This document shows, in pieces, positions 1 to 64,000 of a stretch of 64,000 nucleotides of DNA (position 1 is its first letter; each line of letters begins with the position of its first letter). The notes below the pieces were generated by a model. The model did no database searches and was not told where the DNA came from. It worked only from the letters and a program-made list of their open reading frames with translations. The stretch comes from Kribbella albertanoniae. GTDB taxonomy: Bacteria; Actinomycetota; Actinomycetes; Propionibacteriales; Kribbellaceae. Location: the NCBI RefSeq assembly GCF_004348455.1, contig NZ_SMKA01000008.1, forward strand, positions 1 to 64,000, given 5' to 3'. Position numbers and translations under genes: made by a program.

Positions 1-957
1 GGTCACCAACGCACCAAGCCCGCGGGACTGATCTGTCCGCGGCTCCCGCGCCAAGCCCGAGTCGACCACCACCCTCACCCCAGGCACCGTCAGCGAACTC
101 TCCGCGACCGACGTCGTGACCACGATCCGACGCGTGGCGGCCGACGCCAGCGCCCGGTCCTGCTCAGCCCGCGACTGCCGACCGAACAACGGCAAAACAT
201 TCTCACCCGCCAACCGCTGCGTGACACCGTTGATCTCGGCCTCCCCCGGAACGAACACGAGAATGTCGCCCTCGTTCTCAAGCAACGCACGCCGTACGAC
301 GTCCGCGACGTGATCGAGCAGCCGCGGATCGACCCGCCCACCGGGCAGCAGCGGCACGGGAACCGGTGGTGGGGCCCACTCGACCGCCACGTCGAACAGC
401 GCCGCATTCGCGGTGATCACCGGCGCCTCCCCCAAGGCGCGGCTCAACCTGACCGTGTCCGCCGTGGCCGAGGTCGCAACGATCGCGAGGTCTTCCCGAA
501 GATTCGCCCGGATATCGACGCAGAACGCGAGGAGCAGATCGGCATCGAGGTGCCGCTCGTGACACTCGTCGATCACGATCGCGGCCACACCCGGCAACTC
601 CGGGTTCGCCTGCAAACGCCGTACCAGCAGGCCTGTCGTCACGACCTCGACCCGCAGCCCGCTGCCGCCGCTCCGTTCACCGCGCATCGCGTAGCCGATC
701 CGCTGCCCGAGCGGTTCGCCGACCAGCATCGCCAGCCGAGCCGCGGCCGCGCGGGTCGCCATCCGCCGCGGCTCGGCAACGATGATCGTGCCCCCGAGCG
801 CATCACCCAGCGCCAGCGGCAACAGCGACGTCTTCCCGGACCCGGGCGGCGCCACCAGCACCGCCGTACCGTGCGAGCGCACCGCATCGACGGTGGCCGG
901 CAGCACCGCCCGGACAGGCAGATCCGCTCCAGGTACCGACGATTCAGGCAGCAGCAC
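1..957 (-). CDS. hrpB: ATP-dependent helicase HrpB, N-terminal part (runs off the left edge)
   Basis: The first 319 codons of a DEAH-type superfamily 2 helicase of the HrpB family, a probable RNA helicase whose bacterial role is poorly defined. The translation has Walker A APPGSGKT at residues 36-43, motif II as VIDECHERHLD near 128-138, a SATADT motif III, and the start of the second RecA-like domain (ILVFVPGEAEI). GTG at 957 is chosen as start because an in-frame TAG lies just upstream at 967-969 and no ATG falls between. The gene starts 26 bp after the zinc-ribbon gene ends and may be read through from it, but it has no known link to the injection system. The C-terminal HrpB-specific region is outside the window. 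Family assignment is firm. Confidence 0.9.
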   Translation of the reverse strand, partial: MLLPESSVPGADLPVRAVLPATVDAVRSHGTAVLVAPPGSGKTSLLPLALGDALGGTIIVAEPRRMATRAAAARLAMLVGEPLGQRIGYAMRGERSGGSGLRVEVVTTGLLVRRLQANPELPGVAAIVIDECHERHLDADLLLAFCVDIRANLREDLAIVATSATADTVRLSRALGEAPVITANAALFDVAVEWAPPPVPVPLLPGGRVDPRLLDHVADVVRRALLENEGDILVFVPGEAEINGVTQRLAGENVLPLFGRQSRAEQDRALASAATRRIVVTTSVAESSLTVPGVRVVVDSGLAREPRTDQSRGLGALVT

Positions 958-983
958 GCCCCGACGCTAGCCGACTGGGGTTT

Positions 984-2090
984 TCACGGCTTCCCGAAGA
1001 GCTCGATCTCCGCGATCGCGGTCAGGGTCGCGCGGCTCGGGTTGGTGCTGCGGACGACGGCGATCTGAACACCGCGGGCGTCGTCGACCTTCAGCTTGAA
1101 CTTCTGGTACTTCGAGCTGTCCGCGAGCCGGAACCGCTTGATCACCGGCTTGTCCTCGGTGAACACCGTGATCTCCAGCTCGGCCGGCCGCGGCCCCGCG
1201 ACGAACTTCGGTGTCTGGTCCGAAACGCCCGCGTAGATCCCGAAGTGCGTGAGCCGGACCGGCTGCTGGAACGTCCCCGCCACGTACGGGCCGACCACCG
1301 CGTTCTTGCCGACCTTCGGCGCTCCCCAGTAGGTGTTCTTCGCACCGTCGAACGCAAGGGCCGGAGCCTGTTTGCCGACCGCTCCACTGCCCTTGATCTT
1401 GGTCAGATGCACCGGCTGCGGGTCGGTCACCATGTCCTGCACGGCATGCACGGCCCGCATCACCAGCGGGCGCTGGGGAAACGCGAGGATGCCGCCACCG
1501 GCCAGCAGAGCCAGTACGACGCCAATCCGGGTCGCACCGCGGAACCGGCGGCGCGCGTTGCTCGGCCGGAACCGGGTGCCCGCGGCATAGACGCGCTCGC
1601 GGCCGAGAAAGCGTCGCCACCAGGCGGCCTTCCGGATCACCTTCGCGTCGACCAGGCTGAACCCGCACTTGGCGCAGAACCGCCGGGTGCCCTCGTTCGG
1701 CATCCCACAGCCGCCACAGATCCGCGAACCGGTCGGAATGATCACCGGCGATTTGGACCGCCGCGGCATCTTCCGCTTGACCGTCTGCGGCTGCCGCGAG
1801 CCCGGCTGCTGCCCTTCGGGTTGCCTGGCCACTTGCTCCGGTGCGGGCAGCGGGACCGGCTTCTGGGACCCAGTGATCTCCTGAGCCGGCACCGTCGCCA
1901 CTGCTGCCGCTGCGGGTTGTGCGACTACCGGTACCTGTGTGACTGCCTCTTGCGGCTGTACGACGACAGGCGTCGGCACAGCGCCCGGCTGCTCGACCTT
2001 CTCGCCCTCCCACTCCAGGAAGACGCCGCAGCGCCCACAGAAGACAGTGCCGTCCTCGTTCTGCTCTCCACAATCACTGCACAGGATCAT
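984..2090 (-). CDS. Zinc-ribbon membrane protein with C-terminal discoidin-like domain, last gene of CIS block 2
   Basis: A protein of 368 aa with an unusual order of parts. An N-terminal zinc ribbon (CSDCG...CGRCG, residues 4-23) is followed by a Pro/Gln/Val-rich linker, a second zinc ribbon (CGGCG...CAKCG, about 125-144), a basic stretch and one membrane segment (IGVVLALLAGGGILAF, about residue 200). A C-terminal beta-rich domain resembles NADase-type/discoidin carbohydrate-binding folds (ALAFDGAKNTYWGAP...). The ATG at 2090 is chosen over an upstream start because the first zinc ribbon begins at once and it overlaps the tail protein I gene by 17 bp, implying translational coupling. The zinc ribbons should be cytoplasmic and the discoidin-like domain outside. 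By context it could anchor or trigger the injection particle at the membrane, similar in layout to CisA of Streptomyces; that is inference. Confidence 0.75.
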   Translation of the reverse strand: MILCSDCGEQNEDGTVFCGRCGVFLEWEGEKVEQPGAVPTPVVVQPQEAVTQVPVVAQPAAAAVATVPAQEITGSQKPVPLPAPEQVARQPEGQQPGSRQPQTVKRKMPRRSKSPVIIPTGSRICGGCGMPNEGTRRFCAKCGFSLVDAKVIRKAAWWRRFLGRERVYAAGTRFRPSNARRRFRGATRIGVVLALLAGGGILAFPQRPLVMRAVHAVQDMVTDPQPVHLTKIKGSGAVGKQAPALAFDGAKNTYWGAPKVGKNAVVGPYVAGTFQQPVRLTHFGIYAGVSDQTPKFVAGPRPAELEITVFTEDKPVIKRFRLADSSKYQKFKLKVDDARGVQIAVVRSTNPSRATLTAIAEIELFGKP

Positions 2091-2619
2091 TGCCGACCTC
2101 CATGACCTCGATCCGGGCCGGCAGATTCGCCGGCCGTAGCGCTTCGACAACGCGGTGCACGACCGCCCCGTCTGCTTCTGCGGGCACCCGTACGACGAGT
2201 CGCGGCAGAGCGGAGCCCGGTGGGGCGGACTGCGCTTGTGCGGACCACGCCGTACCGCCTGACTCCGTTACCTCGGCCTCGATCCCGCAGGCCAGCCGCA
2301 GGGTCTCGCGCAAGGCGGACGCTGCGCCGCGGGAGCCGTGCAGCTCGACCGCGGCCGCAACCAGCAACCGCTGCCGGTCCGCCGGGATGCGTGGATCGGT
2401 GAACGCCGCCACCCAGGAGCCGAGCACCTCGACGAAGTCCTCTGGTGCCAGGGCGGGATCCAGGTACGCCGGGAAGTTGTCCAGCGTGGACACCACCGGC
2501 GCCAGGGCGTCGTCGAAGACACCGGTCAGCCGCGTCGCGAGATCGTCCTCGGCGTACAGACCGGGCAGGATCGCCAGCAAGGGGTGGGGGTTGTGTAGAC
2601 CGTCGACCAGGCCGCGCAT
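2074..2619 (-). CDS. CIS baseplate tail protein (P2 protein I / Afp12-like)
   Basis: A protein of 181 aa resembling the phage tail protein I family of actinobacterial contractile injection systems (Afp12/Pvc12 position). The N-terminus MRGLVDGLHNPHPLLAILPGLYAEDD and the segment LSTLDNFPAYLDP...EVLGSWVA are typical, and the C-terminal half is a small beta domain. In related particles this protein is part of the baseplate wedge linked to the fibres. It starts 5 bp after the baseplate J gene ends and overlaps the next gene by 17 bp, so the block reads as one operon. ATG at 2619 is the only sensible start. Confidence 0.85.
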   Translation of the reverse strand: MRGLVDGLHNPHPLLAILPGLYAEDDLATRLTGVFDDALAPVVSTLDNFPAYLDPALAPEDFVEVLGSWVAAFTDPRIPADRQRLLVAAAVELHGSRGAASALRETLRLACGIEAEVTESGGTAWSAQAQSAPPGSALPRLVVRVPAEADGAVVHRVVEALRPANLPARIEVMEVGNDPVQ

Positions 2620-2624
2620 CGGTA

Positions 2625-4571
2625 CTACCTCCGCACCTGGATCTGGTGCTCGAACGAGAACACCAGCTCCGTCCGGGCCAGGTCGATCCGCTCGACCGGC
2701 GTCTCACTGCGCGTTCCGAGGACCGGATCCGCCAGGTACAGCCGCACGTCCTCCACCGACTCGACACCGCGCACCCGCTGCAGTGCGGCGTGGATGTCAC
2801 CGGTCTGTACGGCGCGGCCGAGTGGCCAGCCGTCTTCGCGCGGACCGCCGACCTGCGGGTGCAGCAGGCGGTAGACCGCGGAGAGCGCTGCTGGGCGTAC
2901 TCGCTCCGAGGACGCGTCCGCGGCCGCTGTCAACCGAGCTACGACCGTCACCGCCCGGTAGTACGGCGGTTCGATCAGCAGGCGGGCGCCGAGCATCCGG
3001 CGCGGCTCCAGGTGCTCGGCCAGTCGCTGCAGTACCTCGTCGGAGGGCCGCAGCGCACCGAAGTCGGTCTGGGCTTCCGGGTCGCCGGACAGTCGCGGAA
3101 TCACCAGCAGGCGAACGACATTCGGCTCACTCTCGTCTCCCGGGACGCAGTGCACGCGGCCGAGCTCGGGAGTCGCCTCACGCGCCAGCAGCTCGTAGTC
3201 CTCGGCTGTGACGGCACGGGACGCCGTACGCAGCGAGAGCGGTCCACGCTGCATCGCATCGGCCACCTGCTCGCCGTCGACGCCACCGATCGCAGGGCGC
3301 CGGTTATCGACCTCAGACACGAACGGGAGCGAGCTCTTGAGCACCCGGAGTGCGTGTGCTGCGACGTTGCCGGCGCTGCCCCCACCGATCCGGTACCGGT
3401 CGAGTCGCAGTACGGCGCCCTTCGGCGGCACCGCGCCGTACGACGTCAATGCGCCGTCGGGCTGGCGGACCGCCGGACCGAACAGCAGTTGGCCGGTCTG
3501 CCGGTCGAGTGCGAAGTGGTGGTCATCGGCCGTGGACGCGGCGAAGCTGTCGACCAGTGTCCATTCCTGCCAGCCGTCGTCGGTTCCGACTCGCAAGACC
3601 TCGGGATCTGCCGAGAGCGCGATCGGGCGACGCTCGAGAACGAACCGCTGACCGGCGCTGCCGTCGCTGCGCCCGATCTCCTCGAACAGGACGGCCTCGG
3701 CGTGCTCGGCGGTCGCCGTACCGCCGATCGTGGAGGCCTCGACCGAGCGCAGCTTCGGGGACTCGCTGTAGAACGGCTGATCGACATCAGGCTCGGTCAG
3801 GACGCAGCGCAGCCAGCCGGCCCGCTGCTGCGCGACCACCGACGGGACATGGTCACGCGGAATGTGCAGCACGATGTCGCCGGCCCGGTTGAGACCGCCG
3901 GTACCGTCGCGGTCGACCTCGCAGAGGACCCAGTCCTCGCCGTTCCAGGCCTCCCACCGCAGCGGCGGATCCAGCGGATCGACGCCGATACCTTCGACCT
4001 CGCAGTCCATCCGGAGCAGGATCGCGCAGGACGGCGCTGCCTCGGTGAGCCCCAGGTAGAGAGCGCTCCCTGGCGTCGGCGGCTCGGGGAAACAGTCGAA
4101 CCCCACCCCGTCCTGCAGCTCGACGGTCCGGTCCACCGCTCCGCCACCAACGTTGCCGGTAGCAACGGTCTGCAGGGCGGTGGCCACGATCGGCAGGTCG
4201 TCGACGGTACTGAACCCGGTCGCCTCATCGTGTTCGGTGCGCAGCGTCGCAACCTCGGTACCGGCCCGGACGGTGATCGTCTCGGGCTGGGCCGCGGACA
4301 GCCAGAAGGTGACGTCGGCCCGGGCCGCTGCCGGCGCGAACAACTTCACCCCGATCAGATCGAGGAAGCGCAGATAGTTGCGCTCCGGCACGCGGTTCAG
4401 CCGGTACATCAACTGATCGACCATGGTGGCGAACGCCTCCACCAGGGTGACACCAGGATCCGAAACGTTGTGGTCGGTCCACTCCGGGCAGCGCTGCTGG
4501 ATCATCCGCTTGGCGTCGTCCACCAACTGCTGGAACCGGCGGTCATCGAGGTTGGGCGCGGTCAACGTCAT
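2625..4571 (-). CDS. CIS baseplate assembly protein J-like (Afp11-type)
   Basis: A protein of 648 aa of the putative baseplate assembly family (phage gpJ/gp6-like, Afp11/Pvc11). It begins MTLTAPNLDDRRFQQLVDDAKRMI and continues with the typical wedge signature CPEWTDHNVSDPGVTLVEAF. The C-terminal region contains the RTASRAVTAEDYELLAREAT and VRLLVIPRL segments seen in gpJ proteins. It forms the main wedge of the baseplate that triggers sheath contraction. Length is normal for the family. The start ATG at 4571 overlaps the gp25-like gene by 4 bp (ATGA). Confidence 0.92.
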   Translation of the reverse strand: MTLTAPNLDDRRFQQLVDDAKRMIQQRCPEWTDHNVSDPGVTLVEAFATMVDQLMYRLNRVPERNYLRFLDLIGVKLFAPAAARADVTFWLSAAQPETITVRAGTEVATLRTEHDEATGFSTVDDLPIVATALQTVATGNVGGGAVDRTVELQDGVGFDCFPEPPTPGSALYLGLTEAAPSCAILLRMDCEVEGIGVDPLDPPLRWEAWNGEDWVLCEVDRDGTGGLNRAGDIVLHIPRDHVPSVVAQQRAGWLRCVLTEPDVDQPFYSESPKLRSVEASTIGGTATAEHAEAVLFEEIGRSDGSAGQRFVLERRPIALSADPEVLRVGTDDGWQEWTLVDSFAASTADDHHFALDRQTGQLLFGPAVRQPDGALTSYGAVPPKGAVLRLDRYRIGGGSAGNVAAHALRVLKSSLPFVSEVDNRRPAIGGVDGEQVADAMQRGPLSLRTASRAVTAEDYELLAREATPELGRVHCVPGDESEPNVVRLLVIPRLSGDPEAQTDFGALRPSDEVLQRLAEHLEPRRMLGARLLIEPPYYRAVTVVARLTAAADASSERVRPAALSAVYRLLHPQVGGPREDGWPLGRAVQTGDIHAALQRVRGVESVEDVRLYLADPVLGTRSETPVERIDLARTELVFSFEHQIQVRR

Positions 4572-4990
4572 GATGTAGCTCCAGCGTCGATCTCGATGTG
4601 CTCTGGGATCAGGTAGAACGGGAAGACGAGATTCCGGGGGTTGTTGCTGCCGCGGATCGTGTAGTGCAGGTCGATGTAGAGCGCGCCGGAGTCGACCTGG
4701 TCGAAGTGCACCTGGACGTCGAGCAGATCGATCCGCGGCTCCCAGCGGTCCAGCGCGATCCGGACGTCGGCGACGATCTTGCCGGCCGTGGTCGCGTTCG
4801 CGGGCGCGAAGATGTGGTCCTGGATCCCGCAGCCGAACTCCGGCCGCATCGGCCGCTCACCGGGTGCGGTCCCGAGGATGAGCCGGATGCTCTCCTCGAT
4901 CTCCCGGTCGGCCCGGACCAGCGCGACCCGCCCGGTCGCGTCCGTACGCAACGGGAAGGCCCAGCCGGCGCCGACGAACTCCGAGCTCAC
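4568..4990 (-). CDS. GPW/gp25-like baseplate wedge protein (Afp9-type)
   Basis: A protein of 140 aa of the GPW/gp25 family, which joins the central hub to the wedges and starts sheath assembly. Conserved features are visible: GWAFPLRTD near the N-terminus, EIEESIRLILGTAPGERPMRPEFGCG (quoted in part), and the C-terminal YTIRGSNNPRNLVFPFYL. The start is GTG at 4990 (GTGAGCTCGGAG), directly after the PAAR gene stop and preceded by GATGAG. Order PAAR-gp25-gpJ-gpI matches other actinobacterial CIS clusters. Confidence 0.93.
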   Translation of the reverse strand: MSSEFVGAGWAFPLRTDATGRVALVRADREIEESIRLILGTAPGERPMRPEFGCGIQDHIFAPANATTAGKIVADVRIALDRWEPRIDLLDVQVHFDQVDSGALYIDLHYTIRGSNNPRNLVFPFYLIPEHIEIDAGATS

Positions 4991-4991
4991 C

Positions 4992-5267
4992 TCATCCTCC
5001 GATCATCACAGTGGGCGCGCCCATCGCGATCGGTGCGCCGCAGGCGGTCATGTCCCCCAGCCGCGCGGCCGGCAGGCCGCCGATCAGCACGGTCATCGAT
5101 CCCGGCGGTACGACGGCCGACGGCGGATGCAGCGGGATCGCACAGATGTGCGGGGTGCCGACCGTCGCGGCCGGCATCCCACCGATCAGTACCGTCGGCA
5201 CTCCCGGTGGGCCGAGCGCGCCGCCGTGTCCGGTCGGGTCGCCTACCCGGGCTGCTGGTCCTGGCAT
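4992..5267 (-). CDS. PAAR-domain spike tip protein
   Basis: A protein of 91 aa made almost only of a PAAR domain, the sharpening tip that sits on the VgrG-like spike of contractile systems. It starts MPGPAARVGDPTGHGG and shows two repeats of VPTVLIGGMPAATVG / MTVLIGGLPAARLGD, the hallmark of the family. There is no C-terminal toxin extension. It lies 10 bp after the spike gene and 1 bp before gp25. Confidence 0.95.
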   Translation of the reverse strand: MPGPAARVGDPTGHGGALGPPGVPTVLIGGMPAATVGTPHICAIPLHPPSAVVPPGSMTVLIGGLPAARLGDMTACGAPIAMGAPTVMIGG

Positions 5268-5277
5268 ACCCAGCTCC

Positions 5278-7110
5278 TCAGTTGATCTTCACGAGTGCGG
5301 CCTGCAGGGTGAGCGCCGCGCCGCCGGTGATCTCGGTCGCGGCCTGCCCCTTGACTCCAACCTTCGCGGCCGACAACGTCGCCTCCGCGGTCCCCTGCAA
5401 GGCGACCTTGACGCCCTTGACGTTCACGTCGCCGGTCCCGCCGTCGAGCGTGATCCCGGACCGCGCAGAGAGCGCGATCTTGTCGCCGCCGGTGATCTTC
5501 ACGCTGCCGTTCTGCGCCGTGATGTCGACGCTCTCCTTGGCCTCCACCACGACCTTGCCGTCGCTGTGAACAGTGATCACGGGTCCGTTCCCGGCATCCA
5601 TGGACACCTTCAGCTTGCCGTCGCCGGTCTGCAGCCAGATCCCGTTCTGCGCCGCCGCCTCGAGCAGTTCGAGCGAGTGTCCGGTGCGGCTGACCATCGC
5701 CCGCCGGCTCACCTGACCCGCGCCCGCGTCCACGCTCTCCGACTGAGCGGCGTACGGGAGGTTCTTGGCGCTGTAGAGACCACCGAGCACGTACGGCGCG
5801 TCGATGGCACCGTGGTCGAACGCGACCAGCACCTCGTCGTTGACCTCCGGGATGATCATCGCGCCACGGTTGCTACCGGCACCGGCCTGGATGACCCGCG
5901 ACCAGGTGGTGGCGAAGTCGTCGTGCATCCAGGGCAGCCGGACCTTGACGCGGCCGAGCTTGTCGGGGTCCTTGATGTCGGTGACGACCCCGGTGACGAT
6001 GCCGTGCCGCTCGGAGCCGGAGCCGCCACTCAGCCCGAGCATCGAGCGATCCTGCTGACCGGTGACCGAGATCAGGGTGGTGTAGCCGCTGTCGTTGTCG
6101 AAGACGTGCCGGACCCGGGAGAGCGTGTACTTGCCGTCGAACGGCGCGCCAAGGTTGCTGAGGGCAACGGCTGATCCGGCATGCAGGTTCGGGTTACCCC
6201 GGCAGACGCCTTCCAGCTCCGCGAAGGTCCCGGCCACGCGCTCGGCGAGCGCCTTGGCGGCAGCCTCCGCGGTCGCCTGCGTGCGGTGCGGAACGTGCGT
6301 GACCACCCACGGCTGCGCGCCGAACGACTTGGCCAGGTCTGCCGGTTTCGCGCCGATCTCGGCGGTCTTCGTCTGGACCGGCGCCGTGGCAGAAACCGCT
6401 CTCTGACTGGCGTCGTCCCAGCCACGGACCTCGACCGAGGGCACCTGGCCGGCCGCGGTCACCGCCGTACGCAACCTCAGGAGGTCGGATCCGAGCTCAA
6501 GGGCTTGGGCCTGAGTGCCGTCCGAACCACTCGGTGCGGTCGAGGCGTCGACCGGTTTGGTGAAGGCGAGCGTCTTGTTCTCGACCGCCAGGTGGTAGCC
6601 GACGCTGTCGGCGAGCGCGCGCAGGAAATCCCAGTCGGTCTGGTTCGCCTGGCTGACCAGGTCGTGCACAGTACTGGTCGAGTCGATCTTCGCGGTCCGG
6701 ATGTTATTGCGCTGGGCAACTTTCTTCACGATGTCGCTGATCGTCGACTGCTGGTACGTCATGCTCCGGGTGCCGCGCAGCATCCGGTGCGCCGCGTCGT
6801 ACCCACGCACCACCGTGAACGTGCCGGTGCTGTCCACCTCGATCTCGAGCGCGGTCACCTCCGCGATCAGGAGATCTCGGGGAGCGCTCTCTTGGAGCGC
6901 GTGCACGGAGAGCTTGATCTCGGCACCGATCGTGATCTGCGCTTTCGCCAGCACCAGGCGATCCGGATCCCGGAAGCGCAGCGTGAACATGTCCGGAAGA
7001 TGCAGGTTGTCGTCCACCCAGACCCCGGCCACGAGCGCCAGGAGATCCTCAGAGAGCGCTCCCCCAGCAACGCTGATCCCGAGGGTGCTGGTGATATTGG
7101 CGTTGGCCAT
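5278..7110 (-). CDS. VgrG-like spike protein (phage late control D / Afp8-type)
   Basis: A protein of 610 aa corresponding to Afp8/Pvc8, the trimeric hub-spike. The N-terminal two thirds match gp27-like late control D folds. These are followed by an OB-fold-like gp5 region (HGIVTGVVTDIKDPDKLGRVKVRLPW) and a C-terminal repetitive beta-helix (KVSMDAGNGPVITVHSDGK, then SVKITGGDKIALSARSGITL). The beta-helix ends without an added toxin domain. ATG at 7110 is chosen because the protein family begins here and it follows the LysM gene stop by 1 bp. The motif AGAGAGCGCT occurs twice in this gene (6883 and 7051). Confidence 0.93.
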   Translation of the reverse strand: MANANITSTLGISVAGGALSEDLLALVAGVWVDDNLHLPDMFTLRFRDPDRLVLAKAQITIGAEIKLSVHALQESAPRDLLIAEVTALEIEVDSTGTFTVVRGYDAAHRMLRGTRSMTYQQSTISDIVKKVAQRNNIRTAKIDSTSTVHDLVSQANQTDWDFLRALADSVGYHLAVENKTLAFTKPVDASTAPSGSDGTQAQALELGSDLLRLRTAVTAAGQVPSVEVRGWDDASQRAVSATAPVQTKTAEIGAKPADLAKSFGAQPWVVTHVPHRTQATAEAAAKALAERVAGTFAELEGVCRGNPNLHAGSAVALSNLGAPFDGKYTLSRVRHVFDNDSGYTTLISVTGQQDRSMLGLSGGSGSERHGIVTGVVTDIKDPDKLGRVKVRLPWMHDDFATTWSRVIQAGAGSNRGAMIIPEVNDEVLVAFDHGAIDAPYVLGGLYSAKNLPYAAQSESVDAGAGQVSRRAMVSRTGHSLELLEAAAQNGIWLQTGDGKLKVSMDAGNGPVITVHSDGKVVVEAKESVDITAQNGSVKITGGDKIALSARSGITLDGGTGDVNVKGVKVALQGTAEATLSAAKVGVKGQAATEITGGAALTLQAALVKIN

Positions 7111-7111
7111 C

Positions 7112-7828
7112 TCAGCCTGCCAGCAGTTCGTCCGGGGACGGCAGCAGCAGCGTGCTGCCTGGCGCGACCCGGTGCGGGTCGTCGATGTCGTTCGCCGCCG
7201 CGAGCGGCCGCCACATCGCCGGATCGCCGTACTCGGCGTACGCGACCGCGGCCAGTGTCTCGCCCTCCAGCAACACATGGGTACGGCGGGCGGTCAGGCT
7301 GCCCGAGGTCGGGTTCTGCTTGGGCGTGATCGCCGGCATCTCCTGGAGATCGACCGTGCAGGTCGCCCGGACCGGCGTTCCCTCGGGGGTGAAGAGCGTG
7401 TACTTCGCGGTCACCGAGGTGATGAAGCTCGGGAAGAAGTCGAGCGCTCCCCAGTGGAAGACCACCAGCGGCGGGACCGGCTTGTTCTTGCCCAGGCTGT
7501 TGTCGGTCGGGGCGCAGCACTCGAAGAGTGATTTCACCGCCTTCACGACGGAGTCGTTCATGGTGTCGGTGGCGTCGAAGAACATCTCCACCGTCAGCTT
7601 GCCGGGCTCCGGGCCCTGGAACTCCGGCGGCGCGGCCTTCTTCGATCCGCGGGCCGGCTCGCTGTTCCACTTGGCGGCCTTCTTGACGGTGAGTTCGTTC
7701 GGGTTGAACTGGAACGCGATGGTGCCCTTGGTCGCGCCCAGTGTGGCGCCGGCCCCCTTGTTCGGCATCGCCTCGTGGATCTCCAGGTAGGCCTTCGCCA
7801 GATTCCCACGCGCCACCGCCCGCACCAC
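7112..7828 (-). CDS. CIS tube/baseplate LysM protein (Afp7-like), first gene of CIS block 2
   Basis: A protein of up to 238 aa of the Afp7/Pvc7 type. The N-terminal part has the family pattern AFQFNPNELTVKKAAKWN, followed by FHWGALDFFPSFITSVTAKYTLF. A C-terminal LysM domain follows (RRTHVLLEGETLAAVAYAEYG ... DDPHRVAPGSTLLLP, quoted in part). In related particles it connects tube and hub. Several GTG codons compete as start: GTG 7828 is the longest. GTG 7816 (VARGNLAKAYLEIH) has a better-spaced GAGGGG upstream and may be the real start. It heads the block-2 operon, with a -10-like TAGCCT at 7870-7875 upstream. Confidence 0.9.
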   Translation of the reverse strand: MVRAVARGNLAKAYLEIHEAMPNKGAGATLGATKGTIAFQFNPNELTVKKAAKWNSEPARGSKKAAPPEFQGPEPGKLTVEMFFDATDTMNDSVVKAVKSLFECCAPTDNSLGKNKPVPPLVVFHWGALDFFPSFITSVTAKYTLFTPEGTPVRATCTVDLQEMPAITPKQNPTSGSLTARRTHVLLEGETLAAVAYAEYGDPAMWRPLAAANDIDDPHRVAPGSTLLLPSPDELLAG

Positions 7829-7985
7829 CCCTCGTCACCGGCCGGCTCTCCAACCGGACCTTGCTGTCGAGGCTAGGGACGCGGCCGCCACTCAGGCAGG
7901 TGCACCAGCGCCGCACCGAGGGACCTCCCCTCTTCCCGAAAGGGCAGCGCGAATTAGGATCGCCTGACAACGTTCTCCGCTGGGG
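7829..7985. promoter_or_regulatory. Divergent promoter region of CIS block 2 and the first BTAD regulator
   Basis: A 157-bp region between the LysM gene (minus) and the first BTAD regulator (plus). At 7895-7925 lies a sequence starting GGCAGGTGCACCAGCGCCG that recurs at 29757-29786 upstream of the other CIS block, with 24 of the first 27 bases identical. Reading toward the CIS genes, a TAGCCT hexamer (7870-7875) lies 19 bp past this element. Toward the regulator, TAGGAT at 7955-7960 is a possible -10. Operator role is inferred. Confidence 0.5.
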
Positions 7986-10754
7986 GTGAGAGCGACGGGG
8001 CCTCCGTCTCTGCAGATCGACGTTCTCGGGCCGGCCGAGCTGTTGACGCCTGCCCGCGAACCGCTGCCACTGCGGCAACCGCTCGGTCGTGCGCTCGCGG
8101 TCCGGCTGAGCCTGGCCCGGGGCAAACCCGTTGCCGACAGCATCCTGATCCGCGATCTCTGGGGCGACGACGACGCAGCCCGGCCACTCGCCCGGCTGCG
8201 GGTGCTGGCGTCCCGCCTGCGCGGCGCGCTCGGCGACCATGCCGGGGCGCTGCAGCGGACCTCGGCCGGCTTCAGCCTGCAGGCCGAACCGGCCGACCTG
8301 GACGCCGCTGAGAGAGCGCTCTCTGGTCTTGACGCCATCCGCCGCAGCGGCGACCAGGCCAGGGTGTTCGAGACCACCACGGCTGCGCTCTCGCGCTGGC
8401 GCGGTGATCCGCTCTCCGATCTGGACGGGATCCCGTTCGTTGCTGCCGAACGGCAGCGCTTGGGATCCCTGCGTCTTGAGCTACAGCTGGCCTGGGCCGA
8501 GTCCGGCCTCGCGCTCGGCAAGTTCGTCGAGCCGGAGCTCGAGCGACTGGTCTGCGTCCATCCCTTGCACGAACGGCTGGTCGGGCTCTCCGCGCAAGCG
8601 CTCTTCCGAGCCGGCCGCCAGGCCGACGCGCTCGACCGGCTCCACGCGCTGCGGGTCCGGCTGGCCGACGAACTCGGCATCGATCCGGCGCCCGAGACAG
8701 TCTCTCTCGAGGACGACCTGCGCACCCGTCTCACGGCCGCGCCCAAGCCACGGACCTCGTTGCCGACTGCAGCACGAACCTTCGTCGGCCGCGAGCAGGA
8801 GCAGGCCGAGCTGCTGCGGCAGATTCAGCAGCCCGGCCTGATCACCTTGCTCGGCGGCCCCGGCGTAGGGAAGACCCGGCTGGCCCGGGAGCTCGCTGCC
8901 CGGACGACCGAGAGCGGCCGTGCGGTCGCCTGGCTGGACCTGGCCCCCGCTCAGCCGGGAGACGACCTGGAGAGCGCTCTCGCCGGCGCTGCCGGGGCCA
9001 CCAGCGGAGACCACTCGATCGGCCACTCCGCCGAACTGCTGGCGGACGCCCTGCTCGTCGTCGACAACGCCGAGCACCTGGTCGAGCAGGTCGCCACGGT
9101 GATCGACGTACTGAGGTTCAAGGCCACCGGCCTATCGATCCTGGTCACCTCCCAGCGCCCACTCCGCCTGACCGACGAACAACTCCATCGAGTCGCTGCC
9201 TTGACCGCCGCGGAGGCGACCCAGCTGTTCTGCGATCGCAGCGGTGCCGAGCCAAGCGCGGCAGTAGACCGAATCTGTACGGCGGTCGACCGCCTCCCCC
9301 TCGGCATCGAGTTGGCCGCCGGCCTCACTCGAACCCTCTCTGTCGACCAGATCGCCCAGCGAATCGAACACCGCCTACGCCTACTCGTCCGCGGCCTCCG
9401 AGACGCCGGCCCCCGGCACGTCAGCCTCCGCTCAGCCCTCGACTGGAGCCACGAACTACTAGGCCCCCAGGAACAAGTAGCCCTCCGCCGCCTGGCCGTC
9501 TTCGCCGCCGGCTGCACCCCCCAGGCCGCCGCCTTCGTCCTCACCGACTCACCGAGCGACGGGCTGGGTGGTGGCGGGATTGCTGCTGAGCAGGTCGATA
9601 GGTTGCTGGCCGAATTCGCGGACCGGAGTCTGATCACCAGCGGCGACGAGCGTATCGGGCTGCTCGAAACGGTCCGCGAGTATGCGCTCGACCAACTGCG
9701 TTCGTCGGGGGAAGAGAGTGCTCTGCGGCACAGGCACGCTGCCTGGTGCGTGGAGCTCGCGAAGTTCGGCGGAGCGTACGGTCCACAAGATCAACGCCTG
9801 CTCCTCGGAGAACCCGAGCTCGCTCGCCTGGTCCGGCTGGAAGAGCCCAACATGCTCGCCGCCATCGACTGGTGCATGGGCGACGGCAACGACCCCGGCC
9901 GGGTCAGCGAGTTCGTCGCACCACTCGGCTGGCACTGGATGTCCCGCGGAATGATGGCGCAGGCCAGCGAGTGGTTGTGGGCGTCGCTGCCCGCCCTGGC
10001 CGCGGGAACAGCAGAGCGCGGAAACGCTCTCCGGGGATTCGCATTCCAGGCCCGCAGCGTCGGCCGGTACGACGAAGCGCTCCAGGCCGGACTGGAGTGT
10101 CTGGAGATCCAACGTGCCTTGGGTGACGATCGTGGTCTCGCGCGTACGTACCACGTGCTGACCCTGACCAGTCTCGGACTCGACGACGTGTACGCCGCTC
10201 TCGACTACGCACACCAGGCCGGGACGATGGCCCGGGCGCTGGATCTGCCGATCGTGCTCGGTGCATCACTCAACTGCAGCGGCCTGGGCCTGCGCATGCT
10301 CGGCTACCCGGCCGCGGCCAAGGAGATGTTCGAGGAGGCGTACGACATCTGGGCCGCGGTCCGCGACGACGAAGGTCTCGTGCTGGCTTCGAACCATCTC
10401 GGCGTACTGGCAGTCCAGGCCGGCGACACCATTGAGGGGCGGCGCCGGGCCCTGTTCTGTCTGCGGATGGCACGCGGTATCGGCGGCCTGCTGGGGATCC
10501 TGGACGGTCTTGCCCTGCTCGCCACAGTCGAGGCCGCCGAGGGCAACTACGAAGACGCAGTCCGGCTGATCGCCGTCGTCGAGTACCAGCGCGAGGAGCT
10601 GAGCAGCCCCATCCAGGTGGCCGACGAGGCCAGCGCTCTCGCCGCTGCCTGGGCAACCTGCCGTGAGGCCCTCGGCGCCGAGGCCGACCGGCTGGCGGAG
10701 TTGTCGCGACGCCAGTCGCCGGAGACGCTCACCGCCGAGATCCTGGCCGGCTGA
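7986..10754 (+). CDS. BTAD / NB-ARC / TPR transcriptional regulator (AfsR-SARP type), paralog 1
   Basis: A protein of 922 aa of the large AfsR-like regulator class. An N-terminal winged-helix region (ILIRDLWGDDDAARPLARLR, about 52-71) is followed by a bacterial transcriptional activation domain ending LADELGIDPAPETVSLEDDL, and an AAA/NB-ARC ATPase with Walker A GGPGVGKT (about 293-300) and LLVVDNAEHL as Walker B. The C-terminal half is helical, TPR-like. Start is GTG 7986. Its stop TGA overlaps the ATG of a close paralog. By position, divergent from CIS block 2, it may control the injection system; that is inference. The HTH is somewhat short at the N-terminus. It contains the palindrome AGAGAGCGCTCTCT. 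Confidence 0.85.
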   Translation: MRATGPPSLQIDVLGPAELLTPAREPLPLRQPLGRALAVRLSLARGKPVADSILIRDLWGDDDAARPLARLRVLASRLRGALGDHAGALQRTSAGFSLQAEPADLDAAERALSGLDAIRRSGDQARVFETTTAALSRWRGDPLSDLDGIPFVAAERQRLGSLRLELQLAWAESGLALGKFVEPELERLVCVHPLHERLVGLSAQALFRAGRQADALDRLHALRVRLADELGIDPAPETVSLEDDLRTRLTAAPKPRTSLPTAARTFVGREQEQAELLRQIQQPGLITLLGGPGVGKTRLARELAARTTESGRAVAWLDLAPAQPGDDLESALAGAAGATSGDHSIGHSAELLADALLVVDNAEHLVEQVATVIDVLRFKATGLSILVTSQRPLRLTDEQLHRVAALTAAEATQLFCDRSGAEPSAAVDRICTAVDRLPLGIELAAGLTRTLSVDQIAQRIEHRLRLLVRGLRDAGPRHVSLRSALDWSHELLGPQEQVALRRLAVFAAGCTPQAAAFVLTDSPSDGLGGGGIAAEQVDRLLAEFADRSLITSGDERIGLLETVREYALDQLRSSGEESALRHRHAAWCVELAKFGGAYGPQDQRLLLGEPELARLVRLEEPNMLAAIDWCMGDGNDPGRVSEFVAPLGWHWMSRGMMAQASEWLWASLPALAAGTAERGNALRGFAFQARSVGRYDEALQAGLECLEIQRALGDDRGLARTYHVLTLTSLGLDDVYAALDYAHQAGTMARALDLPIVLGASLNCSGLGLRMLGYPAAAKEMFEEAYDIWAAVRDDEGLVLASNHLGVLAVQAGDTIEGRRRALFCLRMARGIGGLLGILDGLALLATVEAAEGNYEDAVRLIAVVEYQREELSSPIQVADEASALAAAWATCREALGAEADRLAELSRRQSPETLTAEILAG

Positions 10755-13507
10755 TGCGTCTCGAGACGCACGTTCTCGAGAGGCATGTTCTTGAGATGCA
10801 CGTTCTCGGGCCGCCCGAGATCTTGTCTGCATCGCGAGAAACGTTGCTGGTGCGGCAGCCGCTCGCTCAGGCGCTGGCGGTGCGGCTCGCTCTCGCCCGC
10901 GGTGAAGCGGTTGCCGACGACATCTTGATCCGCGATCTCTGGGCGGACGAGGAGGCCGCCAGACCGGCCGCCCGGCTGCGGGTGCTGGCCTCACGGCTGC
11001 GTGGCGCGCTCGGGGAGCACTCGACCGCGCTCCGCCGCAGCCCGGCCGGATTCAGTCTGCTGGCCGAGCCCACCGATCTGAACGCCGCTGAGAGAGCGCT
11101 TTCTACGGTCGACGCAGTACGGCGTTCAGGAGATCAGGCCCGGGTGTTCACCACGGCCGCGGCCGCGATCGGTCTGTGGCGCGGGGATCCGCTGGCCGGT
11201 CTGGAGGACATTCCGTTCGTCGACGCGGAACGGCGGCGGATGCAGATGCTCCAGGTGGATCTGCAGCTCGCGTGGGCCGAGGCCGGGCTCGCGCTCGGCC
11301 GAGCGGTCGGACCGGAGCTCGAAAGAATGATCGCCGTCCATCCATTGCACGAACGGCTGGTCGGGCTGTCCGCACTCGCGCTGGCCCGAGCCGGCCGGCA
11401 GGCGGATGCCCTCGATCGGCTGCGTGGGCTGCGATCCCGGCTCGCCGATGAGCTCGGCATCGATCCGACACCGGAGACGGTCGCCCTCGAGGACGATCTA
11501 CGGGGTCATCGCCCACCGGCACCGCGGATTCCGTTGCCGACGGCAGCGAAGAACTTCGTCGGCCGCGACCGCGAGCTGACCGCGCTGTTACGCGAACTGC
11601 GGCAGCCGACGCTGATCACGCTGCTGGGTGGACCGGGCGCGGGCAAGACCAGACTGGCCCGAGAGGTCGCCGCGCAGGCGGCCGAGAACGGTCGCTCAGT
11701 GGCTTGGTTGGACCTCGCACCGCTACGCCAAGGCGACAACCTGATCGCCGCACTCGCTGGTGCCGTCGGAGCCGATGGCGGTGGCGAGTCACTGGGCCAC
11801 TCCGCCGAGCTACTGGCCGGCGCGCTGCTCGTCGTCGACAACGCCGAGCACCTCGCGGACGCCGTCGTACCGATGATCGAGGCGTTGCGGTTCAAGGCGG
11901 CCGACCTGTCGATTCTGGTCACCTCGCAGCGCGCGTTGGGTTTGTCAGCTGAGCAGGTACGACGGGTTGGGCCGCTGGCTGCTGCGGATGCGGCTCAACT
12001 GTTCTGCGACCGCAGTGGCGCCGAGCAAAGCCCTGCAGTGGAACAGATCTGCGCCGCGGTCGACCGGCTCCCACTCGGCATCGAACTCGCCGCGGGTCTG
12101 ACGCGGACGTTGTCCGTCGAGCAGCTCGCGGCACGGATCGACGGCCGGCTGCGGCTGCTGATCCGCGGGTTTCGTGATGCCAGGACTCGGCATTCGAGTC
12201 TGCGGGCAGCTCTGGACTGGAGCCACGAACTGCTGGAGCCACCGGTCCGAACGGTTCTGCGGCGGATGGCAGTCTTTGCCGGGGGCTGCACCTTGGATGC
12301 GGCCGAACAGGTGCTCGCCGGTGACGGCATCGTGGCCGACGAGGTGGCCGAACTGCTCGCGGTCCTGGTCGACCGCAGTCTGGTCACGATGGATGCGGAC
12401 GAGCGGTTCAGTTTGCTGGAGACCGTGCGCGAGTACGGCCTCGACCATTTGCGGGCGGCCGGCGAGGAGAACGCCGTACGGAATCGGCATGTTCGGTGGT
12501 GTGTGGAGCTAGCACAGTTCAGCCGGCATGCGGCAGCGCTGCATCAGCGGCTGGCGTTGCGGCAGCAGGTGACCGGGCGGGTACTGCGGCTCGAGGAGCC
12601 GAATCTGGTGGCGGCGATCGACTGGTGTCTTGCCGAGGGCAACGATCCGGCGCGGGTCGGCGAGATCGTCGCGCCGTTGTCGTGGCATTGGGTGTTCCGC
12701 GGCCTGATGGGCCAGGCTCGCGCGTGGCTGCGGGCGTCGTTGGCCGGGCTGACCGAGCCGACGGTCGAGCGTGCGGCGGCGTTGGCTGGGCTGGCTGCGC
12801 AGACCCGGTTCGCGGGTGGGTTCGCCGAGGCACTGGAGGCCGGGCTGGAGAGCGCGGCCATCTATCGCTCGCTCGATGACAAGCGTGGGCTGGCGATTGC
12901 TTCGCAGGGGTTGACGTTGACGAGTCTCGCGCTGGATGACGTGTACGCCGCTTTGCAGTTCGGGCGCGAGGCCGAACTGCTCACGCGTGAGCTGGGGATG
13001 GGCGTCGTACTGGGTGCTGCGCTGAACTGCAACGGGATGGCGCTGAGGCAACTCGGCTATCCGGTTGAGGCCCGGGCTTTCATCGGCGAGGCGTACGACG
13101 TCTGGGCCGAGATGAACGACGAACAGGGCAAGGTGCTGGCCATCGGGAGCCTCAGTCTGCTGGACTTCCAGGCCGGCGATCTCGCTCAGGCCCGCGCCCG
13201 GGCGCTTGAAGCGCTGCGGATCGCGCGCGGGATCGGGTACTCGACCGGCGTACTGGATTGTTTCGGGCTGCTCGCGATCCTCGCGGCCGCCGAGGGTTCA
13301 TACGAGCTGGCGGTCCGGCTGCTCGCGGTCAGCGACCACCAGCGCGCCGAGATCGGCGCCCCGGTCCTCCTCACCGACCGCCGCCAGGCCGAAACCACCG
13401 CCTGGGCCCAGTGCCGCGCCGCCCTCGGCCCCGAAACCGACCGCCTAGCCACCCTCGCCCGCCACCAAACCCCCGAGCCTCTCGCCGCTGAGCTCCTCGC
13501 TCTTTGA
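10754..13507 (+). CDS. BTAD / NB-ARC / TPR transcriptional regulator, paralog 2 (contains a TTA codon)
   Basis: A protein of 917 aa, closely similar along its whole length to the preceding gene, so the pair arose by tandem duplication. The winged helix, BTAD (ADELGIDPTPETVALEDDL), Walker A GGPGAGKT (about 293-300) and TPR-like C-terminus are all kept. The ATG at 10754 overlaps the previous TGA (TGATG). A second in-frame ATG at 10796 aligns better with the paralog start; the extra 14 residues come from three 15-bp tandem repeats (LETHVLERHVLEMHVLG). Codon 279 (11588-11590) is TTA, very rare here and in Streptomyces a mark of bldA-dependent translation. Target genes unknown; CIS control is plausible from position. 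Confidence 0.85.
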   Translation: MRLETHVLERHVLEMHVLGPPEILSASRETLLVRQPLAQALAVRLALARGEAVADDILIRDLWADEEAARPAARLRVLASRLRGALGEHSTALRRSPAGFSLLAEPTDLNAAERALSTVDAVRRSGDQARVFTTAAAAIGLWRGDPLAGLEDIPFVDAERRRMQMLQVDLQLAWAEAGLALGRAVGPELERMIAVHPLHERLVGLSALALARAGRQADALDRLRGLRSRLADELGIDPTPETVALEDDLRGHRPPAPRIPLPTAAKNFVGRDRELTALLRELRQPTLITLLGGPGAGKTRLAREVAAQAAENGRSVAWLDLAPLRQGDNLIAALAGAVGADGGGESLGHSAELLAGALLVVDNAEHLADAVVPMIEALRFKAADLSILVTSQRALGLSAEQVRRVGPLAAADAAQLFCDRSGAEQSPAVEQICAAVDRLPLGIELAAGLTRTLSVEQLAARIDGRLRLLIRGFRDARTRHSSLRAALDWSHELLEPPVRTVLRRMAVFAGGCTLDAAEQVLAGDGIVADEVAELLAVLVDRSLVTMDADERFSLLETVREYGLDHLRAAGEENAVRNRHVRWCVELAQFSRHAAALHQRLALRQQVTGRVLRLEEPNLVAAIDWCLAEGNDPARVGEIVAPLSWHWVFRGLMGQARAWLRASLAGLTEPTVERAAALAGLAAQTRFAGGFAEALEAGLESAAIYRSLDDKRGLAIASQGLTLTSLALDDVYAALQFGREAELLTRELGMGVVLGAALNCNGMALRQLGYPVEARAFIGEAYDVWAEMNDEQGKVLAIGSLSLLDFQAGDLAQARARALEALRIARGIGYSTGVLDCFGLLAILAAAEGSYELAVRLLAVSDHQRAEIGAPVLLTDRRQAETTAWAQCRAALGPETDRLATLARHQTPEPLAAELLAL

Positions 13508-13595
13508 CTCTGTCACCCGCGGCGCCCCAGCGATTAGACAAGACTTCTTGTGCAAGACAAATTGTGCTGGCTTCGCGTCATTCGGAGCACCGAGG

Positions 13596-14243
13596 TCAGA
13601 GGCGCCCGCGGGCCACGGCGAGCTGATCCACGATGGTTGCGGCGCCGGCCGCCTGAGCGAGCGCGGTCGCCTCGGCCAGGAGAGCCTCGGCGTCGGCGGA
13701 CCTGCCCTGGTCGATGGCGAGGTGGATGAGGCCGACGAGGTTCGCCGCCACGCCCTCGGTGAAGCCGAGCTTCCGGCGCAGCTCGGTGGACTCCCCCAGC
13801 AACCGGCCTGCGTCCTCGGCTCGCCCGTCCCGGTGAGCGGCGATACCGAGGTGGCGGAGGGCGTAGGACAAGATCAGTTCGTCACCGCTCTCGCGAGTCA
13901 GCTCAGCCGACGACACGAGCGCAGCCAGTGCCGGCTCGGCGTCATCGCGAACGACCTGATGGAAACAGCCAATCCAGAACAACGCTTCCGCCCGGCCCCG
14001 CGCGTCTCCCAGCGCTTCGTACAGCTCGAGAGAGCGCTGGAACAGTTCCAGCTCACGCGATTCCTTGCCTTCACGGCCGTCGACGAAGTGCGCGTGCAGC
14101 AACTTCCCGCGGGCCAGCGCCAGCTCAGCCTCAGCCGCATCCAGCTCGCGATCCACACCCGCGAGCCCAGTCATGTCCCCCTGGAAGATCGCCAGCTCGT
14201 ACTGCTCGCCCGCCTGCCGCACACGTTCATCCACGCCCACCAA
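13596..14243 (-). CDS. Tetratricopeptide-repeat protein of unknown function
   Basis: A protein of 215 aa, all-helical, with TPR-like repeats such as ELFQRSLELYEALGDARGRA, ALRHLGIAAHRDGRAEDA and LVGLIHLAIDQGRSADAEAL. No signal peptide or catalytic domain is visible. It may be a scaffold or a detached regulator domain. It lies 17 bp downstream of the TetR gene on the same strand and is probably co-transcribed with it. It resembles the TPR ends of AfsR-like regulators in style, but it carries no DNA-binding domain. Confidence 0.75.
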   Translation of the reverse strand: MVGVDERVRQAGEQYELAIFQGDMTGLAGVDRELDAAEAELALARGKLLHAHFVDGREGKESRELELFQRSLELYEALGDARGRAEALFWIGCFHQVVRDDAEPALAALVSSAELTRESGDELILSYALRHLGIAAHRDGRAEDAGRLLGESTELRRKLGFTEGVAANLVGLIHLAIDQGRSADAEALLAEATALAQAAGAATIVDQLAVARGRL

Positions 14244-14260
14244 CGTAGTACCCGCGGAGT

Positions 14261-14995
14261 TCAGCGCTTCGTGGCGATCAGCACGTCGATCCCGTCCAGG
14301 ATCCGCTCGAGGCCGAAGGCCACATCGTCGTCCACCACTTCGTCGGTGTACTCGTTTCCGGCCATCATGGCGGCCAGGACCGAATAGCCGAGTTCCTGCA
14401 AGCGGGGCTCGAGGAACTTGGTCACCGCCGCCGACTGGACGGACGTGGCAGTGCTCTCGCGCACGTCGCGTCGCGTGGTGGCGAGCTGCCGCGCGTAGCC
14501 ATCCAGGAGGAACGCGCAGGCGATGGCTTCACCGGGAGTCAGGCCGGCGCCGGTCAGCACCTTCAGGATCGCCTCTGCCCAGCCCAGCAGATTCGGCGTC
14601 ACTGGAGCCCCACGGACCGGCAGGTCGCAGAGCCAAGGGTGGACTTCGCAGCGGTCGAGCATTGCCCTGGTCCAGATGGTCGCAGCGGCCCGCCAATCCC
14701 GCGCATCGGGCAGCAGTTCCGGCGCCGGGCCCCAGGCTGCTTCGGCGACGAGCACCAGCAGTTCGTCCCGGGACCTGACATAGCGGTAGATCGCGTTGGC
14801 GGTCAGGCCGATCTTCTGGGCGATCTTGGGCATCGACATGGCGGCGAACCCGTCGGCGTCAGCCAGTTCGACAGCGGCCGCGACGACCTGCTCGACGCTC
14901 TGCGACGGCTTCCGGCCGAGCTTGCCCGCCTTGACCGGAAGGCTCCAGGCCAAGGCGAGTCCCGGCGGCAACTCCGCATCGTCGGTGATCGGCAT
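14261..14995 (-). CDS. TetR/AcrR family transcriptional regulator (TetR_C-like effector domain)
   Basis: A protein of 244 aa. The N-terminal HTH (VEQVVAAAVELADADGFAAM ... IAQKIGLTANAIYRYVRSRDELL, shown in part, about residues 35-80) is typical of TetR repressors, and the C-terminal ligand domain resembles the tetracyclin-repressor-type class. ATG at 14995 is chosen; longer reading into the neighbouring promoter is a shadow. It is divergent from the carboxylesterase gene at 15101, so it probably represses that gene and itself. Confidence 0.88.
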   Translation of the reverse strand: MPITDDAELPPGLALAWSLPVKAGKLGRKPSQSVEQVVAAAVELADADGFAAMSMPKIAQKIGLTANAIYRYVRSRDELLVLVAEAAWGPAPELLPDARDWRAAATIWTRAMLDRCEVHPWLCDLPVRGAPVTPNLLGWAEAILKVLTGAGLTPGEAIACAFLLDGYARQLATTRRDVRESTATSVQSAAVTKFLEPRLQELGYSVLAAMMAGNEYTDEVVDDDVAFGLERILDGIDVLIATKR

Positions 14996-15100
14996 CAGGT
15001 CGGTTCCTCTCGTCGGCAACGCGCCGATTGACTTCGTGTGCACCTTACACTTATATTTCGTGGGACCCACACACAAATGAAACCAGGGCAGGGGAACGAG
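14996..15100. promoter_or_regulatory. Divergent promoter between TetR and carboxylesterase genes
   Basis: A 105-bp AT-richer stretch for this genome. It holds TTACACTTATATTTCG at 15044-15059, with a TATATT hexamer that could be a -10, flanked by GTGTG (15036-15040) and CACAC. A clear Shine-Dalgarno run GGGCAGGGGAACGAG precedes the esterase ATG at 15101. Operator position is inferred only. Confidence 0.4.
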
Positions 15101-16750
15101 ATGGAACAGCCACGACAGAACCAGCGAACCGGCCGTCGATTCAGCACTTCTCGCCGACTGGGAGTGCTCCTGACCGCGGCGTTCCTCGTCGCCTCGGCGG
15201 CCGGCGGCGGCGCAGCAACCGCTCTCTCGGGCAACGACGCCGCTGCCACCGTGGTCGCGACCGACCTCGGCGCCGTACGAGGAAAGCTCGAGGCGGACGC
15301 CAGGGTCTTCCAGGGGATCCCGTACGCCGCGCCGCCGATCGGTGAGTTCCGCTGGGCGTCGCCACAACGGGCCGCTCCGTGGCCTGGCATTCGGGACGCG
15401 ACCAAACCCGGGAATCGCTGCGCCCAGGCCGAAGGGCTGATCGATCCGGCCAGCACGACCGAGGACTGTCTCTTTCTCAACGTGACGACGCCGCGCCGCG
15501 GCAACGAGCGCAAACTGCCGGTGATGGTGTGGATCCACGGCAACGGCTTCATCAGCGGCGCCGGCAGCCTGTACGGCGCGCAGCAGCTGGCGAGCAGTGG
15601 CAACGTGATCGTCGTCAGCTTCAACTACCGGTTGGGAATCTTCGGGTTCCTCGCTCACCCCGCACTCAACCACGGTCAGGCGCGGAACCTGTCGGGCAAC
15701 TTCGGCCTCGAAGATCAGCAGGCCGCGCTGCAGTGGGTCAAGCGCAACGCCGCGGCCTTCGGCGGGGACCCGGGTAACGTCACGATCTTCGGCGAGTCTG
15801 CCGGCGGGACCAGCGTCTGTGCTCAGTTGGCCGCGCCGGGATCCGCAGGTCTGTTCCAGAAGGCGATCGTGCAGAGCGCCCAGTGCACTGGCCGGAAGTG
15901 GTCGCCAGGGCCGCCGACATGGTTCCCGCTGCCGCGTTCTGAACGGGAGAAGAACGGTGTCGAGATCGCTGCCACGATCGGCTGTTCCGCCCCCGGCACC
16001 GCAGCGAAGTGTCTACGCGGCAAGCGTGTGGACGACCTCGCAAAGTTGTCCGATGTCGGGGTCGGCTCAGGTCCTACGTACGGCGGCGGCCTGCTTCCGC
16101 TCAGCCCGGAGCGCGCCTTTGCCACCGGCCGCTTCCATCGTGTCCCCATCGTTCAAGGGATCACACGCGACGAGCACAACCTCTTCACCGCAGCCATCGA
16201 AACAGCGACTAGCGAGGTGACGACCCCCGCGACCTATCGTGCACAACTGGACGCGGTGTTCAGCGCGGCCGATGTCGAACGCATCCTGGCCCGGTATCCC
16301 GTCAGCCGCTTCCATTCCGCGGGCGAGGCATTGTCGGCCGTCGTGACCGACTGGGCGTGGGGCTGCACGGTTCTCGATCAGAACCGCGTACTCGCCAGAC
16401 ACACCCCGGTGTACGCCTACGAGTTCGCCGACGAGACCGCTCCCTGGTTCACCACTCTCCCGAAGCCCAACTTCCCCACCGGCGCGTTCCATGGTGCTGA
16501 ACTGCAGTATCTCTTCAACGACGAGCAGCTCCCCGGTCCGGGCACGCCCGCGCAGAAACAACTGTCCGCAACGATGATCCAGTACTGGGCGCAGTTCGCA
16601 GCGACCGGAAACCCGAACGGCGACGGACAGCCACGGTGGCTGCCCTTCCAGAGCCGGGACCACGTCCAGTCACTCGCCCCCACCAAGATCGGCCCAGCCG
16701 ATCTCGCCCAGGAACACCAGTGCTCCTTCTGGAAATCGCTAGGTTCCTAA
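15101..16750 (+). CDS. Type-B carboxylesterase/lipase, exported
   Basis: A protein of 549 aa of the carboxylesterase type B family (alpha/beta hydrolase). The N-terminus has a basic stretch and a hydrophobic signal (LGVLLTAAFLVASAAGGGAA), so it is likely secreted. Family motifs are present: VFQGIPYAAPPIGEFRW, EDCLFLNV, the oxyanion loop HGNGFISGAGS and the nucleophile elbow TIFGESAGG (Ser about residue 232), with the late HGAELQYLF histidine. It hydrolyses ester bonds; the substrate is unknown. ATG 15101 is preferred over upstream starts because of the strong SD GGGCAGGGG. Confidence 0.92.
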   Translation: MEQPRQNQRTGRRFSTSRRLGVLLTAAFLVASAAGGGAATALSGNDAAATVVATDLGAVRGKLEADARVFQGIPYAAPPIGEFRWASPQRAAPWPGIRDATKPGNRCAQAEGLIDPASTTEDCLFLNVTTPRRGNERKLPVMVWIHGNGFISGAGSLYGAQQLASSGNVIVVSFNYRLGIFGFLAHPALNHGQARNLSGNFGLEDQQAALQWVKRNAAAFGGDPGNVTIFGESAGGTSVCAQLAAPGSAGLFQKAIVQSAQCTGRKWSPGPPTWFPLPRSEREKNGVEIAATIGCSAPGTAAKCLRGKRVDDLAKLSDVGVGSGPTYGGGLLPLSPERAFATGRFHRVPIVQGITRDEHNLFTAAIETATSEVTTPATYRAQLDAVFSAADVERILARYPVSRFHSAGEALSAVVTDWAWGCTVLDQNRVLARHTPVYAYEFADETAPWFTTLPKPNFPTGAFHGAELQYLFNDEQLPGPGTPAQKQLSATMIQYWAQFAATGNPNGDGQPRWLPFQSRDHVQSLAPTKIGPADLAQEHQCSFWKSLGS

Positions 16751-16763
16751 CCTCGGACCGAGC

Positions 16764-17546
16764 TCAGGAGCCGGTGTCGACGGATGCGACCGGGGTCAGG
16801 TGGGGGCGTTTGGCGGTCCGGCCGTCGGCGCTGGAGCGACCCCGAAGGCGACGGTAGACCCAGGGTGCGACGAAGGAGGCTAGCCAGGTGACCTCGGTGT
16901 GGATGGCTTGCCAGCTTGTCGGGCGCGCCTGGGGCTCCAAGGGGAGGTTCCAGGTGCCGTCACTGCCAGGCAGGCCCAACGCATGGCTCACCGCAGCGGC
17001 GATACGGGCATGACCGAGGGGGCTGGCGTGCAGACGATCTGCGCTCCACATCCTCGGGTCGGTCGCGAACGCGTGCGGATAGGTGTCGACCACCAGTACG
17101 CCGTGCCTGTCCGCTGCGGCTGTGACCAGAGCGTTGAACTCGATCACGCGAGGTCGCAGCCGCGCGACAAGCGGCGCGATCTTCCCGATATCAGGCAGCG
17201 TGAGCGTGGCGACCACCGCGCCGGCGGCGGTGAGAGCCGCGAAGATCTCCTCGAGGTCAGCGACGACCTCGGCAGCCCGGAAGCCCGGCCGGATCAGGTC
17301 GTTCATCCCGGCCACCACGGTTGCGACGTCGGGTCGCAGGGCCACGGCCGCCTCCAGTTGCCGCGCGCGAATCTGGGCCACTCCGAGGCCACGGACAGCG
17401 AGATTGGCGTATTGCAGGCCTGGGTTCGCCTGAGCCAGCTGATCGGCCAGCCGGTCGGCCCAACCGCGATAGCCGCCGCGTTCGTCCTGATCGCCGAGGC
17501 CCTCGGTCTGGCTGTCGCCCAGTGCGACATAGCGCTGGTAGGTCAT
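16764..17546 (-). CDS. SGNH/GDSL hydrolase
   Basis: A protein of 260 aa of the SGNH hydrolase family (esterase/lipase type). Block I is VALGDSQTEGLG near residues 7-18, block II RGLG with glycine, block III VVAGMNDL (GxND), and block V DRLHASPLGHARIA (DxxH). There is no signal peptide, so it is probably cytoplasmic. ATG 17546 follows GGGGGAGTGAG, a good ribosome site; a longer reading would run through the dispersed repeat at 17564-17657. It is convergent with the carboxylesterase gene, 13 bp apart. Confidence 0.88.
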   Translation of the reverse strand: MTYQRYVALGDSQTEGLGDQDERGGYRGWADRLADQLAQANPGLQYANLAVRGLGVAQIRARQLEAAVALRPDVATVVAGMNDLIRPGFRAAEVVADLEEIFAALTAAGAVVATLTLPDIGKIAPLVARLRPRVIEFNALVTAAADRHGVLVVDTYPHAFATDPRMWSADRLHASPLGHARIAAAVSHALGLPGSDGTWNLPLEPQARPTSWQAIHTEVTWLASFVAPWVYRRLRGRSSADGRTAKRPHLTPVASVDTGS

Positions 17547-17563
17547 CTCACTCCCCCGTTGGC

Positions 17564-17657
17564 GTGGTGGCGCGAGACACCTTGTCACGGGTGGAGACCT
17601 GTTGCCATAGGTCTCCGGCCCCAACTTCTTGTCTCCAGCCACCACTCGTGGCGGGGG
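17564..17657 (-). repeat. Dispersed structured repeat, copy A
   Basis: About 94 bp, in minus orientation relative to the copies at 26907 and 63520. The minus strand reads GCCACGAGTGGTGGC, then TGGAGACAAGAAG, TTGGGGCCGGAGACC, ACAGGTCTCC and GACAAGGTGTCTCG. It contains the stem GGAGACC-N10-GGTCTCC. It sits exactly between the SGNH hydrolase and the last gene of CIS block 1. No ORF is seen in it. Confidence 0.75.
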
Positions 17658-17664
17658 CGAGGGG

Positions 17665-18102
17665 CTAGGAGCCGGTGTCTATGAAGCCGTGGTGGGCTAT
17701 TTCTATGGTTTCGGTGAGGACGTCGGCGGGGCCTTTGGAGAAGGTGGGGCCGGTCCAGCGGACGGGGATGACGTCGATGAGGCCCCAGCGGGCTACGACT
17801 GTGCCGTCTGCTGTCATGGCGGTGATCTGGCCGGTACGGCGCTGGACTCCGGCGGCCAGACCGGAGATCCATTTGGCCACGCGCTCGGTCTCCTTGGTGA
17901 GCGGGCGGGTGAGTTTGATGTTCGGGAACTTCAGGCGGGACGGGATCTGCAGCATGTAGGCGTTGTTGCCGCCTTCGTTGCGCTGCTCGATCACGACCTC
18001 GACGCCGAGTCCTTCACAGCTCGTGAACAGGCCGAGATCGACCTCGTCCACCTGCACCATGAACCGGACACCGACCGCCGGCATTACGTCGGTCCCACTC
18101 AT
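17665..18102 (-). CDS. CIS tail tube protein 2 (T4 gp19-like, Afp5-type)
   Basis: A protein of 145 aa of the phage tail tube (gp19-like) family. It has VGVRFMVQVDEVDLGLFTSC near the start, then GVEVVIEQRNEGGNNAYMLQ and the typical FPNIKLTRPLTKETERVAKW. In Afp/PVC particles a second tube paralog initiates or caps the inner tube near the hub. It is the last gene of CIS block 1, starting 4 bp after the 749-aa gene. In most related clusters the LysM gene would follow directly; here a 9.8-kb stretch intervenes. Confidence 0.9.
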   Translation of the reverse strand: MSGTDVMPAVGVRFMVQVDEVDLGLFTSCEGLGVEVVIEQRNEGGNNAYMLQIPSRLKFPNIKLTRPLTKETERVAKWISGLAAGVQRRTGQITAMTADGTVVARWGLIDVIPVRWTGPTFSKGPADVLTETIEIAHHGFIDTGS

Positions 18103-18106
18103 CGCG

Positions 18107-20356
18107 TCACCACATCCGATCCATCAGGGTGCCTGTACGGTCGCGGTCGACGACCAGTTCTGCGCGGAGGCGGCGGGCGATCGGTTCGTACAGCCGCCGG
18201 GCCAGACCGTCGACGTCCGCGGCAGAGAGCGCTCCCCCAGTTCCCGATGCCGGTACGGCGGCCGCCGTACCGGCTGTTGCGGGCGCGGCTGCTGGTGGGG
18301 CTGCGGGTGCGGCGGACGGGATCGCGACCGAGGTCGCCCCGTCGTTGGAGCTGACGCTCTCGACCATGCTGCCTTCGACCAGACCACCCGCCGCGGCAGA
18401 CCCCGCAGCGGGCGGCCTGGCCACCGCCAGCGGACGCCCGGCGTCACCGGCCGAGCTGCCGACGGTGGTCATGCTCCCCTGGGCTGCCGAACTGGCAGGC
18501 CAGGCAGATCCGGGACTCGCAGCAGGTGCGGCCGCCATGCTGCCGGCCGCGGACATACCAAGGCCTGCAGGCGGTACGGCGGACACTGTTGGCAGGCTGT
18601 CGAGGCCAGCGGTAGAACCGTTCCCGCGACGTCCGAGAGCCGAGGCGTTCGCGGCACTGGACTGGCGACCGCCGGGATCGCCGGAGGGTCCTGCGCCGTC
18701 GACCGAGTGCGGCGGGAGGTAGGTGATCGGCTGGGCCGGTGCTGCGCTGTCGCTGCCGGCCGGGGGTGACAGCAGTTCGCTGACGTCGGAGCTGAGAGCG
18801 CGATCTCCGAGCAGCGGCACGGTCGCGCCCGGGGTGCTGGTGGCGTCCTGGAAGGCACCGGTGACGACCGGCGGTACGGCGAGCATCTGGTTGCCACCAG
18901 CAACAGATCGAGCCAGCGCCATGGCCGGTGCTGCAGCCGGTACGGCGGACGCGGGGGCGGTGTTGGATGCGCTCGAAGGGGGAATCGCCACCTCGGTGGA
19001 ACCGGCGGCGGCGAGGTCCGCGGCTGAGGAAACGGCGGATGAGCCGGTACCAGCGGGCGGGGAGGCGACCGGAAGAGTCGGGAGCGGTCCGGCGAGCGGG
19101 GCCCCGAGGCCGGCCCGGCGGCGGGAGAGACCGGCAGGCGCCCCTGCCGGAGCCACCGGGCCGGCCGATTGAGAGGCCACCGGGAGTCCGGCAGCGGTTG
19201 TGCCGGGAGTGCTCACCTCGCCGGTCTGAGACGCCTCGGCCGGGCTGGGTCCGATCCCGGCCGCGGACGCGAGGCTCGGGAGCAAGTTCTGGAGTGTCGG
19301 GACAGAGAGCGCTCTCCGGGCGTCGGCGGGGAGGGCTGCGGTGACCTGGCTCAGTCCCGGGGCGGCGGCCCGTGCGACCGGCATTGAGACGGCTGGACCT
19401 GCAGCGCCGAGGAGCGCCGAGACAGCGGCCGCCGTACCAGCGCCTGCGACCGAGCCGGTGGGCCCAGCGAGCGCCGACCCAGTCAGCCCTGGCCCGGCAG
19501 ATGAACTGGTTGCTGGCGGCAACATGCCGGTCGCAGCGGATGGCGCCGGGCTACCCAGCAGCGCCGAGGCGGCGGCCGCCGTACCGGGTCCGGAGCCTGC
19601 AGACGAGGACCCTGCCAGAGGCAGTGAGCCGGCCGAACCCGAGGTGCCCAGAAGTGCGGCGGCATCCGAGCCCGAGCCGATCGCGGAGGCGAGAGATGAG
19701 GCAAGCGCGGGAGCTGCACCAAGGGATCGGGCGGAACTGGCTGTTGCAGCTCCGCCACCAGCCAAGACTTCGCCGAAGGTGGGCTCATTCACGAGTGCGG
19801 CAAGGGCCAGAGGCAGCTGGCCGTCAGACACAGCGGAGCCGGCCCCGGCGACGGCCATGGAAGCGTCTGAGCCAGCGCTGGCGCCCGGCAGCGAGCCCGA
19901 GCCCAGGGCGGACACCGGGACTGAGTCGACGCTAGCCGCGGAGCCTGGGCCGAGGGTGGAGCCTGGGGGCGTTGATGCGGATGCGCCTAGGAGCGCTGCG
20001 GTTGCGCCGGAGGCGGCCGAGGTGCCAGCGGAGCGGTTGCCGGTTAAGGCGTTGCGGACTGCTTGGATGACTCGGCCGATCGGGCCTGCTGCCGCGGGAG
20101 GCTCGTCGGCCTCGGAGTCCTCGCCAAGGAGGGCGCCGGGGAACGAGCTGTACGGGCGGACGTCGAGAGCTGAGTTTCCGCCGTACAGGCTGGGCCGGCC
20201 GGGGCTGACGATGTCGGTGAGAAGGCCGCCGGGACCGGCTGGGTCCAGCTGGTGGGCCATTTCTCCGGTGAAGGCCGGTGAGCGCCAGGACGGGATCCAG
20301 TCACCGCTCGGCGGGCGCAGGGTGGACGGGGCGCCTTGGGCTAGCTGGCCGATCAT
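18107..20356 (-). CDS. Large Ala/Ser/Gly/Pro-rich CIS-associated protein (contains a TTA codon)
   Basis: A protein of 749 aa. The N-terminal 90 residues are distinct (GDWIPSWRSPAFTGEMAHQL, SLYGGNSALDVRPYSSFPGA). They are followed by roughly 600 residues of low-complexity Ala/Ser/Gly/Pro with many short near-repeats. The conserved-looking C-terminal tail is DVDGLARRLYEPIARRLRAELVVDRDR. Short proteins with such a LARRLYEP...LRAEL tail occur in actinobacterial CIS clusters at this position, which is my basis for linking it to the particle. The long central region could be a flexible spacer; a tape-measure role is possible but unproven. Codon 104 (20045-20047) is TTA. The ATG overlaps the DUF6760 gene stop by 1 bp. 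Confidence 0.75.
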   Translation of the reverse strand: MIGQLAQGAPSTLRPPSGDWIPSWRSPAFTGEMAHQLDPAGPGGLLTDIVSPGRPSLYGGNSALDVRPYSSFPGALLGEDSEADEPPAAAGPIGRVIQAVRNALTGNRSAGTSAASGATAALLGASASTPPGSTLGPGSAASVDSVPVSALGSGSLPGASAGSDASMAVAGAGSAVSDGQLPLALAALVNEPTFGEVLAGGGAATASSARSLGAAPALASSLASAIGSGSDAAALLGTSGSAGSLPLAGSSSAGSGPGTAAAASALLGSPAPSAATGMLPPATSSSAGPGLTGSALAGPTGSVAGAGTAAAVSALLGAAGPAVSMPVARAAAPGLSQVTAALPADARRALSVPTLQNLLPSLASAAGIGPSPAEASQTGEVSTPGTTAAGLPVASQSAGPVAPAGAPAGLSRRRAGLGAPLAGPLPTLPVASPPAGTGSSAVSSAADLAAAGSTEVAIPPSSASNTAPASAVPAAAPAMALARSVAGGNQMLAVPPVVTGAFQDATSTPGATVPLLGDRALSSDVSELLSPPAGSDSAAPAQPITYLPPHSVDGAGPSGDPGGRQSSAANASALGRRGNGSTAGLDSLPTVSAVPPAGLGMSAAGSMAAAPAASPGSAWPASSAAQGSMTTVGSSAGDAGRPLAVARPPAAGSAAAGGLVEGSMVESVSSNDGATSVAIPSAAPAAPPAAAPATAGTAAAVPASGTGGALSAADVDGLARRLYEPIARRLRAELVVDRDRTGTLMDRMW

Positions 20357-20514
20357 CAGTTCCCCTCGGTGATCCGGCGGTTGATCTTGGAGATCTCAGT
20401 GACGAACGCCTGCCGCTGCGGGTGTTCGAGATCGAGGATGTCGTCCAGGCGCCAGTGGAAGTGATAGGCGACGTACGCGATCTCCTCCTGCAGACGGCCG
20501 GTCGCGTACGTCAG
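20356..20514 (-). CDS. DUF6760 family small CIS protein, probable CTG start
   Basis: A protein of 52 aa beginning LTYATGRLQEEIAYVAYHFH and ending RQAFVTEISKINRRITEGN, matching the DUF6760 family found between tube genes of actinobacterial CIS clusters. Family members start at (M)TYA. The only codon there is CTG at 20512-20514, which overlaps the TGA of the gp41-like gene (CTGA) just as ATGA couplings do elsewhere in this cluster, with GGGGGA just upstream. An upstream in-frame start at 20565 would add an arginine-rich, unlikely segment. Probably a small helical tube-assembly factor; function inferred from place only. Confidence 0.7.
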   Translation of the reverse strand: MTYATGRLQEEIAYVAYHFHWRLDDILDLEHPQRQAFVTEISKINRRITEGN

Positions 20515-20969
20515 GATTCCCCCAGGCGGCCACCGGCGATGTCGACGGCGAAGGACTGCTCGCACGACGGGCAGGTGACGGCGGCCCGGGTGTGGCCTTC
20601 GGAGTTGATCCGGCGGTAGAGGTCCTGCAGGAAGGCGACGTCGGAGGCGAACATGTTCTCCACCAGCTGGGCGTCGATCCGGGCCACGTCGCCGAGGCGG
20701 GTGATCACGCGGGCCAGCAGGACGACCGTGGTGAAGGCCGGGTTCTCCTGCACGCGGGCGTCGTACAAGGGCAGGAGTTCGTCGCGGGCCGTTGCCAGCC
20801 GCATCGTTCCGGACTTGTGGACGACGCCGTCCGCGTCGACGTAACCGCGCGGGAGCTCGAAGTCGAACTCGGTGCGCAGGGTGGGTGCCGGGGCGACCGC
20901 CGCCGGGGCGGGCGCGGGCTCCGAGGGAGCCGCGTCCGCCGCCAGCGTCGTGGTGTGGGCGCGACGCAT
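20511..20969 (-). CDS. CIS tail-assembly (gp41-like) protein with terminal CxxC
   Basis: A protein of 152 aa. After a Pro/Ala-rich N-terminus, the core FDFELPRGYVDADGVVHKSG and MRLATARDELLPLYD is typical of Mu gp41-like/T4-type tail assembly proteins of CIS clusters. The C-terminus carries one CPSC motif (AAVTCPSCEQSFAVDIAGG), half of a zinc ribbon. ATG 20969 overlaps the tube gene stop (TGATG). A chaperone role for tube or baseplate assembly is inferred from family and position. Confidence 0.78.
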   Translation of the reverse strand: MRRAHTTTLAADAAPSEPAPAPAAVAPAPTLRTEFDFELPRGYVDADGVVHKSGTMRLATARDELLPLYDARVQENPAFTTVVLLARVITRLGDVARIDAQLVENMFASDVAFLQDLYRRINSEGHTRAAVTCPSCEQSFAVDIAGGRLGES

Positions 20970-21418
20970 CACGCGTACTCCATCTCGTCCCAGCACACGG
21001 TGAACTTCTCGGTCAGCGCTTCGGTCGAACCGGCTTTCAGGGTGCCGCCGAGCTCGACGTCCTTGATCCAGCAGTTGCGGAAGTTGAGACGTCGCAGCGG
21101 CTGGCCGTCGGAGGTGTAGATGCAGACCTCGGCGGTCTTGCGGGCGCCCTTGATGTCACCCTGCATGACGGACTTCAGCCAGTCGGTGACGGTCTTGGAG
21201 TCGGTCAGGCCCCGAACGACGTTGAACTGGCCGGTCTTGGCCCGGCCCATCACCTGGCGGGCGACGAACTTGCCGTCCTTGGCCTGTTCGGAGTACGTGA
21301 TCATGTCGACCTCGGCCTTCAGGCCCGAGACCTCCATCACATAAGGCACCTCGACCCCGTCGATCGAGACACTGAACGAATACGCGGTCGCCATGTCCAT
21401 GGCGTCAGCGAGTGGCAT
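20969..21418 (-). CDS. CIS inner tail tube protein (Afp1/gp19-like)
   Basis: A protein of 149 aa of the phage tail tube family, forming the inner tube through which cargo is pushed. Visible features are YSFSVSIDGVEVPYVMEVSG, SEQAKDGKFVARQVMGRAKT and the C-terminal AGSTEALTEKFTVCWDEMEY. The gene follows the sheath gene by 25 bp, with a GAGGGAGAG ribosome site, as in nearly all contractile systems. It is a distant paralog of the second tube gene at 17665. Confidence 0.94.
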   Translation of the reverse strand: MPLADAMDMATAYSFSVSIDGVEVPYVMEVSGLKAEVDMITYSEQAKDGKFVARQVMGRAKTGQFNVVRGLTDSKTVTDWLKSVMQGDIKGARKTAEVCIYTSDGQPLRRLNFRNCWIKDVELGGTLKAGSTEALTEKFTVCWDEMEYA

Positions 21419-21443
21419 GAAACTCTCCCTCTTCTAAGCGTGA

Positions 21444-23000
<1,557 letters not shown>

Positions 23001-23276
23001 TTTCACTCCTTCGAGCTGGTCTGGGTCTCGCAATCAAGCGTCCTGGTTCGCAGGCTTGCGCGGTACGTCCGCCCGGACGAGGCCCGGGGAAGGAAGCGGT
23101 GCACCATCGGGCAGGCCCGTCATCGGTCGGTAAGGCCGGCTGAGCGCGGTCTGTCCTTGACAACGCAGAGCAACCGGCGTGCTCTGTGAGGAGAAGCAGT
23201 GTGGCGGGGACGATGGTCGGCCTGGGGAGCGCCGGCCACCTTTCGATGCAGGAGGCAAGGACCGAGAGACGGAGAC

Positions 23277-23636
23277 ATGATGACCGGCAAGCAGAACATC
23301 GACAGTCCGCACGAGCGGCGTTCCTTCAAGGACCATGGCCATCTGGACGTGGTCACCGTCGGCGGATTCACGCTCGGCCGTGGGGTCTTCGAGCCCGGCT
23401 GGCGCTGGTCCGAGGACGTCAAGCCACTGGCCGGTACCGAGTCGTGCCAGACCCACCACACCGGTATGTGTCTGTCGGGCCGGATGACCGTCCGGTTCGA
23501 CGACGGTCAGGAGCTCGACGTGGGGCCTGGCGACGTGGTGGACATCGATCCCGGCCACGATGCGTGGACGTCCGGCGACGATGCGTGCGTGATTCTCGAC
23601 ACCGGTATCGCCGGCTACGCCAAGCCCGTGGGCTGA
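23277..23636 (+). CDS. Small cupin-domain protein
   Basis: A protein of 119 aa with one cupin barrel: CQTHHTGMCLSGRMTVRFDDG followed by DVGPGDVVDIDPGHDAWTSG, typical metal-binding cupin motifs 1 and 2. Likely a small binding or sensing protein; no substrate can be read from sequence. It is on the plus strand, alone between the sheath gene and the 1035-aa gene, so it breaks the minus-strand run of CIS genes. Two adjacent ATG codons (23277 and 23280) follow GGAGAC; the first is used. Confidence 0.85.
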   Translation: MMTGKQNIDSPHERRSFKDHGHLDVVTVGGFTLGRGVFEPGWRWSEDVKPLAGTESCQTHHTGMCLSGRMTVRFDDGQELDVGPGDVVDIDPGHDAWTSGDDACVILDTGIAGYAKPVG

Positions 23637-23642
23637 CGGCCT

Positions 23643-26600
23643 TCAGAGCTTGAACATGTCGTTGCCGAAAGCCTCCCGGTGGAGGTGGTTGCAGTACAGC
23701 TTGTTCGGCTCGGGTTTGGCCGACTCGTTCTCGTCGAGGCCGGCCTGTCTGGCGGCCTCGCGGATCTTGGTCAGCGTCTCCCGCCACGGCGGGTAGACCT
23801 TGTCCCGGAGGTTGCTGAAGGCACCCTCCATGTCGATCACACTCGGCTTGCCGAACCAGTCGTCGCGCCGGGCGAGCTCCTTCTGGATGATCCAGAACTG
23901 CGCGCCCTGCGCGGCCTCGAACCCGGCCAGCGCCTGCTTGTGCCCGTCGATCGCCACCTTCGCCGTCGCCTTGGCCACGTCGGCGGCCGACTGGTCGCTC
24001 GTCTCGGTGCTGCTCGGCATCGCGTCCGGTCCGCCGGCCTTCACCCGCTGGTTGATCAGGTACGCGCGTCCCGCGAGTTCGCGGCGCCGTTCGGACAGCC
24101 GAACCATCATCTCGCCGAAGGCACCCTCACTGAACTCGTTCTTCTTGGCCAGCATGTCGGTCGCGAGCTTGTCCAGCTTGGCCGAGGTCGTCGTGACGAG
24201 ATCCAGCGCGTCCTTGTTCTTTCCGGCGCTCTCCAGCGAGAGCACCGGCAACATCGCGTCGTCCTCGACCAGTGCCTTGTACGACGCCTTCTCCGCACTG
24301 AGCGCGCCCGGCCACTCGTACACGGCGCCGCCGTCGGTCCGGCCGACCCCACGCACGATCGACGCCAGGTAGGCCGGGGCGTTGTCGTTCCCGTCACCGT
24401 AATGCGCGATCAGCCGGGCGATCTGCTTGTGGTCGTTGCCGGCAGCCACGATCCGCGACCGCAATCCCATCCAGCCGGCCCGGTCCCGCGGGCTCGCGAC
24501 CGGACGGCCCCAGCCGACCGGATCCGCGGCCGCTCCGAAGATCCGGTCGAAGTCGGAGTCGGCCAGTTTCATGCCGACCACCTCGGTCTTCTCCTCGGCC
24601 GGTTTCGCGGCACCGGTCACCAGACCGACGGTCGAGGCGATCGGGCTCTTCTTGAAGTCGTCGACGTACTTGGTCGCCGTCGCGTCGATGTCGGTGTCCG
24701 AGGTCGTCTTGCTCAGGTCGGCACTGGCGCCCTTCGGCCCGTACGTCGTACTGACCGAAGTCTTCTCGGAGTGGCCCATGCTCGGCAGTCCGGCGACGCC
24801 GACCGTGATGCCGCCGCCACCCTTGCCGGTGTTGGTCTCGGTGGTACCGGTCGCGTCGCGAGAGACGGTCTGCTCGAAGCCACTGTTGTCCGTGAGCCCC
24901 ACGCTGACCGGCCCGACGCCGGCGGTGGTCGTCGTACTGCCGTCGTGCCCGGTCGTCGAACTGTCGGCGGTGACCAGGCTCGGATGGTCCTGCGCATAGG
25001 CGCGCAGCTCGGCGATCGAGGACCTGGCCGCGATCTCGGCGAAGAGCTGTGCGTACGCCGGATCTGTGCGCGTCAGCTCGAAAGTCACCGACTGGGCGGC
25101 CTTGTCGGTGTCGGTGTTCGAAACGCCCATCGAGGCCGCGCCCATCGACGCGCCACCACCCAGGGTCTCCCCCTTGCTGTCGGTCCGGCTGACCGTGATG
25201 CTGATCTTGTCGCCCTTGCGGGACACGCTGCGCTTGAGTGACGTACTCAACTTGCCGGACACGTTCGCAGTGGCCCCGAAGCCGCCGCCCGTCACCCCGG
25301 CGTTCGCGCCGCCTTCGGCGCTCCCGGCGAGTTCGAAGGACGCGCTACCGCCGTCGTCCAGCTGAGACGCGGCCTCGGCGGACATGGCAGCCTGTACGCC
25401 GGTGAGCATGCTCTGCGCCGCGTCCAGTTTGTTGTCGGCGGCAAGCTTGATCACCTGGAGTTCCTTCTCGGCTCCGCCGCCCTCGCCGGAGAGCGCACCG
25501 AGGTACCGCTTGGTCTCCTCCTCGCTGTAGACGTGCACGAACGTCGCGGTCACCGAGGCCGCGGCACTCCCCGACAACCCGCCGGACGCCTTCACCCCGG
25601 TCGAATGGTCCGCGTTGCGTTTCGCCTCCAGCTCCGAGGAACCGGTCGCCCCCAGCTTGCCGCCGAGGTTGATCGACATGGTGATCTGGTACCGCGGTGG
25701 ATCGCCTTCGGCCTTGGCCACGCTGACGACGAACTTGCCGTCCAGCCCGGCGGTCTGACCGGTCTTGATCGCGCCCTTCTCCTGATTGAAGGCCTTGCCG
25801 AGGTTCCCGGCCCCGCCGACCCCGTCCGGCCCGGCGAGGACGCCGACCCCGCCTGTGGTCTTGTTCTCCTTGCCTGCCACGGTGGTGGAGCTGCTCGCGT
25901 TCATCCCGATCTGGCCGTCGCCGCGGGTGACACCGAAGGTGTCCTTCTTGGTCTGTTTGTCGTCCTTCACCTCGGTGCTCTTCGTGTAGCCGCCGGTACC
26001 GAGGGTCTGCGAGGTCGACGTACTGCTCGATGTCGTGACACCCGCCGCGGTTGTCGCCGAACTTCCGGACTGCTCGCCCCAGCTCCCGGTGATGCCGCCG
26101 GGACCGATCGCCAGGCCGCTCGTCTTCGAGTTGCTGCTCGCATTCAGGGTGCCGTCGGCGGCCTTGGTGAGCGTTGACGAACTGTCGGTGGTCTTGGTCG
26201 ACCAACCGGAGGTGTCGATCGTGCTCGTCGTCGAATGACTGCGGGTGGTCGAGACTCCGTTGGTGATGTCGGTCTCGACCCAGCCGGGCTTCTTGGTGAC
26301 AATGCCATCCGGGCCGAGCTGGGTGCTGCCCTCGGTGGTCTCGTTCTGCTGTGGCACATAGGCTTTGGTGCCGCGGCGGACCATCATGTCGTTGAGCGGG
26401 CCCAGGCCCATCGAGGCGTCGTCGAGCATCAGCAGGTCCTGGTTGGTGACGTTCAGGTCCTTGAAGAGCTGGTCCCTGCGCGCGGCCAGCGCGGTACGGT
26501 CCGCGATGCCCTTCTCGGTGATCTCGCCGGCCGCCTCGAGTTCTTCGAGCTGCTGCAAAGCCGCGTTGTGGGTGTCGTAGTCGAGCTGCAGGACCTTGCG

Positions 26601-26750
26601 CTCGTCCATCAGCTTGCCGCGGAACGCCTCAGCCTGCAGCCGAGTCTCGACGAACGCCTGGTTCCCGGCGCCTGGATCGGGTGCCGGTCCTTCCGGTCCG
26701 GCCGGGCGGGACACCGGTCCGGCAGGTGCGTCGGCGTAGTCGTTCTCCAC
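23643..26750 (-). CDS. Large CIS-linked protein of unknown function (possible cargo or tape measure)
   Basis: A protein of about 1035 aa with no domain I recognise. Coiled helices near the N-terminus (QAFVETRLQAEAFRGKLMDE) precede about 550 residues of Gly/Ser/Thr-rich, beta-type repeats (STSSTSTSQTLGTGG, TTETNTGKGGGGITVG). The C-terminal helical region of about 300 residues has FDRIFGAAADPVGWGRP and ends in a Cys/His-containing tail (NKLYCNHLHREAFG). There is no signal peptide. Similar giant genes occur beside the ATPase in actinobacterial CIS loci. Start uncertain: GTG 26750 is chosen because further upstream, to 26984, the frame runs into a dispersed repeat. A tape-measure or injected-cargo role is inference only. 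Confidence 0.7.
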   Translation of the reverse strand: MENDYADAPAGPVSRPAGPEGPAPDPGAGNQAFVETRLQAEAFRGKLMDERKVLQLDYDTHNAALQQLEELEAAGEITEKGIADRTALAARRDQLFKDLNVTNQDLLMLDDASMGLGPLNDMMVRRGTKAYVPQQNETTEGSTQLGPDGIVTKKPGWVETDITNGVSTTRSHSTTSTIDTSGWSTKTTDSSSTLTKAADGTLNASSNSKTSGLAIGPGGITGSWGEQSGSSATTAAGVTTSSSTSTSQTLGTGGYTKSTEVKDDKQTKKDTFGVTRGDGQIGMNASSSTTVAGKENKTTGGVGVLAGPDGVGGAGNLGKAFNQEKGAIKTGQTAGLDGKFVVSVAKAEGDPPRYQITMSINLGGKLGATGSSELEAKRNADHSTGVKASGGLSGSAAASVTATFVHVYSEEETKRYLGALSGEGGGAEKELQVIKLAADNKLDAAQSMLTGVQAAMSAEAASQLDDGGSASFELAGSAEGGANAGVTGGGFGATANVSGKLSTSLKRSVSRKGDKISITVSRTDSKGETLGGGASMGAASMGVSNTDTDKAAQSVTFELTRTDPAYAQLFAEIAARSSIAELRAYAQDHPSLVTADSSTTGHDGSTTTTAGVGPVSVGLTDNSGFEQTVSRDATGTTETNTGKGGGGITVGVAGLPSMGHSEKTSVSTTYGPKGASADLSKTTSDTDIDATATKYVDDFKKSPIASTVGLVTGAAKPAEEKTEVVGMKLADSDFDRIFGAAADPVGWGRPVASPRDRAGWMGLRSRIVAAGNDHKQIARLIAHYGDGNDNAPAYLASIVRGVGRTDGGAVYEWPGALSAEKASYKALVEDDAMLPVLSLESAGKNKDALDLVTTTSAKLDKLATDMLAKKNEFSEGAFGEMMVRLSERRRELAGRAYLINQRVKAGGPDAMPSSTETSDQSAADVAKATAKVAIDGHKQALAGFEAAQGAQFWIIQKELARRDDWFGKPSVIDMEGAFSNLRDKVYPPWRETLTKIREAARQAGLDENESAKPEPNKLYCNHLHREAFGNDMFKL

Positions 26751-27091
26751 TCCCGCAGCATCGCCGTCTCCCAACCCAACGGGAACGCCCGTCCGGTCGC
26801 TGCCAGGGGAATCGGCCCCTGCCTCTAAGGGCAACCGCTCAGTCAGGCCGTCATGACAACCGCACACAGCACCTCCAACCAGCCCGACTGCCTCAAACCA
26901 CTCCCGCGCCCACGCCACCATTGGCGGCCCGAGACACCCAATAGCGGCCGGAGACCCCACGCCACAGGGCTCCGGCCACCACAAGGTGTCTCCCGCTGCA
27001 CCGCGACGGGGCAGCTCCCGCTTCCAGGGCCGGGCTGGACTGTTCAGGTACGCGCCATGCGCCCATCACCAAGTCCGCTCTCGCCTTGCTA
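26751..27091. other. Non-coding gap between 1035-aa gene and CIS ATPase gene
   Basis: A 341-bp interval. It contains dispersed repeat copy B (26907-26995). Although an open frame in phase with the 1035-aa protein extends to 26984, its codon use and composition (Cys/Trp/Gly-rich MWWPEPCGVG...) do not look coding. No clear terminator or promoter stands out. Confidence 0.5.
26907..26995 (+). repeat. Dispersed structured repeat, copy B
   Basis: About 89 bp, same orientation as copy C. It reads CGCCCACGCCACCATTGGCGG, then CGGCCGGAGACCCC, ACGCCACAGGGCTCC and CACAAGGTGTCTCC. The pairing GGAGACC...GGGCTCC is slightly degenerate compared with copy A. It lies in the gap before the CIS ATPase gene. Confidence 0.7.
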
Positions 27092-29092
27092 TTAGCGGAG
27101 GCCGGGTGGGAGGCGGCCTAGCTTGGTGAACTCGTGCTCGATGGCAGTGAGGAGGTCTTCGGTGGTTACTGGGCGGGCGTTGGCGGCGGCGTAGTAGGCC
27201 GCGGTGACGGCGGCGGAGCGGATGTCGCCGCCGGACAGTTCGAAGTGGGCTGCGGCCGTGAGGTCGAGGGTCGGATCTCGGGGGACGTGGCGGCCTAGGC
27301 AGCGATCCCAGAGGAGTAGGCGTTCAGCCTCTTCGGGTTGGGGGAAGTGGATGATCAGGTCGAGCCGGCGGCTGAAGGCCTCGTCAAGGTTGGCGCGGAG
27401 GTTGGTGGTGAGGATGGCCAATCCGTCGAAGCTCTCCATCCGCTGAAGCAGGTAGGCGACCTCGACGTTCGCGTAGCGGTCGCGGGCGTCGGAGACCTCG
27501 GAGCGCTTGCCGAAGATCGCGTCGGCTTCGTCGAACAGCAGTACGCCGTTCACTCCGGTCGCCTCGGTGAACACGCGCTCGAGATTCTTCTCCGTCTCAC
27601 CGATGTACTTGTCGATCACGGTTGCCAGATCGACGACGTACAGGTCGACTCCGAGTTCGGCCGCGATGACCTCGGCCGACAGCGTCTTGCCGGTACCGGA
27701 TTCGCCGGTGAACAAGGCCGAGACGCCGGATCCACGGCCGCCGCCCGGTCGCATTCCCCAGTCGCGGATCACCTGTTCGCGATGGCGGGCGCGGATCGCG
27801 AGTTCTCTGAGCCTGGCTAGCTGTTCTTCGGGCAGCACCAGATCATTCCAGGAGACGGCCGGCTGGATGCGGCGAGCGAGTCGCTCCAGGCCGGCGCCGT
27901 TTTGCGAGCGCGCTCCGGCGCGCAGTACGTCGCCTGTCACCAGTACGCCGTCGACCTCGGCGCGCGTGGTCGCAGCCTCGGCGGTGCGGACGATCTGGTC
28001 GACGCCGAGCCTGAAGGTGCTCGTCTCGGCCGCCGCATCCAGATCGGGTGTTGCCGTGGGCAACAATGCGTGCCAGAGCGTGCCGCGCTGCGATTCCGTC
28101 AGCAGCGGCGGGTCGAGCGTCGCCGGTACCACCGATGCCCAGCTTGGATCCCAGGTCGGGACGCCGGTCAGGACGGTTTGAACGGGTGCGACGGCGAGCG
28201 CCCGCAGTACGTCGATCGGCGCGGATTCGACCGGTCCGGCCAGGATTCCGGCGGAACGCAGTCGTGCCTGGCGAGCCGCCGTACGGGCGAAGACGATCGG
28301 GTCGGTGTCCTTGGACAGCTTGGTCAGATCGAGAGCCAGTACGCCGAGATCGAGTTTGGAGAACGCGGCTGCGGCCAGTCCGGGGCCGGCGCTTCCGGGG
28401 CGCTCTCGGAGGTAGACCGGTCGGCCGGGTTGGAGGCCGCGGACGATCCGTTCCTCGAGCTCGCCGTACACGATTAAGGGCGGTGGGACGGTGGCATCGA
28501 GCAGCATCGGTTCGGTTGCGTAGCCGCCGACCAGGTACGCCGTGACCGGGTCCGGGACGCGCAAGGCCCGGCCGAGGAACGGGCGGGACGGCGACTCGAT
28601 CTCGATCAGTCCCCCGGCCATGAGTGGCGCGGCTACGTCGAATCGTCCACGGGCCAAGGGATCTGCGGCAGGTACGCCGAGCAGGTCGAAGACCAGGCGG
28701 GCGGTTGCGCGGCGCTGCGAAACGTCGTCGTTCAGGTAGCCGTAGAGCTGCTCGAATCGCGCGTCGAGGTCAGGCGCGAGGACAGTCAGCAGGATCTCGG
28801 TGTCGAGGTCGGTCAGACCGAAGGTGTGGACGAGGCGACGCAATCGCGGTGTCGACCCGTCGACTTCGGCGGTGTCGGCCTCTGCCTCGATCACGGCCAG
28901 CCGCTCGGTGAGGTCCGGTGGCGCGGTCGGGCGGCCGTCCAGGATCCCGTCGATCACCGCCGGGCTCAGGTAGAGACCGCGGAATCCGTCATCCGGCGCC
29001 GGGTCGGTACGGCGGCGCAGTTCGACCAGCACGCGGACCCGATCCTCGACCAGGCTCAGGCGCCCGAGCAGATGCCGCAGATGCGAACTCAT
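27092..29092 (-). CDS. CIS AAA+ ATPase (Afp15-type; contains a TTA codon)
   Basis: A protein of 666 aa. The C-terminal AAA+ domain has Walker A TGESGTGKTLSAEV (near 462), Walker B VLLFDEADAIFGKRSEV, sensor-1 LTTNLRANLDEAF and an arginine-finger region FSRRLDLIIHF. The long N-terminal region is the adapter typical of Afp15/Pvc15-like ATPases. These are needed for particle assembly or cargo loading. Codon 206 (28475-28477) is TTA. ATG 29092 overlaps the cap gene stop (ATGA), so the two are coupled. Confidence 0.93.
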   Translation of the reverse strand: MSSHLRHLLGRLSLVEDRVRVLVELRRRTDPAPDDGFRGLYLSPAVIDGILDGRPTAPPDLTERLAVIEAEADTAEVDGSTPRLRRLVHTFGLTDLDTEILLTVLAPDLDARFEQLYGYLNDDVSQRRATARLVFDLLGVPAADPLARGRFDVAAPLMAGGLIEIESPSRPFLGRALRVPDPVTAYLVGGYATEPMLLDATVPPPLIVYGELEERIVRGLQPGRPVYLRERPGSAGPGLAAAAFSKLDLGVLALDLTKLSKDTDPIVFARTAARQARLRSAGILAGPVESAPIDVLRALAVAPVQTVLTGVPTWDPSWASVVPATLDPPLLTESQRGTLWHALLPTATPDLDAAAETSTFRLGVDQIVRTAEAATTRAEVDGVLVTGDVLRAGARSQNGAGLERLARRIQPAVSWNDLVLPEEQLARLRELAIRARHREQVIRDWGMRPGGGRGSGVSALFTGESGTGKTLSAEVIAAELGVDLYVVDLATVIDKYIGETEKNLERVFTEATGVNGVLLFDEADAIFGKRSEVSDARDRYANVEVAYLLQRMESFDGLAILTTNLRANLDEAFSRRLDLIIHFPQPEEAERLLLWDRCLGRHVPRDPTLDLTAAAHFELSGGDIRSAAVTAAYYAAANARPVTTEDLLTAIEHEFTKLGRLPPGLR

Positions 29093-29724
29093 CCGCGATC
29101 GGTCCGCGTGCGACCGCCCCGTTTCCGGCCGCTCTCGGGAGAACCGTTCTCTTGCGCGGCGGCGTTCATGTCCGACAGCGCAACCTGCAGCGGCTCGTCG
29201 ATCGCGGGTCCAGCGTCTCTAGAACGACCGGCCTCGATCGGCAGCGACAGCACGACATCGATCGACGGCCGGAGCTCACCGCCGAGCGCGGACCACACAT
29301 CCGCGAACGACCGATCGTCCTCCGGCGGCAGACCGACCGACAACCCCACCGGCGAAGGTGCGTCCGGCAACAAGTCCGGTGGCACCAGATCGTGCACCAG
29401 CAACGTGTCCAGCAACTGCCCCAGCAGCCGATGCTCGTCCTCGGCCCGCTGACCCCACACGCTCAACAGATAGAACAGCCGGAAGATCCGCGGCGGCGTC
29501 TGCCGCGCGACCACCCGCCCGTCATCACCGAATCGCGGCACCAGCCCACTCGACCGGCGCCGGGTGTCCTCGCGAATGTCGTACAGGAACAGGTTCACCG
29601 CCGGACCGTTCCGCTTGGCCGCCCATTCCTTCGTCGGCGCATCGAACACGACCTGCACCCGGGACGCGTCGAGCAGCTCGCGGCGCAGCAACGCGGCGAG
29701 GGCGGCATCGGCTTCGGAGATCAC
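29089..29724 (-). CDS. DUF4255 / Afp16-like tail terminator (cap) protein, first gene of CIS block 1
   Basis: A protein of 211 aa of the DUF4255 (Pvc16 N-terminal) family, which caps tube and sheath at the distal end. Typical motifs are MISEADAALAALLRRELLDA, VNLFLYDIREDTRRRSSGL and RIFRLFYLLSVWGQRAEDEH. The start is GTG 29724. A TACCGT hexamer at 29731-29736 ends 6 bp before it, so the mRNA may be leaderless. The C-terminal tail is basic and disordered. It heads the block-1 operon. Confidence 0.93.
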   Translation of the reverse strand: MISEADAALAALLRRELLDASRVQVVFDAPTKEWAAKRNGPAVNLFLYDIREDTRRRSSGLVPRFGDDGRVVARQTPPRIFRLFYLLSVWGQRAEDEHRLLGQLLDTLLVHDLVPPDLLPDAPSPVGLSVGLPPEDDRSFADVWSALGGELRPSIDVVLSLPIEAGRSRDAGPAIDEPLQVALSDMNAAAQENGSPESGRKRGGRTRTDRG

Positions 29725-29895
29725 CGTGCCACGGTAAGGTCGGCCCCACCGCCTCCGGCAGGTGCGCCCGCGCCGTACCGAGGACCCTTGGGGCTGCCCC
29801 TTCAGGCACGTTGCGCGCTAGGGCAGGACGCTCTGCCCCCCAAGCCGCACGTCACGCTCTGCCGCTCCCCCGCCGCACGCAGTTTGCTGGACGGC
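29725..29895. promoter_or_regulatory. Divergent promoter region of CIS block 1 and the 1899-aa exported protein
   Basis: A 171-bp region. It holds, at 29757-29786, the same roughly 27-bp element as at 7895 (GGCAGGTGCGCCCGCGCCG here). Toward the CIS cap gene a TACCGT hexamer follows 20 bp after the element; at the other site the distance is 19 bp. Matching sequence, orientation and spacing suggest a shared activator or repressor site overlapping the -35 zone. Regulator identity is not shown by sequence. Confidence 0.55.
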
Positions 29896-32800
29896 GTGAG
29901 CCGTATCCCGCGTGTCCCGACCGCCATCATCACCGCCGCAGCCCTGCTCGCGGCGGGCCTCGCCGTACTGATTTCCGGTCGCGGAGCCTCCGCCGCCGAA
30001 GGTGACCCGCCGATCATCCACCCCGTCTCGCACCCGCCGAGCCAGGGAGCGTCGTACCGGTCCAGTGTGAGCAGCGACGGGCGCTGGGTCGCGTTCGAGT
30101 CAGAAGCGCAGGAGACGGAAGGCATCTGGCTGCGCGATCTGCGCGAGCCCGAGCGGAGTGTACGGCTCCCAGGCCTCGATCACCTGACCGCGCTGATGCC
30201 GACGATGTCCGGAGACGCAGGCCTGATCGCCTTCGCCGGCGGTCGCTTCGGCGGCGGCGTGTCGAATCAGCTGCACGACGCCCAGCTGTACGTCGTGAAC
30301 CGGCGGGATCCGGAGAGCACGGTTCTGAAGCAGGTCACCGGTGCGCCGAACGATCTGCCCTACCAGCGCCTGGCCAACTGCCGGATCGAAAGCGACGGCG
30401 AGAACGACCGAGACTGCGAACCGAAGCTGTCCCGCGACGGCACCACGCTGGTGGCACCGGTCCTCCAGTCGGTCCAATCGGGCGATCTCGAGATGACGAT
30501 CGACGGCAGCGACGCGAGCACCGACCGCGGACTGTATCCGGTGCTGGACTTCTGGGCGTTCAACACCTCGGGCCAGAAGACGGTGACGCTGAAGAACGTC
30601 GGCGGGCAGCCGATGATCTATCCCGACACGGGCCCGGTACTCGACGGCGACCCACAGTTCACCGTTGCCGCCAGCACCTGTGCGGGCGTCCTCCGGCCGA
30701 ACACCTCGTGCTCGGTGACGGTCAGCTACACCGGCAACGACTGTACCTACGAATCGAACGGCGTCCTGCGGTTCCCGGCGGCATCAGCGGCCGGACAGAC
30801 CGCGATCAAGCTGACCGCGGGCGGTGAGTGTCCGCGACTCGCCGCCTTCCCGCCGCAGGCAGCCGCGGGCGGCGCGAACTGCAGCGGACCCAGCGAGTAC
30901 AAAGGCTTCCTCCCTGCGGGAGAGGAGCCGCATGCCGCGGACAACGGCCATCCACACCCCTGGTTCCCCCTCGGCTTCGTGAATGCCGGCCTGCTGAACA
31001 TCACGTCGGCCACGATCCGCAACGCGATGTCGGTGCCGCTGATCCCGACCCTCAGCTCGCCTGGCTGCCAGATGAAGCTCGTGCTGCCTCCCGACGCTGC
31101 TCCCGACGCCTGTCAGCCGGGTCAGCCGGTGGCGCCACAGGCGAGCTGCACGGCGTACGTCGAATACGCCTTCCCCGAGGTCGGGCCGTTCTCCGGCAGC
31201 ATTCACCTCGGTGACACCGTCTACCGGATCGGCGGGCACGCGGGGCGCAAGGTCATCGCAGCCTGGCGTGACGCAGGTGCCTCGGGCAGCTTCGGGCCCG
31301 GGCGAGTGGTCAGCGTGACGGGCGGAGCCAACGGCGTGCCGATGGACGGCACCGGACCGACAGTGTCGGCCGACGGCCGCTGGGTCGGTTTCATGTCCAA
31401 GGATCCGTTCGGGCGTCCCGCGGACGTCCCTTCGGGGTTCCAGCAGGTCTATCTGCATGACACCGACACCGCCGGGGACCGGAGCTATCGGCCGGGTGAG
31501 ACCACGCTGGTATCGCTGAAGGCGACCGGCCGCCCGATGTCCGAGGCGAGCGAGCCGTCGGTTTCCGACGACGGGACCCGGATCGCCTTCCGGGGCGCGA
31601 CGGGCGACGACATCTCCGACCAGGTTTGGGTCCGCGACGTCCCGGCGAAGAAGACCGTCCTCGGCTCAGCCAACACCAACGGTCAGACCTCCTTCGACGG
31701 GGGCCACCGACCCGAGTTGTCCGGTGACGGTCACACGCTGGTCTACCTGTCCGACGGCGACGACCTCGGCCCTGGCACCCTGGCCGGCGACCGGGTGATC
31801 GCCCGCGATCTCACCAAGGACTTCAGCGGCGGGCGAGGCGTGAACGAACTCATCTCGCCGCGTTCGAGCGGACCGGGCACAGCCACCAGCGACGGGTATC
31901 CCGCGGTCAGTCAGAACGGGACCCTCACGACGTTCGCGAGCAAGGACCCGGTCGACGAGTGGGGCGATGCCGACGAAGAGTCCGATGTCTTCTACTCGCA
32001 GCGTCGCAGTTACGCGACCGGCACGCCGGACCCGGTCGACCTCGGCACAGCGAAGGTCGGTACGTCGGCCGGGCCGGTGCCGTTTACCGTGACGAACACG
32101 GGGAGCGTGCCGATCAAGTTCCGGGCGCCGAAGTTCCACAACCCGGAGTTCGGTGCTGCCAGCAACCAGTGTGTCGAGGTCACGATCCGGCCGGGGCAGA
32201 GTTGCGCCTTCCTGATCAAGTTCACTCCGCGCGCGATCGGCGTCCGGAAGGGGACCATCGATCTGTTCGACGTGAGCGGTGGCGTGGGGCCCTGGATCAT
32301 CACCGATCTGACCGGTCGGGGCAGCAGTGATGCGCGGATGCCTGGTGAGACCAAGCATGTGTCGACGAACCGGCTCGAGCATCTGGATCCGGCGGTGAGC
32401 GACAGCGGGCAGTTCGTTGCGTACCGGTCCCGGATCAGTACCGGCGATCAGCCGTTCACGGAGATCAGCGTGCGGGACCAGGCTGGTGCCGGGATCCGTA
32501 CCGTGGGTGATCACGACACGGTAGGGCCGCCGCGGATCTCGGCGGACGGGACCCGGGTTGTCTACGAGGCGCGCGACGATTCGACGGAGAAGACGTTCGT
32601 CGCACACGCCGCGGGTGAGCAGCAGGTGACGGGGACGGCGTCGGATCTGCGGTACCAGCGGCCGTGCGACATGGGCACGCTGAGCCGGGAATGCAGGCCG
32701 GACATTTCCGGTGACGGAAAGACCGTGGCGTTCGCGGCCCGCCTCGATCCGCTGGCCGACTACGACATCTCGCTCAAACTGCAGGAGCCCGATGACTCGC

Positions 32801-35595
32801 TGCACGACGTCCGGGGTCTGATCGACCTGGGCGGCGGCGGACTCAAGCAGTTGCAGGTCACGCCCCGCGAAGCGATCCACTTCGGCGGCAAGGCGAGCAT
32901 CGACACCGGCTCCGGCTTCTGGGTCGACGAGACCACCTGTGACGGCGACCTGGCCGCCGACGCCACCTGCACGGTGGACATCCGGTACGACGCCTGCGCC
33001 GGACCGGGGTACGGCGTACTGCGGCTGAACGGGTCGATCCCGTCGGGTCAGGCCGCGATCGCGCTCGTTGCCAACGGCACCTGTATCAGGATCCGGAACG
33101 AGCCGGCGGTGCGAGCTGCCGCGGACTGCACTCCGCTCCCGGCACCCGACTACTACCCCGCCCCCTCGACAACGACGACGTCCGCGGGCAACACCGTGGC
33201 CGACGCTGGGCAGACGACTGTCGGCACCGTGAAGTACGTCGCCGCCACAGTTCCCGCCCAGCCGAACATCCAGGACCTCAGTTTCGCGTCCGGCTGCGAC
33301 TTCGCCCTGGTCACCCCGACCGGACCGGCGCCCGACCGGCCACGCCCGTGCGTGGCCGGCGAGCGACTCCCGGAGGGAACCGGCTGTACGGCGTACGTCG
33401 CCTACCGCCCGAGCTCCGTGGACGCGGCGGCGGCCTCGCTGAACATCCGGGCCTCCGGCAGCAAGCCGGTCCGCTTCGCCGGCGCCGGCATCCAGAACGT
33501 CGTACTGACTCGAACCGACACCGCCGGTGACGGGACCTTCGCCGGCGCGCCGGAGATCGTCAGCAAGGACAGCAACGGCGCGGTGGTGGTCGGGGTCCAG
33601 CCTTCGTTGTCCGCCGACGGCCGCTACGTCGCATACGTCGGTGCCCACGGCATCGACCAGCCGGAGCAGGCCACCCTCCAGGTGTACCGGCGGGACCGCA
33701 CCACCGGCACCACCGAGCTCGTCTCGAAGCTTGCCGACGGCAACATCGGTACCGACGACGCGCAGTATCCGTCGCTGTCGGCCTCTGGGCAGCGGGTCGC
33801 CTTCGAGACCGAGGGGATCAGCGACCCGGAGGGGTCGGCCCGCAAGACGAAGGCCGCCCGGGCGGAGGGTCCGCCGCACCCGAGCCGGATCTGGGTCCGG
33901 GATCTGTCCACTGCGAAGAGCGTGCTGGCCTCGGCCGCGGCCGGGAAGGCAGGCGAGGACAGCGATGGGTGGAGTCACGAACCGTCGCTGTCGGACGACG
34001 GAACGACTGTCGGGTTCGCCTCGACGGCCACTGACCTCGTCGAGCAACCTGGCAACGACCAGCAGGGCATCTACGTCCGCTATCTCGACCCGGACTTCGC
34101 CGGAGCGGCCGCGAGCGAGCGGTTCACCGAGCGGGTGTCGCTGAACGAGGAAGGCGCCGTGGTCGAGGACGGCGACAGTAGGTCACCGTCGCTGAGCGGT
34201 GATGGCGCCTTCACGGCGTTCGAGTCGACCTCAGACCTGGTCGCCGGAACAGTTGACGACGGGCTGTGGGACGTCTTCACCCGGCGGCGGGTTGCGCAGT
34301 TGGTGGCTACTCCGGCGAGTGCGGACTTCGGGGCCGTGCAGGTTGGAAAGTCGTCGAGTGCTCGCGAGATGGTGGTGAAGAACGTCGGGTACGGACCGGC
34401 CGCTGCCGGACCGGCCGTCGCGTCGGCTCCGTTCATTGCCGGGAGCAACGTGTGCACGCAGACGCTGCATCGCGGGCAGAGCTGCACGATCGACGCACGC
34501 TTCGCGCCGACGGCTGCCGGACCGGCCACCGGGACGCTGACGCTGCCGAGCAAGTCGGGCTATCTGGCCGGACCTTCCGCCGCGGTCGGGTTGACCGGCA
34601 CCTCGACGCCGGTGCCGCCGGTGGCGCGGTTCGGTGTGACGCCGGCGGCGCTGACGTTCCCGGCGGTTGAGGTCGGGAAGGCTTCTTCGCCGCAGCCGGT
34701 GAAGTTGCAGAACACCGGCGATGTGCCGCTGAACATTGCAGCGAAGGTGAACGGGACCGGGGACTTCGACATCAAGCCCGGAACCTGTACGACGGTCATG
34801 CCGGGCGCGACGTGCGACGTACCGGTGACGTTCGCGCCGCGGGCGACCGGGAATCGGACCGGCGGGATCGTGTTCACACCGACGTCTGCGGATCCGGCGG
34901 TGAAGAGTCCGGCGGCCGTCACGGTCGGACTGACCGGGTCGGGTACGCCGGGAGCGGCAGTGGCCTCGATGACGGTGGCGCCGCAGGCACTGGTGTTCGG
35001 GCCGCAGATTCTGACGGTACCGAGTGCGCCGAAGTCGATCGTGGTCACCAACACGGGCACGGTGCCGTTGCGGCTGACCGGGGTGTCGTCCGTGGCCGAC
35101 TTCAAGCCGGCCGTGGGCTGCGCTTTGCTGCAACCGGGTAAGACGTGTGCGATCGCCGTACAGTTCGTGCCGCAGCTTCTGGGTGCGCGGACCGGGGTCG
35201 TCCAGGTCGCCGCGACGGCGACGGGTGCGGTGGCGCCGTTCCCGGTGCCGGTGAAGGTGTCCGGTACGACGTTGGCCCCGACTCTGCTCGTGGAGCCGCC
35301 GGTGGCGCGGCCCGGGCAGATCGTGATTGCGACCGGGACGAACTTCCCGCCGGGGCGGACCGCCGTACTGGGTTGGGATGTCGGCCTGGGTGGACAGCCT
35401 GCCGTGGCTGACAAGACCGGGAAGTTCGTCGCACCGGTACTGGTGTATCGGCGGGATGTGCTGGGGCAGCGGGTGATGACGGCGACCGTGCCGGGGCTGG
35501 TGTCATCGTCCGGGAGGCCGTTGCCGGTGAAGAGCCAGCCTGTTCTGGTGATGCCGCTCAGCTACCAGCCGCCGAACTTCGTGCTCCGCTGGTGA
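29896..35595 (+). CDS. Giant exported protein: beta-propeller (PD40) and choice-of-anchor-D modules
   Basis: A protein of 1899 aa with a signal peptide (TAIITAAALLAAGLAVLISG). Propeller-type strands (SVSSDGRWVAFES near 57, TVSADGRWVGFMSK near 490) alternate with HYDIN-like choice-of-anchor-D domains (VDLGTAKVGTSAGPVPFTVT near 715). The whole unit is repeated: VSDSGQFVAYRSR near 832, then SLSADGRYVAYVG near 1235. It is followed by three tandem anchor-D domains (ADFGAVQVGKSSS near 1475 onward) and an IPT-like end. Many Cys pairs fit an extracellular fold. The start GTG 29896 is tentative, with no strong SD. Divergent from the CIS cap gene; possibly a surface or sheath-exit partner of the CIS, by context only. 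Confidence 0.85.
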   Translation: MSRIPRVPTAIITAAALLAAGLAVLISGRGASAAEGDPPIIHPVSHPPSQGASYRSSVSSDGRWVAFESEAQETEGIWLRDLREPERSVRLPGLDHLTALMPTMSGDAGLIAFAGGRFGGGVSNQLHDAQLYVVNRRDPESTVLKQVTGAPNDLPYQRLANCRIESDGENDRDCEPKLSRDGTTLVAPVLQSVQSGDLEMTIDGSDASTDRGLYPVLDFWAFNTSGQKTVTLKNVGGQPMIYPDTGPVLDGDPQFTVAASTCAGVLRPNTSCSVTVSYTGNDCTYESNGVLRFPAASAAGQTAIKLTAGGECPRLAAFPPQAAAGGANCSGPSEYKGFLPAGEEPHAADNGHPHPWFPLGFVNAGLLNITSATIRNAMSVPLIPTLSSPGCQMKLVLPPDAAPDACQPGQPVAPQASCTAYVEYAFPEVGPFSGSIHLGDTVYRIGGHAGRKVIAAWRDAGASGSFGPGRVVSVTGGANGVPMDGTGPTVSADGRWVGFMSKDPFGRPADVPSGFQQVYLHDTDTAGDRSYRPGETTLVSLKATGRPMSEASEPSVSDDGTRIAFRGATGDDISDQVWVRDVPAKKTVLGSANTNGQTSFDGGHRPELSGDGHTLVYLSDGDDLGPGTLAGDRVIARDLTKDFSGGRGVNELISPRSSGPGTATSDGYPAVSQNGTLTTFASKDPVDEWGDADEESDVFYSQRRSYATGTPDPVDLGTAKVGTSAGPVPFTVTNTGSVPIKFRAPKFHNPEFGAASNQCVEVTIRPGQSCAFLIKFTPRAIGVRKGTIDLFDVSGGVGPWIITDLTGRGSSDARMPGETKHVSTNRLEHLDPAVSDSGQFVAYRSRISTGDQPFTEISVRDQAGAGIRTVGDHDTVGPPRISADGTRVVYEARDDSTEKTFVAHAAGEQQVTGTASDLRYQRPCDMGTLSRECRPDISGDGKTVAFAARLDPLADYDISLKLQEPDDSLHDVRGLIDLGGGGLKQLQVTPREAIHFGGKASIDTGSGFWVDETTCDGDLAADATCTVDIRYDACAGPGYGVLRLNGSIPSGQAAIALVANGTCIRIRNEPAVRAAADCTPLPAPDYYPAPSTTTTSAGNTVADAGQTTVGTVKYVAATVPAQPNIQDLSFASGCDFALVTPTGPAPDRPRPCVAGERLPEGTGCTAYVAYRPSSVDAAAASLNIRASGSKPVRFAGAGIQNVVLTRTDTAGDGTFAGAPEIVSKDSNGAVVVGVQPSLSADGRYVAYVGAHGIDQPEQATLQVYRRDRTTGTTELVSKLADGNIGTDDAQYPSLSASGQRVAFETEGISDPEGSARKTKAARAEGPPHPSRIWVRDLSTAKSVLASAAAGKAGEDSDGWSHEPSLSDDGTTVGFASTATDLVEQPGNDQQGIYVRYLDPDFAGAAASERFTERVSLNEEGAVVEDGDSRSPSLSGDGAFTAFESTSDLVAGTVDDGLWDVFTRRRVAQLVATPASADFGAVQVGKSSSAREMVVKNVGYGPAAAGPAVASAPFIAGSNVCTQTLHRGQSCTIDARFAPTAAGPATGTLTLPSKSGYLAGPSAAVGLTGTSTPVPPVARFGVTPAALTFPAVEVGKASSPQPVKLQNTGDVPLNIAAKVNGTGDFDIKPGTCTTVMPGATCDVPVTFAPRATGNRTGGIVFTPTSADPAVKSPAAVTVGLTGSGTPGAAVASMTVAPQALVFGPQILTVPSAPKSIVVTNTGTVPLRLTGVSSVADFKPAVGCALLQPGKTCAIAVQFVPQLLGARTGVVQVAATATGAVAPFPVPVKVSGTTLAPTLLVEPPVARPGQIVIATGTNFPPGRTAVLGWDVGLGGQPAVADKTGKFVAPVLVYRRDVLGQRVMTATVPGLVSSSGRPLPVKSQPVLVMPLSYQPPNFVLRW

Positions 35596-35606
35596 TCGCC
35601 GTACCG

Positions 35607-35642
35607 CTCCAGCCCCGCCGGTTCACGCCGGCCGGGCTGGAG
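35607..35642 (+). terminator. Probable transcription terminator of the 1899-aa gene
   Basis: The inverted repeat CTCCAGCCC (35607-35615) and GGGCTGGAG (35634-35642), with an inner CCGG/CCGG pairing and TTCA at the tip, lies 12 bp after the stop codon. There is no long T-run downstream, which is usual in high-GC actinobacteria. Confidence 0.6.
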
Positions 35643-35661
35643 TTCACCGGCACAGAAAGAA

Positions 35662-35687
35662 CCGGCCCTCGCTTGTGCGAGGGCCGG
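35662..35687 (-). terminator. Probable terminator of the LuxR-type gene (bidirectional)
   Basis: A perfect 11-bp stem CCGGCCCTCGC/GCGAGGGCCGG with a 4-nt loop, 19 bp downstream of the LuxR-type gene stop. On the minus strand it is followed by TTCTTTCT, as in intrinsic terminators. It separates two convergent genes. Confidence 0.8.
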
Positions 35688-35705
35688 CGGGTTGTAGTTG
35701 GTGGA

Positions 35706-36371
35706 TCAGATGAGGCCCTCACGCAGCGCGTAAGCGACAGCGTGCGAGCGGTTCTTCAGCTGCAGACGGCTGGTCACGTCGTGGAGGACGTTCTTCACCG
35801 TCCGCTCGGAGTACGACAGCTCCCGGGCGATCTCCTGGGTGTCCTTGCCGTCGGCCACCAGGCGCAGTACCTGCGTCTCGCGGTCGGACAGCCCGGTGTG
35901 GGAGAGCCCACGCGGTGCCAGCACGTGCCGCTGCATCCGCGACACCTGCCCGAGCAGCCGGCCCAGCAGATCTGCCGGCAGGCTGCCGTCGCCCACGGCG
36001 GCGGTCTGCAGCAGGTGCACGATGCGGTCGGCCGTCGCCTCGGTCCGCCTCAGGACTCCGGACACCCCCAGCTCGACCGCGGTCATCAGCGCGTCGTCGT
36101 CGATCGTGCTGCCGATCAGCACGGTACGGCGGCAGCCCCGCTGTGTTGCGGACCGGAGAACCTGGACCGCACCCGCGTCCAGCGCATCCACTGCGATCAG
36201 CGCGACCACTGGCGGGGCGGTTCGCTGATCCTGCTGCGCCTGCAGTGCCGTCAGTTCGGCGTCACTGATCAGGGCGATCTCCGGCCGCTGCCTGAGTGCG
36301 TGCACCAACCCGAACTGCGAGAGCGGGTCGAGAGCCTTCACCCAAACCGGAATACGTTGTTGCGTCGTCAT
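35706..36371 (-). CDS. LuxR/NarL-type response-regulator-like transcription factor
   Basis: A protein of 221 aa. The C-terminal HTH is classic LuxR (GLSDRETQVLRLVADGKDTQ, then IARELSYSERTVKNVLHDV). The N-terminal domain looks like a receiver fold (VVALIAVDALDAG, VLIGSTIDDDALMTAVELG) but shows no clear phospho-acceptor Asp context, so it may be an atypical receiver. ATG 36371 follows GGGGGAGTGACAAGC. Similar orphan LuxR genes sit beside CIS clusters in actinobacteria, so regulation of the CIS is a reasonable guess. Confidence 0.88.
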   Translation of the reverse strand: MTTQQRIPVWVKALDPLSQFGLVHALRQRPEIALISDAELTALQAQQDQRTAPPVVALIAVDALDAGAVQVLRSATQRGCRRTVLIGSTIDDDALMTAVELGVSGVLRRTEATADRIVHLLQTAAVGDGSLPADLLGRLLGQVSRMQRHVLAPRGLSHTGLSDRETQVLRLVADGKDTQEIARELSYSERTVKNVLHDVTSRLQLKNRSHAVAYALREGLI

Positions 36372-36687
36372 GCTTGTCACTCCCCCAGAGCGTTGATGAA
36401 CGGAACGGATCGAATCCGTAGTCACACGAACCCCCAAAATCGTTTCGATTCCGATCGTGCCCTTGCACCTTCAGCCAGCCTTAAGAGCCGGTGACGGCCG
36501 GTATCACGACCCAACGCCTAGCGTGAGGCACCGGCATTTCACCGGCGTCTCACCCCGATCTCTTGGCCCGGCACCGGATGAAACATCCCCATCAGGCCGA
36601 ATGAATTGCCCTTCACTTCTCCGATGCACGAAAGGGCAGGTTGGTTATGCCGGTCTCGCTCCGGAGTCAGATGGATACAGAAGGTGA
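36372..36687. other. Upstream region of the LuxR-type gene
   Basis: A 316-bp gap. It holds an imperfect inverted repeat at 36523-36553 (GTGAG..CCGG..CCGG..CTCAC), a possible operator, and a weak stem TGCCCTT...AAGGGCA at 36607-36638, about 50 bp downstream of aroQ, perhaps its terminator. Nothing coding is seen. Confidence 0.4.
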
Positions 36688-37125
36688 TCAGTCTGGGAGA
36701 TTGGTGAGCGCCCGCAGCGCCAGCCGGTACGAATCCAGCCCGAATCCGGCGATCGTGCCGGTCGCGACGCCGGCGACCACGCTCGTGTGCCGGAATTCCT
36801 CCCGGGTCGCCGGGTTGGTCAGGTGGATCTCGATCAGCGGCGCGGTGCGCTGCGCGATCGCGTCCCGCAGCGAGTACGAGTAGTGCGTGAACGCGGCCGG
36901 ATTCAGTACGACGGGAATCCGCCCGTCGGCCGCCTCGTGCAGCCAGCGCACCAGCTCCGCCTCGTCGTCGGTCTGCCGCACCTCGACCCGGAACCCGAGC
37001 TCGGCCCCGACCTTCTCGCACTCGGCCGCGACATCGGCCAGCGTCGCCGACCCGTACTTCTCCGGCTCCCGCGAACCCAGCCGCCCGAGGTTCGGCCCAT
37101 TCAGCACCAGCACTGTCTCGCTCAC
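36688..37125 (-). CDS. aroQ: 3-dehydroquinate dehydratase, type II
   Basis: A protein of 145 aa of the small dodecameric type II dehydroquinases, which convert 3-dehydroquinate to 3-dehydroshikimate. Key residues are visible: the N-terminal [20 protein letters not shown] with the catalytic Tyr and the Arg loop, [19 protein letters not shown] with the substrate Asn and His, and [15 protein letters not shown]. Length is normal. In relatives it normally lies next to aroB; here about 6.4 kb of other genes separate them. Confidence 0.95.
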
Positions 37126-37129
37126 GTCG

Positions 37130-37717
37130 TCAGCCTAGTGGTCTGATCCGCGCGAATGCTGTCTCTGCCTCGTCTCGCGCGGCCGGGTAGCGCTTCGTGG
37201 CGGACTGGCCGCCGGAGATCGCGAGCCAGTTGCGGTAGCCGAGGATCCGCTGGGTCGAGAGGACCTGAGCGGCGAGGAGTTCGGCCTCGAGATCTCCACC
37301 CAGTACGGCGGCCAGCGCGCGCTCGTCGTCGTCCATGAACTCCCGCAGCCGGGTGGCCAGCGCCGCCGTGGTGAACACGAGGTTGTAGTAGGCAAGGACC
37401 TGCGGGTGGTCGTTCAGCCCGGTCGTCGGTTCCCTTTGCTCGAGCCCCTCATGGAAGTGCTGGGCGAGCGCCTCGATCGGCTCCGGGGATGCCTGGGCGA
37501 GCCGGGCCGCCTCGTGGCGGTGGTCGGCAATGCGGTGCAGGACGAGGTCTTGCTTGGTGGCGAAGTACTTGAAGAGGGTCGGTTTGGAGACGTCGGCCGC
37601 GGCGGCGATGTCGGCGACCGAGACCTGGTCGAAGCCGCGTTCGAGGAAGAGCGCGATCGCCGCCTCGGACAGGGCGTCGTGCGTCTGCTGCTTCTTGCGC
37701 TCTCGGAGTCCGCTCAC
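37130..37717 (-). CDS. TetR family transcriptional regulator, divergent from helR-like gene
   Basis: A protein of 195 aa. The N-terminal [23 protein letters not shown], then [20 protein letters not shown], is typical TetR. The C-terminal domain holds the ligand pocket. It is transcribed away from the HelR-like gene, with a long perfect palindrome at 37738-37762 between the starts, the likely operator of both. It overlaps the aroQ promoter side and may be co-transcribed with aroQ (gap 4 bp). Confidence 0.9.
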
Positions 37718-37737
37718 CTAGCTATGTTAACCTAGAC

Positions 37738-37762
37738 AAAAGATTGACCGAGTTAATCTTTT
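37738..37762. promoter_or_regulatory. Palindromic operator between TetR and HelR-like genes
   Basis: A perfect inverted repeat AAAAGATT-N9-AATCTTTT, strikingly AT-rich for this genome and midway between divergent starts at 37717 and 37788. A nearby TTAACCTAG (37727-37735) and GTTAAT could supply -10 elements. It probably binds the TetR protein encoded at 37130. Confidence 0.7.
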
Positions 37763-37787
37763 GAACTGAGTTGATTTGGGGAGCGGG

Positions 37788-39782
37788 ATGCGGAGTCTGG
37801 CGGAGGAGCAGGAGTACGCCGAGGAGTGCCGGGAAGCGCTGCGGCGGATGGTGAGCGGGGCCCGGGAGAACGTGGTTGTCGGCGAGGAGACGTGGGGCGA
37901 CCGGTACACCGCCGAGCGACTGGGGTTCTACCTCAAGACGCTGGCGCGGGACCTGGCCGAGGAAGGCGACAACCCGCCGTACTTCGGGTTGATCCGGTAC
38001 GGCGGCGATGCCGGCGAGCACCGCGATCAGGCGTACTACCTCGGCCGGCGGCACATCTCGGACGCGATCGGCCGGCCGCCGATGGTGATCGACTGGCGGG
38101 CGCCGGTTTCGACCACGTTCTACCGGGCGTCGCCGACCGATCCCCGGGGGCTCGCGACGCGTCGCCGCTTCGGCTGGTCGGGGAACAGACTCACGAGCTT
38201 CGAGGACGAGCAGCTCGGATCCGCAGAGCCGGCGCCGACATTCGGCAGTGAGCTGGTACGGCGGGAGATCGAGCGGGCGCGGGTTGGTCCGATGCGGGAC
38301 ATCGTGGCGACGATCCAGCCGGAACAGGACGAGGTCGTTCGGACCGAGCTCGAGGTGTCGGTGTGTGTGCAGGGTGCACCGGGGACGGGGAAGACCGCGG
38401 TCGGGCTGCATCGGGCGGCGTATCTCCTGTACGCGCACCGCGGGCGGTTGCAGCGGAACGGCGTTCTCGTGATCGGGCCGAACCGGGCGTTCTTGCACTA
38501 CATCTCTGCGGTGCTGCCGACCCTCGGCGAGGTCGACGTCGACCAGACCACGGTCGAGGACCTGCTGGCCGGGCCTGATGCGCGGCGCATCACGATCCGT
38601 GCGACGGACGAGCCTGCTGCGGCAGCGGTCAAGCATGACGTGCGGATGGCCGGCGTTCTCCAGAGAGCGCTCTACGAGCGGATCTCGGTGCCGGAGAACG
38701 CGATCGTGGTGCCCGACGGTTCATACAAGTGGCGGGTGAACCAGTTCGAGTTCGCAGAGATGGTGGCTGACGCGCGGGCGGAGGCGACGGCGTACCTGAT
38801 CGGGCGGGAACGCGTGATCGCGCGCGTGGTGGCGTCGCTGCAGCGTCAGGCCGAGGCGCGGGGGCAGAACTGCAACGGGGTGTGGCTGCGGAAGATGGCG
38901 CGGGCGGCGACCCCGGCCGTCGAGGCGGTCTGGCCCGCAGTGAAGGCCGAGGATCTGCTGGCCGAGATCCTCGGATCACGAGAACTGCTCTCTCGAGCGT
39001 CAGCGGATCTCCTGAACGCGGATCAGCAGAACGCGATCTCGTGGCCGCGGCCACGGAAGGCGAAGACCGCGCCCTGGACCGCGGCCGACGCCGTACTGCT
39101 GGATGAAGTGAGCGCTCTCCTGGAACGCGGGCCGACCTATGGCCACGTGATCGTGGACGAGGCGCAGGATATCTCGCCGATGCAGTGCCGCGCGATCGCC
39201 CGGCGCAGTGAGCACGGGTCGATCACCGTTCTCGGGGATCTCGCCCAGGGCACGACGCCCTGGGCGGCCCGGACCTGGGCCGAGCAGCTCGCGCATCTGG
39301 GGAAACCCAGCGCCGAGCAGGTCGCGCTGACCACCGGGTACCGCGTTCCCGCCTCCGTCGTCGAGCTCGCAAACAGGTTGCTGAGATCACTGCCGGTCGA
39401 TGTTCCGCAGACCACGTCGTTCCGGAGCGACGGCGTTCTCGCGATCACCGAGTCGGACGATCTCGTGAGCGCGGTTCAGAGAGCGCTCCCTCACGAAGGC
39501 TCGATCGGCGTGATCGCCGCCGACGACCGGATCGCGGATCTCACCGACACCCTCAAGGCCGCCGGCATCGAAACCGTCGCACCCGACGGCGACGGCCGAG
39601 TGGCCGTCGTACCGGCAAGCCTGGCCAAAGGACTCGAGTACGACCACGTGATCGCCGTCGAACCCGCCGAGATCGTCGAAGCCGAACCCCGCGGCCTCAA
39701 CCGCCTCTACGTGATCCTCACCCGAGCAGTCTCCCGGCTCGAGGTCCTCCACACCCGCCCACTCCCCCGCGAGCTCGACTGA
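37788..39782 (+). CDS. helR: HelR-like RNA polymerase recycling ATPase (UvrD/HelD superfamily)
   Basis: A protein of 664 aa of the HelD/HelR group, superfamily 1 motors that displace stalled RNA polymerase; HelR of actinobacteria also protects RNA polymerase from rifamycins. Features are PPMVIDWRAPVSTTFYRASP, Walker A QGAPGTGKTAVGLHRAAYLL (near 196), VIVDEAQDISPMQC (near 454) and C-terminal ASLAKGLEYDHVIAVEP. ATG 37788 follows GGGGAGCGGG. I did not find the rifamycin-associated element known upstream of some helR genes. It has two AGAGAGCGCT words (38662, 39478). Confidence 0.85.
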   Translation: MRSLAEEQEYAEECREALRRMVSGARENVVVGEETWGDRYTAERLGFYLKTLARDLAEEGDNPPYFGLIRYGGDAGEHRDQAYYLGRRHISDAIGRPPMVIDWRAPVSTTFYRASPTDPRGLATRRRFGWSGNRLTSFEDEQLGSAEPAPTFGSELVRREIERARVGPMRDIVATIQPEQDEVVRTELEVSVCVQGAPGTGKTAVGLHRAAYLLYAHRGRLQRNGVLVIGPNRAFLHYISAVLPTLGEVDVDQTTVEDLLAGPDARRITIRATDEPAAAAVKHDVRMAGVLQRALYERISVPENAIVVPDGSYKWRVNQFEFAEMVADARAEATAYLIGRERVIARVVASLQRQAEARGQNCNGVWLRKMARAATPAVEAVWPAVKAEDLLAEILGSRELLSRASADLLNADQQNAISWPRPRKAKTAPWTAADAVLLDEVSALLERGPTYGHVIVDEAQDISPMQCRAIARRSEHGSITVLGDLAQGTTPWAARTWAEQLAHLGKPSAEQVALTTGYRVPASVVELANRLLRSLPVDVPQTTSFRSDGVLAITESDDLVSAVQRALPHEGSIGVIAADDRIADLTDTLKAAGIETVAPDGDGRVAVVPASLAKGLEYDHVIAVEPAEIVEAEPRGLNRLYVILTRAVSRLEVLHTRPLPRELD

Positions 39783-39796
39783 GCGGATTGCGCTGC

Positions 39797-39810
39797 ATCC
39801 TTTAAAGGAT
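39797..39810. promoter_or_regulatory. Perfect 14-bp palindrome upstream of the SDR operon
   Basis: ATCCTTTAAAGGAT, followed at 39815-39833 by the inverted pair TCGT-N7-ACGA. Both lie within 60 bp of the SDR gene start and are AT-rich for this genome. They are candidate operator sites for the TetR protein encoded in the same operon. Confidence 0.5.
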
Positions 39811-39858
39811 TATGGTCGTAAGACAAACGATCGTAATTCAAAGCGAAGGAGCCCCACG

Positions 39859-40674
39859 ATGACATCGACCAAGCAGGTCGCGCTGGTCACCGGCGCCACC
39901 TCAGGCATCGGCAAGGCGGCCGCGATCGCGCTGGCCGCCGCGGGCTTCGAGGTGATCGGGACCGGCCGCAGCACCGCGCACGCCACCCCACCGGCCGGAG
40001 TGACCTTCCTCGACCTCGACGTGACCAGTGACGAATCGGTCGCCGCAGCGGTCAAGCAGGTGATCGACCGGTTCGGGCAGATCGACGTACTGGTCAACAA
40101 CGCCGGTGTCGGCTCGACCGGCGCAGCCGAGGAGTTCTCGATCACCCAGACCCAGGACATCTTCGACATCAACGTGTACGGCGTCATCCGGATGACCAAG
40201 GCGGTTCTGCCACACATGCGCGCCCGACGGCACGGACGCATCATCAACGTCTCGTCACTCAGCGGGTTCGTCCCCAGCCCATTCATGTCCGTCTACGTCT
40301 CGACCAAGCACGCGGTCGAGGGGTACGCGCAGTCGCTGGACCACGAGGTCCGCGAGTACGGCGTGCGCGTGCTGCTCGTCGAGCCCGGCCCGATCAACAC
40401 TCCGTTCGCAGGCCACAGCGTGGAGGCCGACACCCCGATGCCGCTCTACGCGGCCGGACGGCGCAACTACGACGAACTGCTGGCGAAGAACCTCAGCAGC
40501 GGTGACGAACCCGCCGTCGTCGCCAAGGTGATCGTCGCGGCAGCCACCGACCGGAACCCGAAACTACGGCGTACCGCGGGCACGACCGCCCGGACCATCA
40601 ACGCCGTGTACCGCCTGGCCCCGCCCCGGGCCTTCGACCGCGTGATCCGCAGATTCAACCGGATGCCAAGCTGA
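39859..40674 (+). CDS. Short-chain dehydrogenase/reductase
   Basis: A protein of 271 aa of the classical SDR family. The cofactor motif TGATSGIG is at 11-18, NNAG is in DVLVNNAGVG, catalytic Ser lies in NVSSLSG, and YVSTK gives Tyr 146 and Lys 150. The C-terminus extends past the core. The SD AAGGAG precedes the ATG. It heads an operon with a TetR gene and an alpha/beta hydrolase; substrate unknown. Confidence 0.93.
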   Translation: MTSTKQVALVTGATSGIGKAAAIALAAAGFEVIGTGRSTAHATPPAGVTFLDLDVTSDESVAAAVKQVIDRFGQIDVLVNNAGVGSTGAAEEFSITQTQDIFDINVYGVIRMTKAVLPHMRARRHGRIINVSSLSGFVPSPFMSVYVSTKHAVEGYAQSLDHEVREYGVRVLLVEPGPINTPFAGHSVEADTPMPLYAAGRRNYDELLAKNLSSGDEPAVVAKVIVAAATDRNPKLRRTAGTTARTINAVYRLAPPRAFDRVIRRFNRMPS

Positions 40675-40708
40675 TCGAGGCCGATCGCCCGAGACGGAGG
40701 AGAACCCC

Positions 40709-41302
40709 ATGGTGCGCTACACGAAAGACCACAAGCAGGAGACGAAGCAGCGGATCATCGCGACGGCCGGCCGACGGTTCAAGCGGGACGGCATCGACGG
40801 CTCCGGAGTCGCGACGCTGATGAAGGACGCGGGCCTGACCAACGGCGCCTTCTACGCCCACTTCGACTCGAAGGACAGCCTCGTCGCCAGCGCGATCGCC
40901 GGCGAGCTGGACACTCTCCAGGCGAACCTCGTCGCCCAGGCCGCCCCCGGCGCCGCCGGCCTCGAACAGATCGTGCGCTGGTACCTGTCCCCCGACCACC
41001 GCGACAACCCCGTCGACGGCTGCCCCAACGCCGCTCTGCTCGACGAGATCGCGCGCAGCAACAACGACACAGTCAGGCAGGCCTACACCGACGGCGTACT
41101 GGTGGTCATCGACGGCCTCGCCGCCCGCATGACCCCCGAAAATCCGGCGTCGGCTCGCATCAAAGCCCTCAGCCTCCTCGGCCTGATGGCCGGGACGCTC
41201 CAACTAGCCCGCGCTCTGACAGACCGGAAGCTCTCCGACAACCTCCTGGAGCAGGGCCTCCGCAACGCCTTGGCCCTGGTGGAAGCCGAGACCGGGCCAT
41301 GA
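40709..41302 (+). CDS. TetR/AcrR family regulator of the SDR operon
   Basis: A protein of 197 aa. The HTH is clear (TKQRIIATAGRRFKRDGIDG, VATLMKDAGLTNGAFYAHFD). The C-terminal domain resembles the AcrR/YcdC type. It lies in the middle of the operon, 34 bp after the SDR gene with a GGAGGAG-like site (GACGGAGGAG), and overlaps the hydrolase start by 4 bp. Probably an autoregulator. Confidence 0.92.
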   Translation: MVRYTKDHKQETKQRIIATAGRRFKRDGIDGSGVATLMKDAGLTNGAFYAHFDSKDSLVASAIAGELDTLQANLVAQAAPGAAGLEQIVRWYLSPDHRDNPVDGCPNAALLDEIARSNNDTVRQAYTDGVLVVIDGLAARMTPENPASARIKALSLLGLMAGTLQLARALTDRKLSDNLLEQGLRNALALVEAETGP

Positions 41303-42198
41303 CCGGGCAACCCTTCGACCCGCAACTGCGGGCCGCCCGCTTCCTCCCCCGCACCATCATCACCGCCCGAACGCTTCCCACGCTCCGCGTCCTCACCAAG
41401 CTCGCCCGACGCGCCCGGCGACCGGACGCGCAGATCGTTGCCGTAGACAACGACGTGTCGGTCCACGTCTTCCGGCCGGCCGAGTCCAGGCCGAGGACGC
41501 CGGCACTGCTCTGGATCCACGGTGGCGGAATGGTGCTCGGCGACGCAGCTCAGGACAGCACCTTCTGCCGCAAGGTCGCCGATGAACTCAACATCGTCGT
41601 CGTCTCGGTCGAGTACCGGCTTGCCCCCGAACACCCGTTCCCGGCACCACTCGAGGACTGCTACACCGCGCTGCAATGGCTCGCCCGCCAACCTGACATC
41701 GACCCGGCCCGCATCGCCATCGGCGGCGAAAGCGCAGGCGGCGGTCTCGCGGCCGCGTTAGCCCTACTGACAAAGGAGCGTGGCGAGACTCACCCGGTCC
41801 TGCAACTGGTGTCCTACCCGATGCTGGACGACCGGACCACCACGCGCACCGAGATCGACGCCCGGCAGTTTCGCCTCTGGAGCCCGGCCAGCAACCGCTT
41901 CGGCTGGGGCGCCTACCTCGGCCCGGCCACCACCGTGTCACCACTGGCGGCACCAGCCCGGTACGACGACCTGTCCGGCCTGCCGCCCGCGTGGATCGGC
42001 ATCGGCACCAACGACCTGTTCTACGACGAAACCGTCAGCTACGCCGAGCGACTTCAGCAGGCCGGCGTCCCCTGCACCCTGCACCTAGCGCCCGGCGGGT
42101 ACCACAACTTCGCTGGTACCGAACCGAAAGCGGCCATCTCCCAGGCCTTCACCAAAGCCCAGCTCACCGCACTGGACCAAGCACTCAACGCCGACTGA
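41299..42198 (+). CDS. Alpha/beta hydrolase, HSL-type esterase (contains a TTA codon)
   Basis: A protein of 299 aa of the hormone-sensitive-lipase-like family. HGGG (residue 74, LWIHGGGMVLGD) forms the oxyanion hole, GESAGG carries the nucleophile Ser, GTNDLFYDE the acid, and LAPGGYHNF the His. It presumably hydrolyses short acyl esters. Codon 154 (41758-41760) is TTA, rare here. The start overlaps the TetR stop (ATGA), and the 3-prime end overlaps the convergent GMC gene by 14 bp. Confidence 0.92.
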   Translation: MTGQPFDPQLRAARFLPRTIITARTLPTLRVLTKLARRARRPDAQIVAVDNDVSVHVFRPAESRPRTPALLWIHGGGMVLGDAAQDSTFCRKVADELNIVVVSVEYRLAPEHPFPAPLEDCYTALQWLARQPDIDPARIAIGGESAGGGLAAALALLTKERGETHPVLQLVSYPMLDDRTTTRTEIDARQFRLWSPASNRFGWGAYLGPATTVSPLAAPARYDDLSGLPPAWIGIGTNDLFYDETVSYAERLQQAGVPCTLHLAPGGYHNFAGTEPKAAISQAFTKAQLTALDQALNAD

Positions 42199-43489
42199 CG
42201 GCGAGGTGTTCGGCGAGGTGTTCGGCGAGCATCAAGGTAGGCAGGTTGGTGTTGGCTCGCGGGATGGTCGGCATGATCGACGCGTCCACCACGGACAGGC
42301 CGTCGACGCCGAAGACGTTGCCAGCCTCGTCAACGACGCTGCCGAGCGCGCAGGTGCCGACCGGGTGCTGATAGACATTGAGGCACTCGGCAACCAGATC
42401 GGCATCGGCCGTCAGTTCCGCGCCGACGTGGCTCGCCAAGGGCTTGGTCGCCACGAGTTCACGCGCCAGGTCCACGCCCGCGAGGAGGCTGCTTCGGTCA
42501 TCCGGCTCGCACAGCAGGCCGTTGTCGATCTCCAGTTCGCCGTTCGACAAAGCAACGCTGCCCCGTGATCGCGGCGTGAGCAGAGCAACCAGCACGGTCA
42601 GTTCGCCGTTCTCGATGCCGCTCGGAAAGATCTGGAGATCATCTGTGGTGAGCAGCGTCTGCCGTGGCTGGGTTGCCGCCTCGCCGTCGGCTTCGAACCG
42701 CAGCCGCAGGAGCGGATGATCGTGCAGGTTCGCTCCGACGCCTGCATTGTTGATGCCGGAGCGCAGGAGGATGGCGGGGCTGCCGTAAGTGCCCGCACAC
42801 AGGATCACCCGATCGCTTTCGATCTCCTCGGCGGCGGTCCGGATACCTGCGACACGTCCGTTCGCCAGCAGCACGACCTCGGCAACCGTGTCCGCCTTAA
42901 CAGTGAGGTTCGGCCGCTGCCGGGCTTGCGCCAGATAGGTGAGTGCCGTGGATTGCCGGATCCCGTCGACCTCGTTCACGGGCATCACCCCGGCACCGGT
43001 CGCACCGGGCAGGTTGTGGTCGTCGACCTCGGGCCGGCCCATCGCCGTACAGGCTTCTAGGAACGCTTGCTGGACTGGTGAAATCTCGTCGCTGGAGTAG
43101 CGCCTGACGTTGACCATCTGCTCGGCGCGTTCGAACGCGGGCTCAAGGCCCGCGTACTGCCAGGCCGGCAAACCCCAGCTGTCGTAGTCGTCGGGCTGAC
43201 CGCGCAGCGCCATCACGTTGTTCGTCGCACTGCTACCGCCGACCAGTCGGCCGGCAAAGACAGGCGAGGACGTTTCGAGCGCACCGAGCCGGGCCTCGTG
43301 ACCCCAGTCGTAGCTGGTCGGACCGGCATCCGCCGCGTCGAGGACTTCCGCAGGCTGGCCGTCGATGGTGCCGCCGAAATCCGGGCCCGCCTCGATGAGC
43401 AGCACCGACACAGCCGGGTCTTCGGTCAAGCGAGCAGCGAGTACCCCGCCGGCCGAGCCGGCGCCGACGATGATCGTGTCGTATCGCAT
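42185..43489 (-). CDS. GMC-family FAD oxidoreductase
   Basis: A protein of 434 aa, glucose-methanol-choline oxidoreductase type. Features are FAD motif IIVGAGSAGGVLAARL, GMC signature GRLVGGSSATNN, and a C-terminal active-site region with NVYQHPVGTCALG (His) and PRANTNLPTLML. It is somewhat shorter than usual (about 500-550). It may oxidise an alcohol; substrate unknown. The C-terminus ends in a short duplication (AEHLAEHLAV) encoded by a 15-bp repeat. Confidence 0.9.
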   Translation of the reverse strand: MRYDTIIVGAGSAGGVLAARLTEDPAVSVLLIEAGPDFGGTIDGQPAEVLDAADAGPTSYDWGHEARLGALETSSPVFAGRLVGGSSATNNVMALRGQPDDYDSWGLPAWQYAGLEPAFERAEQMVNVRRYSSDEISPVQQAFLEACTAMGRPEVDDHNLPGATGAGVMPVNEVDGIRQSTALTYLAQARQRPNLTVKADTVAEVVLLANGRVAGIRTAAEEIESDRVILCAGTYGSPAILLRSGINNAGVGANLHDHPLLRLRFEADGEAATQPRQTLLTTDDLQIFPSGIENGELTVLVALLTPRSRGSVALSNGELEIDNGLLCEPDDRSSLLAGVDLARELVATKPLASHVGAELTADADLVAECLNVYQHPVGTCALGSVVDEAGNVFGVDGLSVVDASIMPTIPRANTNLPTLMLAEHLAEHLAVSRR

Positions 43490-43525
43490 CCTCCGCCCGT
43501 ACCCACCCGGCGCGGAGGCAATCGA

Positions 43526-45116
<1,591 letters not shown>

Positions 45117-45120
<4 letters not shown>

Positions 45121-46322
45121 TGCTCGGTCCACTCCCGCGGCGTGATCGTGGTCGGCAGGCCTGCCAGATACGACTGGTGGTTGCGCGCGGTCTCGGTCAC
45201 CGAGTCCCCGCCGAACTTCTCCAGCGACACCTCGGCCAGCACCAGCGCCACCATCGCCTCGGCGACGATCCCGGCCGCCGGTACGGCGCACACGTCGGAG
45301 CGCTGGTGATGCGCAGCCGCGGCCTCGCCGGTGCTGGTGTCGATCGTGCGCAGCGCCCGCGGCACGGTCGCGATCGGCTTCATCGCGGCGCGGACGCGCA
45401 GCGTCTCACCGGTACTCATCCCGCCCTCGGTCCCGCCGGAGCGGCCGCTGGTCCGGCGGACTGTCCCGTCCTCGGCGACGATCTCGTCGTGCGCCTTCGA
45501 TCCCGGCGTGCGGGCCAACTCGAACCCGTCACCGAGCTCGACGCCCTTGATGGCCTGGATGCCCATCAGCGCACCGGCCAGCTTGGAATCCAGCCGCCGG
45601 TCCCAGTGCACGTAGCTGCCGAGACCCGGCGGCAGACCGTCCACGACGACCTCGACGACACCACCGAGCGTGTCACCGGCCTTCTGGGCGGCGTCGATCT
45701 CGGCGACCATCTGCTTACTCGCGTCGGGGTCGAGGCAGCGCACCGGATCCTCGTCCAGCTTGGCGACATCGGCGTACGACGGGATCACGCCGTACGGCGC
45801 CTTGACCGTGCCAAGCTCGACGACGTGGCTGACGATCGTCACGCCGTACGCCTGGCGCAGGAAGCGGGCCGCGACCTCACCGAGTGCGACGCGTGCCGCG
45901 GTCTCCCGGGCGCTGGCCCGCTCGAGCACCGGCCGGGCCTCGTCGAATCCGTACTTCTGCATGCCCGCCAGGTCGGCGTGACCGGGCCGCGGTCGCGTCA
46001 GCGGCGCGTTCCGAGCAAGGTTGGCGAGCGTCTCCGGATCCACCGGATTCGCGCTCATCACCTGCTCCCACTTCGGCCACTCGGTGTTCCCGACCTGGAT
46101 CGCGCAGGGGCTGCCCATGGTCAGCCCGTGCCGGAACCCGCCGAGGAACGTCACCTCGTCCCGCTCGAACTTCATCCGGGCACCACGGCCATACCCCAGC
46201 CGACGACGGGCCAGAGCATCGGCCACATCATCCGTGGTGACCTGAACCCCAGCGGGAAGACCTTCGAGTACGGCGACGAGCGCTTGTCCGTGCGACTCGC
46301 CGGCGGTAAGCCAGCGCAGCAT
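45117..46322 (-). CDS. aroC: Chorismate synthase
   Basis: A protein of 401 aa converting EPSP to chorismate with reduced FMN. Features are N-terminal [54 protein letters not shown] and [15 protein letters not shown], plus the C-terminal [17 protein letters not shown]. Length is normal for actinobacteria. It is first in the aroCKB unit. Confidence 0.98.
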
Positions 46323-46365
46323 GCCGCCATCCTCCCACGCCCGCTCGCACCCCCGGACGCCGGTC

Positions 46366-46785
46366 TCAGCCAGACGCGGAGAACGGATTCAGCAGCTTGA
46401 CGCCGATCCCGGTCACGGCATCGGAGTCGCGGGTGACGAGAGTCCAGTCGTGGACGACGGCCGTCGCCGCCAGCAGACCATCGATCACCGGCAACGGACG
46501 GTAGGCATTCAGCCGGCCCCAAGCCTCCGCGACCTCGCGGGACACCGGGGCGATGCGATCGCCGTACCCGTTCACCAGGCGGTCGCGCCACTCGGCGATC
46601 GCCTTTGCCTGGCGCACGTCCCGCAGCGCAAGGCGCTCGATCCCCTGGGTGATCTCACCGACGGTCAGCACACTGAGGCGCAGGTCGCTCGACCGGACCG
46701 CGTCGATCCAGCCGACCACCCCGGTGTCCGGCCGCGGACGGCGGAGCTCGGACACCACATTCGTGTCGAGCAGGAAGCAACTCAT
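46366..46785 (-). CDS. PIN-domain toxin (VapC-type ribonuclease)
   Basis: A protein of 139 aa of the PIN family. Acidic residues sit at the expected places: [10 protein letters not shown] (Asp 7), GEITQGIE, and [19 protein letters not shown] (two Asp). VapC toxins cleave tRNA or rRNA when the antitoxin is lost. The start overlaps the antitoxin stop by 4 bp, the usual toxin-antitoxin layout. It lies between aroC and the exported peptide gene. Confidence 0.92.
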
Positions 46786-47063
46786 TCGAAGTCGACCTGC
46801 CGCGCCGGAACGTCGGAGCGCTCGATCTCGAGCATGCTCAGGTCAGGTCCTGTCAGCAGAAAATCCTTGAAACTCATCTGGTCCTCCCCGAGTAACCGCC
46901 GGTATTCGGCGATGTCCAGCACGACAGCAACCTCCTCGCCGTGTTTTGTCACGAACTGCGGGCCATCGGCTCGGACGGCCCGGATCAACTCACTGAACTG
47001 TTGTTTCGCTTCCTGCAGTTGCCAATGACTCTGGCGCAGTCTCCCGATCCCGAACCCCATCAC
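46782..47063 (-). CDS. Phd/YefM-type antitoxin of the PIN toxin
   Basis: A protein of 93 aa. The N-terminal fold WQLQEAKQQFSELIRAVRAD, then GPQFVTKHGEEVAVVLDIAE, is the Phd/YefM DNA-binding module, and the acidic-hydrophobic C-terminus should wrap the toxin. Two adjacent Met codons (47063, 47060) precede GFGIGRL; either may start. The pair probably represses its own promoter. Confidence 0.88.
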   Translation of the reverse strand: MMGFGIGRLRQSHWQLQEAKQQFSELIRAVRADGPQFVTKHGEEVAVVLDIAEYRRLLGEDQMSFKDFLLTGPDLSMLEIERSDVPARQVDFE

Positions 47064-47112
47064 CCATCACCTCGAGACATCAGTCTAGACAGACTGGACA
47101 GAAGACCGCAAG

Positions 47113-47322
47113 TCAGCGGCAGGCAGTGGAGTCGGTGCTGGAGTCCGAGGCGAAGCCGTTGCGGACCTTCAGCACGGTGTCGAAGGTCTTCACGATCGGG
47201 GATGCGGCGCAGGTGGAGGCAGTGGCGGCGGAGGCGCCGGCGAGGGCGGCGCCGGTGAGCGCGGTGGTGGCCAGTGCCGCGGCGGCCACGCGGGCGGCGT
47301 TCCGACGGAATCTGGTGGTCAT
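47113..47322 (-). CDS. Small exported peptide of unknown function
   Basis: A protein of 69 aa with a clear signal peptide (RRNAARVAAAALATTALTGAALAG) and a probable cut near AATAS. This leaves a mature part of about 34 residues with two Cys (STCAASPIVKT and STACR). The two Cys could form one disulphide loop. SD-like AAGGAGCG precedes the ATG. I recognise no family. Confidence 0.7.
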   Translation of the reverse strand: MTTRFRRNAARVAAAALATTALTGAALAGASAATASTCAASPIVKTFDTVLKVRNGFASDSSTDSTACR

Positions 47323-47432
47323 CGTGCGCTCCTTGCCGGTCGTCTGTTGGTACTAACGACCCTAGGAGCGCGTGCGTGGTTGCGAACTGGCGCTGAAACC
47401 CGTCTTGGGGGTAGCGCTGGCACCACCATCGA

Positions 47433-47438
47433 TAGGGT
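47433..47438 (+). promoter_or_regulatory. -10-like hexamer just before the ADP-ribosylglycohydrolase start
   Basis: TAGGGT ends 6 bp before the ATG at 47445, with no Shine-Dalgarno in between, so a leaderless mRNA is likely. No convincing -35 at standard spacing was seen. Confidence 0.45.
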
Positions 47439-47444
47439 CCTGGC

Positions 47445-48542
47445 ATGAATCGTGAGGCGCTGGAGACATGGCGGGGCCGGGTGCGCGGATCTCTTCTGGG
47501 TGGGGCGATCGGGGACGCACTGGGGGCTCCGGTGGAGTTCGAGAGCGGGCGGAAGATCCTCAAGAAGCATCCACAGCTGTTGCGGACGTTCGTGACCGGA
47601 GGCGCCGGTTGGCCGCCGGGGACTGTCACCGACGACACCCAGATGACGCTGTTCACGATCGAAGGGCTGATCCGGGCCGGCGTCCGGTCGGATCGCGGCC
47701 TGGGGCTGACGCTGGCTCCCGTCCACCACGCCTACGACCGCTGGCTGGACACCCAGCAGCGATCCGCGCCGAGTGGTGAGCGCGACGGCTGGCTGCAAGC
47801 GGAGCAGTGGCTGTACGCCCGCCGCGCCCCGGGCAACACCTGCCTTGCCGCACTGCGAGGAGCGCGTCATGGCGGGCCACGGATCACGCAGTACGGCGTC
47901 CAGGTGGTGAACGATTCCAAAGGCTGCGGCGGGGTGATGCGCGTCGCGCCGTTCGGGCTGCTGCCGGACACCTTCACCACGGAGTGGGTGTTCGACGCGG
48001 CCAGCGAAACGGCCGGATACACGCATGGTCACCCGAGCGGGAAGCTCGCTTCCGGTGCGCTGGCGGCGATCATCCACGAGATCTGCGGCGGCGCGACGCT
48101 GGACACGGCCCTCGATACCGCGGCCGAGCTGCTGACTCGCTACGAAGGGCATGAGGAGACCAGTGAGGCGCTGACTGATGCGAGGGAGCTGGCGGCGTTG
48201 CCTCCGGCACACCGGCCGGCCTCCGTCGATCAGCTCGGCGGGGGCTGGGTGGCGGAGGAGGCATTGGCGATCGCTGTCTATGTCTCGCTCATCCATCAAG
48301 AGCCGGAGCAGTTCCTGGATGCGCTGGCGCTCGCGGTCACGCACAGCGGGGACAGCGACTCCACCGGAGCCATCTGCGGGAACATCCTGGGTGCCCTGCA
48401 CGGTGAGGCGGCGCTGCCTGCGGAGCTCGCCGCCACCGTCGAGGGCCGGGCGGTGGTTCTCCAGCTGGCTGACGACTTCGTGGAGGAGTTCACCCGCACG
48501 CAGCCGCACCCAGGGTTCGCGGCTCGCTACCCAAGCTCCTAG
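47445..48542 (+). CDS. ADP-ribosylglycohydrolase family protein
   Basis: A protein of 365 aa of the ADP-ribosylglycohydrolase (DraG/ARH) family, which removes ADP-ribose from proteins or small molecules. Metal-site motifs are visible: GAIGDALGAPVEFESG near the N-terminus, VTDDTQMTLFTIEGL (TDDT) and HSGDSDSTGAICGNILGAL near the C-terminus. It has no signal peptide. A stand-alone gene, convergent with the lipoprotein gene across a repeat-rich gap. Confidence 0.95.
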   Translation: MNREALETWRGRVRGSLLGGAIGDALGAPVEFESGRKILKKHPQLLRTFVTGGAGWPPGTVTDDTQMTLFTIEGLIRAGVRSDRGLGLTLAPVHHAYDRWLDTQQRSAPSGERDGWLQAEQWLYARRAPGNTCLAALRGARHGGPRITQYGVQVVNDSKGCGGVMRVAPFGLLPDTFTTEWVFDAASETAGYTHGHPSGKLASGALAAIIHEICGGATLDTALDTAAELLTRYEGHEETSEALTDARELAALPPAHRPASVDQLGGGWVAEEALAIAVYVSLIHQEPEQFLDALALAVTHSGDSDSTGAICGNILGALHGEAALPAELAATVEGRAVVLQLADDFVEEFTRTQPHPGFAARYPSS

Positions 48543-48593
48543 CGGGCTACCCCCAAGGCGATATCAGCGCTCTCCACACGAGCTGGTACGACG

Positions 48594-48721
48594 TTGAGCA
48601 CGGGTCAACCATGCTCGCGACCGTACGGTGGTTGAGGCGTGCCCAAGGTGGGTTGGTCGAAGCGGCCTTGAGCACGGTTCAACCGTTTCAGCGGGGTACC
48701 AGATGGTTGATGGGTGCTCAA
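48594..48721. repeat. Four alternating copies of a 17-bp motif
   Basis: TTGAGCACGGGTCAACC at 48594-48610, then its reverse at 48630-48646 (minus strand TTGGGCACGCCTCAACC), forward at 48668-48684 (TTGAGCACGGTTCAACC) and reverse at 48705-48721 (minus strand TTGAGCACCCATCAACC). Start-to-start distances are 36, 38 and 37 bp, and orientation alternates. No gene lies here. Confidence 0.8.
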
Positions 48722-48772
48722 AGTGACTCCCGGCCCGACGATCTCGACTCCCCCCGGAGCGCTCATCGTCCT

Positions 48773-48872
48773 CCCCAAACCGGTTTAGGAAGCACCCGCA
48801 CCGGCGGCCAGGGCATGTGGGGAGGATCCACCCCCCAAATCCGTCGCGAATCCACCCCAAACCGGTTTGGGG
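48773..48872. repeat. Paired palindromes around ACCGGT
   Basis: An exact 18-bp palindrome CCCCAAACCGGTTTGGGG is at 48855-48872, and a near copy CCCCAAACCGGTTTAGG at 48773-48789. A half-copy (CCCCCCAAATCCG) lies between, near 48830. The two stand about 82 bp apart and are non-coding. Confidence 0.75.
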
Positions 48873-48909
48873 AAGGGGATCCGGCAGGGGCGTTCCCGCG
48901 ACTTCCCCT

Positions 48910-49022
48910 AACGTCCGAACGTCCGGAGACCGGCCCTCCGATCTTTCGGACGTTGGCCGGGGGCGAGGTTGACGTCCGACGATTCGGAGAGCACGAGACC
49001 ACGGCTGCAGGTCCTTCGGACA
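48910..49022. repeat. Cluster of CGTCCGA/TCGGACG inverted repeats
   Basis: AACGTCCGAA (48910-48919) pairs exactly with TTCGGACGTT (48945-48954). Further partial copies are ACGTCCGGAG, GACGTCCGAC near 48971 and CTTCGGACATT near 49014. They are spaced at roughly 25-40 bp, just downstream of the lipoprotein gene stop at 49078. Confidence 0.65.
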
Positions 49023-49077
49023 TTGGGAGCGGGACCGGGATAGCGCCGGGAGGCCTTAACTCACACTGGCCTTGGGA

Positions 49078-49746
49078 CTATTCCTTCGGGTCGATGCAGC
49101 GCCAGCTGATGCTGCCGGACAGGCTGCCGGAACCGCCGACCAGCCGCGGCAGGACGAGCTTTCCGGAGCCGTCCCGGTTGAGGTCGATCTTCGCCGTACC
49201 GTCCTCGGCCTCGTAGGTGACGTCGTCGACCACGATCGAGCCGCTGGCCGCGGCGCCTGTGACGCCGGCGCCGTCGCCGGCCTTGTCTGCGCCGAACGCC
49301 GCCTCCACCGACTGGCTGCCGATCACCTTGGTGACCTTCGGCAGCCCGGGCTCGTCCGACTCCAGCGTGCTGGCGCCGTACTCCGGGCAGGTCGAATCGG
49401 GCAGATTCCCCTCCGGGATTTCGGCGTTCACCCAGTTCGACCCTGTCACCGTGGTCGCCCCTGTCAGGTTGAAGGTCACACACAGCGCCGTTACCGGCTG
49501 CGCCACGCACGTCGCCGGCAACGGCCCACTCCCCTGTGAAGGGCCGCTGGTGTCCGGTACGCCGGTGGTCCCAGGCACCGGCGTACCGGAGGTCATGGGA
49601 ACAGTCGCCGAACCGCTGGTCGGAGCGGGCCGGCCGGTCGAGCGGGCCGGCTGCCCTGGCGGGGCAGTCGTACCCGAGCAAGCGACCAGGACCGGGACCA
49701 GCAGGCCGAGCTCGAACCCGGCGACCAGCAGTGCTTTGATCCGCAT
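49078..49746 (-). CDS. Lipoprotein of unknown function
   Basis: A protein of 222 aa. A signal peptide ends in lipobox LVAC (residue about 23), followed by a long Pro/Thr/Ser-rich linker (about 25-80) and a folded C-terminal part with paired Cys (ATCVAQPVTALCVTFNLTG, CPEYG, SWRCIDPKE). Surface-anchored. It starts 3 bp after the preceding lipoprotein gene ends, so the two are probably co-expressed. Confidence 0.8.
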   Translation of the reverse strand: MRIKALLVAGFELGLLVPVLVACSGTTAPPGQPARSTGRPAPTSGSATVPMTSGTPVPGTTGVPDTSGPSQGSGPLPATCVAQPVTALCVTFNLTGATTVTGSNWVNAEIPEGNLPDSTCPEYGASTLESDEPGLPKVTKVIGSQSVEAAFGADKAGDGAGVTGAAASGSIVVDDVTYEAEDGTAKIDLNRDGSGKLVLPRLVGGSGSLSGSISWRCIDPKE

Positions 49747-49749
49747 CGC

Positions 49750-50235
49750 TCAGCCCGCCGTCGGCAGCTTGAGGTTCGGGCAGTTGGTCTGGAGCCACTT
49801 GTTCAGCGTCTGGATCGCGGTGGCGAACTTGGTGATCGTCGCCTGGTCGCCCTCCGACACCTTGCCCGACGAGACCAGCCCGTAGCCCTTGGCGACGTCC
49901 TGCATGGCCGGCTTCAGATCGGCCGGGGCCGCGTCCGCCAGCGCCTCGAACCGCTTGATCAGCTTGGCCCGCAACTCCGGGTCGTTCTGGGGCTGATTCC
50001 ACTTGCCGAGATCAACCCCACCGCCGCTCTCGACCGCCGCGCAGAAGCCCTCGGCGGAGCCGTCGCCGGCAGTGTCCACCTCCGGGGCCCCGGACGTGGT
50101 CGGGACAGAAGGCGCGGACTGCTGGGTGGGCTGCTTACCGGCATCGGTCGAGCCGGAATCCGAGCAGCCGCTCAGCGTCAGGGCCAGACCGGCCAGCACC
50201 GCGCCGGCGGCCAGATGGATACGTCGCAACGTCAT
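49750..50235 (-). CDS. Small lipoprotein of unknown function
   Basis: A protein of 161 aa. Signal AAGAVLAGLALTLSGCSDSG has a lipobox ending at Cys about residue 24, then a Ser/Thr/Pro/Gln linker. A helical C-terminal domain follows (LIKRFEALADAAPADLKPAM, YGLVSSGKVSEGDQATITKF) with Cys 68 and Cys near the end. ATG 50235 is used; the GGGGGAGACC site lies upstream. Confidence 0.82.
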   Translation of the reverse strand: MTLRRIHLAAGAVLAGLALTLSGCSDSGSTDAGKQPTQQSAPSVPTTSGAPEVDTAGDGSAEGFCAAVESGGGVDLGKWNQPQNDPELRAKLIKRFEALADAAPADLKPAMQDVAKGYGLVSSGKVSEGDQATITKFATAIQTLNKWLQTNCPNLKLPTAG

Positions 50236-50315
50236 GAGAGTGGTCTCCCCCGAGGGTGGTGTTCGCGTCCTTCCACTCTCCGGGGGAGACATCTCACCGG
50301 TCTCTCACGACCATT

Positions 50316-51908
50316 TCACGCAGGCTGGATGGCCAGCTTGTGCCGGAAGACGTTCCGCGGATCCCAGGTGGACTTGATCTGCTGCAGCCGCGGGTAGTTG
50401 CCCAGGTAGTACAGGTCGTGCCACGGCACCCCCGACTTGTTGTACGCCGGATCGGCCAGATCGGCATCGGGATAGTTGATGTACGACCCGGCGTTGATCG
50501 CGTTCGGCACCGGCACTCCCCCGGTCTCCCGATAGATGGCGGCGTACGCCGATCTGATCCAGGCCAGGTGCTTGGCGTCCTCCGCCGCTTCGGTCCAGCT
50601 CACGGTCATCACCATCTTGGCCATCACGTCGCGCTGGGCGGTGGCGGTGGCGTCCGGTGCGACCGTGTTCACCTTGCCGCCGTACGGGACCAGCAGGATC
50701 GAGGTCTCGGCCGCGGTGTTGTTCGCGTCGTTGAGCTGCGCGTGAATGGTCTCGATCTGCGCGTCGGTGTAGCCCTTGCGCAGGTAGCCGGCCTTGAACT
50801 TGCTCCGCGTCGTGCCAGGCCCGGCCGCGATCGAACGCTGGATCGTCGTGAGCATGAACGGTCCCGCGTCGCCGCCGTACACCTGCGGCGCCGGGTCCAG
50901 GCCGGCGATCATCGCGTCGGTGAACTTCTTCAGCAGCCCGGCCGCATCGGGGACCGAGGCGTCCAGCTGGTTCGACATCAGGAAGTTGCCGACCGACGAC
51001 GGGGTCGGGATGAACGGGCTGTACAAGGTCGCGTACGGCGAATCGGCGGTGTTGTGCTTCTCCAGGAAGTCGAAGAAGTTCCGGACCGCGCGGACGAACC
51101 CGGCCTTCCCGAGCGTCTTCCAGTCGTAGACGATGATGTTCGACAGCAGCTCAGAAGGGGCCTTGGGCAACGACTCCGACGGGTCCCGCCCGGTCGCACC
51201 GGCGGACCGCATCAGGTAGCGGGTGACCAGGCCGAAGTTCCCACCACCGCCGCCGGTGTGCGCCCACCACAGGTCCTGGTAGGCGTTGTCGCGGGTCGCG
51301 ACCACCGAGCGAGCTCGGCCCTGCTTGTCGACGACGACCACCTCGACGCCGTACAGGTGATCGACCACCGAGCCGTACTTCCGCGACAACGGCCCGTACC
51401 CACCCCCAGCAAAGTGACCGCCGACCCCCACGCCCAGACAACCGCCGGCCGGAAGCGTCACACCCCAGCCGTAGAACAGATCCTTGTAGACCTTCTCCAG
51501 CGTCGCACCGACCCCGATCGAGAAGGCCCGGTAGCGCTCGTCGAAGCTGACGTCGTCGTACGTCGACATGTCGAGCAGCACCTGGACCTCGCTGGAGTCG
51601 ACAAAGTCCTCGAAACAATGCCCGCCACTGCGGATCGCGATCCGCTTGTTGGCCCGTACGGCGTCCTGGACAGCCCGTACGGCGTCCTCGGTCGACTGGA
51701 TCACCCGGGCGTACTCGGGCTTGGCGGTGAACCGCTTGTTCTGACCGCGCTGCACGAGGTCGGCGTACCGTGCGTCCCCCGGCCGGATCTTTTCGCCCAG
51801 AACTCCAGCGGTGACAGCAGAGGCGGTAGCGGTGCTGGTGATCGGGACCGCGAGTCCGGCTCCGGTCGCGGCGGTACCGGCCAGCAAGCCACGGCGGCTG
51901 ATTGGCAT
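50316..51908 (-). CDS. FAD-linked oxidase, BBE-type, Tat-exported (copy 1)
   Basis: A protein of 530 aa of the berberine-bridge-enzyme-like flavoproteins. A Tat-type leader SRRGLLAGTAATGAG suggests export. The FAD domain shows IAIRSGGHCFEDFV with the covalent His, and PAGGCLGVGVGGHFAGGGYG with the second covalent Cys, plus a BBE C-terminal segment (NYPRLQQIKSTWDPRNVF). This group oxidises sugars, alcohols or alkaloid-like substrates. ATG 51908 precedes the Arg pair. A second member lies 3.3 kb away. Confidence 0.9.
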   Translation of the reverse strand: MPISRRGLLAGTAATGAGLAVPITSTATASAVTAGVLGEKIRPGDARYADLVQRGQNKRFTAKPEYARVIQSTEDAVRAVQDAVRANKRIAIRSGGHCFEDFVDSSEVQVLLDMSTYDDVSFDERYRAFSIGVGATLEKVYKDLFYGWGVTLPAGGCLGVGVGGHFAGGGYGPLSRKYGSVVDHLYGVEVVVVDKQGRARSVVATRDNAYQDLWWAHTGGGGGNFGLVTRYLMRSAGATGRDPSESLPKAPSELLSNIIVYDWKTLGKAGFVRAVRNFFDFLEKHNTADSPYATLYSPFIPTPSSVGNFLMSNQLDASVPDAAGLLKKFTDAMIAGLDPAPQVYGGDAGPFMLTTIQRSIAAGPGTTRSKFKAGYLRKGYTDAQIETIHAQLNDANNTAAETSILLVPYGGKVNTVAPDATATAQRDVMAKMVMTVSWTEAAEDAKHLAWIRSAYAAIYRETGGVPVPNAINAGSYINYPDADLADPAYNKSGVPWHDLYYLGNYPRLQQIKSTWDPRNVFRHKLAIQPA

Positions 51909-51997
51909 GACGTTCTCCCCACTTCGTTCGGCTGGTACGAACCTACGAAGATTCAAGGTCCGCCCACATCAGCCATCTGGTGGAGCAACGACATCAC

Positions 51998-52705
51998 CTA
52001 TCCGGTGTACAACCTCGCCAACGGCTCACCCACGAACACCCCGCCGAGTGCGCCGATCAGCATGAACGGGCCGAACGGCACCATCTGCTTCCGCGTCATC
52101 ACCCTGGCCACGATCAGCACGATCCCGACCACCGCGCCGAGGAAGAACCCGCCGTACAGGCCACTCGCGAACTCACCCCAACCGAGCCACCCGAGCGCGA
52201 TCCCCAGCAGCCCGGACAATCGCACGTCGCCGAAACCGACCCCGCGCGGAAACACGAACCACAGCAGGTAGAACACCCCGAACCCGATCAGTCCCGCGAT
52301 CGCAGCCCGCCGCAATGAGCCCCACTCCCCCGACACCAGCGCCGCTGCGACCAGCGCGACCCCGACCACGCCGTACGACGGCCAGATGATCGCCGACGGC
52401 AGATACCGCGTCCGCGCGTCGATGTACCCGAGCACCGCACCGGCCACCGCGAGCAGCAGCCAGGCGGCCAGCGCGGAGTCCGTGCCAAGCACCCAGCCGA
52501 GCAGTCCGCCGGAGACAGCAGCCAGACCACCACACCAGTACGCCGCGCGCGGGCCGGCGAGGTCGGCGTACCGGATCTTGGTGTCGCCCTCTTCAAGTAC
52601 CGGCTCGGGGATGTGTCGCATCAGCCATGGACCGAGGACGAACGCCGCCGGCCCGCAGAGGACTACCCCGGCCCCTGCGGCGAGCAACGCGTTGTCAGCC
52701 GGCAC
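51998..52705 (-). CDS. Prepilin-peptidase-like A24 membrane protease
   Basis: A protein of 235 aa, polytopic, with about 7 hydrophobic segments. The two catalytic aspartates of the A24 family are visible in LGYIDARTRYLPSAIIW and GVGFGDVRLSGLLGIALGWL. The N-terminal methylase domain of PilD is reduced or absent. In relatives this gene commonly lies between aroE and aroC. Start GTG 52705 overlaps the DUF2330 gene end by 11 bp. No pilin genes are visible in the window. Confidence 0.85.
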   Translation of the reverse strand: MPADNALLAAGAGVVLCGPAAFVLGPWLMRHIPEPVLEEGDTKIRYADLAGPRAAYWCGGLAAVSGGLLGWVLGTDSALAAWLLLAVAGAVLGYIDARTRYLPSAIIWPSYGVVGVALVAAALVSGEWGSLRRAAIAGLIGFGVFYLLWFVFPRGVGFGDVRLSGLLGIALGWLGWGEFASGLYGGFFLGAVVGIVLIVARVMTRKQMVPFGPFMLIGALGGVFVGEPLARLYTG

Positions 52706-53738
52706 GATCCTGGAGCCTAGACCGCCTCCGGAACAGGGCAAAACCGCCACCGATCAGCAGGGGCACGCCGAGCAGGATGGCGAGCGTGCTCGGCCTGGCC
52801 TCGTTGCGGGTGACGTACCTGACCTGCTGGAACGGCTCGTCGGTCGCAGCTTTGGCGAAGGTGAAGTCCGAGGTGATCCGGCCGGGCTCGTAGTAGGTCA
52901 CCCTGAACGTGGTCAGGTAGTCGGCCGGAGCCAGCAGCGCCGGGTCGTTGGCGCGACCGGCATAGATGAGCTCGGGCTGCTGGCCTGCGACCGGAAGCGC
53001 AGTGGCGTCGACGCGATACGGAGCCGCGACGTGCACGGCCACCGACTGAGCTGTGGTCGCGCCTTTGCTCAGCCGCATCGGGTACACGATCTTGTCCGAG
53101 GCAAACGTCAGCCGCAGCGGCGGCGTCGCGCCGGTCAGGCTCTCGCCGGCCGACTTCGGGGTCAGCTTCACCGCGACGATCTCCCAGCCCTCACGCACGT
53201 ACGGCGTCAGGTTGGCACCGAGCGTGTCCGGTACGACGTACTGGTTCGTCCGCAGCCAGTCCGTCACCGCGGTCGCGCTGTTGCCACCCAGGCGGGCGAT
53301 CTCGAACGGGCCGAGCGTCATCTGCTCGCGAACACTGACGCCGCCGGCAGCCGTCGGCGCCTCGCCCGAGCCGTACCCGTCCCGGTCGAACGGTGCGAGA
53401 CCGCGGAACGGCCAATAGGTCGTGCGCTTCACCACCTTCGGCGCGGTCAGCTGCTCCAGCCGCCTGAACAGTTCGGCGTCACCCAGTTCGACTTTGGCCG
53501 GATTCGGGACCGGCATGATCCAGGCCGCCTTCTTCGACGACCCATCGATCGCCATCGACAGCGTGATCTCCTCGGTCCCGCGGCCGTCGTACCGCACGAG
53601 CGCCTTCTCACCGGCCGCCCGCGCGCGCGACTCCACGTCGGTCATGTATCCGCCGCAGGCACACGCCCAGGCCGGCGTCACCCCGGCCACGACAAACCCG
53701 AGCGCCAGCACTCCCGCAATGACCCGCCACAACTTCAT
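52695..53738 (-). CDS. DUF2330 family membrane-anchored protein
   Basis: A protein of 347 aa. The signal peptide VIAGVLALGFVVAGVTPAWA is followed directly by CACGG, typical of DUF2330 proteins, then a large extracellular domain (AWIMPVPNPAKVELGDAELF, NQYVVPDTLGANLTPYVREG) and a C-terminal membrane helix (LAILLGVPLLIGGGFALF) with a basic tail. Function unknown. It lies between flavoprotein copy 2 and the A24 gene. Confidence 0.85.
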   Translation of the reverse strand: MKLWRVIAGVLALGFVVAGVTPAWACACGGYMTDVESRARAAGEKALVRYDGRGTEEITLSMAIDGSSKKAAWIMPVPNPAKVELGDAELFRRLEQLTAPKVVKRTTYWPFRGLAPFDRDGYGSGEAPTAAGGVSVREQMTLGPFEIARLGGNSATAVTDWLRTNQYVVPDTLGANLTPYVREGWEIVAVKLTPKSAGESLTGATPPLRLTFASDKIVYPMRLSKGATTAQSVAVHVAAPYRVDATALPVAGQQPELIYAGRANDPALLAPADYLTTFRVTYYEPGRITSDFTFAKAATDEPFQQVRYVTRNEARPSTLAILLGVPLLIGGGFALFRRRSRLQDRAG

Positions 53739-53751
53739 GGCGGGAGACTAG

Positions 53752-55203
53752 CTACCCGAAGGTGTACGAAGTGCGGAAAAAGCCTTGCGGGTCGTACTTC
53801 TTTTTGACTGCGCGCAACCGGGGCAGGCTGCTGCCGTAGTAGGTCGCGACGCCGCGGCGGGCCTCGACGTAGTTGGCGTAACCGCCGGCCGAGAACGAGC
53901 GGACCGCACCGTGACCGTGGTCGATGAAGGTCTGCGCGGCCTTGAGCTGTGCGGATGACGGGTGCGCTGCCGTCCCGACGTACCACTGGATGACGCCGAG
54001 CGCGGACCGCCACGGCCAGGCCGCACCTCCGGCCGGCTGTTTGGCGGCCTGACCGCCGAGCGGGTCGATGATCGCCGCGGCCGGAGTCTTGGCGCGCGCT
54101 GCGGACTTGACCGCACCGATCAGCGCGTTGATGGACGACGCGTTCATCGGCGCGCGCAGTACGTCGGAACCGGCTAGGAACCCGGTACGCGGGCTGGTCG
54201 TTCCACCGCCGAGGTACTTCACCGCCTCCATGTGCGTCTTCACGGTGATCGAGCGTGTGCTCGCCTTCGAGCCGACGAACGACTCCAGTTGAGCAGCTGC
54301 CGCGGCCGCGTTGCCGGTGGTGGAGATGCCGAGCACGTGGACCGACACGGTTCCGTTGCTCTTGGCATTGAGATGCAGGTTGCCCCACGCCGTACTCGGA
54401 GCCTTCTGGATGAACTTCTGCCAGCCCGCGACGACAGCGGCCGCGCGAGCCTCCGGCCAGGTCAGCCGGAAGAACCCGAGTTTCGGGCCCGGGATCGTCG
54501 CGAACTGGAACGACGTGACGACGGCCAGGTTGCCACCGCCACCACCACGCAGCGCCCAGAACAGATCCGGGTCGGACTTGGTGTTGATGACGCGCGCCTT
54601 GCCGTCGGCGGTGACCACGCTCATCCCGACCAGCCGGTCACAGGTCAGGCCCCAGGCACGGGTGTGGATCCCCATCCCGCCGCCGAGGGTGAGCCCGGCG
54701 ACACCGACGGTCGGGCAGGTCCCGGTCGGCAGCGAGCGGCCGTATTTGTCGAGGAACGCATGAACGTCGTACAGGCGTGCTCCGGCGCCGACGGTCAGTA
54801 CGCCGTTCTTCGCGTACGTCATGCCGCGCAGCGGACCGACGTCGAGCTGGATGCCCTTGCTGATCACGGATGCACCGACGTACGAGTGACCGCCGCCCTT
54901 CGGCACCAGCACGAGTTTGTTGTCTCGGGCGAAGTTGATCGTGCTGATCACGTCAGCGGTCTTCGCGGCACGGACGACCGCGGCCGGCTGCACCGAATCC
55001 CAGCGTGGGTTGAAGAGTTGGTGGGCAGCGGCGTACCCAGGCGTCGACGGCATGAACAGCTTGCCACCCTGGAGCGATCTCGACAGCCGGTTCCAGTTCG
55101 GTGCGGCGGTGGTCTGTGCCAGCGCTTCCGGAGCGGCGGTCAGGGCGATGGCGGCAACAGCGCCGCCTGCCTTCAGAACGGTACGACGGTCAAGCTGGCT
55201 CAC
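53752..55203 (-). CDS. FAD-linked oxidase, BBE-type, Tat-exported (copy 2)
   Basis: A protein of 483 aa, same family as the gene at 50316. Twin-arginine leader LDRRTVLKAGGAVAAIAL; FAD-binding VLVPKGGGHSYVGASV with the covalent His and TGTCPTVGVAGLTLGGGMG with the Cys; BBE end VKKKYDPQGFF. GTG 55203 is the start, with GAGGAG upstream, overlapping the aroE stop by 14 bp. The two copies are distant paralogs, not a recent duplication. Confidence 0.9.
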   Translation of the reverse strand: MSQLDRRTVLKAGGAVAAIALTAAPEALAQTTAAPNWNRLSRSLQGGKLFMPSTPGYAAAHQLFNPRWDSVQPAAVVRAAKTADVISTINFARDNKLVLVPKGGGHSYVGASVISKGIQLDVGPLRGMTYAKNGVLTVGAGARLYDVHAFLDKYGRSLPTGTCPTVGVAGLTLGGGMGIHTRAWGLTCDRLVGMSVVTADGKARVINTKSDPDLFWALRGGGGGNLAVVTSFQFATIPGPKLGFFRLTWPEARAAAVVAGWQKFIQKAPSTAWGNLHLNAKSNGTVSVHVLGISTTGNAAAAAAQLESFVGSKASTRSITVKTHMEAVKYLGGGTTSPRTGFLAGSDVLRAPMNASSINALIGAVKSAARAKTPAAAIIDPLGGQAAKQPAGGAAWPWRSALGVIQWYVGTAAHPSSAQLKAAQTFIDHGHGAVRSFSAGGYANYVEARRGVATYYGSSLPRLRAVKKKYDPQGFFRTSYTFG

Positions 55204-56014
55204 GATCGTTGAGCTCCTCACGCGCAGCGGCCCTCATGGCCGCCAGCGGTGCGGGCGACCTCTTGGTCATCATCTCCACTTGGAGAGTCGCCTGGTGCAC
55301 AAGGAGATCAAGCCCGTTCAACAGCTCTGTACCGATCCGGTGCGCCGCGATGGCGAGCTGGGTCGGCCATGGGTGGTAGGCCACGTCGAACACCACGGGG
55401 GCGACGTTCGCGAAGTGGTCCGCCCATGGATCGATTGCTCCACCAGGCACTGTTGAGACGCACAGATCGAACCCTCCGGTTCGCTCGATCTGGGAAAAAT
55501 CCGCAACCGAAGTCCGGAGTCCCAGTTCGGCGGCGAGGTCGAGCAGCCGGTCGGCCCGCGACGGATCGCGGACGACGACGGTCACCTCGCTGACTTTCAT
55601 ACTCCGCAGGGCTGCGAGCGTCGACGCTGCCGTCGCTCCTCCGCCCACCACGAGGGCGGAGTCGGCCACCGTGATGCCGCGCTCGGCGAACGCGTTCACC
55701 AGCCCCGGTACGTCGGTGTTGTGCGCGGACCGCGATCCGTCGGCCTCGAACAGCATCGTGTTCGCCGCCCCGATCAGCTCGGCCACCGGGTCGACCGTGT
55801 CCACGAGCTCGAGGGCGACCCGCTTCAACGGCATCGTCAGCGACAACCCCCGGACGTCATCACCCAGCGACGCGACGAACCCGCGCAACTCGTCCTCGGC
55901 CACCTCGAAGGCGTCGTACTGCCAGTCCAGCCCGAGCGCGGCGTACGCGGCCCGGTGCATCGCCGGCGACAACGAGTGCGCGATCGGCGACCCGAGCACA
56001 GCACAGCGGGTCAT
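55190..56014 (-). CDS. aroE: Shikimate dehydrogenase
   Basis: A protein of 274 aa reducing 3-dehydroshikimate to shikimate with NADPH. Features are N-terminal MTRCAVLGSPIAHSLSPAMH, LTMPLKRVALELVD (catalytic Lys), AHNTDVPGLVNAF (Asp), the cofactor loop VVGGGATAASTLAAL and VFDVAYHPWPTQL. It starts 3 bp after mltG ends. Confidence 0.95.
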   Translation of the reverse strand: MTRCAVLGSPIAHSLSPAMHRAAYAALGLDWQYDAFEVAEDELRGFVASLGDDVRGLSLTMPLKRVALELVDTVDPVAELIGAANTMLFEADGSRSAHNTDVPGLVNAFAERGITVADSALVVGGGATAASTLAALRSMKVSEVTVVVRDPSRADRLLDLAAELGLRTSVADFSQIERTGGFDLCVSTVPGGAIDPWADHFANVAPVVFDVAYHPWPTQLAIAAHRIGTELLNGLDLLVHQATLQVEMMTKRSPAPLAAMRAAAREELNDREPA

Positions 56015-56017
56015 CGG

Positions 56018-57190
56018 TCAGCACCGGCCCTTGTTGGCGGCACACCACGCTTGCAGCTTGGCCACGTTCGCCTGGTGCTCGGCGCCCGTCGTCGCGAAGG
56101 CCGTCTCGCCGGTGTCCAGGTTGACCAGCGTGAAGTACATCCACGGGCCCTTCGCCGGGTTCACGGCCGCCCGCAGCGTGTCCTTGGTCGGCGAGCTGAT
56201 CGGCGTCGGCGGCAGGCCCTTGAACTTGTAGGTGTTGTACGGCGAGTCCGAGTTCCGCTGTTCGTTGGTGGTGAAGACACCGCCACCACGACCGACCGCA
56301 TAGTGCACGGTCGAGTCCATCTGCAGCTTCATGTCGGCCTGCAGCCGGTTGTAGATCACCCGGGCGACCTTGGCGTAGTCCTGCTTGCGGTTGGTCTCGC
56401 CCTGGATGATGCTCGCCACGATCAGCGCGCGGTACGGGTCCACGTCGCCACGCTGGGCGGCCTTGACGAAGTCCACCGCGGCCGCGTTCTTCGCGTACTC
56501 CGCGGTCATCTGCTTGATCATCGAGGTCGCGGTCGCACCCTTCGGCACGTCGTACGTGCCGGGGAAGAGGAAGCCTTCCGGGTTGCCGTTCGCGTACGCC
56601 GGCAGTCCGAGCGTGGCCGGTTTGCCCATGGCGGCGGCCACTGCACCGGCCGGCAGCTTCAGCTTCGGGGCCTCGAGGATCTTGATCACCTCGGCCTTGG
56701 TCTTACCGGCCGCGACGCTGTACCGCAGGACCTTGATCGACTCGTCCGTGTTCAGCATCAGCTCGAGTGCGGCCTTCGCGGACATGTGCTTGCGCAGCGT
56801 GTAGGTCGCGGCCTGGATCTGCAGTGAGCGACTGTCGTTGCGGGCCACCCGCTCGAACGCCTTGGCGCTCTTGACGACTTCCTTCTTCTCCAGGGTGTCC
56901 GCGATCGACGAGTTGCTCTGGCCCTTGGTGATCTCGACGGTCACCACGCCAGTGCCTTCGCCCTCGTAGTCCGGGGCCGCGAAGACCTTCTCCAGCGCTT
57001 CCTTACCCTTGCCGAAGCCGACCACCGCGCCGCCCACCAGGGAGCCCACGACGAGCAGCGAGATGAGCACCGCGAAACAGCCGAAGCCGCGACGGGCGCG
57101 CTGCTTGCGGCGGTTCTGGCGCCGCTCGAGGCGGCTCTCCGGACGCAGCCCGAGGTCCAGGTCGTCGTCGTCCACCGTCGGTCTCGTCAC
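56018..57190 (-). CDS. mltG: Endolytic murein transglycosylase
   Basis: A protein of 390 aa of the MltG/YceG family, which cuts nascent glycan strands. A cytoplasmic basic tail is followed by a membrane segment (CFAVLISLLVVGSLVGGAVV), a LysM-like/small domain and the catalytic part with IVASIIQGETNRKQDYAKVA (Glu) and YNRL, then SPYNTYKFKGLPPTPISSPT. It overlaps ruvX by 4 bp. Confidence 0.95.
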   Translation of the reverse strand: MTRPTVDDDDLDLGLRPESRLERRQNRRKQRARRGFGCFAVLISLLVVGSLVGGAVVGFGKGKEALEKVFAAPDYEGEGTGVVTVEITKGQSNSSIADTLEKKEVVKSAKAFERVARNDSRSLQIQAATYTLRKHMSAKAALELMLNTDESIKVLRYSVAAGKTKAEVIKILEAPKLKLPAGAVAAAMGKPATLGLPAYANGNPEGFLFPGTYDVPKGATATSMIKQMTAEYAKNAAAVDFVKAAQRGDVDPYRALIVASIIQGETNRKQDYAKVARVIYNRLQADMKLQMDSTVHYAVGRGGGVFTTNEQRNSDSPYNTYKFKGLPPTPISSPTKDTLRAAVNPAKGPWMYFTLVNLDTGETAFATTGAEHQANVAKLQAWCAANKGRC

Positions 57191-57645
57191 AAGGCCCTCC
57201 CCGGTGGGTTCCCGGTCTCCCGCTCGAGGTCGAGCGCATGTTGCAGAATCACGACCGCCGCGGCCTGGTCGACCACGGCCCGCCGCTTGGCACCCTTTTT
57301 CCCACGCTCGCGCAGCATCCGCTCGGCGGTGACCGTGGTGAACCGCTCGTCCACCAGCCGCACCGCCAGAGCCGCGTTCCCCGCCTGCACCAAGTCCTGC
57401 ACCTGCTTCGCCGTCTCCCGGATCTTCACCGCGGCCGGTCCCTCACCCCCGGACAGGGAGCGTGGCAGACCGATCACGATCTCGAACGCCTCCAGTTCGG
57501 CGGCGAGTGCGGCGATCCTACCCAGATCACCGGGCCCCCGGCGGATCGTCTCCACCGGGGTGGCCAGGATTCCGTGCGGATCGCTGCTGGCGACGCCGAT
57601 CCGGGCGTCTCCGATATCCAGTGCGATCCGCACGCCCCGTCTCAT
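57187..57645 (-). CDS. ruvX: Putative pre-16S rRNA nuclease / RuvX (YqgF)
   Basis: A protein of 152 aa, RNase H-like fold. RIALDIGDARIGVASSDP holds the first catalytic Asp, FEIVIGLPRSLSGGEG the second strand, and VRLVDERFTTVTAERML the conserved DERFT, with a late DQAAAVVIL Asp. Length is normal. Between alaS and mltG, as in most actinobacteria. Confidence 0.95.
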   Translation of the reverse strand: MRRGVRIALDIGDARIGVASSDPHGILATPVETIRRGPGDLGRIAALAAELEAFEIVIGLPRSLSGGEGPAAVKIRETAKQVQDLVQAGNAALAVRLVDERFTTVTAERMLRERGKKGAKRRAVVDQAAAVVILQHALDLERETGNPPGRAL

Positions 57646-57647
57646 GG

Positions 57648-60317
57648 TCAGCCAGTGACGAGCTGGCCGACGGTGTACTCGACAGCGGCCAGCGCAGCGT
57701 CGGCACCGGACGCGTCCGTGCCGCCACCCTGCGCGACATCGGCCTTGCCGCCGCCCTTGCCACCGAGCTTCTCGGCCGCGACGCGCACCAGGTCACCGGC
57801 CGACAGCCGCCACTCACGGGCAGTGTCATTCAGTGCGATCACGATGCCGGGCTTGCCGTCGTTCACGCTCAGGACCGCCACCACGGCCGGCTTGTCGGCC
57901 GCCATCCGGCCGCGGACGTCGAGGGCCAGCTTGCGCAGGTCCCCACCGTTCACACCGTCGGGAGCCCGGTGGCCGACGTACTGGACGCCGAAGACGTCGC
58001 GCGGCGCTGCGGCCAGCTCGGCACCCATCGCCAGCACCTGACCGGCGCGGACCTTCTCGAGCTCCTTCTCCGCCGCGCGCAGCCGGTCGGACAGGTCGGC
58101 GACCTTGGCCACCAGCTCCTCCGGACGGGCCTTCAGGTTCTCGCTGAGCAGCCGGACGAGTGCGCGCTCCTTGCCGAGGTAGCGCAGTGCCTCCATGCCG
58201 ACGAGGGCCTCGACGCGGCGCACACCGGCGCCGACCGAGGACTCGCTGGTGACGGTCAATGCGCCGACCTGCGACGAGTGCTTCACGTGCGTGCCACCGC
58301 AGAGCTCACGCGACCAAGGGCCGCCGATCTCGACGACCCGGACCTGCTCGTCGTACGTCTCACCGAACAGCGCCAGCGCGCCCCACTCCCGAGCCTCCGG
58401 GAGCGTCATGTACTGCGCCGCGACCGGCAGGTCCTGCCGTACGGCGAGGTTCGCGACCTCTTCGATCTCGGAGCGAGTGGCCTGGTCCAGCGCCGAGCCC
58501 CACGCGAAGTCGAGCCGCAGGTAGCCGGGCTTGTTGTACGAACCGCTCTGCAGCGCGTTCGGGCCGAGCACCTGACGCAGCGCGGCGTGCACGACATGCG
58601 TGCCGGAGTGCGCCTGGCAGGCCGAGACCCGCCACTCGTGATCGACCTCGGCGTGTACGTCGAGGCCCGGGCGCAGGACGCCCTCGACAACCTCGACCTT
58701 GTGCACGATCAGGCCCTTGACCGGACGCTGAACGTCGAGCACCTTCAGCTTCACGCCGTCGGCCACGATCAGGCCCTCGTCGGCGATCTGGCCACCGGAC
58801 TCGGCGTAGAACGGGGTCTTCTCCAGCACGACCTCGACGGTCTCGCCCTGCTCGGCCGCGTTGGCGACCACACCGTCGCGGAGCAGACCGCGGACCCGCG
58901 AATCGGTGGTCAGCTCCTGGTAGCCGGTGAACTCGGTGACGCCCGACTCCCGCAGCTCGCGGTAGCCCGTGGTGTCCGCGTGACCGGCCTTCTTGGCCCG
59001 CGCGTCCGCCTTGGCCCGGTCGCGCTGTTCCTTCATCAGCGACCGGAAACCCTCGGTGTCGACGTTCAGCCCCTGCTCGGACGCCATCTCGACGGTCAGG
59101 TCGATCGGGAACCCGTAGGTGTCGTGCAGCTGGAACGCCTTCGCGCCCTCGAGCTGGTGCGCGCCACCGGCCTTGGTCTCCTTCACGGCCAGGTCGAAGA
59201 TCGTCGTACCGGCCGTCAGAGTCCGGCGGAACGCCTCCTCCTCGGCATACGCGACCTGACTGATCCGGCCGAAGTCGGCCTCCAGCTCCGGGTACGACTT
59301 CTTCATCTGCTGCAGGCTGACCGGCAGCAGCTCGACCAGGCTCGGGTCCTCGTAGCCCAGCAGGCGGACCGAGCGGATCGCACGGCGCAGCAGCCGGCGC
59401 AGGACGTACCCGCCCTGCTCGTTGCCCGGGGTGACGCCGTCGCCGATCAGCATCAGCGCACTACGGACGTGGTCGGCGATGACCCGGAACCGGACGTCGT
59501 CCACCTGGTCCACGCCGTACTTGCGGCCGGTCAGCTCCGAGGCCTGCTCGATCACCGGGAAGATCTCGTCGATCTCGTACATGTTGTCGACGCCCTGCAG
59601 CAGGTACGCGACGCGCTCGAGGCCGAGACCGGTGTCGATGTTCTTCTTCGGCAGCTCACCGAGGATCGGGTAGCCGTCCTTGCCGCCACCCTCGCCGCGG
59701 ATGTTCTGCATGAAGACCAGGTTCCAGAACTCCAGGTAGCGGTCGCCCGCCTCCCAGTCCCGGTCCGCGCCGAACTCCGGCCCGCGGTCGATCAGGATCT
59801 CCGAGCACGGGCCGCACGGGCCGGGGATGCCCATCGACCAGAAGTTGTCCTTCATCCCGAGCCGGACGATCCGGTCGTCGGGCAGGCCGGCGACCCGCTT
59901 CCAGATGTCGATCGCCTCGTCGTCCTCGTAGTACACCGAGGCGTAGAGCTTGGACTCGTCGAACCCGTAGCCACCGTCGGCCTGCGACTTCGTGACCAGC
60001 TCCCAGGCGTACTGGACCGCCTGCTCCTTGAAGTAGTCGCCGAAGGAGAAGTTGCCGTTCATCTGGAAGAACGTGCCGTGCCGGGTGGTCTTCCCGACCT
60101 CTTCGATGTCGAGCGTCCGGACACACTTCTGGACACTGGTCGCGCGCGCGTACGGCGGCGTCTGCTGGCCGACGAAGTACGGCACGAACTGGGCCATCCC
60201 GGCCACGTTGAACAGCAGGTTCGGGTCCGGCGACGGCAACGGCGCACTCGGCACCACCGTGTGGCCGCGGTCCTCGAAGTAGCTCAGGAACCGCCGCCTG
60301 ATCTCACTGGTTTCCAT
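57648..60317 (-). CDS. alaS: Alanyl-tRNA synthetase
   Basis: A protein of 889 aa charging tRNA-Ala. The catalytic domain starts METSEIRRRFLSYFEDRGHT and has VRTLDIEEVGKTTRHGTFFQ. The editing domain metal site is HSGTHVVHA (near 565) with CGGTHVKHSS (near 668). A C-terminal DHHA1 domain is present. Essential and full length. ATG 60317 is used. Confidence 0.98.
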   Translation of the reverse strand: METSEIRRRFLSYFEDRGHTVVPSAPLPSPDPNLLFNVAGMAQFVPYFVGQQTPPYARATSVQKCVRTLDIEEVGKTTRHGTFFQMNGNFSFGDYFKEQAVQYAWELVTKSQADGGYGFDESKLYASVYYEDDEAIDIWKRVAGLPDDRIVRLGMKDNFWSMGIPGPCGPCSEILIDRGPEFGADRDWEAGDRYLEFWNLVFMQNIRGEGGGKDGYPILGELPKKNIDTGLGLERVAYLLQGVDNMYEIDEIFPVIEQASELTGRKYGVDQVDDVRFRVIADHVRSALMLIGDGVTPGNEQGGYVLRRLLRRAIRSVRLLGYEDPSLVELLPVSLQQMKKSYPELEADFGRISQVAYAEEEAFRRTLTAGTTIFDLAVKETKAGGAHQLEGAKAFQLHDTYGFPIDLTVEMASEQGLNVDTEGFRSLMKEQRDRAKADARAKKAGHADTTGYRELRESGVTEFTGYQELTTDSRVRGLLRDGVVANAAEQGETVEVVLEKTPFYAESGGQIADEGLIVADGVKLKVLDVQRPVKGLIVHKVEVVEGVLRPGLDVHAEVDHEWRVSACQAHSGTHVVHAALRQVLGPNALQSGSYNKPGYLRLDFAWGSALDQATRSEIEEVANLAVRQDLPVAAQYMTLPEAREWGALALFGETYDEQVRVVEIGGPWSRELCGGTHVKHSSQVGALTVTSESSVGAGVRRVEALVGMEALRYLGKERALVRLLSENLKARPEELVAKVADLSDRLRAAEKELEKVRAGQVLAMGAELAAAPRDVFGVQYVGHRAPDGVNGGDLRKLALDVRGRMAADKPAVVAVLSVNDGKPGIVIALNDTAREWRLSAGDLVRVAAEKLGGKGGGKADVAQGGGTDASGADAALAAVEYTVGQLVTG

Positions 60318-60321
60318 GGTG

Positions 60322-60561
60322 TTACCGGTAGTCCTCACGTTCGTTCGCCGCCGCGTCGATACCCAACGCGTCCTTCAATTCTGCTTCGCGCTCCGCCATG
60401 CCCTCACGGACCTGGTCTCCGAAGTGCCGGACCGCCGCGGCCAGTTTGGCCGCCGACTCCTGCACGGACTCCGGGGCGAGCACCTGCGCCCGCTTCTTCA
60501 ACCGGGTCACCGCATAGACACCCACGGCGATCCCGACGATCAGCCAGAAGATTCGCTTCAC
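60322..60561 (-). CDS. Small single-pass membrane protein (DUF6167-like)
   Basis: A protein of 79 aa with an N-terminal membrane helix (IFWLIVGIAVGVYAV), a basic stop (TRLKKRAQ) and an amphipathic helix AAAVRHFGDQVREGMAEREA. Found just upstream of alaS in many actinobacteria. It overlaps the DUF948 gene by 4 bp. Confidence 0.85.
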   Translation of the reverse strand: MKRIFWLIVGIAVGVYAVTRLKKRAQVLAPESVQESAAKLAAAVRHFGDQVREGMAEREAELKDALGIDAAANEREDYR

Positions 60562-60968
60562 CGCTTCCGCGCCTTCCGCTCGGCCTTCATCTCGTCCTTC
60601 ACCCGGCGGCTCACGTCCTTGCGCTGCTGCTCACCGAGCGCCCGGCGCACGCCGTACGTGAACGCCGCCGCCTTCACCAGCGGCCCACCCGCGGTCGCCG
60701 AGAACAGCGACACCAGCGCCGCCGCGTTCGTGGTCACCGTGGTCGCGTTGTCGGTGATCGTGTCCACCTTGGCCAGCTGTGCGTTCGTGGTGGCCACCGT
60801 CGTGGTGACCTCACCCAGCAACGGCACACTGGAATCCGAGACGCCCTTCACCATGATCCGCGTCTCGTCCAGCACCTTGCCGAGCTTCAGGATCGGATAG
60901 GCCAGCAGGCCCACCAGAATGAGCAGCGCGCAGGCCGCTATCAGCCCTGCGACTTCACCGACGCTCAT
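60558..60968 (-). CDS. DUF948-containing membrane protein
   Basis: A protein of 136 aa. An N-terminal membrane helix (VAGLIAACALLILVGLLAYP) is followed by a long helix typical of DUF948 (KVLDETRIMVKGVSDSSVPL ... NATTVTTNAAALVS) and a basic C-terminus. It heads the alaS operon. ATG 60968 is preferred to the upstream GTG at 60998. Confidence 0.87.
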   Translation of the reverse strand: MSVGEVAGLIAACALLILVGLLAYPILKLGKVLDETRIMVKGVSDSSVPLLGEVTTTVATTNAQLAKVDTITDNATTVTTNAAALVSLFSATAGGPLVKAAAFTYGVRRALGEQQRKDVSRRVKDEMKAERKARKR

Positions 60969-61086
60969 GGAAAACGATCCACCTTCCGTTGCGACCACGT
61001 GGACCGCACGACCCTATCGCGCGCCCATACCGCACAACCGTCCAGGACACCATCCCCCACATAACAGTCCCCCACCAAACCGGCCC

Positions 61087-61092
61087 TAGAGT
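61087..61092 (+). promoter_or_regulatory. -10-like hexamer of the SitI3-like gene
   Basis: TAGAGT at 61087-61092 lies 7 bp before GTG 61100, fitting a leaderless transcript. No Shine-Dalgarno is seen. Confidence 0.45.
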
Positions 61093-61099
61093 GAGCGGG

Positions 61100-61468
61100 G
61101 TGGCGATCGAGTACACGTTTCAGCTTTGTACGGCGACGCCTGCTGAGGTGATCAGCCGGCTGCTGGTGCCGGAGGTCTGGTACCTCACGACCCACAAGAC
61201 CCCGACCGGCCTGCGGATCACCGTGCACCCCGACAGCCGGCCGAACCTGGTGCTAGATGAGCCCGAGATCAGCGTCGGCTTCCGGCTCGACAAGTTCGAG
61301 GAGCCGGGGCCGCAGTACGACGAGATCGCGCGGCACGTGATCGCCGTACTGACCGCGGAGGCGGGCGACGCCGTACTGCAGCAGGACTTCGAGCGGATCT
61401 TCCTGCTGCGGCGGGGCACTCAGTTGGTGGTCAGCGAGTCGTTCTGGGCGCCTGAGCTACTGCCATAG
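61100..61468 (+). CDS. SitI3-like family protein
   Basis: A protein of 122 aa starting VAIEYTFQLCTATPAEVISR, which resembles the SitI3 group named after immunity proteins of Myxococcus Sit toxins. The rest, DEPEISVGFRLDKFEEPGPQ and LQQDFERIFLLRRGTQLVV, is alpha/beta. Start GTG 61100 fits the family N-terminus and the leaderless promoter; GTG 61091 is the alternative. No toxin gene stands beside it, so an immunity role here is doubtful. Confidence 0.75.
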   Translation: MAIEYTFQLCTATPAEVISRLLVPEVWYLTTHKTPTGLRITVHPDSRPNLVLDEPEISVGFRLDKFEEPGPQYDEIARHVIAVLTAEAGDAVLQQDFERIFLLRRGTQLVVSESFWAPELLP

Positions 61469-61506
61469 CCGTTCGAGCGCCGGGCTGCGATGCCCTATCC
61501 GGAGGA

Positions 61507-61809
61507 CTAGTCGAAGACGACTGTGAGCTCTTGGACGGTGCCGTCGGGGGCCCAGGTCAGGTGCATCGTGCCGGTGCCGCCGCCGGCCCATTGGAAGCGG
61601 CCGGTGTCTGGGTCGAGCAGGGTCATGGTTTCGGCGGGTGGGTTGGCTGCGTAGGCGGCGGCGATGGTCGCGCGGCCGGTGAAAGGGCCAGCTGGTACGC
61701 CGACGAACGTCATCTGGGCGTCGTCCGCGAAGCGGGTGGCGAAGGTGTCCCAGTCGCCGGTGGTTACGGCATGGTTGAACGCGGTGACGTGGTCGTCGAG
61801 TTGGGTCAT
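61507..61809 (-). CDS. SnoaL-like / NTF2-like small protein
   Basis: A protein of 100 aa of the NTF2-like fold ([40 protein letters not shown]). These proteins may act as polyketide cyclases, isomerases or as binding domains; no active site is assignable. It overlaps the end of rarA by 4 bp (ATGA). Confidence 0.87.
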
Positions 61810-63347
61810 TTGCGGTTCCGGAGGATTTTGCGGATGGCGTCTACGCGGTCTGCGTACGCCGCTTCGCCGCCGCGGCGGGTGGGGTTGTAGTAGTCGGTGC
61901 CGTCGATGACATCGGGGGCGTACTGCTGGCCGACGACGCCGCGGGGATCGTTGTGGGAGTACTGGTACGACGAGCCGTGGCCGATCTTCTTCGCACCGGC
62001 GTAATGGGCGTCGCGCAGATGGGACGGGACCGGACCGATCTTGCCGGCCTTCACGTCGGCGATCGCGGCGTCGACGGCGGTGATGACGGCGTTCGACTTC
62101 GGCGCCAGCGCAAGCGCGACGACTGCCTGGGCGAGGTTGATCCGCGCCTCCGGCATACCGATCAGCTGTACGGCGTCGGCCGCGGCAACCGCCACGCCCA
62201 GGGCCGTCGGGTCACCCATGCCGATGTCCTCACTGGCCGAGATCACCAGCCGGCGCGCGATGAACCGCGGATCCTCACCGGCCACGATCATCCGCGCCAG
62301 GTAGTGCATCGCCGCATCCACGTCCGAGCCACGAATCGACTTGATCAACGCCGAAGCCACGTCATAGTGCTGATCCCCCGCCCGGTCATACCGTACGGCG
62401 GCCTGGTCGACCGCCGTCTCCAGCGTCTCCAGGTCGATCGTCGCGGGCGGAGTCGTCGCGGGGCCGGCACTCGCGGGGCCGGCACTCGCGGAATCGGCAC
62501 TCGCGGAATCGGCGCTCGCGGAATCGGCGCTCGCGGAGTCGGCGCTCGCGGAGTCGTCGTCCACCGAGGCGGCGGATGCTGAGTCGTCACCCGTGGATGT
62601 GGCGGGGGTGGGCTTGGCAGGGTGTTTGGCGCGGGCTCCGCCGGCTGCTGCTTCCAGGTAGGTCAGAGCTCGGCGCGCGTCTCCCCCGGCCATCCGGAGC
62701 AGGTGGTCGCGGGCGTCGGGTGCCAGCGTGAACTCTCCGGCCAGCCCTCGCTCGTCGACGAGCGCGCGATCCAGGAGCACCGAGATGTCGTCGTCGGTGA
62801 GCGATTCCAGGGTGAGGAGCAGGCTGCGGGACAGCAGCGGGGAGATGACCGAGAAGAACGGGTTCTCCGTGGTGGCGGCGACCAGGGTGACCCAGCGGTT
62901 CTCGACGCCGGGCAGGAGGGCGTCCTGCTGGGCCTTCGTGAAGCGGTGGACCTCGTCGATGAACAACACCGTCTCGACAGCACCGCCCGGGCGGGCCAGG
63001 TCACGCCGCGCCCCGTCGATCACCTGCCGAACGTCCTTCACCCCGGCCGTGACCGCGGACAGCTCCACGAACTTCCGGTTCGTCTGGTGCGACACGACCG
63101 CCGCGATCGTGGTCTTCCCAGTCCCCGGCGGCCCCCACAACAGCAGCGACATCGGCTGGTCCCCCTCGACCAGCCGCCGCAACGGCGAACCCGGGGCCAG
63201 CAGATGCTGCTGCCCCACGAGCTCATCCAGACTCCGCGGCCGCATCCGGACAGCCAGTGGCGCCGCCGTATGGTCCACGTCCGCCAGGCTCCCGCCACCC
63301 CTCGCAGGCGCAGGAGCTCCCGGCAGATCGAACAAGCCCTCACTCAC
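61806..63347 (-). CDS. rarA: Replication-associated recombination protein A, AAA+ clamp-loader-like
   Basis: A protein of 513 aa (MgsA/RarA family), acting at stalled replication forks. It has [20 protein letters not shown], Walker [36 protein letters not shown], sensor [15 protein letters not shown], and a C-terminal DNA-binding domain ([20 protein letters not shown]). Between the AAA+ core and the C-terminal helical part sits an Asp/Ser/Ala linker of about 45 residues, produced by a 15-bp tandem repeat; relatives are shorter there. Confidence 0.94.
62458..62547. repeat. 15-bp tandem repeat inside rarA
   Basis: Six in-frame units of the form GCGGAATCGGCACTC (with G/A and C variants), encoding repeats of SADSA. 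The unit is a multiple of three, so copy number changes do not break the gene. Confidence 0.85.
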
Positions 63348-63519
63348 CCCAAGAGCCTAACCACTGCCACCGACATTCCGCGTTGCTGGGTGGCCGGGGT
63401 GGGCGGTCGCTGGGGACCGCGTGCATGAAGTGGGGACGTGGGACATCTGACCGGCTGTCCGCAGTCCCCAGTTGGTGACCGCAGTACGGCGGATTGCCCG
63501 GATTCCCCGTTTGAGCCGC

Positions 63520-63624
63520 CGCCCACGCCACCAGTTGTGGCCGGAGACCAGAAGCTGGGGCCGGAGACTCCGTGCCACAGGTCTCCAGCCGTCACAAGGT
63601 GTCTCAGGCCACCAGTGGTGGCGC
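63520..63624 (+). repeat. Dispersed structured repeat, copy C
   Basis: About 105 bp, the longest copy. It contains GCCACCAGTTGTGGC at one end and GCCACCAGTGGTGGC at the other, with GGAGAC...GGTCTCC between. CAGAAGCTGGGGCCGGAGAC and CACAAGGTGTCTC are shared with copy A. Confidence 0.78.
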
Positions 63625-63675
63625 GGACCAGCTACCGCAGACGTCGCCGGCCGCCTCCGATCGGAGTTGCGGGGG

Positions 63676-63720
63676 TTTGTGGAGTCGTACTGCCACGGAG
63701 CGGCAGCCAGACTCCACAAA
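63676..63720 (-). terminator. Terminator-like hairpin downstream of the right-edge gene
   Basis: TTTGTGGAGTC (63676-63686) pairs with GACTCCACAAA (63710-63720), with an inner CTGCC/GGCAG stem. It lies 15 bp after the stop of the truncated gene at 63735. No T-run follows. Confidence 0.6.
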
Positions 63721-63734
63721 AGCGGCGTGGCCGG

Positions 63735-64000
63735 CTACTTCTTGGCGTCCTTCGGGTCGTCGTCGGAGTCGGCTTCGCGGAGTTCTTCGGGGAGGTCGTC
63801 GGAGTCGGCTTCGCGGAGTTCCTCGGGGAGGTCGTCGTCGGAGTCGGCGTCGCGGAGTTCTTCGGGGAGGTCGTCCTCGTCGAAGTCCTCCGGGAGGATC
63901 TCCTCGGCCTCGGCCCCCGACTGCGGGCGGATGGCGTTGCGGAGCCGGCCGAGGATCCGGTCGGCTTCGGTGCCGAAGGGGTTGTCGTTGACGAGGTAGG
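63735..64000 (-). CDS. Truncated protein with acidic tandem repeats (C-terminal end only)
   Basis: The last 87 residues of a gene entering from the right. The tail repeats DDLPEELREADSD three times, from a 36-39-bp tandem repeat (63759-63872), and ends DDDPKDAKK. The visible upstream part is YLVNDNPFGTEADRILGRLR. The tail is strongly acidic and probably disordered. I do not recognise the family. Confidence 0.7.
   Translation of the reverse strand, partial: YLVNDNPFGTEADRILGRLRNAIRPQSGAEAEEILPEDFDEDDLPEELRDADSDDDLPEELREADSDDLPEELREADSDDDPKDAKK

Follow-up and report, generated by a model that had tools for sequence, protein, structure and literature searches.

Introduction

MITEs, as a class, are small, non-coding elements with terminal inverted repeats that are found dispersed. 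Repeats of the REP type are usually explained by the action of RAYT transposases, and several arrangements of such repeats have been described. BIMEs consist of regularly spaced REPs in alternating orientation and have been attributed to RAYTs (PMC2817692). The REPINs of Pseudomonas fluorescens are inverted REP doublets with conserved ends, in which the length of the spacer is kept more than its sequence, compensatory changes occur and copies can form ordered clusters (PMC3116915). A further group, the CGTC-tagged REPs, has no dedicated transposase; its members carry CGTC terminally and have stems of 8-9 bp closed by loops of 4-5 bp (PMC3733652). According to that paper, the REPs it considers are located mainly downstream of coding regions; it also mentions untagged REP-like families, in Mycobacterium tuberculosis and others, and its text has no occurrence of the word Actinobacteria (PMC3733652). 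Searching listings of the literature on Kribbella or actinobacterial REP-like repeats, we found no description of the families considered here.

These families came to attention in a gap between two genes within a 64-kb stretch of the draft genome of Kribbella albertanoniae, which we refer to as the window. A preliminary description of the gap knew of no named element with its layout. This was wrong in kind, as BIMEs and REPINs are described with just such a layout, in which palindromes outside genes follow one another at regular distances and in alternating orientation (PMC2817692, PMC3116915). We consider it likely that three non-coding, extragenic repeat families of Kribbella, which look and behave like REPIN/BIME elements, have landed in the gap.

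Results

Repeats in the gap between two convergent genes

The full gap spans 535 bp (48543-49077) and, as had been described, is enclosed by two convergent genes, one for an ADP-ribosylglycohydrolase and the other a 222-aa ORF (Table 1). A PIN-domain toxin/Phd-YefM antitoxin pair adjoins the ADP-ribosylglycohydrolase gene (window positions 46366-47063, minus strand), and homologues of this pair are found near the ADP-ribosylglycohydrolase gene in several relatives. The counterpart of the window's gene pair in one genome, G003 (59.7% and 50.6% identity, the latter match possibly being a paralogue), has convergent ends that overlap, with no repeat between them.

Table 1. Features of the repeat-bearing gap (window positions) and of the brk locus (own locus coordinates).
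Feature	Position	Strand	Remarks
Flanking gene, ADP-ribosylglycohydrolase	47445..48542	+	ORF; PF03747, E 6.8e-70
Family A hairpin 1	48589..48651	.	half-sites 48594-48610 (+), 48630-48646 (-)
Family A hairpin 2	48663..48725	.	half-sites 48668-48684 (+), 48705-48721 (-)
Family B palindrome copy 1	48773..48790	.	2 mismatches
Family B palindrome copy 2	48855..48872	.	exact; starts 82 bp past copy 1
Family C hairpin 1, AACGTCCGAA...TTCGGACGTT	48909..48955	.	DNA fold z -4.08
Family C second copy, degenerate	48970..49028 (about)	.	fold z -0.14
Flanking ORF, 222 aa, lipoprotein-like by eye	49078..49746	-	no Pfam family
brk locus	L245:1652-3093; also L228, L236, L248, L012		bracketed by A hairpins

What had been reported of the repeats themselves was borne out. 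Four 17-bp half-sites of family A (TTGAGCAC-N3-TCAACC) alternate in orientation, with start spacings of 36, 38 and 37 bp, and make up two hairpins, the first of which is matched at 48588-48652 by R1, an A hairpin model built from 17 sequences (E 1.9e-16). The window contains no other match to the half-site with up to two mismatches, and 100 shuffles gave a mean of 0.19 matches with none reaching four. The paired ACCGGT palindromes of family B are similarly beyond chance (shuffle mean 0.03, none reaching two). The set of CGTCCGA repeats, our family C, consists of a good hairpin and a degenerate second copy. When the single strands were folded and compared with shuffles, C hairpin 1 alone among the repeats of the gap showed a clear gain (z -4.1); the gain was modest for the two A hairpins (z -1.9 and -2.2). 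Neither palindrome of B (z +0.8 and -1.5) showed a clear gain, and the degenerate copy of C folded no better than its shuffles. The view that this is no ordinary terminator region also stood, given that the intrinsic terminator arrangement of a GC-rich hairpin followed by a T-run was found 0 times in 48400-49200, against 0.5 expected.

Dispersal and arrays in the source genome

The preliminary description had named the lack of the motifs elsewhere as something that would refute it; this refutation fails, as a search of the genome from which the window comes (9.73 Mb in 593 contigs) returned hundreds of copies. There are 416 half-sites of A and 29 palindromes of B, each with up to one mismatch, and 173 exact hairpins of C, with the reversed control giving 0 for all three. 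The motifs are not private to the gap but are dispersed extragenic repeats of Kribbella, spread over hundreds of unrelated gaps. Copy numbers from our profile searches of this genome are lower bounds, as 20 of 263, 40 of 152 and 40 of 165 candidates were scored, and in these numbers one palindrome can count on both strands.

Such dispersal bears on two earlier suggestions, a small-RNA locus and the relic of an integrative element. Either would be structured non-coding DNA between genes, as seen here, but neither is specifically supported: the window has no Rfam match at the gathering score, a simple scan of the gap revealed no sigma-70-like promoter, recurrent neighbours of the repeats include no integrase or transposase by eye, and the repeats recur in hundreds of unrelated gaps. 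We regard both as very improbable.

The repeats are arranged with considerable regularity. In the 40 regions fetched from the window's genome, successive half-sites of A switch orientation at distances of mostly 36 and 37 bp, for a period of 73 bp, and the arms of C do so at 35 and 27 bp, for a period of 62 bp. The usual distance between two B copies in these regions is 82 bp, and the C array begins about 55 bp further. The claim of three distinct families is thus to be qualified: the motifs are real, and B and C often form one block, B-82-B-55-C, rather than always being separate. Where A and the B-C block are near one another, A lies on the B side in 9/9 loci, the window included. There are 41 isolated four-copy A arrays, 26 of them with the spacing 36-37-36, and among these 26 the likeness between first units (0.722) and between second units (0.745) exceeds that between the two units within an array (0.699). 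Given that units are more alike across arrays than within them, the pair of A units seems to have been copied as a block, although the difference is small. In other Kribbella genomes there are arrays of A hairpins that differ in period (108 and 83 bp, at L184 and L169), which suggests that arrays arose more than once.

Structure of families A and C

Among the relatives, A is mostly a single palindrome of about 61 bp with its half-sites 36 bp apart. Of 72 half-site pairs, 67 have a spacing of exactly 36; the remaining five, at 65-67, probably join a half-site of one hairpin to that of its neighbour. The element comprises two inverted ends of about 21 bp and a 19-bp spacer that is fixed in length and loose in sequence, and complementarity between its sides drops to background just beyond positions -5/57. 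The outer positions vary yet stay paired (0.81 observed against 0.59 expected at -3, and 0.83 against 0.51 at -1); further in, at stem positions 8-17, pairing is about as frequent as expected and covariation is absent. Taken over 17 A sequences, the covariation score was greater than in 500 of 500 shuffles, and pairs changed on both sides showed no excess (3, compared with 2.7 in shuffles). In the window's genome, complementarity at arm positions 8-10 of A is below chance (0.22, 0.16 and 0.05 against 0.47, 0.50 and 0.29), which may be explained most simply if the arrays go back to a founder that was mismatched there (GGT/CCA). The self-palindrome within each half-site is weak, being TTGA/TCAA in the window's genome and TTG/CAA in many relatives. 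The arms of family C are 10 bp long and enclose an interior of 25-26 nt; its 12 distinct 46-nt forms covary at several inner-stem positions (e.g. 0.67 against 0.33, 0.58 against 0.24), and 53 distinct 45-nt forms, mainly from the window's genome, show no inner-stem covariation.

Distribution among relatives and position relative to genes

With 138 candidates scored per genome, R1 detected A at E 0.01 in 35 of 38 Kribbella genomes and found none in G003, G037 and G048. Copy number varies widely among the 38 species, from 0 to more than 60, these values being lower bounds in which a palindrome can again count on both strands. When 196 genomes from across the order were searched with stricter filters, matches were obtained in 32 of the 38 Kribbella genomes and in 2 of 158 others, both of the latter weak (best E 3.5e-5). 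B is present in 10 of the 38 (90 copies in G043, 66 in G044 and 39 in G005), and C is also present in 10 (16 copies in G031 and at most four in the rest). Going by these distributions, the histories of the three families are separate.

We examined 69 A copies, mostly solitary, in 60 stretches of nine relatives; the 100 regions fetched in all were taken from the best matches rather than at random, and gene positions came from a home-made GC-frame ORF caller. Among the 69 copies, overlap with a predicted gene nowhere exceeds 12 nt. The orientation of the host gaps in these relatives is close to background (13 convergent, 30 tandem and 26 divergent, compared with 16, 42 and 32), such that A shows no enrichment in convergent gaps (13/69 against 16/90). 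This is unlike the window's genome, where arrays favour convergent gaps (21/49 against 4/70, p 1.4e-6) and avoid divergent ones (5/49 against 30/70). This classing of neighbours left out 24 of 73 arrays, many because of contig ends, where arrays are often located in this genome (e.g. L106, L111, L118 and L142). All 25 A copies in tandem gaps of the relatives, with identical distances collapsed, are closer to the upstream stop codon than to the next start, as are 16 of 23 arrays in tandem gaps of the window's genome. Some convergent gaps in the relatives consist of the hairpin alone, whose arms contain or touch the two stop codons (distances -4/-4, 2/2 and 6/6).

Presence, absence and sequence conservation of A copies

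For one orthologous gap, loci were obtained from 30 of the 38 genomes, 24 of which keep the neighbouring gene. The A hairpin is held by six of these 24 and missing in 18, the window's genome being among those without it. In three genomes (G005, G045 and G012) the upstream gene stops at a TGA within the element. Judging from presence and absence at this one gap, A comes and goes.

These positional data could be taken to mean that the hairpins belong to the host, kept for ending transcription in both directions or for protecting mRNA 3' ends, with mobility a minor matter. We think this unlikely. It would account for the proximity to stop codons in every tandem case of the relatives, for the convergent gaps that are just a hairpin, for the genes ending at the TGA inside the element and for the preference of the window's arrays for convergent gaps. 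However, 26 of the 69 copies, being in divergent gaps, have no gene end next to them, the gap of the window has no T-run terminator and the hairpin is missing from three-quarters of the genomes at the orthologous gap, whilst proximity to stop codons is also expected if insertions near promoters get lost.

Of six presumed orthologous groups that were aligned, S3 was dropped since its flanks are not orthologous. The five orthologous A pairs show differences at 10 of 210 arm sites, compared with 23 of 95 loop sites (Fisher p 1.5e-6), a comparison biased toward conserved arms because both members of each pair were picked by a model that scores arms. Differences in the flanks (51/180) were counted without gaps, are inflated as a result and were kept out of the evidence. 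Flanking direct repeats of 2-9 nt, as a target-site duplication would leave, showed no excess other than a weak one for 2-mers (19 against 13.4 expected).

The retention of a fixed 36-bp spacing while the spacer sequence drifts, which includes groups S4 and S5, would suit a protein-loading or nucleoid-organising site, two further earlier suggestions that found no specific support. In such a site a protein dependent on this spacing would bind the half-sites, and arrays would load many copies of it. Dyad symmetry and ordered arrays would also fit with this. We nevertheless find it improbable, given that the patchiness of A among sister species and its loss at the orthologous gap are ill-suited to an essential chromosome site, and that the outer ends vary but stay complementary, which is not required of a fixed binding site.

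Search for a mobilising enzyme

Searches with PF01797 found no Y1 transposase in the window's genome or in 37 of the 38 Kribbella genomes, the same search giving matches in 5 of 14 control genomes. The lone Kribbella example, in G034 (L302:1440-3078), lies beside a TnpB-like ORF (by eye) in an ordinary IS605-like layout, and no A, B or C repeat was found in 3339 bases of this locus. On these grounds we rejected a RAYT/IS200 cause. Nor did clustering of the 363 neighbour proteins of 100 loci point to a conserved carrier: families present in at least three loci look like ordinary cellular genes, these families being mostly orthologous loci and judged by eye from one member each. As no mobiliser was found, the case for mobility is a comparative one.

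A gene of about 335 aa, which we call brk, is bracketed by two A hairpins at one syntenic place in five Kribbella species (G013, G043, G002, G010 and G032). The bracket is doubled in G032 (two dimers) and the reading frame is interrupted in G002. The protein has a weak AbiEi_1 match below the Pfam cut-off and is nuclease-like by eye; matches in Pfam and NCBIfam were all sub-threshold, none was obtained among solved structures, and its AlphaFold model is of poor confidence (mean pLDDT 44.1).

Discussion

Our favoured reading, of Kribbella repeats that look and behave like REPIN/BIME elements, builds on their dispersal, extragenic position, fixed spacing and arrays, together with presence and absence at one orthologous gap, all of which were observed directly. 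Mobility by an enzyme, and any function for the host, we infer. Under such a scheme A would spread as a small non-autonomous element, its two ends being recognised in trans by an enzyme other than a RAYT, probably as a single-strand hairpin. New copies would survive mainly right behind stop codons, where they may do least harm, and from there could provide the mRNA with a 3'-terminal hairpin. In the window's species the hairpins have also multiplied into head-to-tail arrays with the 73-bp period, in addition to the B-B-C block with its 62-bp period.

The bracketing of brk by A hairpins resembles that of rayt genes by REPs, and it is tempting to picture a REPIN-like Kribbella population copied by an enzyme unrelated to RAYTs, with brk as one lead. 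We see this specific proposal as a long shot. If brk or a similar gene does move the hairpins, there would be a second, independent route to REP-like repeats. Kribbella offers a clean system for asking what else copies such hairpins, having a high-copy, strongly patterned REPIN-like family and lineage-specific bursts with practically no Y1 transposase, and is also suited to asking whether hairpins located right after stop codons are maintained because they serve the host. There is a practical warning too, in that contig breaks and many 'odd' gaps of this draft genome probably come from repeat arrays; its assembly into 593 contigs was probably broken by them, and array lengths within it are probably underestimated.

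Turning to the described systems, A shares with REPINs its inverted conserved ends, a spacer kept in length and not in sequence, a hairpin with compensatory changes, an extragenic position and ordered tandem clusters (PMC3116915). The fixed-spacing inverted pair and the covariation are both evident in A, the latter at outer and not at inner positions. A differs in having no RAYT, no GTAG tag (GTAG or CTAC at 0/69 left and 0/69 right ends) and a weak palindrome within each half, and the distance between its ends is 36 bp compared with 71 bp in GI REPINs (PMC3116915). The Kribbella repeats also have the alternating orientation, regular spacing, high copy number (more than 100) and extragenic position of BIME-1, BIME-2 and RAYT-linked REPs, and like these can form hybrid arrays of several families (PMC2817692). 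Here, however, there are three families, B and C form a block of fixed order, and the associated transposase of IS200/IS605 type is missing.

With the CGTC-tagged REPs they have in common short palindromes, mostly as dimers, and the lack of a dedicated transposase (PMC3733652). A terminal CGTC is not a trait of A, since only a minority of copies have CGTC within reach of an end (11/69 left and 1/69 right), and in C this motif is inside the 10-bp arm rather than terminal. The repeats are like MITEs in size, in being non-coding, in their inverted ends and in their dispersal, although no target-site duplication was detected here. Given that their workings resemble those of REPINs and BIMEs whilst the Y1 and GTAG tests, by which the RAYT-linked kind is defined, were negative, we file the Kribbella repeats as an untagged, RAYT-less variant of the REPIN-like kind.
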